From NCBI GenBank assembly GCA_034406715.1, contig CP137880.1, forward strand, positions 1-64,000: a DNA stretch of 64,000 bases, given 5' to 3'. How positions within the stretch are numbered: position 1 is the first letter of the stretch; each line of letters begins with the position of its first letter. Source of the DNA: Rhodotorula mucilaginosa. Lineage: Eukaryota > Basidiomycota > Microbotryomycetes > Sporidiobolales > Sporidiobolaceae. The position numbers were made by a program, and so were the translations under genes. Positions 1 to 64,000 of this stretch are shown here, in pieces. The notes under the pieces are model-generated. The model was given only the letters and a program-made list of their open reading frames with translations. It was not told where the DNA came from and did not search any database.

Positions 1-510
1 TCTCGTCAGCACGCCTTCCGTGCCGCAGCGGACGCGCGCCAGGAAGACCTCGACCAACCCGCCCTGCCTGAACGCAGTCCGACTGACGCTCAGCAGCAGA
101 TTCAGCACGCCATCAGGCGTCACTTTGTCGACATGCTCACATTCTGGCAGTCGGAAGTCGATCCGTCAGAGGCAGGCAATACAATTGATGTCGGTACCAA
201 AGGTGGACGTCCGGCTTTTGCTGCCATCAAGCAGGCAGCGACGAGCTTTTTGCGGCGAGGCGTACTCGCCCCAGAGGAGGATGCTTCCACCGACGTCTTT
301 GTCGTCGGCAAAGGCGTTACTCGCTCCTCGCTTGTCGGTTGCGAGGCTTTCTTTGGTCCTCATGCAAGTCGTGGCGGTCACGCCGGCTACGTTGTCACAC
401 GTGACCTGCTGCAAGAGCCGGTCAACAAGGTACTTGGGTTGCAAGACGTACCGTCCGCGAGGAAGCAAGTTGCCTCGAGACGGACGACTCGCGCGAAGGT
501 GGACTTGTAG
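1..510 (+). CDS. 3' end of an unrecognised protein gene (partial)
   Basis: Frame 1 is open from the first base of the window to a TAG at 508-510, giving a 169-residue C-terminal piece with no start inside the window. The middle part (about residues 30-140) has a protein-like composition, including the string VDMLTFWQSEVDPSEAGN and a Gly/Ala-rich stretch around GHAGYVVTRDLLQEP, and the tail is basic. I do not recognise a domain. Overlapping open frames on both strands weaken the call. It could be the last exon of a host gene whose body lies upstream, or degenerate sequence, since the AT-richer region begins soon after its stop. Confidence 0.35.
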   Translation, partial: SRQHAFRAAADARQEDLDQPALPERSPTDAQQQIQHAIRRHFVDMLTFWQSEVDPSEAGNTIDVGTKGGRPAFAAIKQAATSFLRRGVLAPEEDASTDVFVVGKGVTRSSLVGCEAFFGPHASRGGHAGYVVTRDLLQEPVNKVLGLQDVPSARKQVASRRTTRAKVDL

Positions 511-1032
511 CTTGTATCTCCAGTCACAAGAGACAGTGAATCAAGCTTTGTATTCCAATCAGAGAGTGGAAGTGACCTGGAGAGAAGAAGAAGGAAAAGA
601 AGAAGTCGAACAAACATCTACAAGTCCAGACGCCGGAGTTGAGTGAAGGGGCTCGAGCGGCGTAGGCGGTGCAGACTCGTCCTCCAAAACCGAGAACCAA
701 TTTGTCGATATGACGGAGGCAAGTCCGATTCGTTCCCCTTGTACGTGGGGCGAAGAAGGGGAAGCCGGAGTTGGAGTCGGAGAAGAAGGCGAACGGCTAA
801 CACGGGTGGATTGCTTTCATGGCATACGTCGACTTGTGGTCGATTCAGCTGCGGCACAAACTTGTCCATATCACTGTTGGCGCTGTCTTTGTTGATGGTC
901 ATTGTATGAGTCTGGCCAGCAAGATTATGGTCAAGCAAGGACAGTGTGGATAGTGGAGGATCTGGGATCAGGACCTTCACTGATGTCCAGACTCCAGTCT
1001 ATGCCTGGAGACTGCCATTGTACAGAACTCAG

Positions 1033-1063
<31 letters not shown>
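1033..1063. repeat. 31-base poly(A) run
   Basis: An uninterrupted run of 31 A on the plus strand, the longest homopolymer in the window. It could be the tail of a reverse-transcribed insertion or simple slippage. I could not identify target-site duplications around it. Confidence 0.9.
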
Positions 1064-1066
<3 letters not shown>

Positions 1067-1199
1067 TCACTGCCCACTTTGCCATAAGCAGACACTTGCA
1101 CTGGCAATCTATTGGCCTGTAGGATCAAGTCCTGAGAACAGCTCTTGCACTGATGCCGCAAAAGAAGTCTGTTTTTGAACTGCGTGTCCTGATCACGCA

Positions 1200-1505
1200 G
1201 CACTGTGAGCAGTAATTGTTATTTGCATGTCTTGCTACAAGTATGGGACACCAGGTCATTGCAAGCACATCTGCTGCAATGAAGGTGGGTCCTGTTTTGG
1301 GAAAACTAGTTTCCGAACTCATTGTTGCTCTGTCATACAGGCCTTGAGGTCAACACACTGTTGTTCATGTACTAGGAGTATACTCACTGCAGTGGCTCAT
1401 CTGGAGCATGCACAGCAAATCTGTCACAAAGGACAAGTGGCAGAATCGGGGTTCTCAAAAGGGATCACAACCACTCCACAGGGGAGTTTTGTTAGGGGTC
1501 CCTAA
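1200..1505 (+). mobile_element. possible fossil fragment of a retroelement gag region
   Basis: A short reading frame here encodes a string resembling a CCHC zinc knuckle (spacing as in CX2CX4HX4C, degenerate) in an AT-richer setting about 330 bases from a tRNA gene. Such knuckles are typical of LTR-retrotransposon gag proteins. No integrase, reverse transcriptase or terminal repeats are visible, so if it is an element it is an old, heavily broken scrap. A chance match is quite possible. Confidence 0.2.
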
Positions 1506-1665
1506 TCCAGCATACAAAGTGTAGCTCAAGCTTTGCTCAAGACGTGTCTGGACCTGTAGTCAAGTATGTGCTTGAGCGGGGTGAGCGGGGACAGCCCGGA
1601 GCAACCAAAAAGACGGAAAACCTTTGGAGCGTTTTCTAGCCGACCAGACGGTCTCTAGGCGCGCC

Positions 1666-1669
1666 AAAA
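1666..1669 (-). terminator. RNA polymerase III terminator of tRNA-Cys
   Basis: On the minus strand a TTTT tract starts 4 bases after the tRNA 3' end, the usual position and form of a Pol III stop. Confidence 0.65.
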
Positions 1670-1672
1670 GAG

Positions 1673-1754
1673 AGTCCCCAGCCGGGATTGAACCGGCGAC
1701 CTACAGATACACAGTTTATTGCAGTCTGCCGCTCTGCCACTGAGCTATAGAGAC
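1673..1754 (-). tRNA. tRNA-Cys(GCA) with a 10-nt intron
   Basis: Read on the minus strand, the segment folds as a full cloverleaf: acceptor GTCTCTA (1754-1748) pairs with TGGGGAC (1680-1674) with two T:G wobbles; D stem GCTC/GAGC; anticodon stem GCAGA/TCTGT; T arm GCCGG-TTCAATC-CCGGC. The anticodon is GCA and the discriminator base is T, both expected for tRNA-Cys. The anticodon loop is enlarged by 10 bases (1709-1718), which sit immediately 3' of position 37, the canonical place for a nuclear tRNA intron. The mature tRNA is 72 nt before CCA addition. Internal A box (TAGCTCAGTGG) and B box (GGTTCAATCCC) are present. Confidence 0.93.
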
Positions 1755-2560
1755 GTTGTTAGAACATCAGGTTTTGTTTTGCGTACTGATCCGGCCAACT
1801 AGCTGGACGGACCGGCCCGTGCGGACTCGCGTTCGTCTCAGCATGAACCACAGCATCCCCAGAGCCAAAAGCCAAAAGCCCGCGAGGACGTCCGAATCTA
1901 GTTTCGACCGTCAACCCAATCCCGTTGGAGCCTTTTCATAGCTAGTCCCCCCCTTCTTTGCCTCCGCAATTCTCACTCTGTCTTGCTACCTGTCCAATTC
2001 AGCCTCTGTCAGGTGCCTCATACATGTCTATTATTGGTGTGTACAGGGCCCTTACAGATGACGTCCCGTGCATTCGAGTCCTTTGAGAAGGTCGACCTCT
2101 CCCTTCCGAACCCAAGAGTGTTTCGGCCAGATTCCCTCGGCATAGCGCTTTCTCCGTCCTCTGCAGTGCAGCGGAGTCGGACTCCTCGAAGCTGTACCAG
2201 CTGGTCTGATAAGGCACCCCCAGGTCCGAGGCCGCGTGAGACTTAATCGCCAATGTTGATCACGAGAACGTTTCACGGTCGCGAACGAAACCGTCCTCCT
2301 GCGAGGGCCACAGCAACCATATGAGCAGCGCATCACCGGAAGCCAATAATGTCGAACTTGATGGGAGGCTTGCCATTCAAAATTTGTCGGCCAGCTTTGT
2401 ATCGAGCGGCCCTTGAGCGGCCTCGGCGTCTTGACTTGCAATTGCCGAGGGGAGGCGCCGTGTTAGACGCGAGCATCCGACGACGTCATGGCTCTGCGCG
2501 GATTTCGTTCCTCTCGACGTCGTCCATCTATAGCTCTTCCCAGCTGACTCAACAATTGCC
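1755..2560. other. intergenic region between tRNA-Cys and the WW-domain gene
   Basis: About 0.8 kb. It must hold the upstream region of the tRNA gene and the promoter/5' UTR of the WW gene. The open frames are short and overlapping on both strands; I see no conserved protein, second tRNA or repeat. Confidence 0.5.
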
Positions 2561-3884
2561 ATGAACGACCCCATCCCGAACGAGGCCCCTCCGGCCTACA
2601 CCCCGACCGATCACCTCCAAGTCCCGTCCGCCGCAGCTGCGTCGTCCGCCGGAGCCGAGTCTGCCGACCGCCGCCACCGCCGTACGAGCTCGGCGGGCTC
2701 GACCGCGAGCAGCAACTACACGACCGACGACGATCACTATGAAGAGAGCGGGAACGGGATCCCGGAAGACGTGAGGAGGGACATGCTCGACGAGAGTAGG
2801 CCGTTGCCGGACGGCTGGAGGAGGTCAGTCCAGCGTGACCCGCCGTGATGTGCGAACCTGCACTGACAGCTCACACGGGTCTACAGGGAGTTTGACGCCA
2901 ACTCCGGTCACTACTTCTATGTCGACACAAAGGCCAACCCGCCGCGCTCAATCTGGTCGCATCCTCTTGACGTGAGTGGCAATCAAATCGTTCTTGCGAG
3001 CGCCTCTCGATGCGGCATACTGACTCTACTACCATCCATAGGACGTGAGTGTTCTTTGCGGTCAGCTCTGAACAGAAACCCGAATCAGAGAGCTAACCTC
3101 GAAGAACTAAAAAAACAGCCCGAGTACCTCCGCGCTCATCCCGAAGTCGCCGAGAAGCTCGCCCCCGCTGCACCTCCCTCCGACAAGGCCAGCGAAAGCA
3201 AAGAGTCCCACCACCACAGCCGGCTGCACAAGACCCCCTCGTCATCGCATGCCTCGACTTCCGCTTCCGCTTCGACTTCGACGCAGCAGGAGGATAACCG
3301 GACTCTCGGACGCAAGATGAAGGACAAGTTGACGGGGACGACGCACGAGCAACGAGTCGAACAGAGGCGCAAACAAGCCGAACAGGTGCGTCTCCCTTTC
3401 TCTCCTGACCGTGCAGCGTTTCCCGGTCGGGCAGGAGTTTCGCTCGAGCCCAGTCCATCGAATTCTGCCCTGGTTAGGCAAACGAGACGCACGCTGACAC
3501 AAGTACCAACCACCAGGAAAAGAAAGAATACGAGGCCTACCTGCGCCGGCGGGCCCAAATCCGTCAAGCGCAAGCCGAAGGTCGTTACCGACCCATGTAC
3601 GGCGCGCCGATGGGTCCTTACGTCCGCACGGTCCCGATGGGTTACGGAGGCTATGGCGGCGGGATGTACGGAGGAGGAATGTATGGAAGGCCGTACTATG
3701 GCAGTGGGATTGGGATGGGAACGAGGTCCGGAATGGGAACGGGGATGGCGCTCGGGGGTGGTTTGCTCGGCGGGGTAAGTTTTCTCTCTCGCCGACAAAT
3801 GCGTTCCTCTCATGGCGGAGTACAGACAGACTGATCTTCCGTGCATGATCGCAACAGCTCTTGCTCGGCGACTTGATGTTCTAG
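2561..3884 (+). CDS. WW-domain protein with Gly-rich C-terminus
   Basis: Six exons: 2561-2823, 2887-2971, 3042-3044, 3119-3385, 3517-3774, 3858-3884, giving 300 residues. The WW domain (about residues 80-117) runs from LPDGWRREFDANSGHYFYVD to RSIWSHPLDD, with both signature tryptophans. A charged, Ser/His-rich linker follows, then a coiled, Arg/Gln-rich stretch (QRRKQAEQEKKEYEAYLRRR), and a tail of Gly-Tyr-Met repeats ending in a glycine-zipper-like hydrophobic segment (GMALGGGLLGGLLLGDLMF). WW domains bind proline-rich ligands such as PPxY. The N-terminus itself contains PPAY, a possible self-ligand. Similar fungal proteins are of unknown function. Exon 3 is only 3 nt (one Asp). Start chosen as the first ATG of the open frame. 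Confidence 0.85.
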
Positions 3885-4036
3885 GCGACTGAATCCAGGC
3901 CATCGCGGGGTTGAACAAGACATCGGACACCCGTTCTTCCCTCTCGCCCTAGCAAAGACTTAGAACTTTCGATGATACCCGTAGATTCTCAATCTCGAGA
4001 CGCGCCGCTAACCAGTATATACGTGGAGGACAACAT

Positions 4037-4603
4037 TTACTTGCCCGTGGTTGGCGGAGCCGGCGCGGCCCCAAACTTCTCCTTGATCTGGTCGACGACG
4101 GACGGGTCTGCGAGCGTCGACAGGTCGCCGAGCTGGTCTCCTTCTCCGGCCGAGATCTTGCGCTGTTTTTTCCGAGGCCCATTTCGTCAGCTCGGAATTT
4201 CGACAGAGTTCCGCTTCGAGAGAAACAGGCTTACAAGGATGCGGCGCATAATCTTGCACGAGCGAGTCTGCACGGCAAAGAAGAGCATCGGGTGGTCAGT
4301 TAGCGAGGGGAATGAGAAAGTCGGAAGTCGAAACCGGAAGCTCACCTTGGGAAGATCAGAAACGAGGACGATGCGCTTCGGCGCCGCGAAAGGACCGATC
4401 GTCTTGCGGACCTGGAGCACCAGCTCCTTGAGCAACGGCGCCTCGTCCGCGTCGTCAAAATTGAAGTCCGGCTTCAGCGTCACGTACGCGTGTCCGCCAC
4501 GCAGCCCTCGTTCCGCCTTCGGTACCGAGAAGCTCTTCTTGCTCTGGATGGCCCTCTTACGCTGCAGTGGATCTGACTTAGTGTCTGTGATGCAGTCATC
4601 CAT
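4037..4603 (-). pseudogene. truncated copy of the ACS 3' end fused in frame to unrelated sequence
   Basis: Bases 4034-4490 repeat 6094-6550 (the 3' end of the ACS gene just upstream) at a constant offset of 2060 with roughly a dozen substitutions and no net indel. The copy keeps the last part of ACS exon 8, introns 8 and 9 with intact splice sites, exons 9 and 10, and the stop codon. Homology to ACS ends abruptly at 4490. Beyond it the frame stays open into unrelated sequence with an ATG at 4601-4603, so a chimeric product of about 130 residues is formally possible. The conserved TRSGKIMRR motif reads TRSCKIMRR here, and KEKFEAAP reads KEKFGAAP. Most of the enzyme, including the AMP-binding core, is missing, so catalysis is not expected. 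Confidence 0.8.
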
Positions 4604-6096
4604 GGCCAGGGTCCAGAGTGCGTCGTAGTGAGTGCCGAAGCAGCAAAGGCCCAGGTTAAGATGTGCGAAAGGGTCGAGGCGAGTGCGAGTTGGCAAAGCT
4701 GAAAACGAGCATGGCGGTGGTGAGAGTCTATCATAGCCAGCATTGCTGTGTAGCAAAAGTAGTAGAACACGCCTGGCTCAACACAGCAACGAGCTGAATT
4801 GTGAGCACTTAGGCGGATCTGACATTTTGCCCGATCGGACCAGGGAAGAGTCAATCCGGCTGTCATGAGATGTGAGCGGGAGAGAACGAAAGTACTCACG
4901 CTTTCTATATCCGTTCCTTCTTCTTCTGTTGTGTAGTCAGCGCCCACAAAATGCTCCGACCCGGGTGACGGCACGATTCGGTCAGTCAGTTTCGACGGCG
5001 GATGCAGGCTCAGTCAGTCAATTGCTGAAGCAAGGCGCAGACAAACTATCTGTATCGAGCAAAAGCCCGAATACAACTGAGATGGTAGCGCAGGTAATCT
5101 CAAGGTTGTGTCGGTGAATGCGGTGGTAATGGCGCGGGAGTGCCCGCTCGAGACAGCAAAGGAGCGAGCTTGTCGGACAAGAGGTTGACGACAGCACCGG
5201 TGGCAAAGCTGCTCAAATGTTGTTCAGCAAGGATTCTTCTCCGTCAAGCCAGCTGGACTGGCTGCCGTTAAGGCGGCACCGAGAAATACTGCTCTAGAGA
5301 CCTGATCGATGGTCAGTGCGGCAGCGGGCTGCAGTGCCCATCCCATTCAACCGGAGAGACAACGGCACAGGCAAATGGCTTTTGCGCAGCGTTCAAGTTG
5401 AGTGTGATACGCAGCCTTTGAAGCTGCGAGTCGCACGCGAGAGGCTGGACGGCGGCAGCGCGTCTTCGGCGGCGTGCTCGTGACTTTATATCGGGATGTG
5501 AGAACGACTGGTTGAGGATATTGGCTCGGCGCTGAACTGTAAATAGCTAGCTGCACGCGTGCGTGTCCGCTGTCAGAAGCGAGCGGGACAGACTCCGCAC
5601 AGGCAGCCTCCTCCTTCGGTCGAGTCGGCAATGTCATCATCCAGCATGCCCGCAGCCCGTACCGGCTCCTGTCGCCGAAAGCCTCGTCGCGAGCTCGTGG
5701 ACGTTTCGTCACGCGGCTCGAGACTCAGGCTGTCGTCGCACCAGAACGACGAGTCCGAGACGAGAGAAGTTCTGATCAACCGGCGGTCGAGGAGCAGCCT
5801 GAAGCAGCACGCCGGGGCAGATCCGCATGGCTTGATCAATACTGGCGTGAGTCTATCTCATCCGTAAGCACAGCCAGGCTCGAAGTCGAGAGACGACGCG
5901 GGCGGCGAAAGGTGAGAGGCAATCAGCTTGCGGGGTGCCGACGGCCTTATAAGTTCGCGGTCTCGCATAAGGATCGAATCATGATAGATGTTACAGCGAC
6001 TGCCTACGACTTTGAACGTTTCACAGATCGCGCGCAAAAAGGAACCGAGTGCAACAAAATTAATGGTATGGGAGATGCCTGCACGGACAAGTTCAT
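4604..6096. other. spacer between the partial ACS copy and ACS
   Basis: About 1.5 kb containing the ACS 3' flank near 6000-6096. Open frames are short. On the minus strand, 5100-5340 carries a hydrophobic small frame beginning MGWALQPAAALTIDQVSRAV and another coding-like string, ATGAVVNLLSDKLAPLLSRA, but I could not join them with credible splice sites. No repeat or RNA gene was recognised. Confidence 0.4.
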
Positions 6097-7108
6097 TTAC
6101 TTGCCCGTGGTTGGCGGAGCCGGCGCGGCCTCAAACTTCTCCTTGATCTGGTCGACGACGGACGGGTCTGCGAGCGTCGACAAGTCGCCGAGCTGGTCTC
6201 CTTCTCCGGCCGAGATCTTGCGCTGTTTTTTGCGAGGCCCATTTCGTCAGCTCGGAATTTCGACAGAGGTCCGGATTAAGAGAAACAGGCTTACAAGGAT
6301 GCGTCGCATAATCTTGCCCGAGCGAGTCTGCACGGCAAAGAAGAGCATCGGGTGGTCAGTAAGCGAGGGGAATGAGAAAGTCGGAAGTCGAAACCGGAAG
6401 CTCACCTTGGGAAGATCCGAAACGAGGACGATGCGCTTCGGCGCCGCGAAAGGACCGATCGTCTTGCGGACCTGGAGCACCAGCTCCTTGAGCAACGGCG
6501 CCTCGTCCGCGTCGTCAAACTTGAAGTCCGGCTTCAGCGTCACGTACGCGATGACGGCCTGGCCGGTCAGCTCGTCCGGAACACCGACGACGGCCGTCTC
6601 GGCGACGCCGTTGTGCTGGATCATGGCCGACTCGATCTCGGCAGTCGAGAGACGGTGGCCCGAGACGTTGATGACGTCGTCGACGCGGCCGCGGATCCAG
6701 ATGTAGCCGTCGTGGTCGCGGCCGGCACCGTCCCCGGTGAAGTAGTAACCGGGGTAGGGGTTCATGTACGTGTCAAGGAAGCGCTTGTGGTCGCCGTAGA
6801 CCGTGCGAGCGATCGACGGCCACGGCTTGCGGACACACAAGACTCCCTCGACCTCGTTACCCTTGATCTCCTCCCCGGTCGAGGCGTCGAGCAGAACCGG
6901 GTCGATGCCGAAGAACGGAAGCGTAGCCGAGCCGGGCTTGGTCTTGGTCGCGCCGGGCAAGGGCCTGCATGCAGAAACGTCAGCGGGCGGAAGCACGGCG
7001 GAAGACTGAAAAGTGAACACACGTGATGATGATCGAACCGGTCTCGGTCTGCCAGTAGGTGTCGACGACGGCGCACTCCTTCTTGCCGACGTGCTCCCAG
7101 TACCACTC

Positions 7109-7140
<32 letters not shown>

Positions 7141-9002
7141 AACCGATCGTGCGGAGGGTCGACAGGTCGTGGCCCTTGGTGTGCTCTTCGCCAAGACGGC
7201 GGAGCAGACGGATCGCGGTCGGAGCAGTGTAGAACTGGGTGAGCTTGTGCTTGGCGACGACCTCCCAGAAACGAGACGGGGTCGGGTACACCGGAGTCGA
7301 CTCGAAGACGGTCGTGGTCACACCGTCTGCGCGAAAACCACCAAGTCAGTCTCGTGCGCGACAAAGCACGAAATCGCCGTCCTACTCACTCGCAAGGGGA
7401 CCGTAGACGATGTAGGTGTGACCGGTGATCCAGCCGACGTCGGCCATGCAGGCGTAGCGGTCGTCCGGGTGGACGTCAAAGACGTATTTGAGGGTCATGA
7501 GCGCGCCGAGCAGGTAACCTGCCGTCGAGTGGACAACACCCTTGGGCTGCGATCAATCCAGAGCGGTCAGTCAATCTTCACGAGCTTGAATGAAAGCGAA
7601 GTGAGCTCACCTTGCCAGTGGAGCCGGACGTGTAGAGGATGAAGAGCGGGTCCTCCGACGAGACGATCTCGACCGGGCAGTACGGCTGAACCGAGAGCTT
7701 CTCCTCGTGCCACCAGTGGTCACGGCCTTCCACCCACTTGACGTTGCCGCCAGTGCGCTTGAGGACGAGGACGTGCTCGACGAGCGGGCAATCGGCGAGA
7801 GCGGCATCGACAATCGACTTGGTCGCGATCGTCTTTCCTCCACGCTTGCCCTCGTCGGTGGTGATGACCACGCGGGACTTGGCGTCGACGACACGGTCAC
7901 GGAGCGAGTCGGCGGAGAACCCGGCAAAGACGACCGAGTGGATGGCTCCGAGACGGGCGCAAGCGAGGAACGCAATCGCGGCTTCCGGCACCATCGGCAA
8001 GTAGATCGCGACCGTCTGTCCGTTGAGAAAGTCAGCAAGCTGATGCCGGTCAGAGGAGGACGATAAAGTACGCACGTCGCCCTTCTTGACACCATAGTCC
8101 TTGAGGATGTTGGCGGTCTTGCAAACCTCCTGGAAGAGCTGCTCGTACGTAAGCTCGACGTGCTGGCCCGGCTCATCCGCCTCCCAAATAATGGCGGTCT
8201 GTAATCACGGAGGCGCGTGAGCGTGCGGTTCGTGGAGGATCAATGCGGCATCACAACCATGCGGCGAGAACCGACCTTGTTCGGGGTCTTGTACGCCCAG
8301 CGGTCAACGCAGTTGTACGAAACGTTCAGTCCACCCTCGGGGAACCACTGAACGTCTCCAGCTTCGAAAGATCCAGCCTGAACAGTCGAGTACGGGCGGT
8401 GCCTGTTGAGTTTCGGGATGAGCCCTCGAGATCAGCACGCCGACTCTGCGATTCCTCGCGGATGCAGTCGCTGCGCTCGTCACTCACCAGTAGATGTGCT
8501 CCTTGGCCATCTGTCCAGGGTGCAAAAGGCCGCGCACAGGGCGTTCGCGAATTGTCAGCTCGGCGAGTTCATCTCATCGTCCCCGCAATGCATCGAGCGG
8601 CGCATCCAGCGTTCGGGGCACATGCAGACCGCCGCGAGAGGCATCCAGAATGGATGGAAACCCCGACAGCGGTTACTGTAGCACGTCGGAAGTGGTGGAT
8701 CGCCGTGCACGCGCACGAGATCTCCCCCGCGTCCCAACCTGGCAAAGGAGTGCCCTCTGCGCTGCAACCACGCCTCCCGCCGGTGCAACTCGCAGCTCGA
8801 GGGATAGCTCGGAGTCCACTGAGCCAGAAAGTGGAGAGAAAAGAGCACAACGTACGCGGTCCCAGAACTCGTTCGGCTTGTCGATGGATTCGCGGTACAT
8901 GGCGGCGTACGACTCCTCGTTGGCGTGCGGCTTGTGGCCCGAACCGTCATTGCGCTTCGAGACGGGGTGCGTAGGAGCACTGCGGTAGTCGTGTTCGGCC
9001 AT
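6097..9002 (-). CDS. ACS1: acetyl-CoA synthetase
   Basis: Ten exons (minus, 5' to 3'): 9002-8856, 8510-8488, 8402-8276, 8198-8076, 8015-7611, 7546-7390, 7326-7023, 6964-6406, 6327-6295, 6222-6097, giving 667 residues, normal for eukaryotic Acs. It makes acetyl-CoA from acetate, ATP and CoA through acetyl-AMP. Visible motifs: the early aromatic block [19 protein letters not shown]; the nucleotide-binding loop [15 protein letters not shown], split by an intron; the adenylation motif [10 protein letters not shown]; the hinge region [20 protein letters not shown]; and the C-terminal TRSGKIMRR whose lysine is the catalytic residue, controlled by acetylation in the family. Exon 2 is only 23 nt. No organelle signal is evident, so a cytosolic/nuclear enzyme is likely. 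Its last 457 bases are duplicated 2 kb downstream. Confidence 0.96.
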
Positions 9003-10123
9003 TTCCGGCGAGTTGGGATGAGCGGGAGGAAGGTGAGAGGCGGGAAGGGTGTGAAACGACGACTTTGTTCGGGAAATTTGGGAAATCGGGCGGAGCAAGT
9101 TGATCGCTTGCAAGTGACGAGTGTATCGCAGTGGATTCAGCGCCGCAAAGTACGAGATATGTGTGTGTGTGTGCGTGGATTTGGAGGAAAGAAAGAAGGA
9201 AGTGGAGAAAGCGGGAGCCGCAAATCAAGAAAGGACGAGACGCCCAGAGATCACGGCGGCCAGCTTGCCCTCTTCCCTTTCGCGTGCGACGACGTCGGGC
9301 GCGCAGCCGAATAGCGAGGCCGCCAAAATGAGGTGGGGAAATGTTCCCCTCATCGACCCGACTCTCGACGAAAACAATCAAAGCTCCGCCTCTCCTTGCC
9401 CAGCGTTCCCCGATCCACGTTTCCGACGACACGTGATGCTAGTCTAGATCTCTGTAGCGTGTCTGCACTTGCGTCGGAACTTACTCCGAAACGCAGGATG
9501 GCGCAGGGACGGTCGGAAACGGGTTCTTTTCCCTCGTTGTTGACCTTTCCCGAGGCTTCTTTCCCCCTCGGAAAGCCCTCTTGCGTCCTCGGACATGAAC
9601 AGACGAGTTTCGCACACCATGCACTGTACAAAAGACTTTCCTCCGAGTCTCTTATAGACCACTTTCTTCACTGACCGGCTGCCTCACTTGACTCCGTCTC
9701 GTTCCGACGCGCCCTACGAAGCGCTGTTGTCCTCGGACGGACGTGGGGGGACTTGCGCATGCATATGGCAATGTCTTCAGTTCCCTAGCGAATAGACGAT
9801 CGGGTATGCAAGCTCGCGCAAGTTCCAAGACGAGGCACTGACGTGGCTTTGGTAGTGAGGGAGAAAGTCGGAATGAAGCGGGCCTCCCCTGATTGGCCAG
9901 CGAGTTGAGCCAAGGCGAGCGTAATTCGAAGAATCGGGGTTTAACAACAATGACTACAGAAACCTGGGTATGTATGCAGTAGCAAGATCTGGGACACCGA
10001 GGTATGCTAGGCGGCGGCGGAAAGTCCGGGAACCAAAACACGTTACCGAAGGGATGCATGAGCTCGCATGGAGCTGCAGCGCGCTGGGTGTGATCAAACG
10101 GTGTCTGCGGACAAAGAGTTCGG
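9003..10123. other. ACS promoter and 3' flank of the E2 gene
   Basis: About 1.1 kb between the ACS start and the E2 stop, both genes reading leftward. It includes a (TG)7 run at 9160-9173. Open frames are short, overlapping and unrecognisable. No RNA gene seen. Confidence 0.5.
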
Positions 10124-11582
10124 TCAGCTCGCTGGATCTGCGCAGCAGAACAGGCTAGAGCCAGACTCACCGTCGTGGTAGGCCCTGCAAGGTGTGCGAA
10201 GTTGCGACAAGACCGCGCGAGAAAAGTCAGCTCACGGCCATGACAACTCGCGAGCAGTCCGAGACCAAGCGATTGGAGTAGTTGACGCACCAACGGGTAT
10301 CCTTCGGCGATTTGGGAGCGTTCCGGACCTGTTTTTGAGTACGCGATGCGAGTTCCGCCGGGCGAAAGTCAGTGAGTAGAGCGTACGGTCGAGTCCAGGA
10401 GCGACGAAAGCTCACATAGCTGTCGAAAGCGGGTTCACCGGTCAGCACCAATCTCTAAAATGAGTACAGAAAGCGGAATGATGGAGGAAGACTTGTGCTC
10501 ACCGGTCATTATCGGGCGGGAGCTCCTTCTGAACATGGCAAATCGGTACCATCAGTTCACCGGCCGCCATGTACGAAGCTGGAAGGACACGCATGTACCT
10601 TTTTGCAACTCGCCAACATCGACTGCATCGTCCTGTGGAAGGGAGTCGACGTAGGCGGGTCAATTTCGCGATCATCCTGAAGAGCAAACGAAACGGCAGC
10701 GCACAGGAGCAGGCTCTGGACGTTCAGGACTGGCGACCATCCTGAGCACGAGCAAGCAGGCTAGATGAGTGCGTGTCGTAGGGAAGCAGAATCGCCGCGA
10801 GAAGTACCTGATCCGAGGACACTGGCGCAAATGTGTCTGCAGGGAATAATCCCACTTCGGTCAGTACTCCAGCTTCGTTGCGGAGACCGTTTTGCTACCT
10901 CCTCCGGAAAGGAGAGCACAGCAGCCAAATGTGTTACGGAGATGAAACTGACCCGTTGGTATAGACATGCGGATGTGTCGGCGGGGAAAAGTCGTCCGTA
11001 TTGAGAAAGGTCACCTCGGGGCTCTGCTTCCACAGCTTGTCAGTCGTAGTCTCGTCACGAGATTATCGCAGCGAGCTGCACGTACATCTATCGGGTACTG
11101 CGAGTTGAACCGGAACCGCTGTTGTACCGCAAACAGGACAGTGACACTTTGTCAGTTCCCGGTTCCCTGAGAGGAGAACGGGAACGTTTCGAGCGAGCGG
11201 ACTTGCCAATGCGAACTCCTCTGCAATGTAGTCCAGGTCAACACTGTGGAGAGGTTCCGCTTGTCATGGAACGACGTGCTCACCTCCTTCATAGACCGTC
11301 TCGCCGAGTACGCGCACGGCGATGATCCACTCTTCGAGGTTTTCGGCCTGAACGACACGACAGCCTGCGTGCGCGCGTAGGGGTCAAGCGTTGTCATACA
11401 GACAGATCTCTGTCTCAGGTCCGCGTATCGACGAAAGAGCGAACCTGTCGGGCAGCCTTTGGTTTGCAAGTCGGACAACTCCTGCGTGCGGCCTCGTGGT
11501 CAGCTCGCCCGCCTGCCCCGAGGATGAGTCGCGGCAGAGAGAAGCTCACCTTTTGGAGTCGCTTGGTGGCTATGCGCGACAT
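10124..11582 (-). CDS. UBE2W-type ubiquitin-conjugating enzyme E2, 14 exons
   Basis: Exons (minus): 11582-11550, 11481-11445, 11364-11284, 11220-11207, 11118-11086, 11023-10953, 10836-10808, 10741-10705, 10632-10599, 10528-10503, 10419-10416, 10328-10291, 10184-10171, 10137-10124, giving 154 residues (human UBE2W has 151). The spliced protein aligns almost without gaps to UBE2W: MSRIATKRLQKELSDLQ, LGETVYEGEEFALRFRFNSQ, HPHVYTNGHICASVL (active-site Cys about residue 93), ELPPDNDRYVRNAPKSPKDT, RWAYHDD. UBE2W enzymes attach ubiquitin to substrate N-termini. Intron 4 (11206-11119) has a GC donor, and exon 11 is 4 nt. The last intron (10170-10138) is 33 nt and in frame, so its retention would add 11 residues after the YHD motif. 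The gene diverges from NFU1 across 245 bases. Confidence 0.9.
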
Positions 11583-11827
11583 GCGGGCTGCAGCTGGTCG
11601 GTCGAGCCGATCGAGTGGGGTTTCGCGGGAGCAAAGAACTCCAGCGAGTGTAGCCAGAAGCGGGGTCGGAGTTGATCTAGCTGAGCGAGCACGCGCTTCC
11701 TGCCCGGTAATGGCCGTGACTCCTGGAACCAGCAAGTCGACTCTGTTCGAGGCGCGAGCCAAAGCAGGAGGCGAAGAGCGAAAGCGCCTCTTTGAGTTGC
11801 GCCACCACACTCGACACTCGGGAAAAG
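11583..11827. promoter_or_regulatory. shared divergent promoter region, E2 (minus) and NFU1 (plus)
   Basis: The two start codons face away from each other with 245 bases between, so both promoters must lie here or overlap transcribed sequence. The E2 frame is open upstream of the chosen ATG, but the chosen start gives the family's usual N-terminus. No named site was recognised. Confidence 0.5.
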
Positions 11828-12904
11828 ATGAGCGGATCTACTGCAGTCCGTCAGGCTATCGCAGCCAGCGCGAGTCTCTTCCGCACGCCTCGCTCCAGCG
11901 CTGCCGCCGCTCGCGTCGTCGCCACCACCGCTCAGCGGTCTCTCGCAACTTCGACTCGCCAGAACGGTCTCGCATGCGCTTCCGGACGGCCAAGAGTAGC
12001 TTCAGGACGGGCAGTCGGAGCATGGCAACTCGCAGGTGAGACCGTTCGTGCACTCAGTCCCAGTCGAAAGCGCCCCCTGCTGACCTCATCCTGTGAATGC
12101 GACTCGGGGTCACAGTCTCTGCACAGCAGCGCCGAACCATGTTCATCCAGACTGAATCGACTCCGAACGCCGACTCGCTCAAGTTCATCCCGGGCCAGCC
12201 AGTGTCGCCGGAAGGGACCCACGAGTTCCTCGACGCCGGATCCGCCGCCAACTCGCCCTTGGCCGACCGCTTGTTCCACCTGCCTGACGTCCGGTCCGTC
12301 TTTTTCGGTCCCGATTTCATCTCGGTCAACAAGACCGAAGACGGCCAATGGAGCGAACTCAAGCCCGAGATCTACTCGATCATCATGGAACACTTTTCGG
12401 CCGGTCGGCCACTGTTCGAAGAGGGCAAAGGAGGCGGCGCCGAGGACACGCGGATCCTCGATACCGATTCCGAAGTGGTCGCCATGATCAAGGAACTGCT
12501 CGAGACGCGCGTCCGTCCGGCCATCATGGAGGACGGAGGCGACATCGAGTACCGCGGTTTCAACGAGGACTCGGGCGTTGTCCAGCTCAGCTTGAAGGGC
12601 AGTTGCCGCGGCTGCGAGAGCTCGACCGTCACCCTCAAGGGCGGCATCGAACGCATGCTGATGCACTACATCCCCGAAGTCAAAGAGGTCGAGCAGGTGC
12701 GTTTTCATTCCGTCTCTGGCGCTCTTTCGTGTCTGCGGCGTTCGACAAGAAGCTGGCTCCTGTTTCGGACAAACCCCGAGATAAATAGTGACTGACAATG
12801 GCTTCCTTGTGCAGGTACTCGGACCGGAAGAGGCGGTGGCGGAAGACGAGTTTGAAAAGTTCGAGGCGCGGCTGCGTGCTGGCGGCAAGACCGTCTCGGT
12901 GTAG
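11828..12904 (+). CDS. NFU1: mitochondrial Fe-S cluster carrier NFU1
   Basis: Three exons: 11828-12035, 12116-12696, 12815-12904, giving 292 residues. An Arg/Ser/Ala-rich mitochondrial presequence (about residues 1-70) leads to the Nfu N domain (MFIQTESTPNADSLKFIPG) and the C-terminal NifU-like domain, whose CxxC (SCRGCESS, Cys233 and Cys236) holds a bridging [4Fe-4S] cluster. NFU1 hands [4Fe-4S] clusters to late clients such as lipoyl synthase and aconitase. A mitochondrial aconitase gene starts 206 bases downstream on the same strand. Confidence 0.95.
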
Positions 12905-13110
12905 AGAGGAGAGCCACTCCCTTGTATATCCTGTACCTTTCTCGCCCGCAATCACTTCTCTCACATCTGCTGTCAAGGAAGCTGGGGATCTGGCTGCCTA
13001 AGTCCGCGGCAGGACCGTCATCGCGTGCTTCGTCGAAAGCCAATCCGCTCCCGCCAATCTCGCATTCAGTTCGCCGTCCACCAGGAGCTTGTTGTGGCCG
13101 ACGAAAAGCG

Positions 13111-16100
13111 ATGCTGGCACTCCGTCAACGTGCATTGGCGCCGCGCTCCGGCCTGGTCGCGACCGCCGCCGCCGCCACCTCCGCCTCTTCTCGCCGGACT
13201 TTGACTCGCTCTCTCGCGACGGTGCAGCAGCAGCAGCATCCGCCTGCGCCGTCCAAGCACTACAAGTCGATCACGCCGCCGTACCAGCACTTGCTCTCCC
13301 AGCTCGAACAAGTCCGCCAGATCTTGAACCGCCCCTTGTCGCTCGCCGAAAAGATTGTCTACTCGCACTTGGTCAACGTCGAGGAAGGTCTTGCAGGCGG
13401 TGACCCTATCCGAGGAGAGAAGCATCTCAAGCTGAGGCCGGACCGGGTCGCCCTCCAAGGTGAGCGAGCCGCCGCCGTCGCCGCGTTCTTCCCGCGCGAA
13501 ACCCGAGACTGACCCGCGGGAGACGTTGCGGCACCACAGATGCTTCGGCGCAGATGGCCATCCTGCAATTTTCGACCTGCGGTCGCGACCGCACTGCCGT
13601 CCCTGTTTCGATCCACTGCGACCACTTGATCTCGGCGTACGAGGGCGCAGAGGCGGATCTCAAGGTGCGTCTTGCAAATCTCCTGCCTAGCCGCGGTCTA
13701 TCAGTTGGCTGCCTTATGAGATGATCCCGTGCACGGCTGACTTGCAGTGTACACGTGCAGAGATCGATCATGTCGAACCAGGAGGTGTTCGATTTCCTCG
13801 AGTCTGCCTCGAAGAAGTACGGCATCGAGTTCTGGGGTCCCGGCAGTGGTATCATCCACCAGATCGTGCTCGAGAGTCAGTCTCGTCTTCATCGAAGACG
13901 CCGGTAGGTCTACGATACAAGCTCGCTGACGAATAATGCCATCAACAGACTACTCGGCTCCCGGTCTCCTCATGCTCGGCTGCGACTCGCACACGCCCAA
14001 CGCCGGCGGTCTCGGTGCGATCGCGATCGGTGTCGGCGGTGCGGACGCCGTCGATGCCATGACGGCTACTCCGTGGGAGCTCAAGGCGCCCAAGTTGATC
14101 GGTGTCGAGCTCAAGGGCGAGTTGTCCGGCTGGTGCTCGGCCAAGGATGTCATCCTCGAAGTCGTCGGCCGCCTCTCCGTTCGCGGCGGCACCGGCTCCA
14201 TCATCGAGTACTACGGAGAAGGTGTTGACCGGATGGGCGCGACCGGACTCGCGACGATCGCCAACATGGGTGCCGAGATGGGCGCGACGACCTCGACGTT
14301 CCCGTACTCGGACAACATGCGTCGCTACCTCCACGCGACGAACCGCGGACCGGTCGCCGACGAGGCGGACCGCGCTCACGCTGCTGGATTCTTGTCCCCG
14401 GACAAGGGTTGCGAGTACGACCAGCACATCACGATCGACCTCTCGACGCTCGAGCCGAAGCTGAACGGACCGTTCACGCCCGACTTGAGCACTCCGCTGA
14501 GTCAGTTTGGAAAGCTCGTTCAGGAGAAGGGGTGGAAAGATGAGCTCAGTGCGGCGTTGATCGGTTCGTGCACCAACTCGTCGTACGAGGACATGACTCG
14601 TGCGGCGAGCATTGCCCGTCAGGCCAAGGCCAAGGGTCTCTCGGTCAAGAGCAGCTTCATGGTCACGCCAGGGTAAGCCTTCTTCTCTCCTCGCGTCGTC
14701 TGCCTCGACAAGACGAGGTGACTGTGGCTCATCTACTTGTCTCTTTGCGCAGGTCGGAGCTGATCAACGCCACTATCGAACGGGACGGCGTCAAGGCGGA
14801 TCTCGAGGCTGTTGGTGCGCAGGTCCTTGCCAACGCTTGTGGTCCCTGTATCGGACAGTGGGAGCGTTCCGAGAAGAAGGGCGAGGAGAACGGTAAGCTT
14901 TCGATTTTCTTGCCATCCTTGTCCCTCGAAAGAAGCTTCAACCAGGCGTACGAGGCCAAGACAAAGACTAATGCACGGACGTAACACGCTCGCTACAGCT
15001 ATCTTGACCTCTTTCAACCGCAACTTCAAGGCACGAAACGACGGCAACCGTCTCACCATGAACTTCTTGGCTTCTCCTGATATTGTTACCGCCATGGTGA
15101 GCAGCATCTCACGCCACCACCATGTTCGCGTCTCATACTGAAGCGCTCAATTTCTGCAGGCCTTCTCTGGCAAGCTTTCGTTCGATCCGCGCCACGACGA
15201 GCTGCTCGACTCGGAGGGCAAGCCGTTCAAGTTTGAACCTCCCTTGGGCGAGAAGCTGCCGGCTGAGGGCTTCACTGCCGGCAACACCTCGTACCTCCCG
15301 CAACCGATTCCCGAACCGGTCCCTTCGACTCCGCTGGCCATCTCTCCGACGTCGACCCGCCTCGAACTGCTGCAGCCCTTCGAACCGCACTTTGCCCCCG
15401 AGGCGTTCTCGGACCCGAACGCCAAGCTCGAGTTTGACGACTTGCGGTGTTTGCTCCGTATCCGCGGCAAGTGCACGACCGACGAGATCTCGGCGGCTGG
15501 GAAGTGGCTCAAGTACAAGGGCCACCTGTCAAACCTCGCGTGAGTGCCCGGAGTCTCCTCACCCGCCATCTAGACAGTTCCGCTCACACATTGTCTATGT
15601 GACTTTACTGCGCGGGCGACAGCGAAAACACCCTCATTGGTGCGACGAACGACGAGACCGGCCGGGTCAACTCGGCCATCGACTTTTCGAGCGGCGAGGA
15701 GGGCACCATCCCGGAAGTTGCCAAGGCCTACAAGGCTCGCGGACAGCCGTGGATGATCGTCACCGACGTGGGTTTCTTACGCTCCTTTGCGTCGCCCGAG
15801 TTCTTCTTCTGACCGGGTCCCTTTTTCCACCTCTCTAGCATAACTACGGCGAGGGATCTGCTCGCGAGCACGCGTCGCTGCAGCCCCGGTTCCTGAACTG
15901 CAAGGTCATCCTCGCGTGCGTTTTCTTGACTTTTTGGACTCGTACTGAGTGCTCGGCTGACGCAGCCATGAATTGCACAGACGGTCCTTTGCGCGCATCC
16001 ACCGGACCAACCTGACCAAGCAGGGTGTCCTTCCGTTGACGTTTGCCAACGACGCCGACTACTCGCTCATCTCGGCCGGCGACGTCGTCTCGACTTCGGG

Positions 16101-16296
16101 TCTCGATGCCCTCCTGCGCGGCAACCTCGACGCCGACGTCGACGTTGTCGTCCGCAAGGCTGACGGCAGCGAGGTCACGATCAAGACGACGCACGGCCTC
16201 TCGGCTGACCAGGTCGAGTGGATCCGCGAGGGCTCGGCGCTCAACTTGATCAAGCGCAAGGCAGCCGAGGAGAAGGCCGCCGCTGGTCAACAGTAA
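13111..16296 (+). CDS. mitochondrial aconitate hydratase, possibly Aco2/AcoB type
   Basis: Ten exons: 13111-13459, 13540-13664, 13761-13875, 13949-14672, 14753-14892, 14999-15096, 15160-15539, 15623-15767, 15839-15915, 15981-16296, giving 822 residues. An Arg/Ala/Gln-rich presequence precedes [18 protein letters not shown], the [20 protein letters not shown] block, [12 protein letters not shown] and [10 protein letters not shown]. These give the three cluster ligands Cys404, Cys467 and Cys470. The swivel domain ([26 protein letters not shown]) is complete. The enzyme interconverts citrate and isocitrate. Strings such as [11 protein letters not shown] and [19 protein letters not shown] look to me closer to the Aco2/AcoB branch (linked to lysine synthesis) than to Aco1, but I judged this from memory without an alignment. 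Confidence 0.93.
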
Positions 16297-16807
16297 TCGC
16301 GCACCATGCCCCCTCCGCCACCCCCGTTTGCAAATCCCTCCCTCCCGCAATTCCCTCCTTCACTCTATATTCCTTCCCGTTGGATCTGTTGTAGATTCTT
16401 AGAGCTTTCTTTCTTGTCTTGCAAAGAGCCAGTTTATGGCAGCTCGATGTGATGCTCTCGTCTTTTTGCTCGGCTCTCTGCTGTTGACACCGCCTCGTTC
16501 GCTCATCACTCACTCCGGAGCATCTCCGCCCCGCCGTACAGCGTGTCTAGACTCGACACCTTTCTCTCTACGTGAGCTGCTCGCTCTCCACACGCCGCAG
16601 TCCTTGCGCCTCTGCACGAGTTGTGGGCTCCACCGCCGGACGCGACGCGCACAGTCCGTCAACAGTGTAGCGGGCAGGGCAAGCCAGGGGCGGAACACAG
16701 CAGAACGTACTGACGGTGCTTGTCCCGGCGAGCAGACCCGTCTACCCGCGCTTTAACCTCTGCCCACCATTCTTCGCACTTCAACCGCTTCGGCAGCGGA
16801 TCCCAGG
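16297..16807. other. intergenic region, aconitase 3' UTR and CDC11 promoter
   Basis: Pyrimidine-rich plus strand typical of fungal promoter/5' UTR sequence. No gene or repeat seen. Confidence 0.5.
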
Positions 16808-18710
16808 ATGAGCGGACCGGGATCCACCTTTGGAGGCAGGCGCAAGGCTGTAAAGAAGGCCCTCGGGTTGACGATCATGGTCGTCGGTCAGTCTCCTCGC
16901 CTCCTTCTCTCCGTAGACCCCCCCGTTCCCCGCCGACCCCCGCTCGCACCTCTTCCCACCTGACGCTGCTCGCTCGTGCAGGCCAGTCTGGGACCGGCAG
17001 GACGACCTTTGTCAACACGCTCTGCGAGCAACCCGTCCTCGAGCACAAGCAGCGCGTCCCGCCCGAGCAGGCGCACATCGAGACCGGAATCCGCATCAAC
17101 CCCGTCACGGTCGGTACGTCGCGCGTCCACAAAGCCTGGACCAGGAAACGCTTCCTTTGGTTGACACCTCTCGTGTCCACAGAGCTTGAGGAGGACGGCA
17201 TGCGCATCTCCTTGACCGTGGTCGACACGCCCGGGTTCGGTGACCAGATCGACAACGACTTTACGTGCGTGAGGATCTGTCTAACCCGACCGGAGGTCAT
17301 CAGTCTGACACAGTAAGGAGACACTGCAGCTTCGGCGAGATCATGGGCTACATTGAACGCCAGTACGACGAAATCCTCGGCGAGGAGAGCAGGATCAAGC
17401 GTAACCCGCGGTTCCGCGACAACCGCGTCCACGCCCTTCTGTACTTCATCACGCCGACAGGCCATGCGTGAGTCATCGACTCACTCTCACTCGACTTTAA
17501 GCTTGACTGACAGAGTTCTGGCTTTAGTCTCCGCGAGCTCGACATCGAGTTGATGCGCCGCCTCGCGCCGAGGGTCAATGTCATCCCCGTCATTGGCAAG
17601 TCCGACTCGCTGACGCCGAGCGAGCTGCAAGCGTTCAAGCGCCGCGTCATGGAGGACATTGAGCACTACAACATCCCCGTCTACAACTTCCCATACGACG
17701 TCGAGGAGGACGACGACGAGACCATCCAGGACAACAGCGAGCTGAGGGTGCGTCTTTTTGTCAACCTTAGCGAGACCCCCTCGCACGTTTTCAAGATACT
17801 GACTGTGGGGTCCCCGATAAGGCCATGATGCCATTCGCGATCGTCGGCGCGGAGGAGGAGATCGAAGTGAACGGCGAGCCAATCCGCGCGAGGCGGTACC
17901 CGTGGGGCATCGTCGAGGTCGACAACCCGCAGCACAGCGACTTCCAGCGTCTCCGCGGCGCGCTCCTCTCGACTCATTTGTCCGACCTGAAGGAGCTCAC
18001 GGTGCGTCGTATCCGGGGAAGTTGTACGCTTCGCCCCAGCTGACTTCCGAGTTTGCCTTCTCCTGCTTCGGGGTACACCTGCTTTCGCTTCGTCCACAAT
18101 AGCACGGTACGTTCATTTCAAGATGATCCTCCGGGTAAGCCTACTCTGAACGCGAGCTGACGAATCGCGTACCCCTCCCTCGTGCACATTTTCCCCTTCA
18201 CCCGGCTTGCCGACACGCCTCTGCGTCTTTCTCTCCCCCTACAGACTTCTTGTACGAGCAATACCGCAGCGAGACCCTGTCTCGGAGCGTCTTGGGTGAG
18301 CGCGGCGGCTACGACAACTCGCTCAACACGCCCGACAGCGTCAACCCGGAGGAGCTTGCGACTCAGGGTGTGCGCATCAAGGAGGAGCAGCTGCGTCGCG
18401 AAGGTGAGAATCACTTATCTCTATCTCGGGTCGCGAATTCGGCGAAAGAGTGAGCTGACCAACCTTGTCTCTCTCCGCAGAGGAAAAGCTCCGCGAGCTC
18501 GAGCTCCGGTCTCAACGCGAGTTGTCCGAAAAGCGCCAGGAACTCATGGCCAAAGAGGAGCTGTTGCGGAACCTCGAGGCTCGCCTGTCGGCGGCGCAGC
18601 AACAGGTCAATGCTGGCACCCCGCCGCCGCACTCGCCGATCGGGTCCGGCGCCGCTCACCCGAGCGGCGACTCGCATTCGGTCGGAGGCGAAGGGAACGG
18701 GCTGCAGTGA
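16808..18710 (+). CDS. CDC11: septin Cdc11
   Basis: Nine exons: 16808-16886, 16982-17113, 17183-17264, 17330-17467, 17528-17747, 17822-18001, 18103-18106, 18245-18403, 18481-18710, giving 407 residues (yeast Cdc11 has 415). Septin GTPase features: G1 loop GQSGTGRTTFVNTL, the DTPGFGD switch, the G4-type SKSD equivalent GKSDSLTPSEL, and the septin unique element ending HDFLYEQYRSETLSR. A C-terminal coiled coil follows (EEKLRELELRSQRELSEKRQ). The basic N-terminal stretch GGRRKAVKKALG fits the phosphoinositide-binding region. Septins build filaments at the bud neck. Exon 7 is only 4 nt (CACG) and splits the conserved THD; without it the frame is lost. Confidence 0.93.
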
Positions 18711-19100
18711 TACCCCTTTGCTAGACAAAAGCATGTTCTCGCTGTTGACCGGCGCCGGAGTGTTCCTCGCTGTTGCTTCTCCAAATCTTTGTCCGATACC
18801 CGCGCTCTCTTCCCCTCTTCTAACCTCGTCTCATCTCGGATCTTTACGTTTTCACCTGATACAATTTGTGACCATGTCACACAAGCTCTTGCTCGAGATC
18901 CGAAGCCTCTACGATGAGAATTGGCGGCTGGATAAGCGGCGAACGAGTTGGCCGCTCGGCATTTCACGGATCGCTTCTCTCGCCGCCATCTTTCTCGTCC
19001 GGCTCGCTATCTTTCCCTCTCTCTTCGCTCTTTCCTCCTTCCTTTCCTTTCTAGTCACTATACGTCCCCCGAGCTCAGTCCACTCGAGCCACCTGACAGG
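18711..19100. other. intergenic region between CDC11 and PUT1
   Basis: About 390 bases, CT-rich toward the PUT1 start. Nothing else recognised. Confidence 0.5.
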
Positions 19101-21113
19101 ATGCTGCAGTCTTCCGGAGCCCGGTTGCTCATGCGCACCACACCGTCATCATCAACCAGGGCAACGTTCTCCTCGCCGGCGTTGCGGTGTCTGCACTCGT
19201 CCCGCACTCCTCGCACGACCCATTCGCTCCACTCTGCCGTCGAAGCCGAACGCCACCGAGCTGAAGGTGCTCGATGGGGCAACAAGCGACGCTTCGCCGC
19301 CGCCGCTGCAGGAGCGGTCGCTTTCGCCGGTCTCGGTGCCGCCTTCCTCAACTCTGATTCGTCCGACAGCCAGCCTCTCCTCTCACCGAGCGTCAACCCG
19401 AACGATCCGCTCTCGGCGCTCGAGCCCTCGATCCTCGGCAAGACGTCGGCGCACCTCACGTCCGCCGCTCTCTCCGATCTCGTACGGCAGTGGGTCGTCT
19501 ACGCCGTCTCGGAACAGTCCCTCCTCGTCTCGGCGGCACCTTGGATCGTCGAGAAGCTCCAGTGGGCGAACGACAATGTCCCGCTCGTCGGTCCGGCCGT
19601 GTGGGCCGTCTTTTCATTCGTGAGTGATTTTTCGAGCAATCGTTATCGTCGGCGACGTCAGCTGATCCAAGCGGATAACAGGGCATGGAGAACACTTTCT
19701 ACCGCGTCTTTGTCGGTGGCGAGACCGTACCGGGCTGCGCAGAGACTGTCAGGACGTACGCGGACCGAGGGGTGGGTTTTGATTTCCAGCTCTCGGCACT
19801 CTTCGGCACACGGGAAAATTGACCTTCCTGTCTTCATAGGTCGGAGTGATGCTCAACTATAGCGCCGAGCCAGCTCTCGGGTCTGCCAGGACCCAGACCG
19901 GCATCGACGAGGTCGCTATGAAGGAGATTACCGGCGCGATCGGCGAGGCGGCCAGGCTCACGCCTGCGCCTTCGTCGGCGGTCGATTCGCCCGTCAAGCC
20001 GGCCATCGTCGCCATCAAGCTCTCGGGACTCTTGCACAATGCCTCGATCCTCGCGCGGGCGTCGCTCGCGCTGACGAGCAGCACCACGGTCGCTCGCGGT
20101 GGGCGCTTGCCGATCCACATCCCGTTCCCGGATTCCCCGGAGCTGTCGCCCGAGGACTCGGAACTCCTCGACAAGCTCTACGAGGGTCTGCGCGGCGTCG
20201 CTGCTCAAGCTCGCGAGCATCAGGTCCGACTCTTGCTCGACGCCGAGCAGAGCTGGTACCAGCCCGCGATCGACCGCTTCGCCGACATCCTCAGCGAAGA
20301 GTTCAACCGCGTCGATTCGTCTTCGACCTCGTCTACTCCGGCCGCTCCGATCGTCTACAACACCTACCAATGCTACCTCCGCGACGCGCCGAGCAAGATC
20401 GCCGCCGCCCTCGAGCATGCCACTTCCCACGGTTACTCGTTCGGCGCCAAGCTCGTCCGCGGAGCGTACCAAGAGTCGGAGCGCGCGCGTCACGAAAACA
20501 CGCCCGCTTTCCAGGCTGGCGAGCCGTGCGTCGTCTGGGGTTCCAAGGCCGAAACCGACCGTTGCTACGACGAGTGTGCCGCCCTCCTCGAGAAGCGGAT
20601 CGTTGCCGACCTGCAGAAGAAGGATGCCGGCACCGAGCCGGGAGTCGGTGTTTGCTTGGCGAGCCACAACGGCACCAGCATGAAGCGCTTCCTTCAAGCA
20701 CTTCGCGACGACGGGCTCGCGACCGAGAAGGATGGCGGGCTCGCCGTCGACGAGCGATTGCGCGGTCGCGTCGCCTTTGGACAGCTGATGGGTACGTTCG
20801 AGTTCCGTTTGCACGTCCTCTGTTGCGTTACTGATCTCTCGCATCCCTCGTCACAGGCATGTCCGACAACTTGACCATCACCCTCGTCAACATCCTCCGC
20901 CCGAGCCAATCCTCCGACCCTTCGGTCCCGCCCCTCGTCGTCAAGTACGTTCCGTACGCGACTCTCGAGCAGGCTCTGCCGTACTTTGTTCGCCGCGCGA
21001 ACGAGAACAAGAGCATCCTTCAAGGGGACCCGACTAGCGGTCGCGGTGGCGCTCGCGACGAGCGTCGCGCGGTCGGCAAGGAGATCCGGAAGCGCATGGG
21101 CCTTTCTTTCTAG
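19101..21113 (+). CDS. PUT1: proline dehydrogenase (mitochondrial)
   Basis: Four exons: 19101-19619, 19682-19771, 19840-20791, 20857-21113, giving 605 residues. A Ser/Arg-rich presequence and a hydrophobic segment (FAAAAAGAVAFAGLGAAFL, about residue 65) suggest import to the mitochondrion and membrane contact. The catalytic beta-barrel shows RVFVGGETVPGCAETV, LLLDAEQSWYQPAIDR, GAKLVRGAYQESER, CLASHNGTSMKR and GQLMGMSDNLT; the last spans an intron. The enzyme oxidises proline to pyrroline-5-carboxylate using FAD. It is longer than yeast Put1 (476 residues), mainly because of the N-terminal half. Confidence 0.93.
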
Positions 21114-21405
21114 ACTCTTTCTCGCTCACCTATACATTCGTCATTTCTATTCCCATCCCCATGTTGTCATACCGTATCTCGCGTCGCCTACACTCGCTGT
21201 TGTAGTATTTCTTGCATTTTTGCCCGGTCTTTTTGCCCTCTTCATCCTTTTTGCATCGTCTATGCATGTACGCGCTCGCCGTATCTTCCGATGCAATGCT
21301 CGTCAAGAAACGGTCTACAGTTAGTACCTCGAATTCCCCGACTACTTCCAGATGAAGGCTCGCCCGCTTAAATTTGTCATCTCTCCGCTTCGAAGGCTGC
21401 GAAAC

Positions 21406-22962
21406 ATGGACGCTGCAGCTCAACGCGCTGCGCAAGCTGCATACCAGCAGTTGGGCTTCTTCATACTCGAAGGTCTGCCTCCCGCATCCGAGTTTGGCCT
21501 CGACACGCTCCTCTGGCGAACAGAGCGATTCAAGGTCAGCCGTCATTAAACCCTGTCCGGCATAGATTGTACACTCTGCTGACAATTTGAGCTAGCAGGG
21601 CGTCAAATTCATCCCGCCCGGTCTACACTTCTTTGTCTTCTCGGCCGCACCGAATGCCAAAGGTGACGAGACCGCCGCCGACTCGCACTCATCAGTCGGC
21701 GCACGGCACGGCCTCTTGCGATTCTACCACGGGAACGAATGCGTCGCCGAGGAATGGGACAATGCCCGCGAGGAACTCAAGAGCGCCGCGACGAGCACGA
21801 AGCGGAAACGAAGGCGCGTCGTCGCCGCCGGAGCGGACGACAGAACCGTCGAGACGGTCGCTTCGCCCGAATACCTCAAGGGCCTCGATGCTTCTTTGGC
21901 GCCCTATCCGCACGAGGAGATCTCGAAGCACTGGCCCGCGTTGACGAGGTTCGTTTCGGAGAAGACGCTAGCGAGGGTCATCGGTTTGGATGCATCCGGC
22001 TGCGCTCACGTCGACGCTCTCACGGCGACTGCGGACGACGCCGCCGTTCAGGCAGCAGCTGCCCAAGCCAAACAACAAGTGTGGGGAAAACCTCGACCGG
22101 AAGCGGGGACGGAACCGCCTCGCGAAGATGAAGCAGGAGGGGACGTGCAAGACGACCCGGGCGATTTGCTCGAGTTTGTCAAGTTTGACGAGAAGCGGAG
22201 TTGGCCGAATGGCGCCGCTGGCGAGGCTTTAACTCGCTGGTCGAAGGACAAGAGTTGGCAAGTGAGCCAACTGGTCGAAACGCAGCTCGGCGGAGGTGCG
22301 TCCCTACCTATCTGTTGCGGACGACGACCTCAGTTCTGACGTCGGATTCTACAGACGTCAAAGAGTTGTTGGGGGACTTCCAGCTCTCCTTCATCCTTTT
22401 CTCGCTCCTGCACAACTTTGCCGCGCTCGGCGTGTACCGTTCGCTCTTTGCGTTGATCTGCCGAGCGTCCCTTCTCGCGCTGCCGCCTTCTGACCGCCCC
22501 GCGCACGACGACCTCCCCTCTCCCCTCTTGACGACGTCTTCCCTGCCCTTGTTTGCCTCGTTTCTGTCATCGGTGCACGCCCAAATCGCCTTCCTCGAGC
22601 CCGACTTTTTCTCGACGCAGCTCCCCTCGTTGGAACAACACCTCCTCGACTCGCTCGCGATCCTCCTACAGAGCCTCTCGGACGCGCAGCCTGCCTGGAG
22701 CCGGTTGGGCGAGCGAGATGCTGGTGCCGCGAGTGTCTGGACCGAAGTCGTCAAGCAGTGGGACGCACTGGCGACGACCTCGATGGCCAAGTACGGGTGG
22801 GACATTGGCGTGATCCGCGGGAGCCATGCGCCGTACACGGCTCCGGGTGGACGAGTCGAGCGAGACGATGGCGAAGTCGACCTTGAAGACTTGGACTCGG
22901 GCGATGAGGCGCCGGTCATCCTGGACGAGAACGGCGACGAGATTCGGGCGACGGATTTCTGA
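21406..22962 (+). CDS. AAR2: U5 snRNP assembly factor Aar2
   Basis: Three exons: 21406-21534, 21599-22295, 22355-22962, giving 477 residues. The N-terminal beta-rich domain matches Aar2 (FFILEGLPPASEFGLDTLLW, then GVKFIPPGLHFFVFSAA, with the intron between them). The C-terminal helical domain starts ELLGDFQLSFILFSLLHNFA and includes FALICRAS. Aar2 binds Prp8 in the immature U5 snRNP and is displaced by Brr2. An Asp/Glu-rich tail (VDLEDLDSGDEAPVILDENG) is extra relative to the core. The start is the second ATG of the frame, which fits the family's N-terminus. Confidence 0.92.
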
Positions 22963-23602
22963 AATTTCCACCCCGTTTTTTTCCCACGAGCAGTGCAGAT
23001 TCTGGCATCCTTGAATTGAATGACGACACCGTGAGAGTTGACCACATCGCGGCTATGCAGTTGAGGCCAAGTTTGGTCCGACGGCTGACCGCGCGTCGGC
23101 TGCCTCGCGGCGCCTTCTCCGTGCTTCGTCGAGTTCTCGCTCTGCCAGCGCTCCGGTCCTGCGTGCACGTGACAGACTCGCCTCGATAGCGATTCTCGAG
23201 CTACCGCTGCGCGCACGCTTCCTGAGATCGAGTCTACGCAGACTCCGGCCATTCGCTCGACTTCGATCGCCGACTCCGCGACGCATCCTCGGGGCGGCGA
23301 CTGTCACAACTGCAGCCGCGCCTGCAGACCCGTCTAGACGCTCAGCAGATCGGGATTCGGCCCAATAGCCCACACAGAAGCACGTCTCGTCGTCCGCTTC
23401 GACAGCGAGCAACTCGTGGTGTTGCAGCCCCGCGTCGACTGATCGACTCGTCACGACTCGGTATAGGCGCGCGAATCATTCATTCGGAATCACCTACGCA
23501 GCACGTCCGACTCACCGGCACCGGAACCCCGCGCGGCGGAAAGGCTGTCTCGCAAAATTCCAGTCGCCCCTCGCCGAAGGAGGATTCTCCGCGCCCTAGA
23601 CG
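22963..23602. other. intergenic region before the alpha-arrestin gene
   Basis: About 0.6 kb with overlapping short frames on both strands, none recognisable. Confidence 0.45.
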
Positions 23603-26600
23603 ATGTCGAGCGCAAGTCTGAGGCTCGCAGAGCCAGTCGTCTTCCTGGTCGGCGGACTCGATTATGAGCGTGCTCGTCAGCGTCAGCGCCGAGCCGCCGC
23701 GCGAGCTGCACACCAGGCCGCCCATCCCGAACAGCACGGAACCGCTTCTCCGGGCGCGTCGAGGCACCCATCGCCGGAGCGCGGCACGTCTGGGACCCGT
23801 GCCGCCTCGCTGTCGCGACCCGCCTCGCGCGCGCCCTCGAGAGGGCCTTCGATGCCCGGATCGAGAGCCGCTTCCCCCGGGCCGCGCGGACGACTCGCCC
23901 ATTTCGCCGAAGACTTTATCCCTCCGAATAGTCGCGGACGGAGCCACAGCCGCACGCGGCAGCCTGCGCCTGCGCATGCGCCGACCCCGCCTTCGGCCAC
24001 GCCAGCCACAACCGCCTCCGCCCAATCCACAGCGACGACGGCGCATGCGGAAGGGTCGAATCGCGTGCCGGACAATACCCTCATCCGCGAGATGACCGAG
24101 GCGCAACTTCGTTTGCAGCAAGAGCAAGAAAACGCTGCACTAGATGAGCCGCCGCCTGCCATGCTCCGCGGAATCTTGTCGGTACACCTCGGCAAACCGA
24201 CGCGGATCAAGGAAATCACCATCCGCTTGAAAGGCATTGCTCGAACCGACTGGCCGGAAGGTGAGTCAGGACAAGAGTCTGTATGCCGCGTCCTTCGAGG
24301 CTGAAAGCTCGCACGTCTCGCAGGTATCGGTCCCCGTCGCCTGGACGTGATGGAGGAGAACCTGCTCATCAACTACCACCATACGTTCTTTTCCGCGAGC
24401 GCTTCCGAGATGAACCGTCGAGCTGCGTCAATTGGCCCCGGGTCCGGCGATCACGGCGATGAAGGGCGCGGGAGAGCGTCTCGCAGGGCTGCGAGTGTGG
24501 CGCCGGGCCGCGATGTCAGCCACGGACGGTCCTATCACCCGCGAGACGGTGTCTTTCACGGACCGGCGTCGGGGTCCACGAGTGCCGCGCAGTCGACTGC
24601 CTCCCTCGCCGCGACGCGCTCGTCGCCGAGGACGTCCCGCCTCGCTCTTGATGATGCCAGCTCGCATTCGGACACGCCGCCGATCCGGCCGGGCGAAGCG
24701 GCGCCTTCTTACGAAGTGGCCGTCGACTCGCCGATTGATTCTCCGCTACACGGCGCGGCCCCGCACAACCTCTCTGTCGACACCTTCGACCTTGGCTCTC
24801 CGGCTCTCCGCGCTTCGCGGCACAATTTGCTCGATCGGTCGTCGACTCCTCCTTCGGGCTCGCCTCTGGCCGCTCAGCCCCCGATCCTGTCTCCCTCGCA
24901 CTCGAATTCCGACTTGCAGCGAGTCTCGACCCGGGCCAGTCGCCTCTCGCACGAATCGACGTCAACTCTTTCAAGTCAGTCGAGTGGTCAGACGAACCGA
25001 CCTTCGATCGCTCGTCACGCATCATCGAACACGGCCAACAGCACTGCCAATTCGAATTCGGATGTTGAGCAAGGTGGTCCCGCTTGGAACAGCGCGTCTA
25101 TCCCCGAGTCGAGCACTTCGAGCTTCGAGCGTGGTCGGGTTCGCCTTCGCGATGTCTCGTTGGACAGCACTGCCGGGTCAGAGGACGCGACAGGCGAACC
25201 GGGCAGTCTCGACGACGTTTCGAATGGAGTCGCGGGGATGACGTTCCAGTCTCGGCCCTCTGCTCGTCAAGCCTCGGCGAGCGTGCCGGGTTCCCCAACC
25301 GAGTCGTCCCATCGTCGCTCGTCCGCCGCATCCAGCGCGTCACAGCAGACAACTCGGAGGGCGTCTCTGGACACTCGCCCGACCCCGCCGCCGTCGTCAG
25401 CGATGAAGAGCGGTTCCGGTCGGTCAGTCTCGCGAGGACCGCGCTTCTTGAGCGGCATCTCCGAGGTGCTTCGCGGTAAGAGCTCGAGTCGGGCGCGCGG
25501 CGGCGAACCTGCTTACGAGCCGGCACCGGTAGCGAACCGGCGGACCCATTCGCCAGACGCGCGCGAAGGTTCGCGCCTGCGGAGCCAATCGCGCGGGCGC
25601 AAGACTGCGCTCAAGGCGCTCAGGGAAGCTCTCGTCGTCGGGCACTTGCATTCTTCACACGGGCACGAGCGAGACGGCAGCGACGAGGACGGGCACCACC
25701 CGAGCGACGTGATCGCAGCCGGTGACGGGTGGAAGGAATTCAAGGCCGGCACGTACACGTACCCGATTTCGATCCCGGTTCCGGCGAGTTTGCCGCCTTC
25801 GCTCAACTGCGAGTTTGGCCACGTGACCTACACGCTCAAGGCGACTGTCCATCGCGCTGGAGCCCTGACGCCCAAGTTGACCTCGTCGACGGAGGTGATG
25901 CTGGTGACGAGTCCGAGCGAGGAGGATACCGAGGAGAACGAAAGTATCGTCGTCGAGCGGTTCTGGGAAACTCAGGTCAAGTATCACGTCGCCTTGAGTG
26001 GCAAGGTGGGCTTTTCTCTGCTTCGATTCTGTCTGCTTGATTCCGCTTGTCGCTGACCTATTTCTGTCCGTCCTCAATGCGCAGAGCTTCCCCATTGGCG
26101 GGCAGATCCCGATCTCGATCCGCCTGAATCCGCTTGCCAAGATCAAGCTGTACCGAATCACGGCTCAGCTCGAGCAGAAAACGAGCTACTTTGCCTCCGG
26201 TGCGTTTTCTCCGCGCTCTCGCATTCTGTCTGATCCGCTTACGCTCCTCCCGCTTTCCAGTCCATTCGGGTCGCAAGCTCACTCGACACGAGACGCCGAA
26301 GCGCTTCCAGCTGCTGCGAATCGAGAACAAGGATCCCAAGGAGCCGCTCTTGCCCATTCTCTCTGATGACCCGGATGTCCTCCTCAATCACCCGCTGCGC
26401 GAATTCTTCATCAACGCCTCTTCATCCGATGGTGAGAATATTGTGGTATCGGACGGCTCAGCCAGCAGACTCTGACAATCGCTCTCCAGATGACACGCCT
26501 TCGCTTCTGGACCCGGTCGGACCGTGGCACCTCGACGGCGTGCTTCAGCTGCCGGATTGCTCGAACAAGCTGAACGTGACCACCAACCACGACAAGGCCA

Positions 26601-27201
26601 ACATCTCGATTGCGCACACCCTCAAGATCATGATGCGTGTCGAGCGCGGCGACGACGAGTACCTCGATTCCAAGGGCAACCGAAAGGTGAGCTTGCGCGC
26701 CTGAGTTCACACGCACCGCGAACGAATTCCGGACTGACACTCGAGTTGATCCTATAGCTTTGGGACATTGTCGTTGAAGCCGGTGTGGTCATGCTGTCGT
26801 GCCGCCTGTCTCAGAACATTCTGCCGGCGTACACGGACGCGACCGCTTCCATCTCGGCACCGTCGGGATCGCGTTCGACCCGGAACACGACCGCCCGCAC
26901 GGCGACGCACACCTGCGGCAGCCACGATGCCGCTCGAACCTCTCAGTTGCACCTCGTGCCGCACTCGTCGAGTTCGCATCGCGGCGCCGGCCCGCCACTT
27001 GCCACCCTCGAGGATACGCTGCTCTTCTCGCGACTGATCTCGGGCGAGACGACCCCGGCGGGCGAGACCCCTCCGACGTATGATGCTGTCATTGAAGGCA
27101 CGGCGCCCCAAGGCAGGCCGCCGAGTGCCGTGGTCGAGGATGAGGAGGAACGCCGAGGGAGGACTCGAGACGCCAGCGCTCGGCGCGGCACGCGGGATTA
27201 G
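23603..27201 (+). CDS. alpha-arrestin (ART family ubiquitin-ligase adaptor)
   Basis: Six exons: 23603-24260, 24324-26005, 26085-26199, 26261-26431, 26490-26686, 26758-27201, giving 1088 residues. The arrestin N lobe starts SASLRLAEPVVFLVGG and resumes after a Ser/Pro/Ala-rich insert (about residues 40-180) at MLRGILSVHLGKPTRIKEIT. A second low-complexity Ser-rich insert of about 330 residues follows. The fold continues with WKEFKAGTYTYPISIPVPAS, PPSLNCEFGHVTYTLKA, and the C lobe (FPIGGQIPISIRLNPLAKIK; SNKLNVTTNHDKANISIAHT). A PPTY motif near the C-terminus is the expected docking site for an Rsp5-type ligase. ART proteins route plasma-membrane transporters to endocytosis; the cargo cannot be told from sequence. 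Confidence 0.9.
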
Positions 27202-27501
27202 ACGCGTTGGATGTATTCGCGTTGACATATCGCCTACGGGCGTGCATCTTTACCTTTGGGTGTAGACTATAGATCCATGCCACTATGTTGTACTCTGCAT
27301 TCGCGACCACTTCCGCAGCTTTTCTGGCTCTGAAATGAGCCTCCGATTTTTAAACTTGCTGTTCTTTGCTTCGCTCTCGGCGCGCTCCGACGCATATGCA
27401 GTCGTAGTGCAAGCGGAGGCTCTTGCTCACGTTGATCCAGCCAGTCGAGCCGCCCTGCAGTGTGGGCGAGTCCATCTGCTCTCGCCTTCGCGGGCACCAC
27501 C
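27202..27501. other. short intergenic region
   Basis: 300 bases holding the arrestin 3' UTR and the next promoter. Nothing recognised. Confidence 0.45.
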
Positions 27502-29355
27502 ATGTCCGAAACTTCGCCTCGCCTTCCGCTGCTCGCTCCGCCGCGGCCGTCGTTCCCGGCACGGTTCGACACTTCCGATCGCCCGCCTGAGGCCAGCTCG
27601 AGCACCGCTCCGTGGCCCGAAGAAGCGCGGGACGAGGAGGAGACGCCGTCTGCTCCTGGTGGGGAGGATCGCGGACAGGTCACTTGGCAAATCAAGACGG
27701 ACAAGGAGCTGCACCTCGATCGCCTCGGTGAGCACTCAAGGAATCACTCTAGCAGGACCTCAGTGCTAACCGATCCGCCTAACGCAGAGGCCCGCCTGCA
27801 ACAGCTTCGTGCCGATTCGCCTTCCGATCTGCCCCTCGCCGAGGACGACACCTTCCTCCTGCCGGAAAGCGGCTTCGACCAGGACGAAGAGCCGACAGCG
27901 GAGCTGGCAGACGATCCTCCAGCCGACCCGCCCGAGGATGAGAACGAAGAGGGCCGGGCGCTGCTGTCTGACGTCGCCTCGCCTGCGGTCCAAGGACTCG
28001 ACGAATCGGCCTCGCGAGCGGCAGAGGACGAGGTCGTCGACGGTTTTGACGAATCTTTCGGCAACGTCGAGCGGTCATCACGTCCGGCTGCCCGGCTGGC
28101 GTCCCGGATCAGCTTCAAGGATTCGGTGCGGATCACGAGCGGGTTCCGGAGTTCGTCGCACCAACATCAGCACCAGCATCAGCGCCCATCGAACGCTCTC
28201 GCCCCGCTCACGGAGAGGACTGGACTCTTGAGCGGGCAGAACCGGACCGGGTCCGCGCCGTCCGATCTGCTCGTCCAGGCGGTCGCTCCCTCGGCCGCGA
28301 GTTCGCGTTCGCAATCCCCTCTAGCTCGCGGGTCTCGCCGCGCTTCGCAGTCTTCCAACCCTCTCGGTAACGCCGCGACTCTCTTACACGCCGGGTCGTA
28401 CCAGTATTCGAGCTCGCCCGCCTCGTACGGCGGCGCGTCCCGGTCCTCGTCGCCCTGTTCGTCAATCTACGCGCCGCTGCAACCGCCATCTCGACATTGT
28501 CCGAACCCGATGCTCGTACGCCCAATCGGTGGACCGTTGCGCAGGAAAAGGTCGAGCTCGAGCTTTCAAGAATTCCTTCGCAAGAATCGGCACCTCTCGG
28601 ACGATGATGACGTTGGCGGAGACGGCGATGGCGATGAGAGCGAAGAGGACAGCGACGCCAAGGCCGACCTCGACCTCGACGACGATGAGAACGGTGGTGA
28701 GGGCGACGGTCGCGATCCTCTGCGGCTCGAGTACCACGACCTCGTTGAGCAACAGCGCGCCAAGAAGGCGCAGTGGGAGGCTCGACGGCGCATCCGGGCC
28801 GCGCAGAAGCGGCAGCAGGCTCTGCGCGACGCGCCGACCCTCTGGACTCGTGTCGCACGAGTGTTTCTGTACGGTCACAGCAGCAGCAGCGGTGAAGGCG
28901 AGACTCCCGGGAGGAGGGAGGCTCGTTCAGCAGCTCGGACTGCGGCAGCGCGAGGTCGACTCGCGGCGCGGCCGCCGTCATCGTCATACGAGCATTCGCC
29001 CGTCCGGTCGTCACCCTTGGCTCGCGCCGCCTCTCACTCTTCTCTCTCGACGGTCTCGACCATGGCGACCGACTCCGACAGCAACGCGGCCGACACGGGC
29101 GGACCACCGCAGCAGCAAAACGGCGGACGACGCCCGCCGAACGGTACTACACCTGGCAAGGGCATCAAGACCGAAGCCGATGTGCGCTTCGGACCGGCCC
29201 CGGCGCGGTATTTCACCGTCGGGTGGATCAAGCACCAGTTCCGGCGGTTGAAGCGCGCTGTCGCGAAACTGTTCCGGACTGCGGTGGTCGGCTGGCACGC
29301 TTCGCAGCAGCGGAAACGCGAGCGCGAGCGAGCAGAGGGCTATGGGACGGTGTAG
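27502..29355 (+). CDS. low-complexity protein of unknown function
   Basis: Two exons, 27502-27727 and 27788-29355, giving 597 residues. The 60-base intron is a multiple of three and stop-free, so an unspliced reading also stays open; the splice sites (GTGAGC..CGCAG) are canonical. I do not recognise the family. Visible features: Pro/Glu-rich N-terminus; an acidic region (about residues 100-190); a His-Gln repeat (HQHQHQHQ); a long Ser-rich region; a strong Asp/Glu/Gly block (DDDDVGGDGDGDESEEDSD); a basic helix (QQRAKKAQWEARRRIRAAQK); and a conserved-looking C-terminus VRFGPAPARYFTVGWIKHQF followed by basic helices. The tail may bind membrane or nucleic acid; this is a guess. Confidence 0.75.
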   Translation: MSETSPRLPLLAPPRPSFPARFDTSDRPPEASSSTAPWPEEARDEEETPSAPGGEDRGQVTWQIKTDKELHLDRLGEHSRNHSSRTSVLTDPPNAEARLQQLRADSPSDLPLAEDDTFLLPESGFDQDEEPTAELADDPPADPPEDENEEGRALLSDVASPAVQGLDESASRAAEDEVVDGFDESFGNVERSSRPAARLASRISFKDSVRITSGFRSSSHQHQHQHQRPSNALAPLTERTGLLSGQNRTGSAPSDLLVQAVAPSAASSRSQSPLARGSRRASQSSNPLGNAATLLHAGSYQYSSSPASYGGASRSSSPCSSIYAPLQPPSRHCPNPMLVRPIGGPLRRKRSSSSFQEFLRKNRHLSDDDDVGGDGDGDESEEDSDAKADLDLDDDENGGEGDGRDPLRLEYHDLVEQQRAKKAQWEARRRIRAAQKRQQALRDAPTLWTRVARVFLYGHSSSSGEGETPGRREARSAARTAAARGRLAARPPSSSYEHSPVRSSPLARAASHSSLSTVSTMATDSDSNAADTGGPPQQQNGGRRPPNGTTPGKGIKTEADVRFGPAPARYFTVGWIKHQFRRLKRAVAKLFRTAVVGWHASQQRKRERERAEGYGTV

Positions 29356-30018
29356 AATGCCCGCCTGTCCTGGTTTGCCACGTGCAGGCGATCGATCCGC
29401 TTACAAAGCCAGGTCTGACGGTCCCTCGTGACGTAGACGTTTCGGAGTGCGTGTCCAGTAGAGACGGGCGAGAGCTGGATGGTATATGGTAGGAAGAATA
29501 TTCAAACTGGAGTCCGCGTAGGAGATTGCATGACACTGAGCGAGCTGCGGAAGGCGGTGCGCAGGCGAGTCGAGTCGCGCATGATGTCGTCGCCGGCCGA
29601 GCCTTTCCGCTCCCTCTCCTGCGCTCTCCGTCTACGCACACGCACCCAGCCAGACTGTAAGTGGACCGAGTACGCTCCCAGTAGACCAGTCAACTCACCC
29701 GTGCTGCTCCACACAGACCCTGTAAGCTCGCCTTTCACGGTCTCGACTGCGCGGGCATTCTTCCTGCCTCGGTCCACCCCTCGTCGTCCAGCTCGCGATA
29801 GCCCTCGCGGGCGGAAGCGGCTGGCACTGGTCCCATCCTAGAGCTTTTCTACGGCCCTTGAGCCCTGCCAGCAGCCTCCACGCTGCCGCAGCGACGGCAC
29901 ACGACTCGCGGGCGGCTTTATCGTCACGCCTCGCCCGTCATCGAAGTTTCCTTCCAACGCTGACTTCTTTCTCCTCTCTCGCCTCACCTCCTGGTGAAAT
30001 CAACTTGTAGAGCAAACA
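29356..30018. other. intergenic region upstream of YOP1
   Basis: About 0.66 kb; small frames only. Contains the YOP1 promoter/5' UTR (pyrimidine-rich just before the ATG). Confidence 0.45.
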
Positions 30019-30776
30019 ATGGCTACCGCTCAGCAAAAGTTCGAGTACTACGTCGCTCAGATCGACAAGGAGGTGAGCACCCCCCCTTTCCTCCCCGCCC
30101 GCGAAACCTCGGGCATTGACCAACTTATCTTCCTGTCGACAGCTTTCCAAGTACCCCGTATGTCTCTTGACACTTACTCTGAGAGTGTGTATGCGACTAA
30201 ACCGACCTGTTTGGAACAGACCCTCAACCGCCTCGAGGCTCAGACTTCGATCCCCAAGGCTTACGCCGTCCTCGGTGTCGGCGCCGTCTTCACCTTTGCC
30301 ATCTGGTTCAACATTGCCGCCGGCTTCCTTTCCAACTTCCTCGGCTTTGCCCTCCCGGCCTACTTCTCGCTCAAGGCACTCGAGACCCCCGGCCATGAGG
30401 ACGACATCCAGTGGATCACGTACTGGATCGTCTTCTCTTCCTTCTCCTTCGTCGAGTCCTTCTCCCGGGTCCTCGTTGCGTGGTAAGGAGGGTTTTCTTT
30501 TGATCATTTAGGGTCGAGACTGCGTCCAAACGGCACCTTTTTCTGTATTCTCGCTGACGATCGCCATTTTCTCGCTCTCGCTTGTTCGACGACAGGTTCC
30601 CGTACTACTACGTCTTCAAGACTGTCTTTATCCTCTACCTGATCCTCCCCTCCACCCGGGGCGCCATCGTCATCCACGACAAGCTCTTCAAGCCCGTCTT
30701 CAACCAGCGCAAGATCCCGGCGACGACCACCACCACCACGTCGTCGTCGACGACCCCGGTCGCCGCCGCCCAGTAA
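30019..30776 (+). CDS. YOP1: ER membrane-shaping protein Yop1 (DP1/REEP family)
   Basis: Four exons: 30019-30072, 30143-30157 (15 nt), 30220-30482, 30596-30776, giving 170 residues. Family hallmarks: N-terminal amphipathic start MATAQQKFEYYVAQIDKELS, TSIPKAYAVLGVGAVFTF with the first hairpin, GFALPAYFSLKALETPGHED, WITYWIVFSSFSFVESFSR, and YYYVFKTVFILYLILPSTRG. Two hydrophobic hairpins insert into the cytosolic leaflet and bend ER tubules. The tail is Thr/Ser-rich. The 15-nt exon encodes LSKYP and is needed for the frame and the conserved spacing. Confidence 0.95.
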
Positions 30777-31399
30777 ACGCTTTCCTCCATCAAGCGCTTT
30801 CTTGGAGAAACCGGGCCCTTGGCGAACCCGATGAATACCAGTTCTTCGCCGGGCAATCCCCGTCCTCCTCTACTTACCCTCTCGCCCTACCCTTACACCT
30901 CGAGGGCGCGACCTCCGCGCCTACCGAACTTGTTCCGGACAATTACGCTTTCCTCGTAACTACCCTTAGTACTTCAGTGCACACAAAGACTTACCCCTTA
31001 AAGTCCTGCGATGCGGGTGCGGAGCGGGTTTCGAAATGCTGGAGCTTGTGAGAGTGGCACGACTGGACTGTGCTCTGCACATACTGCGGCTTTGCGAGGG
31101 ACTCTCATGGCTTTCTCCATTTTAGGCGCTGCAGAGCAAGCCGCGAGGATCCTTCACGGTGCTCGTCGGACCGCGTGGTTTCTTTCCCTCCTTCCATCTC
31201 CCGCTTCTCTACATCGGCAGGCTTTTAACGAGTGCCTCTCCAGCGATCGCATAGCTACAAAGTAATCGCCCAGTCAGAGACTTGCTCCCCCTTCCGGTGC
31301 GTCGCTCGCGCTTCCTCATCGCATGCCCCACTCGGGCTTATCTGACTCCTTCCCTCTCGGCCGACAGCTCGCTGCATTCGTCTGCACTCTACGCAGGAC
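30777..31399. other. intergenic region between YOP1 and bleomycin hydrolase
   Basis: About 0.6 kb; no gene, repeat or RNA recognised. Confidence 0.45.
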
Positions 31400-33423
31400 A
31401 TGGGCAGTGCCAATTCGACTCCCAGCAAATCCGCCACTACCGCCACCACCAATACGGAGAAGCGCCCCGTGATGACCGTGACCCAAGTCGAACACCGTCC
31501 GGACGCCGCCGCCGCGGCCGACCTGCTCGCGCAACTCAACCTGCGCACGTCGTCTTCCCGCCCCTCGGCGAGCATCACGCTCGACAGCCTCAAAGCGTGG
31601 GAAGACGACTTTGCCTCGAACCCGAAGCACCGCTTGGCTTCGACCGTCTTGAGCAAGTCGGCCTTTGCCGATGTCCTCGTTCGCCGTGAGGCGCAACGCG
31701 AGGCCCAGCAGGTCTTTAACGTCAAGCTTTCGAACGAGGGCAAGCCGATCACGAACCAGAAGTCGAGCGGACGGTGCTGGCTCTTTAGCGCCACCAAGTA
31801 AGCCCCTCTCGACGCCGTAGGGCCCACATGGACTTGCTGACCATGGTGGTGTGATCACAGTTACCTGCGCGTAATGCTCGCTCGCAAGCTGGACTTGGAC
31901 GAGTTCCAATTCAGCCAGAGCTACCTCTTCTTCGTCGACAGCAAGTCCAAACTGTTCTTGCCACAGTCCTGCACTTTCTGACCCAGGATGTGGCTCATTG
32001 ACAGGTCTTTCGAAGGCGAACTACTTCCTCGAGAACATGCTGGACCTTGCCGACACTCCCCTCGACGACCGCTTGGTCCAGAACTTGATGAGCGAGCCGG
32101 AGAATGACGGTGGCCAGTGGGGTAAGACCGCGTCCTTTCTCAGCAACGAAAGATGAGGAAATGCTGACTTTTGCTCGCTCAGACATGCTCGTCAACTTGC
32201 TCGACACGTTCGGTCTTGTCCCGCAGGCAGTCTACCCCGAGTCGACCAACTCGTCAGCGACGGGCCGACTCGATGCTCTTCTGACCGCCAAGCTGCGCGA
32301 GTACGCCCTCGAGCTCCGCACCCTTCACGACGCGGCTCTCAAGTCCCTCTCTGAGACTCGCGAGGGACGCCCGTACGGCGAGCGGAAAGCGCTCGCAGCT
32401 CAGTCGGCGCGCAAACGCAAGGAGGAGCAACTCGCCGAGGTGTACCGCATCCTCGCCATCACGCTCGGTCAACCGCCCAAGCCGGACGACAAGTTCGTCT
32501 GGGAGTACTACGACAAGAAGTCGAGCAAGTACCACCGCATCGAGACGACTCCGAAGCAGTTTTACAAGGATGTCGGCGTCGACGTCTCGCAGGCTCTTTC
32601 GCTCGTCAATGACCCGCGTCACGAGTACAAGACGCTCATGACGGTCGACCGGCTCGGCAACGTCTGGGGAGGGCGCCCCGTCAAGTACATCAACGCCGAG
32701 ATTGACGTCTTGAAGGAGACCGCCGTCAAGCTTCTCAAGGCAGACATCCCAGTCTGGGTGAGCATCCTGACAAGTCGCGTGATGCACAACCGCACTGCTG
32801 ACGCTCTGATGCCTGGCAGTTCGGCTGCGACGTCGGCAAGTTCTCCAACACTCCGCTCGGCATCATGAGCACCAAGCTCTGGGACGTGAGCCAGACATTT
32901 CCTCCGACGGACCGACATTCGTGAGCTCTTGACTGACCCACGTTCTCTGCAAAGTTCGACGAGGCGCTCGGAATCAACCTCAAGATGAACAAGGCGCAGC
33001 GCCTGCAGACGGGCGAATCTGCCATGACGCATGCGATGCTCTTGACGGCCGTCAACCTCGACGCCGAAGGCAAGCCGACTCGCTGGCGCGTCGAGAACAG
33101 CTGGGGCGAGGAGCCCGGCGAGAAGGGGTGAGTTCCCGCTTTCTGTTTGATCGACAGAGGACGGATCGCTGATAATCCGTTCTTCCCCATTCCAGCTACT
33201 TTGTCATGACGGACGACTGGTTCTCCGAATTCGTGTACCAGATCGTTGCCGACCGCAAGTACATCTCCAAGGAGCTCACGGACGTGTTTGACCACGGCAA
33301 GGCGACCGTCTTGCCGCCGTGGGTGCGTCTCCGGGCGCTTTCTTTCGAATTGTGGCGCGCTTTCTCTGACTTGACGCTGACGGCTTCTTGTTTCTGCAGG
33401 ACCCGATGGGCACCCTCGCCTGA
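31400..33423 (+). CDS. LAP3: bleomycin hydrolase (papain-fold cysteine peptidase)
   Basis: Eight exons: 31400-31797, 31861-31940, 32005-32121, 32183-32757, 32820-32885, 32955-33127, 33196-33322, 33400-33423, giving 519 residues. The catalytic triad is visible: Cys126 in SSGRCWLFS, His438 in ESAMTHAMLL, Asn460 in RWRVENSWGEE. Also present are FSQSYLFFVD, LSKANYFLENMLDLADTP, FGCDVGKFSNTPLGI, and the C-terminal DPMGTLA, which in the family folds into the active site and gives aminopeptidase-like trimming. Intron 2 (31941-32004) starts with a GC donor (GCAAGT); using it restores the exact family spacing. Family members are cytosolic homohexamers that hydrolyse homocysteine thiolactone and bleomycin. 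Confidence 0.94.
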
Positions 33424-34347
33424 AGCAAGGTTCCTCACCATACATATCATGTGTCCTCGCTGTGAATGTGTTCCGTATGTGCGCCGGGTCACTTTTCTCT
33501 CACGTCTTGCGTTTCGCGCTCAAGTCAATGTCCGTCCAAGAAGTCTTTATGTATCGCGATTGCAATTTCGAGTCTATACGCATAGACCTCGTCTCCGCAT
33601 GCGCACGTGCGCACCGGGCTATTGTCATTGTGTGCACGGTGCCCGTCACACGCACGGTCCTCCAGCTGGGCGGACGCCAGAGCGGTGTGGCCGGCGTGAT
33701 GTGAGCACGCGAGCCATACAACGGGTGTCCGACCCAAAACCTGGAGCCGAACTCGAACAGTAAACTGGCACGCCAGCACAAAGGCTGCCTCGATTACATA
33801 CGAGCCGTTTTCTCTTGGGAGACGTCCGCGCGCGGCCGTTATGTGAAGAGAGAAAGGCTCCAGGCGAGCTGGCCCACGTGAAAGTGACAAGGGCCTTCTC
33901 ACCTTGCTGGCGCACAAACGCAGCGGTGTGTGAATGACGAACTGAGCCGTCTGAGCCTGTGTGGTGACTATAGTGTATGCAACCATGCATGTCTATTGAG
34001 AGGCCGATCGCCGCCGAGCAGGAGAGCGGAGGAGAGCCAAGAAAAACAAGGATTGGCGTACGCGTCGTAACGCGTTCGAGGCGCGCGCACGAGCCTCTCT
34101 GCGCGCGTGAACCGGCGCTCTTGAAAGGCGCTCAGGTCGCTCCCTTTCTCTCCTCTTTCCGTCAGTCTCGAAGCCTGCGGTCTCTCTCTTTCCCTCTCTC
34201 TCGCTACAGTCTGTGCACTGTCTGGTCGGCCGGTCCACCTCAGCCCTTCTCCCCTGTTCCCCTCCCTCCGTCCCTCCCGTTTGGTCACCTCGCCGCCGCT
34301 TCGACGCGTCAACCCTCTCGCCCATACACACGCGCCTCCTTTCCAAC
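33424..34347. other. long intergenic region before the GH26-like gene
   Basis: About 0.9 kb. CT-rich from about 34130 to the next ATG, consistent with a promoter/5' UTR. Open frames here are low-complexity and unconvincing. Confidence 0.45.
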
Positions 34348-35963
34348 ATGCACGTTGCTTCTATCGTCGCGCTCGCCATCCTCGGTGCCGCCTCCTCGGT
34401 CGAGGCCGGATGCCACCGCCGGCATCACAATAAAATCGCGTCGCAGATTCAGGCGTCCGGGTCGTCGTCGAGCTGGTCCTCGGCAACTACCTCGGCCGCA
34501 GCGTCGGAAAAGACTGGCGACGTCTACCAGTACGCCGCGCAGGGAAACTCGGGCGGCTCTTCCGCGGGCTCGGTTCAGTGGTCGTCGAAATCGACGTCGG
34601 CTGCTGCGTCTGCCTCGACCGGCTCTTCCTCCTCTTCTTCGTCGTCGTCGTCTTCGTCGCTCGGCTGGGGTCTTAAGGGACTCAAGAAGAACGGCATCTA
34701 CTTTGGGTGGCTTCCGGACGATGGTGCGTTTCCCTTTCTCTCTCCCCATTCGCTTGACTCGCGACCTGCCACGCGCAAGTTCCTCGGCTGATCCTTGTCC
34801 TGCTTCCGTGCGATTGCTGCAGGCTCGGGTGGCGGCACGGCTCACACCATCTATCAGATCGAGTCCGCCGTCGGCGCAAAGACCTCGGCTCAGGGATGGT
34901 ACGCTCAGGCCCAGAGCGGTACCCTCTTCGACGGGTCTCAGTTCAAGTGGCGCAAGGACCAGATCCTTTCTGGTGGCGTCTTCCAGCCGGCGGTCATGCC
35001 GACCGGTGGCTGGTGGGGATTGACCGCGAGCGACAACCGTCAGGTGAGTTGCCCCGCTCGGGCCTGCTCCTCTGCGCATCTCGGAAGCGTCGGACAACTG
35101 ACTCGCGTTCCTCTGCCAGGCCGTCGCCATCTGCAAGGTCATGAAGGAGTACACCGACGCCGGACTCGAGGTCTGGCTCCGCTTCGCGCACGAGGTCAAG
35201 TACGTTGCCGTGTCACCGCCCTCGCAACCAAGCTCTCCGTGCTGACTCTTGTCCCCCTTCCTACAGCTACTACCAGGAAGACGGTACCTACCAGGGCGGC
35301 GTTCAAGACTTCAAGGAGGGCTGGGACGCGGTCGCCAAGGCGTGCCGCGAGATCGCTCCCGAAGTCAAGATGTGGTACACTCCGAACGTCGCCCCGCTCT
35401 CGCAGTGTACGTCCGTATCTCATTTTCGCCCAGACGCTGGCTCGTAAAGCTAACTTCTGTGACGCGCGTAGACGACGAGTACTTCCCCGACGACCCGTCG
35501 ACTGTCGACTTGATCGGTGTCGACTGGTACCCGAAGCAGGAGAGTGGCTTTGGTGAGTCTTGCCTCGGTCTGACGACAATCGATCGGGCGCAACCACGAC
35601 TGACACATACTCCGCTGTCGCAGATTTTGTCAATGGTGGCGCCGACATGAAGGCCTTCCACGACAAGTACACGTCGGCGAACGGCATCAAGTTTGCCATC
35701 GGCGAGATCGGTCTCGGCCAGGCTGCGCCCATGTCGGCCCGCGTCGCGTGGCTCGAAAACATCATGGCCGCTCAGCCGCAGATGCCCAACATGCTTGCCG
35801 TCTCGTGGTTCAACTACCACAAGGTGAGCGCTCGCCGTGGCGATTCCGACTCGGGGATTAACCTTTTGCTGACTTTGTCTTGACGCTTGTTTTCCAGGGC
35901 TACGACTTCCGCATCGCGGCCTGCGACGGCGACTCGCTGGCGAAGCAATACTTTGCTTCCTAA
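34348..35963 (+). CDS. secreted GH26-like glycoside hydrolase
   Basis: Seven exons: 34348-34723, 34823-35043, 35120-35199, 35267-35406, 35472-35552, 35624-35823, 35898-35963, giving 387 residues. A signal peptide (MHVASIVALAILGAASSVEA, cleavage after Ala20 likely) leads to a Ser/Ala-rich linker of about 90 residues, then a TIM-barrel-like domain. Strand motifs: VWLRFAHEVNYYQED (likely acid/base Glu in HE), MWYTPNVAPLS, DLIGVDWYPKQESGF, and KFAIGEIGLGQ (likely nucleophile Glu). This pattern is that of family 26 (endo-mannanase-type) enzymes. The substrate is unproven; mannan or another wall glucan is possible. The Ser-rich linker may be O-glycosylated. Confidence 0.78.
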
Positions 35964-37662
35964 GCATCACTGCGACCTCCCGCCCTCTTTTCGCCTTTTT
36001 CCTTTCCAGCGCACGCACGCCTCCCTTGGGTCCACCCTTCATCCTTTTCACCTATCGCATCACGCTGGCGCTCGGACCGTTGTCTTGAGCTGCCTCCCCG
36101 TCCTACTTCGCACCGCCGGACGGAACCACCTCATCGACCGCACCATGTCACGACCTCCTTGACGACCACTCTCTCCTCACCCGGCAATTCCCGTCGGGCC
36201 AGACCATTTCCTGGCTAGACAACCGCACACCGCATCAACACCGCTTCGCTTTATCACTGTCAGCCCCAACTACTCCGCGAGCTTGTTTCCGCAACATCCC
36301 GCGTCCCATCGCTCTTTTATCTGTATCCGGTATCGCCTCTCTCTCCTTATTGTCCCAGTGCGTCTCGACTTCTCGCATCTGCCGGCTTCCACCTCCACTC
36401 TCGAACGACGCTGGCCGTCGTTCGAGCTGCAGCCCCCTTCCCCATCTCTCGTCCTTTGATTTGCCGCAACGGTTGGCGTACTTTTCGGGGCTCATTCTTC
36501 AGCAGCAACTTGGCGCGCAATTATATGAGCTGTTTACGCCATCCGTATCCAGTCCCGCTTACTGCGGAGCGGCTGAGCTGAAGTCGATGGCACAGAAAGC
36601 TCGTCGAGGCTCAAAGAGCGCAGACAAGCTGCATGAGTGGACCGCTTGTGTCCAAAAGCAGTTTGCCGGCGCGGTCGTTCGTACGAGCTTGCGACCAGTT
36701 CCCATAGCCACAGAGCACCGAACAACAGCAAGCTTTGGTTGCATGTGTACGGTACGTACGTTTGCAGCCGGAAAAACCCGGCCGCGGAGTACTTGCCGAA
36801 CATTTGGAACGCTGCCGAAAATAGAGTCGAGAGGTTTCGCGCCCGTCCGAAGTCCTTTCGCCGCGCGCATGCGTCCAAACTTGTTGAGCCAGCATATGAG
36901 CAGCGATTGGACCATTTTCAGTACAGTACTCGTGTGCAGCAAGACAGCTTGCGAGAGGTCGCGACTGGCAAGGCACTTGGAGCAACTCAGATGATGATCC
37001 GCGGGATTGAAGCGAAGATGACGTCGGCGCTTGGGAGAGAGCGACTCGCACTCGACAGACCGATATGTCGGAGATGGTGCAGTACTTAAAGAGCAAGGTG
37101 CACAGGTCCAGCTGGTGTGCGGCCGATTCACGGTTCCGCGGAGACAGGAGGAGAAGCCGAGAGAGAGCGAAAACTTGTGCCGCATCATTCCTCGGGGTAG
37201 TTTTGGCCGCGCGCCAACCCCAAGCCAGCCTTGCGTCTTGACGCCGAAGTTCCGTGCTCGCCTCCCTTGGCTCTCGCCTCTGTTTGACACTCGCTTAAGC
37301 TAATCTCTTCGAGTGCTCGCAATGGCTGTCCCTGCTGTGAGTTTTGCAGCGCCCCGCCGATACTCGCCTCTGAAGCTCGCTCCCCTTCGCCGCCGCCTCA
37401 TCGCCGATGCATGAAAAAGATGACATCGGCGTGCGCATCGTCGAAACGCCCGCCTCCCCGCGCATCCCACTCTGGGGCAAACTGTCGCTTGCAGCGGGAA
37501 TATGGCCGGATCTTGACGGAGGAGGGTCGAGCAATAGGACGGGGATCGATGCTGGAGGAGAGCGGGACCTTGGCGCCAATGCCGCCAGCCTCCCGAACGA
37601 GAACGAGGACTTCTTTCGCTGACTGCTCCCCGTAACCCGTTCCCTCGAATGGATACTCGTCG
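35964..37662. other. long region without a convincing gene
   Basis: About 1.7 kb between the GH26-like and MARVEL-like genes. A 243-codon minus-strand frame (36559-37290) and antisense frames overlap each other, and none resembles a known protein. Bases 37322-37336 could be a first coding exon (MAVPA) of the MARVEL-like gene, joined by a 344-base intron (37337-37680). Confidence 0.4.
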
Positions 37663-38348
37663 ATGTGGCATCCACTACAGTCCCGCAACCACTTGCCGCT
37701 CCTCGCGTTCGTCTGGGCTCTGTCCGTGGTCAACCTCGGCCTCAGCGCGCACCTCATCAATGCGTGCAAGATCTTCCCCGTCTCGCAATACCACGCCGTC
37801 ATGATCCAGACCGTCTTTGCTTGGGCATGGAACGTGAGTCCTGTCCGGGGTATATATGCGTACTGGGCGCGAAGCGCTGACATGGCGGAAAATCGGGGAA
37901 ACCTTCTCAGACGCTCTTCACCACCATCTACCTCATCGGCAACGCCGTTGCGCCGCGGTCCATTTTCTTCGGCTCGGCTGTCACCTTCATTGTGCTCTTC
38001 CTCGGCTTCCTCCAGGCCATCGTCGCTGCGGGCTCGTGGACTTCGATCATGAAGACGTGCGTCACGTCGGCCTTCTTGGCTTTCTGTCTCCTCTTCCTGA
38101 CGCTTTCTCCTCCTACAGTTACGGCTACATCGAGCTTGTTAAGGAGAAGAAGGCCATGGAGGGTCTTAACTTTGTCGGAGCGTTTTTCCTTATGTTCGAT
38201 GTTATCTGGGTCGCCCTTTCGTACATCACCAACCAGGCGACCGAGGTTGTGCCGGCCAAGGAGGAGCAGGTACGCGGCTTCCACCCTTTCGACTGCACTT
38301 CGGAGCTGAGACTGACTGTACCAACACCATCCTCAGGTCCACTTCTAA
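37663..38348 (+). CDS. four-helix membrane protein, MARVEL-like
   Basis: Exons 37663-37833, 37911-38056, 38119-38269, 38337-38348 give 159 residues. Four hydrophobic segments are visible: LPLLAFVWALSVVNLGLSAHL, the following block MIQTVFAWAWNTLFTTIYLIG, a third starting FFGSAVTFIVLFLGFLQAIV, and GLNFVGAFFLMFDVIWVALS. Layout and size fit fungal MARVEL-domain proteins (membrane-associating, eisosome/Nce102-like). The last exon adds only VHF. Start is uncertain: an ATG at 37663 is in frame, but a GT donor at 37337 and the acceptor at 37679-37680 would instead join MAVPA (37322-37336) to SRNHLP. Confidence 0.75.
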
Positions 38349-38931
38349 GCGCCCTATCACCCTCTCGGAGGGGAGGCCTTGCTCTCCGGCGCTGCGACCC
38401 CCTTTCCACCTTTGTCATTCCGCCGCCCCTCTCGTCCTTCCATACCGGCAATCGCGGGATTGGTTAATACCTTTTCCTTGACTTTTCACCGCCACCGCTC
38501 CGGTGGCGTCAGCTCCCTTTTATTGTACACACCACAACCGGTCGCCCCCCCCGTTTTCAGTTTTTCTCTCACCACACCCCATTCCTCGCGATTACCGCTC
38601 GAGTTGGCGCCTTCCATCCTCTCCATCCTCATCTTCGGCTCAGGCAATTATCTAGATGTCTCTGCTTTGCCAAATCCGCTTTCGATTCCAAACAGGCTTT
38701 CAAGTTGTGCGCACGAGTTGTTTCGCTCGCTTGGATCGATGAGAGGACGGGACGCCCTCGCGTAGCTAGAAAATTGAGCCTCTGGAGATATGCACAGGAG
38801 GCGCAGAGCAGTCAAGTGAGAGAGGGATGCCGACAGGAGTCAACAGGAGATGAGTGATCGAGGCGCGTGCCGGAGCAATCACCGTTCGGCCGACTGTTCC
38901 GCCTTTAATCCACTCCTTGACCCAACTGAAG
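38349..38931. other. intergenic region before the aminotransferase gene
   Basis: About 0.58 kb, pyrimidine-rich, no gene recognised. Confidence 0.45.
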
Positions 38932-41254
38932 ATGCCGCGACTCTCGATCGCTGCGCCCTTGCGCTCATTGCGAGCTGCTGCTGCTCGCCCTTCGGCCGCG
39001 ACTCGCTTTGCCGCGCCCGCCGTCTCGAAGGCATTCCACCTGTCGGCACGATCGACCGCCCCCGCTGCCGCCGATGCTGTAAAGTCGGCCGGCGCGCCCG
39101 CGCTCAACACGACCGGACAGCCCATTGCGGACCCGATGACGGGCGAAGTCTCCAAGAACGCCGACATTGACGTGAGTCCGAGGGTCTGCCCTTTCGACGG
39201 ACGCAAAGTGGAGGGTGAGACGGCCTGCCGCTCGAGCCCAGTTGTGGCGGCCGACGGTGAGGCAGAGGCGCTCGAGGCCGTCGGGCCTGATCTGGAGAGA
39301 TTAGTCTGGAAGTCGGAGCAAGGGCGAGGCATGATCGTCCCTAGAACGACAGGCCGCGCAAAGGAAGCTATCATTCGGCAATAAGGGACGGAACCGCTCG
39401 TCGCGCCGATACACAGAGCGGAACGAACAGAGACCATAATGACTGACCCTAACGCGACCTTTCGCAGCTCTCAAGACTCGAGATCGAGCTTACAAAGAAC
39501 CCGAAGAAGATCCCAGAGACGTCAAAGTTGGTCTTTGGCCGCGAATTCACCGACCACAGTCAGTCTCCCCCGCGTCGCGAGCGTAGACTCAGTACTGACA
39601 AGGTTGGAAACACTTCCGCAGTGATCTGCGTCCCGTGGAACTCGACTACTGGTTGGGGCGCACCGAAGATCCAGCCGTACGCGCCGCTGAACCTCGACCC
39701 CTCTTCCACCGTGCTGCATTACGCTCCGACGCTGTTCGAGGGATTGAAGGCATACAAGGGCAAAGACGGCGTGCCCCGGTTGTTCCGTCCGGACAAGGTG
39801 CGACGCAATCGAGAAGTAATAGGGTAGACGGTAAACTGACTCTTGTTCGCAAACAGAACATGGAGCGAATGAACCGCTCTGCCGCACGACTCGCTTTCCC
39901 GGTACGTCGTGCCGCTCTTTACTTGTTGGTGTAGTGCGCTGGTACTGATGCCATTGAATCGGAAAGACCTTCACCGGCGAGCACTTGACCACCCTGCTCA
40001 AGAAGCTCGTCGAGATCGACTCGGCATGGGTTCCGACCGAGCCCGGAACGTCTCTTTGTGCGTTTGTGGCACTTCTTTTCTCCCCTGCGTTACCGTAAAT
40101 TCATGGAAGAGTTGCTGTGATACAGACATCCGCCCTACGATGATTGGCACCCAGGCCGGTCTCGGAGTCGGCGCTTCGACCGACATCCTGCTCTTTGTCA
40201 TGTCAGTCTTTCAAGCCTCGTGGCGCAGACGATTTCGAGACTGATCCGCCCCCTGCAGCGCCTGCCCCGTCGGCCCTTACTACTCGACCGGCTTCAAGCC
40301 CGTCAAGCTTTACGCCACTACCAAGGACGTCCGCGCCTGGCCGGGTGGAACGGGAGGCTACAAGCTTGGTAGCAACTATGCTGCCGGTGTCGTCCCGCAG
40401 CAGCAAGCTGCTGCGCTCGGTTACCAGCAGATCCTGTGGCTCTTTGGTCCGGAGCACCGTTTGACCGAGGTCGGGTGCGTCGAGGTGAACATTTTTTCGG
40501 TCGGGCAGGAAGACTGACGGTCTTTCTCGCTCAGCACTATGAACCTCGGCGTCTCTTTCACTCGTCCTGATGGCTGTGAGCGGGATCCATTCTTCCTCTG
40601 TTTGCGCTGTCCACCGGACGACTGACACGATTTGACTCCGGTCTCCCACAGCGGTCGAGTTTGTCACCCCGCCTTTGGGCGACATGATCCTCCCCGGTGT
40701 CACCCGGGACTCGATCCTGTCTCTGCTGCGCGACCACGAGAGCGGCAAGAACCGCCTCGAAGGCCTCCCGGAGAAGCTCGTCGTCTCGGAGCGGGATCTG
40801 ACCAGTGAGTACCGCCCATAGAGCTCTCTCTTCCAGAACTCCCGACAAATTCTGATGTCGTTTGCTTGCACAGTGCCGGACATCGTCGCCGCGTCCAAGG
40901 ACGGCACGCTGCGAGAGATCTTTGGTTGCGGCACCGTGAGTAAACAAACACAAACACCAGTCACGACTTGGGGGATTCGGGAGCTCATCGATTTCGTCGT
41001 GTGCGGTTCAGGCTGCCATCGTTTCGCCGGTCGACGGCATCGGTTACCAGGACGAGCTTATCAAGGTGCCGGTCGGCGAAGACGGCGGCAAGTCATTCCT
41101 TTCTCGTCGGTCCCGCCACGCAAGAAGACACATGCGCTAATTCCTTTTTCTCGCCTTGACAGTTGGCGAGATTGCGCGCGTCATGCTTCGCGAGATTGTC
41201 GGCCGTCAGACGGGCGAGATCCCGTCCGAGTGGTCCTTCCCGGTCAATGAGTAG
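38932..41254 (+). CDS. BAT1: branched-chain amino acid aminotransferase (mitochondrial)
   Basis: Twelve exons: 38932-39171, 39468-39558, 39622-39797, 39857-39901, 39967-40057, 40126-40201, 40259-40474, 40535-40575, 40652-40804, 40874-40935, 41012-41087, 41163-41254, giving 452 residues. An Ala/Arg/Ser-rich presequence precedes LTKNPKKIPETSKLVFGREF, LHYAPTLFEGLKAYKG, RMNRSAARLAFP, YIRPTMIGTQAGLGVGAS and GGYKLGSNYA, with the PLP lysine at about residue 275. Later motifs are QQILWLFGPEHRLTEVGTMN and TPPLGDMILPGVTRDSIL. It catalyses the last step of Leu/Ile/Val synthesis and the first of their breakdown. Intron 1 is unusually long (296 nt), and intron 11 (41088-41162) has a GC donor. Confidence 0.94.
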
Positions 41255-41509
41255 AATTCGTCTTGCATTCTATACAATTGCAGCGCTCTCCCTCTCTCTC
41301 TCTCTTCCGCTCCTGATCGGCTGCATGATGAGAACGTGGAATGACTCTCTGTCTTGACTTGGGCATCTCGCGCTGTGGAAGTTTGCTTGTGCGAGCCCTT
41401 GACAAGAGGCGTCAAGATGCATAAAGGTGGCGCCACGTTTGCGCTTCTCTATCTACGTGCTGCTACAAGACAAAGAACGCTCTGTGTCACGCCTTGACGG
41501 CGCTCGACG

Positions 41510-43816
41510 CTAGGCTCGTGACCGGCTCTGCTGCAACTCGTCGAGCAAACGTCTCTTGTCGGCCAACTCGTGCACCATGCGCTTGACCCGCTCGACGCCT
41601 CCTTCCTCCTTGAGCAACGATCCGGTCGTCTCGCCTTGCTCGAGGAGGGCGCGTTCGCTCGCGAGGCGGGCCCAGAGATTGGCGTAGGCGGCGTAGGCTT
41701 CTAAGTAGGCGATTCGGTAGGCGGAAGTGGTGGTGGTGGTGGTGGCGGCGGCGGCGGCGGACGCAGCTCGTGCACCCGGAGCAGCAGGAGCAGGTGCGGG
41801 CGCTTCGGAAGCTGGGGGAGCCGAGGGTCGTGCAGCTGGAACGAGAGTACGAGTCTTGCCGTTTGCTTTCTCGGCCCGGGTGCCGCCACCACCACCACCG
41901 CCACCGCCTTCCTCCTCGTCGTCCTCCGAGCTGGAAGAGTACCACCGCTGGACGACTTCCTTTTTCCGTTTCTTCGGTTTCGGCCCTCGCGTCGTCGAAG
42001 AATCTGTCCCCTCCTTCACGTTGTCGCCGCTATGCCGTCTCGTCGCATGAGTATTGGACCCACCGGAAGAGGAGCGCTTCGAGGACTTTTCGTCGTCGTC
42101 GCCTTTGCTGCCGGTACGAATCGTTGCACCACCGTTCTTCGAGACGCGCTTGACCGGTTCCGCCGCCGGAGGCTTGGACGCGCGTTTCGGTGGTGGTGGT
42201 GGCGGTGAGTCGGGAGAATTGCTCGGATCCGAGAGGCGGCGCTTCTTGCGATCGGGAGGTTTCGACGTCGCGCGGTCGTCGCGCGTGGTGGACGTGCTGG
42301 GCGGCGGCGGTGCGACAGCCGCAGGAACCGGAGCAGGAGGAGGATTGACGACCTCGTCGTCGACTTCGCCCTCGGCGTCTTGGTCTTCTTCTCCCTCCGT
42401 CGCAGTAGTAGTGGTAGCGGTAACGGCATTGATCGATGTCGCAGCGGTAGGAGCAGGAGCAGTTCGATCACGTTTCCGCTCCTCACGACGCTTTTCCTTC
42501 TTGAGAGTTTCTTTGCCCTTCATCAACCCTCCGCCTCCCGGTCTGATGGGCGCGCTTGTCCGGGCCGTCGTTGTGGTGGTGGTGTTTTCAGAACTTGGAG
42601 GGAGAGGAGGCAAAGTCGCGGACGAGGTAGCGGTTCCCTCCTCGGTGACGACGGCGGACGGATCGGACGCCGACGCCGTGACGACAGGCTCGTCGACGTC
42701 CATCTTGACGGGTAGGCTCTCTGGACTCGTGGTCGTGGTGGTGGCGCTCCCGCTAGAGATGGACGCGGCTGTTGCGCCGGTCGCGGCGCTCGAGGTGCTA
42801 CTCCCGCTGGCGGTGCTGGCAGCACTCTGGGCGGGCGGAGAGTCGGCCGCTGCAGGTAATTTCGGTTCGGCGTGAGAGGGCACGGTCGTCGTCGCTGCGG
42901 TCGGAGGTGCGGTAAGTGCCGCGAGCGGAAGGGTTGAAACGCCCGAACTCGACGACGTGGAAGACGACGACGACGAGGCGGAGGTGCTTCGGCTCAGACT
43001 CGCGGGGACTGTGCCCTTTCCGATGCGGAAGGTTCCGCTCGGTCCGACGGGGGGGCGTGAAGGCGGTACGGCGACGAGGCGGGAGGGATGGCGCGGAGCA
43101 GTGGAGGTCGTCGTCGAGGCGGGAGATCCGATTGCTGGTGAGCCGGTTCGGCTAGGCGGGGCGGACAAGGGATGCGGAGATGACGAGCCGGCTGCGGTGG
43201 TGCCTAGCAATGTGCGCGACCTCGGGTTCGACGTGGAGCGCTGCTTTTTGCCGCCGCTGCTGCCGTTGAGCGGCGGCGCCTCTTCGAGCAAGACGGCCCT
43301 CCTCGCTTCCTTTTCCTTCTCGACGAGTTCTCGGTTCTCCCTCGCTCGCTGACCGGCCTTGTCCAAGTCGGCCGATACGTGCTTGACGGTGACGCGGTGA
43401 GAGACGTGGGCGACGGGGACGAGGTCGCGCGAGGCGGAAGAGAGGCGGACCAAGGTCGTGTCGGGCGCTTCTGGCACGACCGAGAGCGGATGCGAGACTG
43501 GGCCGATCGTGAGGGACTACCGCAGCATGGCACTCGACAGTCAGCTTTCTCGTCCCTTGGTCCGTAATGTTGCGGGTGAAGTGGGCCAAGGTGGGTGGAG
43601 ACGCACGGGGTTAGGTCCTGTCAAGTTGATCTTGATGGCCTGATCGGCAGGGCCTGCTCCTTTCGTCGGCGCCGCGGCAGAGTCGAGCAGCTGCTTGAGG
43701 ACATCTTCGGTGAGTTTGAGGTGGACCGCTCGTCGCTTGTGCTGGTGCTCGTCTGCGGGTGAGGGCGCGGCGGGAAAGGGCGCCAGGTACCGCGGATGAG
43801 ACAAGTCGAGGGGCAT
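41510..43816 (-). CDS. ELL-like RNA polymerase II elongation factor (tentative)
   Basis: Two exons (minus): 43816-43607 and 43516-41510, giving 738 residues. The first 130 residues look like the ELL N-terminal region: RRAVHLKLTEDVLKQLLDSA, then IKINLTGPNPSLTIGPVSHP, then RVTVKHVSADLDKAGQRARE. A very long Ser/Thr/Pro/Ala-rich middle contains homopolymer-like runs and Lys/Arg clusters resembling nuclear signals (DRKKRRL, KPKKRKKE). The C-terminus (AYLEAYAAYANLWARLASER to VHELADKRRLLDELQ) is helical, as in the ELL/occludin-type tail. ELL suppresses pausing of RNA polymerase II. The match is by pattern only; a generic nuclear protein is the alternative. Confidence 0.6.
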
Positions 43817-44396
43817 GCCTGCAGCACGCGGCCGGATGGCTTCGGATCTGGCGCGACGGGTTGCTCTGCTTGGGTTGTGTTCGGGTCTCGTCGAATCAGC
43901 AGCCCTGTGCGCGCGTGTAGCGGAGTGCGACGAGGTCGAAGGCGTCGGCTGCGGGGTAACGAGCAGTCCTCCGGGCCTGCGTCTGGTTCGCGCCAGATGA
44001 GCTCAGAGGGGGCGCGGGGTCGGCGGAGTAGCCTCGAGTAGCCTTGCGCGTCACCAGCCTGTGTTCTCCACGCAGCGTCCTTGGGGAGTGAGCGAGTCCA
44101 GTCTGCGGCGGAAACGGTCGATCACTCGCAGCTTGCATTGAACGAGAGACACGTCGCTTCCCCCTTTCCAACCGCAGTGCCGCCAGCGTCTCGCTAAACT
44201 CGGGGCGCAGCTGCTACAGCAAGAGCAAGCACGTTGTGACAGTCTTTGGGAACAGAAAGACGCTCAGACCTCGATCGTGCACAGCAAGAACGAATCGCGC
44301 CTCGTCCTTGACAATCCGTTGCCGACCCGCGACCCCACCGACCGAACCACCCGACCACACGCCCGCTTACACGCAAGCGTAGCAGAGACGCACAAC
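43817..44396. promoter_or_regulatory. divergent promoter region, ELL-like gene and SEC4
   Basis: 580 bases between facing-away start codons; must include both promoters. No specific site recognised. Confidence 0.45.
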
Positions 44397-45841
44397 ATGC
44401 CGGCAACTCAGCAATCGTACGATATGCTCGCAAAGGTACGCGCTCCTTCACTCGCGTCATTAGTTGTGACCTCGGACCGCCTCCTCTCGCTCTCTGGCTC
44501 GGGCGCCACTCGCATCTGCTGTGTGCGATTCTGGCCCGCGTGGAGGGCGAGAGAAAGTGGGGAGGGCTACCAAGGGGCTGCCGGAGCGAACGCTGACCTT
44601 TCGCCGTCACCTCTGACACGCAACAGATGCTCCTGATCGGAGATTCGGGTTCGTCGTCAACCCCGTCTCTCCAAACTGCGTACAGCCCTGCAGAGCACTG
44701 ACTGTGCTTCTTTGTGATTGTCTTTGTCCCCCTTCTCCATCGGCACCATCTCCGCCTCGCCTTCTCTGAACCTCGGAACTCGCTGCCGAATCTCCTCCGA
44801 GCAGGCGTCGGCAAGTCGTGCCTGCTCCTCCGATTCTGCGACGATGCCTGGACTCCGAGCTTCATCACCACCATCGGTATCGACTTCAAGATCCGCACCA
44901 TCGAACTCGACGGCAAGCGCATCAAGCTGCAGATTGTGCGTGCCGCCCGCGTGCTCTCCGCTTGGCTCTGCCTTGTCTGGTGCAGGGACAGCTGGCTGAA
45001 TGTGTGCGTGGGTCTTCGTACAGTGGGACACGGCGGGACAGGAACGGTTCAGGACGATCACGACGGCGTACTACCGGGGCGCGATGGGAATCCTCCTCGT
45101 GTACGACGTCACCGACGAACGGAGTTTCAACAGTGAGTCTTCCCTCCTCCTATCTGGCACCAGCCATTGGCGAGACGTCGCTCTTGTCTCAGTGTCGTCT
45201 CTCCATGGCAGTTGTTGGTGGTCGGGGAAGTCAGTGTTGACATCCGTGTTTCCAAACCCTTTCAGACATCCGGACGTGGCACGCCAACGTCGAGCAGCAC
45301 GCATCAGAAGGAGTCAACAAGATTCTCATCGGCAACAAATGTGACTGGAGCGACAAGAAGGTGTGTCTCCTCGCAAGCCTATTGTCCTTTCACCTCCAGG
45401 TGCCATCCGACCGAATGGGAGAGGGTGGCTACTCAGCGCGAGCGTGACAGATGACTCACTCAACTTCTGATGATGCCACACGCAGGTCATCTCTGAACAA
45501 CAGGGACAAGAGTTGGCCGACGAGCTCGGGCTGCGGTTCCTCGAAACGTCGGCCAAGAGCAACATCAACGTCGAAGAGGCCTTCTTCGCACTCGCAACGT
45601 GCGTCTTTCTTCCTCCCTCCCCATGCCCTCCCTTTCACGCGTCACGATCCGCGTGTACGGGGGGTCTGCATGTCCGACAATGCTCATGTGCCATTCCCTA
45701 CTGCGCAGAGACATCAAGAACCGGTTGGCCGAAACGAATGCGACGAGCGGAGGTGCGACCGGTGCGGCGGGCTCGCAGGGCGCCAACTCGCTCGGACTCG
45801 GCGGGTCCGGCAACGCCGAGAACAAGAGCGGCTGCTGCTAG
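44397..45841 (+). CDS. SEC4: Rab GTPase Sec4/Rab8 type
   Basis: Seven exons: 44397-44435, 44627-44648 (22 nt), 44805-44935, 45024-45132, 45266-45360, 45486-45598, 45709-45841, giving 213 residues. All nucleotide-binding motifs are present: GDSGVGKS (split between exons 2 and 3), TTIGIDF effector loop, [21 protein letters not shown] and ETSAKS. The tail ends SGCC, the substrate for double geranylgeranylation. The effector region and [20 protein letters not shown] place it with Sec4/Ypt2/Rab8, which drive secretory vesicle docking at the plasma membrane. Confidence 0.96.
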
Positions 45842-46442
45842 TCGTGGGGGCCTGCTCGTCTCGGCCCTCCTTGTTTCCTTTCTTTGGGTTCCCGCACATT
45901 TGAGCTTGTCCGCCTCACACCCGCTATCGCTCGTCTCGCCCTCGCCCCTCGTCTCTTTTCCGTACCGTTTTCTACCTCGCAGTCATACTCTAGCCCTCCC
46001 TCTTTCAGCTTCCTTTCTGCGTCTAGCGCCGTTTTTTTCGGCTCTCTGTATTTGTCACGATTTTCAGTTTTTCTCGCGTCCTTCTCTGTTCTCCTTTCGC
46101 CGGCGCCCTACCGGTCTCGTGTGCGCGGAGTCGGGCTGCGACATACTCCAATACGGCTTCCTGTGCGAATCCAGAGGGAGAAGACGGGCTCCGTGCACGT
46201 GATAGACTCGAGCTGTCAAGTTCGACCGAGCTGTGGCGAACAAAAATGGGCGACCGTGGAGAGAAATTGCTTGACGTGGAGTGCGAGCCTCTTCCCTAAG
46301 TGTATTGAGGCGGTCCGGGTTGAGTCGAAGCATCTTGTGCGGTGAAACAACCGCGGACCCCGTCGTCAAGTCATGCCGACGAGCGCGTCGCTGCTTTCGC
46401 CTCACCACTCTTGCGCTCTCACTCGGTCTACACAGCAACAGG
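45842..46442. other. intergenic region downstream of SEC4
   Basis: About 0.6 kb, strongly CT-rich in its first half (SEC4 3' UTR). Nothing else recognised. Confidence 0.45.
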
Positions 46443-46894
46443 ATGGCTGACTCGGACGAAATGGTGAGGACGCTCGTCCGGATTCGTGGGTGCGCGAGCG
46501 AGGCTGAGGCGACGAGCCCGACCACCGCGAACAGGATCCTGTCGCCAGAATTCGGCTGCATCTGAATGGGGCGACCAGTACGGCGGCCAGGGGCAACTAC
46601 CTGGAAGTGAACCAGCTCATCGACCATCTGAAGGGGCGTCTGCGCGACGCGAGCGATCCCGAGTCGGAGTGGTATGCCAGCCCGTGGCTTCACGCGCAAT
46701 ACCGCCTTCCTCTCGCACTCGCGCTGTACCGTCTCTTCAAAGATAAGGAGGCCTACGACGAGATCGTGCGAGCCCAGGATCTGGCGGGATATGCAGCCAC
46801 TAGCGGGGTGGACTGTGCGAATTTGAATGCGCGCCTCGAGAGTGCAAAGTCGACGATGGAGGCACGTCTGGCCGATGGTGAGCTCACATTCTGA
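46443..46894 (+). CDS. small protein of unknown function
   Basis: Two exons, 46443-46463 and 46535-46894, give 126 residues; the intron (46464-46534) has GTGAGG and CGAACAG ends. The protein is soluble and helical-looking (EVNQLIDHLKGRLRDAS; WLHAQYRLPLALALYRLFKD; KEAYDEIVRAQDLAGYAATS). I do not recognise the family. The 3' end is uncertain: a GTGAGC at 46878 could be a donor to a further exon, but I found no convincing continuation. Confidence 0.6.
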
Positions 46895-48447
46895 ACACCG
46901 TGGCACGAGCTCTGTGTTAACTCGGTCATATGCGTACGGGCAGCTCTTCCGGTCCAGGAGTGTTCCGCCTCGACGCCGCATCAAGGGGAAGACGTCCAGA
47001 CCGGCGAAACTCGGCACGCTTCGCAGGACCCTTCCGACCCTGACTCTGGGACGAGCTTGTACTAAGCGGAGTTGGAGTGGGACAGCAGAGCATAGCCGAT
47101 GACTGTCCCACTTTGACTTTGCGCCCGCTCTGACTGTCGCAAGTCACTTGCTCGCCCGCCTTTCATCCTTTTCCTACCCTCTCCTGGTGACAAACTTGTC
47201 TCCCTTCCCTTGGCCCCTACACCTCCCAGCTTGACTACCTCTTGTCCAGCCGATCCACTCAATATCTCTACCTCTGTAACGTGTTGTCTTTCGGTGCCCC
47301 TTTCTCGCGCCTCGTTACCTGCCTCCGGTCTCCTTGCAAATTCAAAGGCCGCAACAAAACGGCCTCGTACGCTGCTTCGGATCTCGTCGCGCCCAATGCG
47401 GGACGACCTCGCGACCTCTGTAGTGCGGGTGTCAAGCCAAGCCGGGTCCTCCTCTGTCCCTCCTTGTGAGCTATGTGCGTTGGCCCCGACACACCGCGTC
47501 TTTGACTCTTTTGACTCGCGACAGTCTGGCTTGTCGTAGTTGAAGATCTCTTTCGGAACCAAGGATCGCTCCAACCACGTCAAGCTTGTGCGGAGTGAGG
47601 TCTCAGTAGTGCGCACACCAGCGTTGGGTCAGGAGCTTTCGATCTTGCTCCCAGATGGAATTGGGCAACTTCACCCCGCTCCTCCATCCATCTCTCTCTC
47701 AGCAAGTGCACCACCCTTGAGTAGAGACTGTATGCATTTTGTTCCGGCTAAGGTGAGAGGGGGTCAGACAAGTTGCGCACAGGATGCGTATTCTCTCGCC
47801 ACAAAACCCCGACGGGTGCCCGAGTGCAACGTTCTCTCCATCGCTGTGAGATCCTGCCCAGCAAGTCGGATACAGGCGAATCCCACTATGTACTCTCGCA
47901 AGGCAAATCAGCAGACTGCCTGTTATAGACACCTGCGCACCGTGGTCCGGACCGTTTTGAGAAGGCCCAGCGGGCGGTTCTCGGGCATTCATCAACGGGA
48001 CGGCGAAGCTTGGCTGATCGCAAACTGTTTGTTGGCCATGTTACGCACAACATCGAAGACGCTGGGAACAACGCGTCGCTGTGGTCCGAGGGAGGCGTAG
48101 AAAGGGAGACAAGAGTGGAAAGGAGAGGAAAGCTTGGGAGAGGAGCACGAGAGGAGAGCCCTCGATCGGTGCCACGTGTCGGAATGTCGCGTCTTCTAAA
48201 TTTTGATGAAGCGGCGCAACGGACCGACGGCACAGCCTCCGAGACTTGTGCACTCGCCAGCGCTGCTGTATCAGTACAGGTGCTTGACTGCTCGAGGCTG
48301 CTGTTGATCGCTCCTGCGCTCTCCTTCGTACCGACTCGCCCTCGCTTGGGAAGCCACCGCCGCTACTTTCGGCATTCTCCCCGACCGATCGAAATCCTCC
48401 GAGACCATACGGCACCTCGGACGACACGCCAGAGACCGCCAGCAATC
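46895..48447. other. long region without a convincing gene
   Basis: About 1.55 kb with mixed, overlapping frames. Part of the minus strand near 47540-47620 reads as plausible protein (LERSLVPKEIFNYDK), but I cannot build a gene. It holds an inverted repeat at 47076-47112 and the upstream region of the GH5 gene. Confidence 0.4.
47076..47112. repeat. 10-bp perfect inverted repeat with 17-base loop
   Basis: AGTGGGACAG at 47076-47085 faces CTGTCCCACT at 47103-47112, able to form a GC-rich hairpin. Function unknown; it lies about 180 bases past the small unknown gene, so it could act in its 3' UTR or terminator. Confidence 0.6.
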
Positions 48448-50878
48448 ATGTCAGGCCCCTACGGACGGTCTGATCACGGCAGGTGAGTGGCAGAAGAAGG
48501 GAGGCGTGCGCGTACTCCTTTCGCCCTCTTTTGTTCTTTCGGACAGGAGCTGAGACGGACGCGTATCTCGTCCATCTCGCCCCAGCAGCACAATGTACCC
48601 GCCGACAAGCTCGACGACCCACCTTGCACCAGAAGCATCCGGCGGCATGCCTCACCGGAGCTCGTTCGCGACCACTCACGCTGGCAAGAAGCGCAAGTCG
48701 CCGTGGCTGTGGATCGGCATCGCGGTCGCCGCGGTCGTTGTGATCCTCGCGGCTGTACTCGGCGGTGTGCTCGGCTCTCGTGCGCACAACAACAACGACA
48801 ACAAGAACAACTCGGTCGGGAACAAGGTTAATGCGGGAGCGACGGTGGCGGCGGCGGACGCGTCGAGCGGAGCTGCAGGTGAGCCGGTCTAATCGCCTCA
48901 TGACAGAGTTTACAGTCTCGCTAACAGTATCGTATACTCTTTCAGCCTCTGCAACTGACTCTGCGGCCGCCGCCGCGACGCTGGCGCCCGGCGCTGCGGA
49001 AATCAACGTCGTCGACCTTCCGGTCAGTCTCTGTCTCCCCTCTACGCCATGCCCCTACGCTGGCCTACCCAGACTGCTATCTACTGACGTCCTTAGCATC
49101 CCTATAGCCGTGGAATTGGGCCAGTAACAAGTCTATGGGCATGTGCCTCGGCAACGTGCTCATACTAGAGAAGTGGATGAGTCCCGACTGGTAATCTAGC
49201 CCCTTCCTACCATCTAGAAATTCCGCCAGGACTCGCGCACTGACCTCCAGCCGCACAGGTTCAACGACACCGTCAATGCAGTTCAGCCTGGCGCCGGCGC
49301 CACTACTCTCGACGAATGGGGCTTTATGGAGGTGCTCGGACAAGAGCGTGGCCGGGCCGCGCTCATCGAGCACTTTGAGACGTGGGTAACGGAGGACGAC
49401 ATCCAGCAGATGTTCGAGTACGGCATCAACCATCTCCGCATTCCGACCGGCTTCTGGGCGTGGATCCCGACGATCGAGGGCGAGCCCTACCTGAACGACA
49501 CGAGCGTGTATCAGGAGCAGATCGAGCGGATCCTAGGCTACGCCTACGCGCGCGGCATGTACGCCATTATCGACTGCCACGGTCTGCCGGGCTCGCAGAA
49601 CGGCGAGCAGTCTTCCGGCCAGCTCACGACAACGCCGTCCTGGTTCGGCGGCAGCGCCAGCTCCGAGACGCCGAGTCAGACCCGCTCGGACCAGATGGTC
49701 ACGGCAATCACCGAATGGCTCGCAAAGACCCCGTACCGCTCAGTTGTCACCGGCATCGAAGTCATCAATGAGCCGCGCCCGTACACGGACGACCAGATCG
49801 TGCAGCTTCAGAACTACTACGAGCGCGAGTCGCCGCGAGCACCTTACCCGGAAAGGTGGAGATACTGACGCGAGTCCCATCGCTCGCAGGCTCGTACGAA
49901 ACGATTCAAAAGTCTGCGTGGTCGGTGGCGACGTTCTTGCACAATGGCTACACGAACTTGACGTACTGGCGAGACTTTGCCGCCGCCCACGTGACCGACC
50001 CGCCGTCGATGGTCATGGTTGATCACCCGTATCCGTGAGCCCAACTTTTGCTTTGATCTTGAGCGGGAAAGAATCTCTTCGCTAATGCGCTTCTTTGTGC
50101 AGCGGAAACGTATGTCCATGGATCTTCAGAAGCACCGAGCTCGGCCGCTGACTTTTCGCCTTCTGTCCTCAGTTCCCACCGCAGACCAACAGCGCCGACA
50201 TCCTGAAGCAGATCTGCTCGGCTGCCGACCGTTACCTCGGAGTGCGTCTGTGCAGCGAGCCTGTCTTCTTCGCATTGTCGTTGCTGACCAGGGTTACTCG
50301 TCGCAGTACCCGATCCCGATCTGCATCGACGAATGGTCGCTCTACACCGGCGTCAAGGACCAGGCGTTCGAAAAGCAATTCTACGAACAACAGCTCGTTA
50401 CCTGGGCGTGGTCCGCCGGTGGCATGTACTGGTCGTGGAAGCTCGAGACGAGCCAACAGGACCTCGCCGCCGGCCTTGATTACTCGCAGTACTCTTTCTG
50501 TGGGTCTTCATTCACACTATTATCCTCATCATGCTCTCATCACTGAAGGACGTCCCTGGTCCAGCTACGATCCTGAAGAACAACTCGGCCACGATCGACA
50601 AGCCGTCCGCGTTCGGCCAGAATGGCACGACCTCGCAAGGGTCCGCCGAGGCGTACCTCTCTGCCCTCGCGGCCCAGATCACACCTTCCTGCGGCACGGC
50701 TCCGAGCAACGTTGCGCCCTACGCGACCGCCTCCGTGTCTGCGTGGAGTGCTGAACAGAGCGCTCGGTCTTCGGCTGCTGGGCAGACTCTGACCGCCACG
50801 GTGACAACGGCCTCGTCGTCCACCGCCACCGCCACCGCGACTGCTCGTGCCCGACGCGCCGTGCCCATGCGCGCATGA
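48448..50878 (+). CDS. membrane-anchored GH5 exo-beta-1,3-glucanase
   Basis: Ten exons: 48448-48482, 48586-48878, 48946-49022, 49108-49190, 49259-49824, 49890-50034, 50103-50109, 50173-50241, 50292-50499, 50565-50878, giving 598 residues. A short cytosolic tail ends in basic residues (HAGKKRKSP), then one transmembrane helix (WLWIGIAVAAVVVILAAVLG): a type II topology like fungal glucan 1,3-beta-glucosidase D. The GH5 barrel follows: YGINHLRIPTGFWAWIP, YAIIDCHGLPGSQNG, VVTGIEVINEPRPY (acid/base Glu in NEP), PICIDEWSLYTG (nucleophile Glu), AWSAGGMYWSWKLE. The tail is Ser/Thr/Ala-rich. Intron 5 (49825-49889) has a GC donor (GCGAGT), and exon 7 is 7 nt. The very N-terminal exon is less certain. 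Confidence 0.9.
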
Positions 50879-51762
50879 GCCTCGTTGATCTCCTGTACCA
50901 CTCCCATCTCTCTTGAGGGACGCCGAACGTCCCTTTTTCCATTCATTATCATATGACGTCCTTATCCTGTCCTTACTCCCTCCGATCTCTCTGATGCCGC
51001 GCTCGCAGACGCCACCCCCGTACATTCTTTTGCAACTTTATGACGCTGACCTCCCAAAATGACTCTGCGCTACACTTGTCCGCGCGCGAGAGCTTGACTG
51101 GCGACGACATTTTTCACGTGTCAAGACTGGGGGTGCTCGACAGAGGGCCCAGCACGCCGTCGCTTCCCTGGTTGTACTGGTCTTTGCGAATGCAGCTGAG
51201 CGTCGCTCTGCAGGTGTCGCCGGTTTCCCTCCAGCGGGCGGAGGGAAGGAAAAGTGAAGGAAAAGTCGACTTGAGCTGAAGCAGAACTGACGTGGCAACT
51301 GCGGGACCCCGCAGAAAACCGGTGCGATCGGTGCGGCTCGAGGAAGGACCCTCTTTTTTTTTATGCGGCCCTAGTGCAGCCTGCAACCCCAAAGCACAGC
51401 TCTTCACGGCTGAAGACCTACTATAGCCCCAAATTGTCGACTTTTGACCCTCTGTATCCGAGCGCGCATCGCTGTTCTACCAGCGAACGAAGCGCGAGCG
51501 CGAGCGGACCGTCCTCTGTTAATTCTCGCCCTCGACAAAAGCGACCTACATCCCGACGACGCAGCGACACTAGGGGACACCGACGACTGCTTCAGACGCA
51601 GCCAGTGCAACCACTCTCGTCTATATCGTCTGCGACTGTGTCCATCGAAACGTCGAGGTCACCACCTCGGACCTCTTGCGCGCGCCCGCCCCACTTTCGG
51701 CCTCGAGTGCACGCACTGCAGCACACGGCGAGCACGACGTCGAGCCCGTCTCCAGCGACAGG
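50879..51762. other. intergenic region between the GH5 gene and a Ser-rich protein gene
   Basis: About 0.88 kb; small overlapping frames only; no recognised element. Confidence 0.45.
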
Positions 51763-53795
51763 ATGGCCTCGCCAACGACCCGCTCGGACCAGGAGCTGCG
51801 GGATGGAGCAGCGGCGGCCGGTCCTCTTGACCCCGTGATCATCTCGGTGGCGGCATCGTCGGACAGAAGCGAGGCTAGCGAGAACGGCATCGCGCCGCCC
51901 GTGGCCTGCAGCGTCTTCAAGGAGGTACTCGAAGATCCGACGAGCCCAATTCCGACTCTGGATGAGCTCGAGGTGCGCTCACCCGTCTTTGCCGCCTCTC
52001 GCTTTCCGTGGACGATTATCTGATGTGGGCAACATCGCTTCTACAGACTTTCGGCCTCTTTGACCTCTCGGAGTCCGAGCGCCTCCTCGCAGAGTACCGC
52101 CTCGTGCACCCGCACCCGCTTCGTTTGCCGGACACGCTCGCCGCCACGCAGGCGCGGCCGAGAGAGGCTCCCTTGCGCCAGTCGAGTGACCCTCAGAACC
52201 GGTACTCGCTCGCGTCTCTCCAGCTTCCGCCGTATTGGCCGACTTCGTCGGCTCTCTCGAGTCCTCCCGACGCGTCCCGACTGAATCCGTTCGCTTTCGT
52301 TCGCAAACCGAGCGCCAGGCCTCGGCTCTCAGAGCGCACCAAGAGTGGCACGGACGTCCCGACGTCTTCGCCCGCGACTCGTCCGGTTTCGGCATACGAC
52401 ATGGTCAACGGCGGTGTCCCGTACCCGTATCCTGGCGAGAAGGGTCTCGAACGCGATGCGACGCTCAAAGCCGACAAGCGACCTCCCGCCCGCAAACTGC
52501 GCAAGGCGCCCCCGCCGCGAATCACGGTCCGAACCGACGAGACTGCCTTACTGCGTCCTGTCTCTTCCAAAGACACGGGCTCCACGCTCAGCGTCGATTC
52601 GGCGTCGCGCGACTCGAACAGCCGTTCGAGGCGAACGAGCTGGACGTCGAACGCGTCGTCGTCGTATCCGCACTCGCCAGTCACGTACGAAACCGACGAG
52701 ATGCATCCTTCGCCCATGTCCGACGCGCAAGTCACTTCGCGACAAGCTCTCGGACGCAACTCTGCCTCCGTAGCTGAGCACGAGTTTGTCGTCAAGCGGC
52801 GCGAAGCGACGTCTTCCTCCGCGGAAAGTCTCCATTACCAGGCCGACAACGAGCGCAACCGCTCGTCTCCGCGAGTCGCGCGTTCGACACGCGCGAGCTT
52901 TGGCTTTGCCTCTTCGCCGACGTCGTCGATACCGTCGCCGTCCCGGTGGGTCAAACCGTGGGGCTTTGACCGAATGCGCCGCGGTGGCAACTCGACTCCA
53001 TCGAGTCCGACCGTTGGGAACAGCCCTGCGTCCGGTCCCACCAAGCCGGATTCGCAGACTTTCGAAGTTCTGAGTCGACCGTCGCGGCGACCGAGCCTCG
53101 ACCGCAGTTCTTCGACCGGAATCGTTCCCGCTGATTCATGCCCGCCGGCACCACCGTCGAATCCGCAACTCGGAGCGGCAGCAACAAGCGATCGGCATGC
53201 AGAAGCTGGCGACGCCGGCGACGGCCAGCCTGGACCGCTGCCGGACGAGCTAGACTCGATGCGGCGACTGGCAGAGCGTCCGAGCCGCAAGTCTCTGGCC
53301 AGAGGCATCTCTTTTGACTCGGTCCGGACACCGAGCGGATCCACGACGCCGGCGATGATCTCGACGGCGTCGAGCGGAACGATCCGACAGCTGGACGCTG
53401 GAGCCGTCGTTGGCGAGCACCCCGTCCGCTCGGCAAAGCTCTCTGAACTCCTACGGGCCTCGGTCAACGTTCAAAATCCCTTCGGCGACGAAGACCGACG
53501 GCGAGTCGAGCCTGGCGCGACCTCGCCGACCGAGGACGACGTGCTCGATTCTTCGCGCGCAAATTCGACCACCGACTCGTGGGCGTCGTCCAGCTCGTCA
53601 CGCTCTCGGTCGCGCGACTCGCTCTCGTACTGTTCTGGAGACGAGACACCGGCATCTTCCGCCGTCGAGAACGACGACGAGCCCGTCCGCGAATCGAACG
53701 ACGACGACGCGTTTGACGTCGGCAAGGCTCCGATCCCTCTCGGAGCTACCGGAGTGACCCTCGTCGCGACACCTACAGTATTCCACTTCGCATAG
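51763..53795 (+). CDS. Ser/Arg-rich protein of unknown function
   Basis: Two exons, 51763-51972 and 52047-53795, give 652 residues. The N-terminal 110 residues look folded (CSVFKEVLEDPTSPIPTLDE; TFGLFDLSESERLLAEYRLV). The remainder is Ser/Pro/Arg-rich, with likely phosphosites, ending in an acidic stretch (ENDDEPVRESNDDDAFDVG) and a short hydrophobic end. I recognise no domain. A signalling or cell-cortex scaffold is plausible from composition alone, but this is not evidence of function. Confidence 0.7.
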
Positions 53796-55046
53796 ACAGG
53801 GTTTTCATCCTCGTGGGCGCCGATACCTTTCCGCAGCGCCATCATCCTTCCTCAACATCGTTGACAACCATATCTATCTTCGCCTTTCCTATGCCTCCAC
53901 TCCGGTTATTCCCGACGTTATCCTGTCTTTCTAGAGTCCTCTATTCCGCTCTTTCCGTAGCGCGACGAAGCTTTTGTTTCCGGGTCTTATCGCTCCCTGT
54001 CGTATCAGTTTGAGTACGGGATTTCATGTCATTTCACTTCATATCTGCGTCAGGGTTAGCAGACGGAAGAGACGAGATGCATCCGAGCGCCACAAGAGTC
54101 GGTGGTGAGCCTGGACGCGGTGATTCTTGTCTGCAGCTCAAGGCCAGGGTGCTCGGGAAGCGAGAAAACTGACTCGAAGCAGATGTCGGGCGTCTTGTGC
54201 ACATCGGCAATGTGCAATAACGCCAGAGCCTTGTACAGATACGTGCGCTGAATTCGGCACAGTCGCGGATGAGCGGTGGCGAAACCTTGTCGCCGTCGAG
54301 GATGCCGTCCTTCCGAAAGCGCCAGAGCGTCGCAAACGTTCGCAGTGCTTGCGTTCCGGATGCTCTGCAGAGCGAGCAAGTCGCTGTCGTCTCATGGATA
54401 GCATGGCTGATTGTGTCGAACGAGTTGACGATCGACGACAGGCGGAAGGTCGACGAGGCAGACCGCGTTACCAGAATGGGCCTCGGAATCAACGGCCGAG
54501 GGACTCGGGCCAGCCGGAGTGCGAATTCGGCAGCGTTGGCGATAGACCGAAATATGCGTGGTGGCACAAGCGTGACCGGGCGCGGCGTACTCTCGCTTCT
54601 CTTGCTTGTCTCAAGCGAGTCCCGCCCGGTGGCTGAGATCGTGCGAAGAGGGTCGAAGAGCAGCCTCGCCCACTCCAGCAGTGTAGCCGTGGTAATATAG
54701 CTGCTTGTCCGTACGTGCGCATGCGAGGGAGAGCCAAAGTACGGACTCGTCGTCGTGGTCGACCGCGGACGGAGGGAGGGGATCAGCGAGGCGTGCTGCC
54801 GGAGTCGGCGGATAACCTGCGGTTGTGGGCAGCAGTCAGGAGCCTGGCATGTGTCTGTATGTGAGGACATGGCTGGTGTACGGCTGCATCCAACGTTCAT
54901 CGCCCAACTTGAGATTCTCGCGCCGCCCCACGCGTCTCTCTTCTACCGCTCGCTCCTGCTGTCGTCTCGCCCGCCGAGCTAGACCTAGAGCTTCGTACAG
55001 CAGCAGCACGCGACACCTCGACAAGCCCGGCCCAACAGAACACCCG
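53796..55046. other. region upstream of GET3 with an unresolved minus-strand frame
   Basis: About 1.25 kb. A 288-codon minus-strand frame (54034-54900) would diverge from GET3 over about 150 bases. Another minus frame in the same stretch contains a coding-like string, RTYLYKALALLHIADVHKTP. Together they suggest a spliced minus-strand gene, but I could not find a single consistent model and recognise no family. Confidence 0.3.
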
Positions 55047-56768
55047 ATGGCGACCTACACCAAATTCGTCTGCGCCGAACCGGAAGGCGAGGCCCTCGAC
55101 CCGACACTGCAGTCTGTCATACAGCAACAGAGCCTCAAGTGGATCTTTGTGGGCGGCAAGGGCGGAGTAGGCAAGACCACCAACGCATGCGGCGTCGCTA
55201 TCCAGCTCGCACAGCAGAGGGAGAGTGTACTGCTGCTGTAAGTCGACGGGGAGGTCCGGATCGTCCCCCAGCCCTCTTCCGCCGAGACGCTGCGATCCTT
55301 GGAGGGTGCAATCTGGGCCTTAGTATTATACGGACCGCTGACCTTGTCCTGACTCCCCTCTTCGTGGCTTCGGAATTTCGCAGCTCCACCGATCCGGCTC
55401 ACAACCTCTCGGACGCCTTTTCCCAAAAGTTTGGCAAAGAGGCGACCAAGGTCAACGGTTTCGACAACCTCTTTGCGATGGAGATCGACCCGAGCGCGTC
55501 CATGCAGGACATGGTCGAGTCCGGTGAGTGCCACGAGGGGTACGGAGGGGACTGCGCCCGGCGAGGAAACTGACTTGCAAACCTCGCGCACAAATAGGCG
55601 ACGAGAGTGGTATGAACGGCATGATGCAAGACCTGGCGTTTGCGATCCCCGGTATCGACGAGGCGATGGGTTTCGCCGAGGTCATGAAGTGCGCCCGCCC
55701 CAGCTCTCTCTGCCCTTCATCCATTCCCTCGCTGACTCGAGTGCGCGTACACCCTGCAGGCAAGTCAAGTCGATGCAGTTCTCGGTCATCGTGTTCGACA
55801 CGGCCCCGACCGGTCACACTCTGCGATTCCTGTCGTTCCCGTCCGTTCTCGAAAAGGCCCTCGGCAAGCTGAGCGGTCTCTCTGGCCGCTTCGGCCCGAT
55901 GCTCAACCAGGTAAATTCTGTTCATCGAAGGCGCAACGGAACGGACTACAGGAATTGACGGGGTTCTCGGGAAACAGATCGGATCGATGATGGGTGGCGG
56001 ACTGAACACGAGCGAGATGTTTGAGAAGCTCGAGAGCATGCGCGAGGTCGTCACAGAGGTCAATGCCCAGTTCAAGAACCCGGTCAGTGATATTACTGTC
56101 TGTCGCTGTGGCCCACCATTTCGCTCACCTGGAACCGTCCCGCCCGCAGGATCTCACGACTTTCATCCCCGTCATGAGTGCGTCCATTTTTCCGCGCGCT
56201 CTTCACACGAGACACTGACTCATACCCCCCTCGACGAACAGTCTCCGAGTTCCTGTCGCTGTACGAGACGGAGCGCCTCATCCAGGAGCTCACGCAGTAC
56301 CAGATTGACGTGCATGCCATCATCGTCAACCAGCTGCTGTTCCCCGACGATGGTGCGTTCGGCTTGGGTGATCAGGACTCTGACGGGTTTGACTCTGACT
56401 ATGCGGGTTTTGTTTTCCGCGCGCAGACTCGACGTGCAAGCACTGCAAGGTCCGATGGACTCAGCAGCAAAAGTACCTCAAGGAGGCGTACGAGCTCTAC
56501 GGCGAGGTGAGAGAGAGTCCTCGATTCCCCTCTCACCCCGCCCAGTCGTCCTGACCCGCATATGGTTCTTGTCACAGGACTTTCACATTGTCAAGATGCC
56601 GCTCCTGAGCCAAGAGGTTCGCGGTGTCGAGAGCCTGAAGAAGTGCGTTTTCCTCATGGCTGAGCTGGTGCCTCCTCCTCGGGTTCGCTGAGCTGATGTG
56701 GATGATTAACTACCAGGTTCAGCAAGCTGCTGATCGAGCCGTATAAGCCCGGGCAAGAGGTGTTGTAG
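55047..56768 (+). CDS. GET3: GET pathway ATPase Get3
   Basis: Ten exons: 55047-55237, 55384-55523, 55598-55688, 55760-55910, 55978-56082, 56150-56177, 56242-56352, 56425-56504, 56578-56642, 56717-56768, giving 337 residues. Motifs: deviant P-loop [18 protein letters not shown], switch [15 protein letters not shown], switch [15 protein letters not shown], the methionine-rich client-binding helix region ([39 protein letters not shown]), the adenine loop ([11 protein letters not shown]), and the zinc-binding CxxC at the dimer interface ([11 protein letters not shown]). Get3 captures tail-anchored proteins and delivers them to the Get1/Get2 receptor. The GET2 gene starts 231 bases downstream on the same strand. 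Confidence 0.96.
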
Positions 56769-56999
56769 ATATGGTGCGCGGGTCATCATCAGCTGGAAGT
56801 CGTCATTTTCGTTTGCAGCCTTTTCGGACTCTGGTGTTTCGCGAACGGCGGTGCAGCGAACTGTTACATATCCAATGAATTGGGCAGCAATAAAAGAGAA
56901 GAATCGACCTCGTTAATTTAACTTCGGACCGACTTCCCACACGTCCAGAAGTGATCGACTCCCTCTCTCTCTCAACCAACTCGCACTCGACGGACCAGC

Positions 57000-58256
57000 A
57001 TGTCGGACGATGCCGCCGCAGAAGAACGCCGCCAGAAGGCTGCTGCTCGTCAAGCCAAGCTGCTCGCCAAGAGCAAAGAGCGACTCGACAAGATCACGGG
57101 CGCCGCAAAGGGCGAAGGCCGCATCGTCACCGACTGTGAGCCCGTCTGTGATCTGCCCTTGTAAGAGCAAATGAGCTCCATTGCTGACTGTATGGCGCCC
57201 TCCCTCCCTACAATCAGCTGCTGTGGGCATCGCGCCTCGACCGGTGACGAGCAACCCCCCACCGCCGACTTCACTCGCCGATGTCAACGACGACCCCGCC
57301 GAAGTCGACTTGGGCATGCAGAACCCACTCTCACTCCTCGCAGGGACCGATCCTGCGGCCCAGAACCCGTTCGCGGCCTTCGGTGCGGGAGGAGGAGGCG
57401 CTCCTGGCGAGGACCCGTTCTCGCAGATGATGCAGCAGATGATGGCCGGTATGGGTGGCGCAGGAGGAGGAGCAGGGGGACCAGGAGGGATCGCAGGAGG
57501 CCAGCAGCAGCAGCAGCCACCGGCCGCCAACTCGCCGTTCGCCCCGGCACCGCCGAAAACGCTCCTCGACCGCTTCTTCCCCCTCGTGCACATCACTTCG
57601 ATGGTCGCCCTCGCGATCTACGTCGTCTTTGTCTATGAACCGGCCAGGAGGATCGCGACGTACGGATGGAACGGTGGTAGCGAGGGCGTCGACTGGTCGG
57701 CGTGGTCGGCGTTGCTCACGCACAAGCCGAGAGATCTGGCCCTCGGAGCGGGCGCCTTCCGTGGGCTCGCGTCGGTCGTGAGTCCTCAGCTTCGTGTCGT
57801 GTCGCGGCTCGCGAGATGAGATGCGCGCTGACATTGTATCGAAACCAGCCGCTGCTTTGGATGTTTGTCACGGTCGAGCTGATCCTGCAGACGACTCGCT
57901 TGTTCCTCGTCCGCGTGAGTTGAGCCTCATGTGCGCGGTTGCCGACAAGTAAACTGCCAATCTGACTCGTTCTCGCACGTTGGGACTCGCAGAACCGCCC
58001 GGCCCCGCCCGGAATCCTCAACTCGATCCTCCCGCTCATCTCGCAATTCTCGCCGCAAATCGGTCTCGCGATCCAGACCGGCTTCCGCTACCTCGACTTG
58101 TTCTCGACGTGTCTGAACGACCTCGCCGTCCTCCTCTTCTGCATCGGCTTGACGGTGGTCATCGGAAGGTGGAAGGCTGGACCACCGACGGGGCTGGTTC
58201 AGGCCGTCGAAGAAAAAGTCAACGAGGCGTTGAACCGGGCTGCGGGAGATCTGTAG
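57000..58256 (+). CDS. GET2: ER receptor subunit Get2 of the GET complex
   Basis: Four exons: 57000-57135, 57218-57777, 57849-57914, 57993-58256, giving 341 residues. The N-terminus carries the Get3-capture element of Get2: a charged helix (EERRQKAAARQAKLLAKSKE) followed by RLDKITG, matching the conserved LNKITG of yeast Get2. A Gly/Gln/Met-rich linker follows, then three hydrophobic segments: FPLVHITSMVALAIYVVFVY, PLLWMFVTVELILQ, and LAVLLFCIGLTVVIGR. Overall length and topology (cytosolic N-terminus, three TMs) agree with Get2. Recognition rests on the N-terminal motif, topology and the neighbour GET3. Confidence 0.85.
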
Positions 58257-58481
58257 GGAACCCAAAATGTAGCGTAAATCTCCCTTTCTGAGGCATCTTG
58301 GGCTCTCTCGCGCGTGCAGACAGACCTCGGCTTCCGCTTGGCAGCGCTCTTTTACCCGAGACGAGGAGGGCTATCCGGCGAAAACCGTGCTGTGTTGCGA
58401 AGAAATCCGGGCATGCTAATACTACAACAAGACAGGGAGCCAACACGGAGTAGGGAAGGAGGGCAGCGACTCGCTGAGGAT

Positions 58482-59187
58482 CTAGTTGTTGAGTCGTGTC
58501 TGGAAGCCACACTTCTCACAAGAGTAGAAGACGGTAGCTGGGCGCAGGGACGTAGCACATTAGCACGAAGACCTGCCAAGTGCAGCAGCGCGCAGGGGGC
58601 GCAGATCTCACCTCCTTCGTCTGCAGCAGCGACAGCAAAGAGAAAAAAGCGCAGCGAGGTGTCAGTACTGAACGCTGGACCTCCTGGCTTGCCGACATCC
58701 CTGAACAGAGCACGCACCTGCAGACCGCAACTGCATCGTCTTGACAGACATCTGCTTGGCGCCGCACTTTTCGCAAGTCTCGTCGACCTGTCCGAAACCA
58801 GCGATGTCGCGTGGTCAGCATGACCGCATCCTCAGCTCGGCCGCGCCGTGCGCGCTGACGTACAAAGACCTTCTTCTTCTCGACGTCCCCGCGGTTCTTG
58901 ACCAAGCTGGTCTTGAGTTGTCGCAGCGACGAAGGGAACGCGGCCGGGTTCGACTTTGTCGTGATCACCTCGCCCTCATATGCTGCGAGCGCCGACGCCG
59001 ACCGAGTCAGTACTGGGGGGACGCGCACACTAGAGCAAAGCAGGGAAGCGTTCTACGCACCGGTCGCATCCTCGACCTGACCGCAGCCATCGCAGACGAG
59101 CTGATCCTCATCGCCAGGCAAGTCGAGCAGTGTGCCGCACCGCGAGCAGAAGATGAGCGAGCCGTACTGGTTCGCAGTCGAGGCCAT
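58482..59187 (-). CDS. RPA12: RNA polymerase I subunit A12.2
   Basis: Five exons (minus): 59187-59061, 58982-58864, 58787-58718, 58620-58612, 58537-58482, giving 126 residues (yeast Rpa12 has 125). The N-terminal zinc ribbon is FCSRCGTLLDLPGD with CDGCGQ. The C-terminal TFIIS-like ribbon is CEKCGAKQM, then MQLRSADEGATVFYSC, then EKCGFQTRLNN. The SADEG loop carries the Asp-Glu acidic hairpin that drives RNA cleavage by Pol I. Exon 4 is just 9 nt and encodes precisely Asp106-Glu107-Gly108. The gene converges on GET2. At exon 2 a donor at 58863 (GTACGT) is preferred to one 6 bases earlier. Confidence 0.93.
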
Positions 59188-60708
59188 CCTGCAAGCCTCC
59201 TTGAGCGCTTGGTGAGGTCTATGGTGCTCGGCAGGAGCGACCAACTTGGACTGCTCCACTCGCGCGGAAGCAAATTTGATGAGAAATTTTGCCAGCCCGT
59301 GCTCCAGAGGAGCGAGGCTTTGGCTTTATGCACTCCGGGAGACACAGCTTCCTTCGCTATTATACCTTCTCTTCTCCTTTTTGGTATGAGGAAGTAGGTC
59401 CGAAACCCTCTCCGGAGAGAAGAGAGCTTGCAAACGCTCGAACTTTGCATCAAAGCTGCCGCCTCGTCTGCACACTCTCGCCAACGCGTGCAGTCCTTCC
59501 TGTCAGCTTGGCTTTGGATACTGACGATTGTTGTCAGAGCCGTGCGTGATCGCCAGAAGGGAGCGAGCGGCGGCTCCAGCATGCCGGTGCGCGAGAGACC
59601 TTGGCGCCTGCCCGCACCTCCCTCTGGCTCGATCCCGGCTTCGTTCGCAGCAGTATGGAATAGCAGCGGATGGTCCCCGTGTTGATCAACGCATAGCTGT
59701 GTCCGCCTGGGCGAAATCTTCATGCTGTTGGACCTTCGCTCGGCCAGGCGGGATCTCGAGAGACGTAGGCAGCAAGCTGGAAAGACAGAGCATAGTGTCG
59801 CCTATCAGACCGAATTGTGAGAGCGATTGATATGGACATAAGCTGAGACAGCTGCTCGACATGCTCGGGGTGGATGAATTTGCGTGGCGCGCTGCTGTAA
59901 CGATGTGGAGCTTTGTTGCAGGCAACCGCTGGTCGGGTTCCGAACAGGTGGGCGCCTGATCGCACACGTAGTATCGGTTGTACGAGGACTGTATCATAGG
60001 GACCGGCGTGCCGTGCGAATAGCAGCGGCAGCTGGAAGTGAGGAGCAAGCCGCGTCGCCGCCCAGGCCTAGCCTGTTTGCGCGCCGTTAGCTTGACGCGC
60101 GCGCTGAGCAAGCAGTCCGACTTCGACCTCGTCGATGATCGTAGACATCCAAACTTGTCAGCACCTCCAAGCGCGGGACCGCTGCTCGTATGTAAGCCCA
60201 GGGCCAGGAGGTGACGTAGGATTGGAAGGAGCGCTTGATCGATCCTGGAGCAGCTGGAGGCCCGTGCGCCGGAGGTCCGCGGAGATCTTGTCTCGACCGC
60301 ACAGCAGAGCCTGTGCAGCCGAGCGTCTTGAACAGAGACTCCAGTTGGTTGCACAGCGTAGCCCTCGATGTGCTCTTGGGCCCGAAGTGAGGTGTAAGAA
60401 GGAGAAGTGCGGTCGCCGCATGCGGAGACTTTGGGGCGACGAAACTGGTTCTCCGGCTCCTCCTCCATCTACCAAATCTGATCCCTCCCCAGTGCGGTCC
60501 TCCCAGCTTAGAGTTAAGGCCGAACCTACTCCACCTCGGAATGAAGGTCACCGCCCAGCTGCCATGCTCCCAAGCTGGGCTCACAGATGACGAGCTGCTT
60601 TCCGCTTTTGCCTTCCTCCGAACCGCTGTGGCGCAGTGACTCCTGCCGATCCGCTAGGCGTCTCAACATCTCGGAGCGCCTGCTGCCTGCTACTTCCTTT
60701 AGCTAAAG
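59188..60708. other. region with an unresolved small minus-strand coding signal
   Basis: About 1.5 kb between RPA12 and the MFS gene. On the minus strand, 60130-60475 gives protein-like strings in different frames (LCNQLESLFKTLGC; CGRDKISADLRRTGLQLLQD; then MSTIIDEVEVGLLAQRARQA ending at a TAG near 60069). These could be exons of a small helical protein, but I could not settle the splice sites. Confidence 0.3.
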
Positions 60709-63404
60709 ATGCCTGCCTTCAAAGAGACGTCGATCCACTCCAGCTTCTTCCCCGAAGCTGGGGACAACGAACGCGTCGAGCGCGTCTCGATCGTCGGCGC
60801 ACCACAGGCCAAGGGCATCAAGCGCTTCTTGCCCAAGCGGCAAAAGTCGCACGGACCCGTATTGCGGGACCTGGCAGAGGAGGGCGAGGGTGCCGAGGGC
60901 GCGTCTGGTCCGACGCCGCCAACGACTCAACCATCGACGCGTCGATCATCGCTCACCGCCGTCGGCGATGCCGCTGCCGTGGGTTGAAACCCTACTGGAA
61001 GTAGCACGCACAATACGTCTGACTCGTGTGCTTTCTGCAGGGCTCCGACGACACACACGAGAAGGGTGATGCGAACGAGAAGGAGGGCGCGCAGGGACCG
61101 GCCAAGTCGAACAACCCGGCAGACTTTGGGAACGACAAGATCGTTCTAGTCCAGTTCGAGGACGGTGACCCGGAGAACCCGCTCAACTGGTCCAAGAGCA
61201 AGAAGTGGGTGATTGTGAGTGCGCGCGCAACTTTCGATTCGGAGGCTTCCTTCACGCGATCGACCCTCGCTCCTTTGAACGGCACCGGATATGCTCGACT
61301 GACTTTGCGGCATTACAGACGATTCTCCTCGACGCCATGACGGTGGCCATCGGTCTCTCGACGACCGCGTACTCCTCAGGAATCAGCCGCATGACAGACG
61401 AGTTTGGCGTCGCCAACGTTGTCGGCCAACTTGGACTCACGACTTTCAACTGCGCGTGTGCCATCGCACCCTTGTTCCTGGCACCGTTCTGCGAGCTGGT
61501 CGGACGCCGCGAGGTATTCTTGTCGGCCTACTTCGGATTCACCGTCATCTTCATTCTCATCGCCGACGCGCCCAACATCGGCGCTGTCCTCGCCGGCCGT
61601 CTTCTCAGCGGGATCTTTGGGTCGTGCGGAACCATCCTCGTCGGTACGTTGGACCGGTGAATCTCTGGGAGAGGAAGTATGCTGATCCATCGTGTTCGGC
61701 CTTCTCAGGCGGAACTTTGGCCGACATCTGTAAGCCCTTTCCCGCACTCTATGCCCTTCCGGCTCGCCCGTGCCTCTTTTACTGCCATAGCGGAAAGCCC
61801 GCTGCACCGTAGATTGTCCTGGGACGCGGGCTGTCCGCGTCGGGGCGGCGATCGATCTTCCGGTCGCAGCTGGAACTGATTCTTTCCCCTCCCACACAGG
61901 GAACACTCGTGATCGTGGTATCCCTATGAGCACCTTTACATTCGCGGCTATATTCGGAACTATAGCAGCTCCCGTATACTCTGGGTAACTCCCTCACGGT
62001 GTCGGAACACGCATCAGAGTCCTGACCATAATTCCGGTACAAACAGGTTCATCGACCAGAGCCTCGGCTGGAGATGGGTACAGTGGATACACATGATCGC
62101 AAACGGCGTCCTGCTCGTTCTGGAGATCATTTTCCTGCGTGAAACGCGCGGCGCCAAGATCCTCGCTCGTCGTGCGAAGAAACTCCGCAAAGAAACGGGC
62201 AAGAACAACATTCGCGCGCCGGTCGAGCTCGAGAACGAATCCGTCAAGGATCTTCTGCATACCGCGTGCACGCGGTCCATCCTTCTTCTGGCCCGCGAGC
62301 CGGTCGTCCTCGCGTTCGGTCTCTGGATCGCCTGTGAGTCCTTCGTTATTCTCGCTTTGCTGCTTCTCGGGCGCTGCTGACCTATGGCCGGTTCACAGAT
62401 GCATGGGGAATCACGTTCACTCTGCTGAGCGCTATTCCTTTGTGCTTCCAGAACAACCACGGCTGGAGCGAAGGAATCGCCGGCCTTCCGTACCTCGCGC
62501 TCGTCGCGGGCTGCTTCATCGGTTTCGGCACCTCCCGGTGGTCGGACATCGTCTACGACCGCAAACGAGACGCCAACAACGGCATCCCGATCCCCGAATA
62601 CCGTTTGATTGGCGCCATGGCCTTCGCGTGGCTGATGCCCGCAGGACTTTTCATCTTCTCTTTCACGCAATACGGGTTCATCACGCCGGTCGCGCCTATC
62701 ATTTCGCTGGTGTGCATCCTGGTGAGTGTCACGGGCTAAAAAAGGCGGACTCGAGCACCTGCTGACGAGTCTCGCGCGCATTCTTAGGTCGGAATGTGAG
62801 TTGCGGTGTCAAGATCGTCGAAACACCCCGGAACTAACGACAAGGGACAACAGCTATCACGTCTTCAACACCGTCTACAACTACACGAGCGATGCCTACC
62901 CAGGTACGAACCCTCTGGGCGCTCCGAACGTGGCACCGAGCTTTGCCGAGCTTACCAATTTTTCGCAGAATACGCCTCGAGCGCCATTGCAGGACAGGGA
63001 CTCCGTGCGTGCCGTCTCGCCATGATTACACATAGGTGAGATTGGCTGACCCCTGTACCAACAGTCCGAAACATGTTTGGCGGTGTCACAGTACGTCGAG
63101 AATCTGTTTCAGAAGCTGAGCTACCAAGCTCTGATACGCCAGCGCCCGCCCGCAGCCCCTCTTCGCGAACCAGATGTTCAACGGCATGGGCTACCAATAC
63201 GCTGGACTCTTGCTCTCCCTGCTGGCGCTCCTCGCCGCCCCTTTACCGTTCATCCTCTTCAAGTACGGCGAACGGATCCGCGCCAAGTCCAAGTACGCGT
63301 CGAGCGACGACGAGCTCGAAAAGGAGCGAATCACGGACGACAACGTCAACGAGCGCGGCGTACCTTCGACCGAGGCGCAGTACACGAGTTCGTTCGCGGT
63401 CTGA
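60709..63404 (+). CDS. MFS drug:H+ antiporter (DHA1-type)
   Basis: Twelve exons: 60709-60978, 61041-61214, 61319-61643, 61709-61729, 61900-61984, 62047-62333, 62399-62721, 62788-62795, 62854-62903, 62969-63004, 63065-63090, 63156-63404, giving 617 residues. A hydrophilic N-terminus of about 120 residues ends in the DHA1-family string [14 protein letters not shown]. Twelve membrane segments follow in two halves, with AFGLWIAYAWGITF, motif-A-like [33 protein letters not shown] (the antiporter-like region, built from four small exons), and late [20 protein letters not shown]. Exon 8 is 8 nt and exon 4 is 21 nt. Such proteins export drugs, polyamines or organic acids at the plasma membrane; the substrate cannot be assigned. 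Confidence 0.9.
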
Positions 63405-63672
63405 GGCGGATCGAGCGAGACGTCCTTTTCCTTGGTGGCGCCAGCCGACCCGTCTTCTGGTACATATAGAGCATCGATAGATCTAGACGCCTCACCACAG
63501 GCCCCCATTCGTGAATAGAGTTCACATGATCCGCATACCTCCTTTTTTCGCATCCATACCATTCTTTCCATCGTTCCCGAATGTTCGCGACTTGAAGAGA
63601 GCCAGCCACGTAAGAGCCGTTCGAGTGGTTCTTTCCAGTGTTGCAAGAGGGTCGCTGCAAGAGGGTCGCCGT

Positions 63673-64000
63673 CTATGAATCGTACGGAGGAAGACCCCAC
63701 GCGGCGGGGTCGAAATCCTCCATCGATGAATGTTGGTGTGACGCGTTCAGGCCGTGGTCGCTGCCGAGCGTGCTGACGAGTTCGGGATCGGGAATCCAGA
63801 CGACTGCAGTGAGGGATTTGAAGTCAGCCAACATCTGACCGAGTCACACGTGCAGGACCACTTGCCTTCCATTCCGGCTGCGCGCGCTGCTTGAACGCCC
63901 GAGACGCCGTCTTCGAACACGAGGACCTTGGCGCGCTCTTCCGGTGTACTATAGAAATATGCCGGTGAGGATCCGACTTCGGGCACTATTCAAGCCGAAG
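63673..64000 (-). CDS. HAD-family phosphatase, C-terminal part
   Basis: Two exons are visible on the minus strand, about 63948-63866 and 63803-63673, the gene continuing beyond the window. The first holds ERAKVLVFEDGVSGVQAARA, the motif IV region of HAD hydrolases of the GS1/beta-phosphoglucomutase-like subgroup (Asp in FEDGVSG binds magnesium). The second starts VVWIPDPELVSTLGSDHG and ends AAWGLPPYDS. The intron between them (63865-63804) has a GC donor, GCAAGT. Likely a small-molecule phosphatase such as pseudouridine-5'-phosphatase or a sugar phosphatase. The sequence 63405-63672 between the two converging genes holds nothing recognised. Confidence 0.85.

Follow-up and report, generated by a model that had tools for sequence, protein, structure and literature searches.

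Structure and identity of the RPA12 gene

The window, a 64,000-nt stretch of Rhodotorula mucilaginosa DNA that sits on contig C17 of the genome assembly, carries on its minus strand (59187-58482) a predicted gene for RPA12 (A12.2), a subunit of RNA polymerase I (Pol I). Five exons of 127, 119, 70, 9, and 56 nt are predicted (59187-59061, 58982-58864, 58787-58718, 58620-58612, and 58537-58482), and joining them gives a 381-nt coding sequence for a protein of 126 amino acids. Exon 1 begins with the start ATG at 59187 and encodes the N-terminal zinc ribbon (Pfam Zn_ribbon_RPB9, residues 11-42), exon 2 encodes the linker, and exon 3 runs from the first CxxC of the C-terminal ribbon through ...QLRSA to the G of Asp106. 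Intron 3 (58621-58717, 97 nt, GTGCGT...GCTGCTGCAG) separates exon 3 from the 9-nt microexon (ACGAAGGAG, phase 1-1), and intron 4 (58538-58611, 74 nt, GTGAGA...GCGCCCAG) separates the microexon from exon 5, which reads ATVFYSCEKCGFQTRLNN followed by the stop. Elsewhere in the window, an open frame on the plus strand (61169-61660) resembles, by eye, a major facilitator transporter. The C-terminal part of a phenylalanine ammonia-lyase gene matches PDB 1t6j, from Rhodosporidium toruloides, at 310.9 bits with many differences, which suggests a Rhodotorula-like yeast distinct from R. toruloides.

An earlier note on this DNA had identified the gene as that of Pol I subunit A12.2, and alignment to RPA12 proteins bore this out. 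The best 3 of 12 structure-sequence matches are all to RPA12 (7aoc, 4.1e-26; 4c2m, 3.9e-23; 7ob9, 2.6e-19), and in these three alignments the predicted protein is ungapped through SADEG. Chains of TFIIS, RPB9, and RPC10 matched at 1.4e-6 or weaker. The spliced protein contains an N-terminal RPB9-type zinc ribbon (PF02150, 27.9 bits; cut-off, 25.2) and a C-terminal TFIIS-type ribbon (PF01096, Zn_ribbon_TFIIS) that scores 51.3 bits with the microexon and 29.8 bits without it. Skipping of the microexon thus costs 21.5 bits, and both forms pass the PF01096 cut-off of 21. In having two zinc ribbons, a linker, and a SADEG tip at which the C-ribbon aligns without gaps, the predicted protein resembles the RPA12 of the solved structures; the comparison is one of proteins, and in the gene described here introns on each side split the tip from the C-ribbon.

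When the RPA12 protein was searched against the 20.35-Mb genome in six frames, it matched its own locus alone, at four of the five exons; the microexon is absent from these matches because it is too short to score. No second RPA12 gene was found by this search. In six-frame searches of the genome with the Pfam models, PF02150 had no match, although the spliced RPA12 protein does match it, and PF01096 matched at three other places, none of them inside the window. These misses indicate that genes with short exons can evade such searches, so that the status of RPA12 as a single-copy gene is unproved.

The 9-nt exon and its flanking introns

The microexon (58620-58612, minus strand) is flanked by CTGCAG and GTGAGA and has phase 1 on both sides. 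Re-splicing reproduced the exon coordinates, flanking bases, and residue numbers of the earlier note (D106-E107-G108, as in the alignment to solved RPA12), as well as the frame-preserving skip product SAATVFYSC that it had proposed. Its description of the nine bases as encoding Asp-Glu-Gly named the right residues but was inexact at the edges. The bases divide as AC-GAA-GGA-G, in which the last two bases of the Asp106 codon are followed by the codons of Glu107 and Gly108 and by the opening base of the Ala109 codon; exon 3 supplies the first base of the Asp106 codon. Skipping is predicted to keep the frame and to yield ...QLRSAATVFYSC..., from which only the acidic pair and the Gly are lost and in which all four C-ribbon cysteines are kept. 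With 9 nt between predicted GT-AG introns that have branch-point-like sites, the exon falls within the microexon size range of 3 to 30 nt given in PMC11121469.

The proposal that fit to the RPA12 family requires an exon at 58612-58620 was upheld by an enumeration of GT-AG splicings (minimum intron length, 40 nt) in which the exon 3 start and the stop were held fixed and the products were filtered with a hand-written C-ribbon consensus. The reading frame is open in 8 of 158 one-intron and 245 of 1,925 two-intron combinations. The consensus is found in none of the one-intron combinations and in a single two-intron combination, making the 9-nt exon model the sole solution among 2,083 splicings. 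Five other open combinations keep DE and two CxxC pairs, two of them with SADEG, and none of the five has the full surrounding family sequence. Furthermore, a scan of both strands of 264 kb of this genome (528,000 strand-bases) turned up the pattern of (C/T)AG, in-phase Asp-Glu-Gly, and GT a single time, at the microexon itself, which gives a chance expectation of ∼3e-4 per 178-nt stretch with the microexon counted in. A search for relatives produced 3 pattern matches in viral contigs and 42 in prokaryote contigs, with none confirmed in either set. On this sequence evidence, the 9-nt RPA12 exon is predicted to be a real exon.

The flanking introns were assessed with donor, acceptor, and branch-site models trained on ab initio introns from the window and 200 kb of the same genome. 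The full set of 378 introns is noisy, with lengths that reach the 200-nt limit, and stricter subsets (n = 108 and n = 123) were also used. Intron 3 (97 nt) and intron 4 (74 nt) are of ordinary length, lying at the 69th and 45th percentiles of 108 introns with a median of 78 nt, and the 180-nt intron needed for skipping lies at the 93.5th percentile, all percentiles being approximate given the noisy ab initio reference. Intron 3 contains the branch-point-like sequence ACTGACA, with its A at 58662, 42 nt from the intron end (roughly the 76th percentile, n = 378), and intron 4 contains GCTAATG, with its A at 58560, 23 nt from the intron end, a weakish site at about the 30th percentile of the same set. 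Of the two acceptors, that of intron 3 outscores all 123 reference introns, and that of intron 4 is equaled or exceeded by 101 of the 123. The acceptor upstream of the microexon looks built for inclusion, and the downstream intron 4 is the weaker one.

Directly before the microexon acceptor, a T-rich tract is followed by TGC repeats (58651-58621, minus strand), a stretch that recalls the UGC signal of animal microexons. Three TGC lie in the last 20 bases of intron 3, as they do in 3 of 123 reference introns. A genome search with SRRM_C (eMIC, PF15230), the domain associated with the SRRM4 microexon programme of vertebrates, gave no match, as was also the case for 14 controls, and cwf21 was found at one place (65.1 bits). 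CTGCAG ends both exon 3 (58723-58718) and intron 3 (58626-58621, minus strand), so that a direct repeat marks both intron boundaries; it could be a trace of intron gain or an effect of the splice-site consensus. An introner-like origin was also considered; introns 3 and 4 each match themselves alone in the genome, which leaves recent gain from a repeated element unsupported.

Ribbon tips in TFIIS, RPC11, and a probable RPB9

The ribbon of TFIIS (locus L003) is distributed over three predicted exons. The middle one (L003 1504-1536, G000:C1:995370-995402, minus strand) is 33 nt long and frame neutral with phase 0-0, encodes the acidic hairpin MQTRSADEPMT, and is flanked by introns 69 and 73 nt long. 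The spliced TFIIS C-terminus aligns ungapped to Dst1 (5fmf, 1.6e-23). Skipping of the 33-nt exon is predicted to produce ...CMYYQTFVTCLSC..., in which both CxxC pairs are kept and the hairpin tip is lost. In the Pol III subunit RPC11 (locus L001), SADE is located on a predicted 91-nt exon, the skipping of which shifts the frame; the spliced RPC11 piece matches RPC10 of 7a6h at 3.5e-25.

Among 35 internal exons predicted in the genome, 11 are frame neutral in length, so frame-neutral length alone is weak evidence for a splice switch. The shortest of these 35 exons measures 49 nt, a floor set by the requirement of the method for 60 nt of flanking coding sequence to either side, and the set is uninformative on microexon frequency. 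The introns that flank the tip occupy different positions in RPA12 and TFIIS, which suggests that the small exons arose separately. With three genes considered and frame-neutral exons this common, the parallel between RPA12 and TFIIS is suggestive at best.

A further TFIIS-type ribbon match (L002 ∼1501-1581, G000:C16:128048-128128, plus strand) reads TSMTLFYNC, has no acidic pair, and by eye is likely RPB9 of Pol II.

Inclusion and skipping of the microexon

Of the domains of A12.2 in Pol I, the C-terminal one is reported to confer cleavage and the N-terminal one to act as an anchor, and full deletion of A12.2 slows growth (PMC8701712). The DE pair of Pol III C11, equivalent to that of RPA12, is required for cleavage activity (PMC8501072). 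By analogy, this backs the earlier suggestion that the acidic pair of RPA12 promotes cleavage, and loss of cleavage is predicted for the skip form. In the same report, C11 retains its recycling function in the DE-AA mutant and also after deletion of the hairpin (81-95); with DE-AA, some polymerases miss termination and overexpression is toxic, a termination defect that the hairpin deletion is described as not sharing (PMC8501072). Since these mutants differ, a three-residue skip form of RPA12 could resemble either one. The likeness lies in a subunit that becomes cleavage defective upon loss of the hairpin or the acidic pair while recycling is supported, and the difference is that the C11 changes are a laboratory deletion and a point change, whereas in RPA12 there would be a three-residue deletion made by splicing.

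We consider it very probable that the microexon is a genuine exon present in nearly every mRNA, with the short introns on either side each recognized alone and removed separately. This reading draws on the single solution among 2,083 splicings, the RPA12 alignments, the 21.5-bit loss upon skipping, the intron lengths, the branch sites, and the intron 3 acceptor, together with the microexons known from bglA genes, the comparatively low level of exon skipping reported for fungi (PMC6142364), and the predominance of intron retention in Cryptococcus neoformans (PMC5006051). Under intron definition, introns 3 and 4 would each be likely to be excised on their own. With the exon included, the A12.2 C-ribbon would carry Asp-Glu-Gly at its tip, a position from which these residues are predicted to promote the cleavage, by Pol I, of RNA that has backtracked. 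We infer that Asp-Glu-Gly was already conserved when it came to be bounded by a newly gained intron on either side, and that the exon did not originate through recruitment as a switch. Several observations count against constitutive inclusion. The weaker acceptor and weakish branch site of intron 4 make incomplete splicing conceivable, exon skipping has been reported as one of the kinds of isoform in C. neoformans var. grubii (PMC3990503), and the occurrence of frame-neutral hairpin exons in both RPA12 and TFIIS is a coincidence that regulation would explain.

Tiny exons flanked by short introns have been reported in the intron-rich bglA genes of basidiomycete yeasts, three of four of which contain microexons of <30 bp; in Rhodotorula minuta bglA, 10 of the 22 exons are microexons, the shortest being 6 bp (PMC9142197). 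The bglA product is a glycosidase, and the available part of that report makes no claim about a catalytic tip, whereas the RPA12 microexon corresponds almost exactly to catalytic residues. The RPA12 microexon would be a clean example of minimal exon size where introns are likely recognized singly. It also warns that catalytic residues may go missing when a universal polymerase subunit is annotated by gene predictors. A search of titles and abstract starts in the open-licence literature found no report on this RPA12 exon.

An unlikely alternative is that low-level skipping or intron retention occurs as functionless splicing noise. Neither intron 3 (97 nt) nor intron 4 (74 nt) has a length divisible by three, so RNAs that retain one of them are frameshifted and would be degraded. 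Such noise would fit the alternative splicing reported for C. neoformans, which is mostly intron retention and adds little protein diversity (PMC5006051). Should intron 4 fail to be spliced, intron definition would predict retention over skipping. However, noise of this kind is compatible with constitutive inclusion of the microexon.

A regulated splice switch of the kind suggested in the earlier note, in which a controlled fraction of RPA12 mRNA skips the exon and the resulting A12.2, with both ribbons, would join Pol I as a cleavage-dead subunit, is quite improbable and is best regarded as a testable long shot. It would account for an exon that is frame neutral, that removes exactly the acidic pair and the Gly when lost, and that leaves the four C-ribbon cysteines in place, and it would be in keeping with the frame-neutral hairpin exon of TFIIS and with the cleavage-defective yet recycling-active C11 mutants (PMC8501072). 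There is also a fungal precedent in the Xlr2 microexon of Trichoderma, likewise in a gene with a nuclear function, for which both inclusion and skipping are reported as demonstrated and glucose dependent (PMC11121469), while skipping of the RPA12 exon is hypothetical. In contrast, the strong splice sites of intron 3 and the position of the required 180-nt intron near the upper end of the reference lengths argue against a switch, as does the comparatively low level of exon skipping reported for fungi (PMC6142364). The termination defect and toxicity of C11 DE-AA indicate that a cleavage-dead form may do harm (PMC8501072). Saccharomyces cerevisiae lacking RPA12 is viable and slow-growing (PMC8701712, PMC8501072), and RPA12 and TFIIS are both described as non-essential in this yeast (PMC8501072).

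If skipping of the RPA12 microexon is real, it would be, to our knowledge, the first known case of splicing removing the cleavage tip of a polymerase. A broader version, in which splicing tunes cleavage by Pol I and Pol II together through the 9-nt RPA12 exon and the 33-nt TFIIS exon, is highly unlikely. If true, one splicing change would produce cleavage-dead RPA12 and TFIIS with their zinc-ribbon cysteines kept, and backtrack rescue would be slowed genome-wide under stress, with the Pol III subunit spared by its 91-nt exon.

The weakest explanation, in which the 9-nt exon would be an artefact of the alignment and Asp-Glu-Gly would instead be encoded by a longer exon or through another pair of splice sites, has almost no chance of being correct, because the two further two-intron combinations that hold SADEG in an open frame, with a longer exon reading SADEGGEICAPC, lack the family ATVFYSCxxCG, only the microexon model among the enumerated splicings yields the C-ribbon consensus, and the microexon pattern is so rarely expected by chance (∼3e-4).
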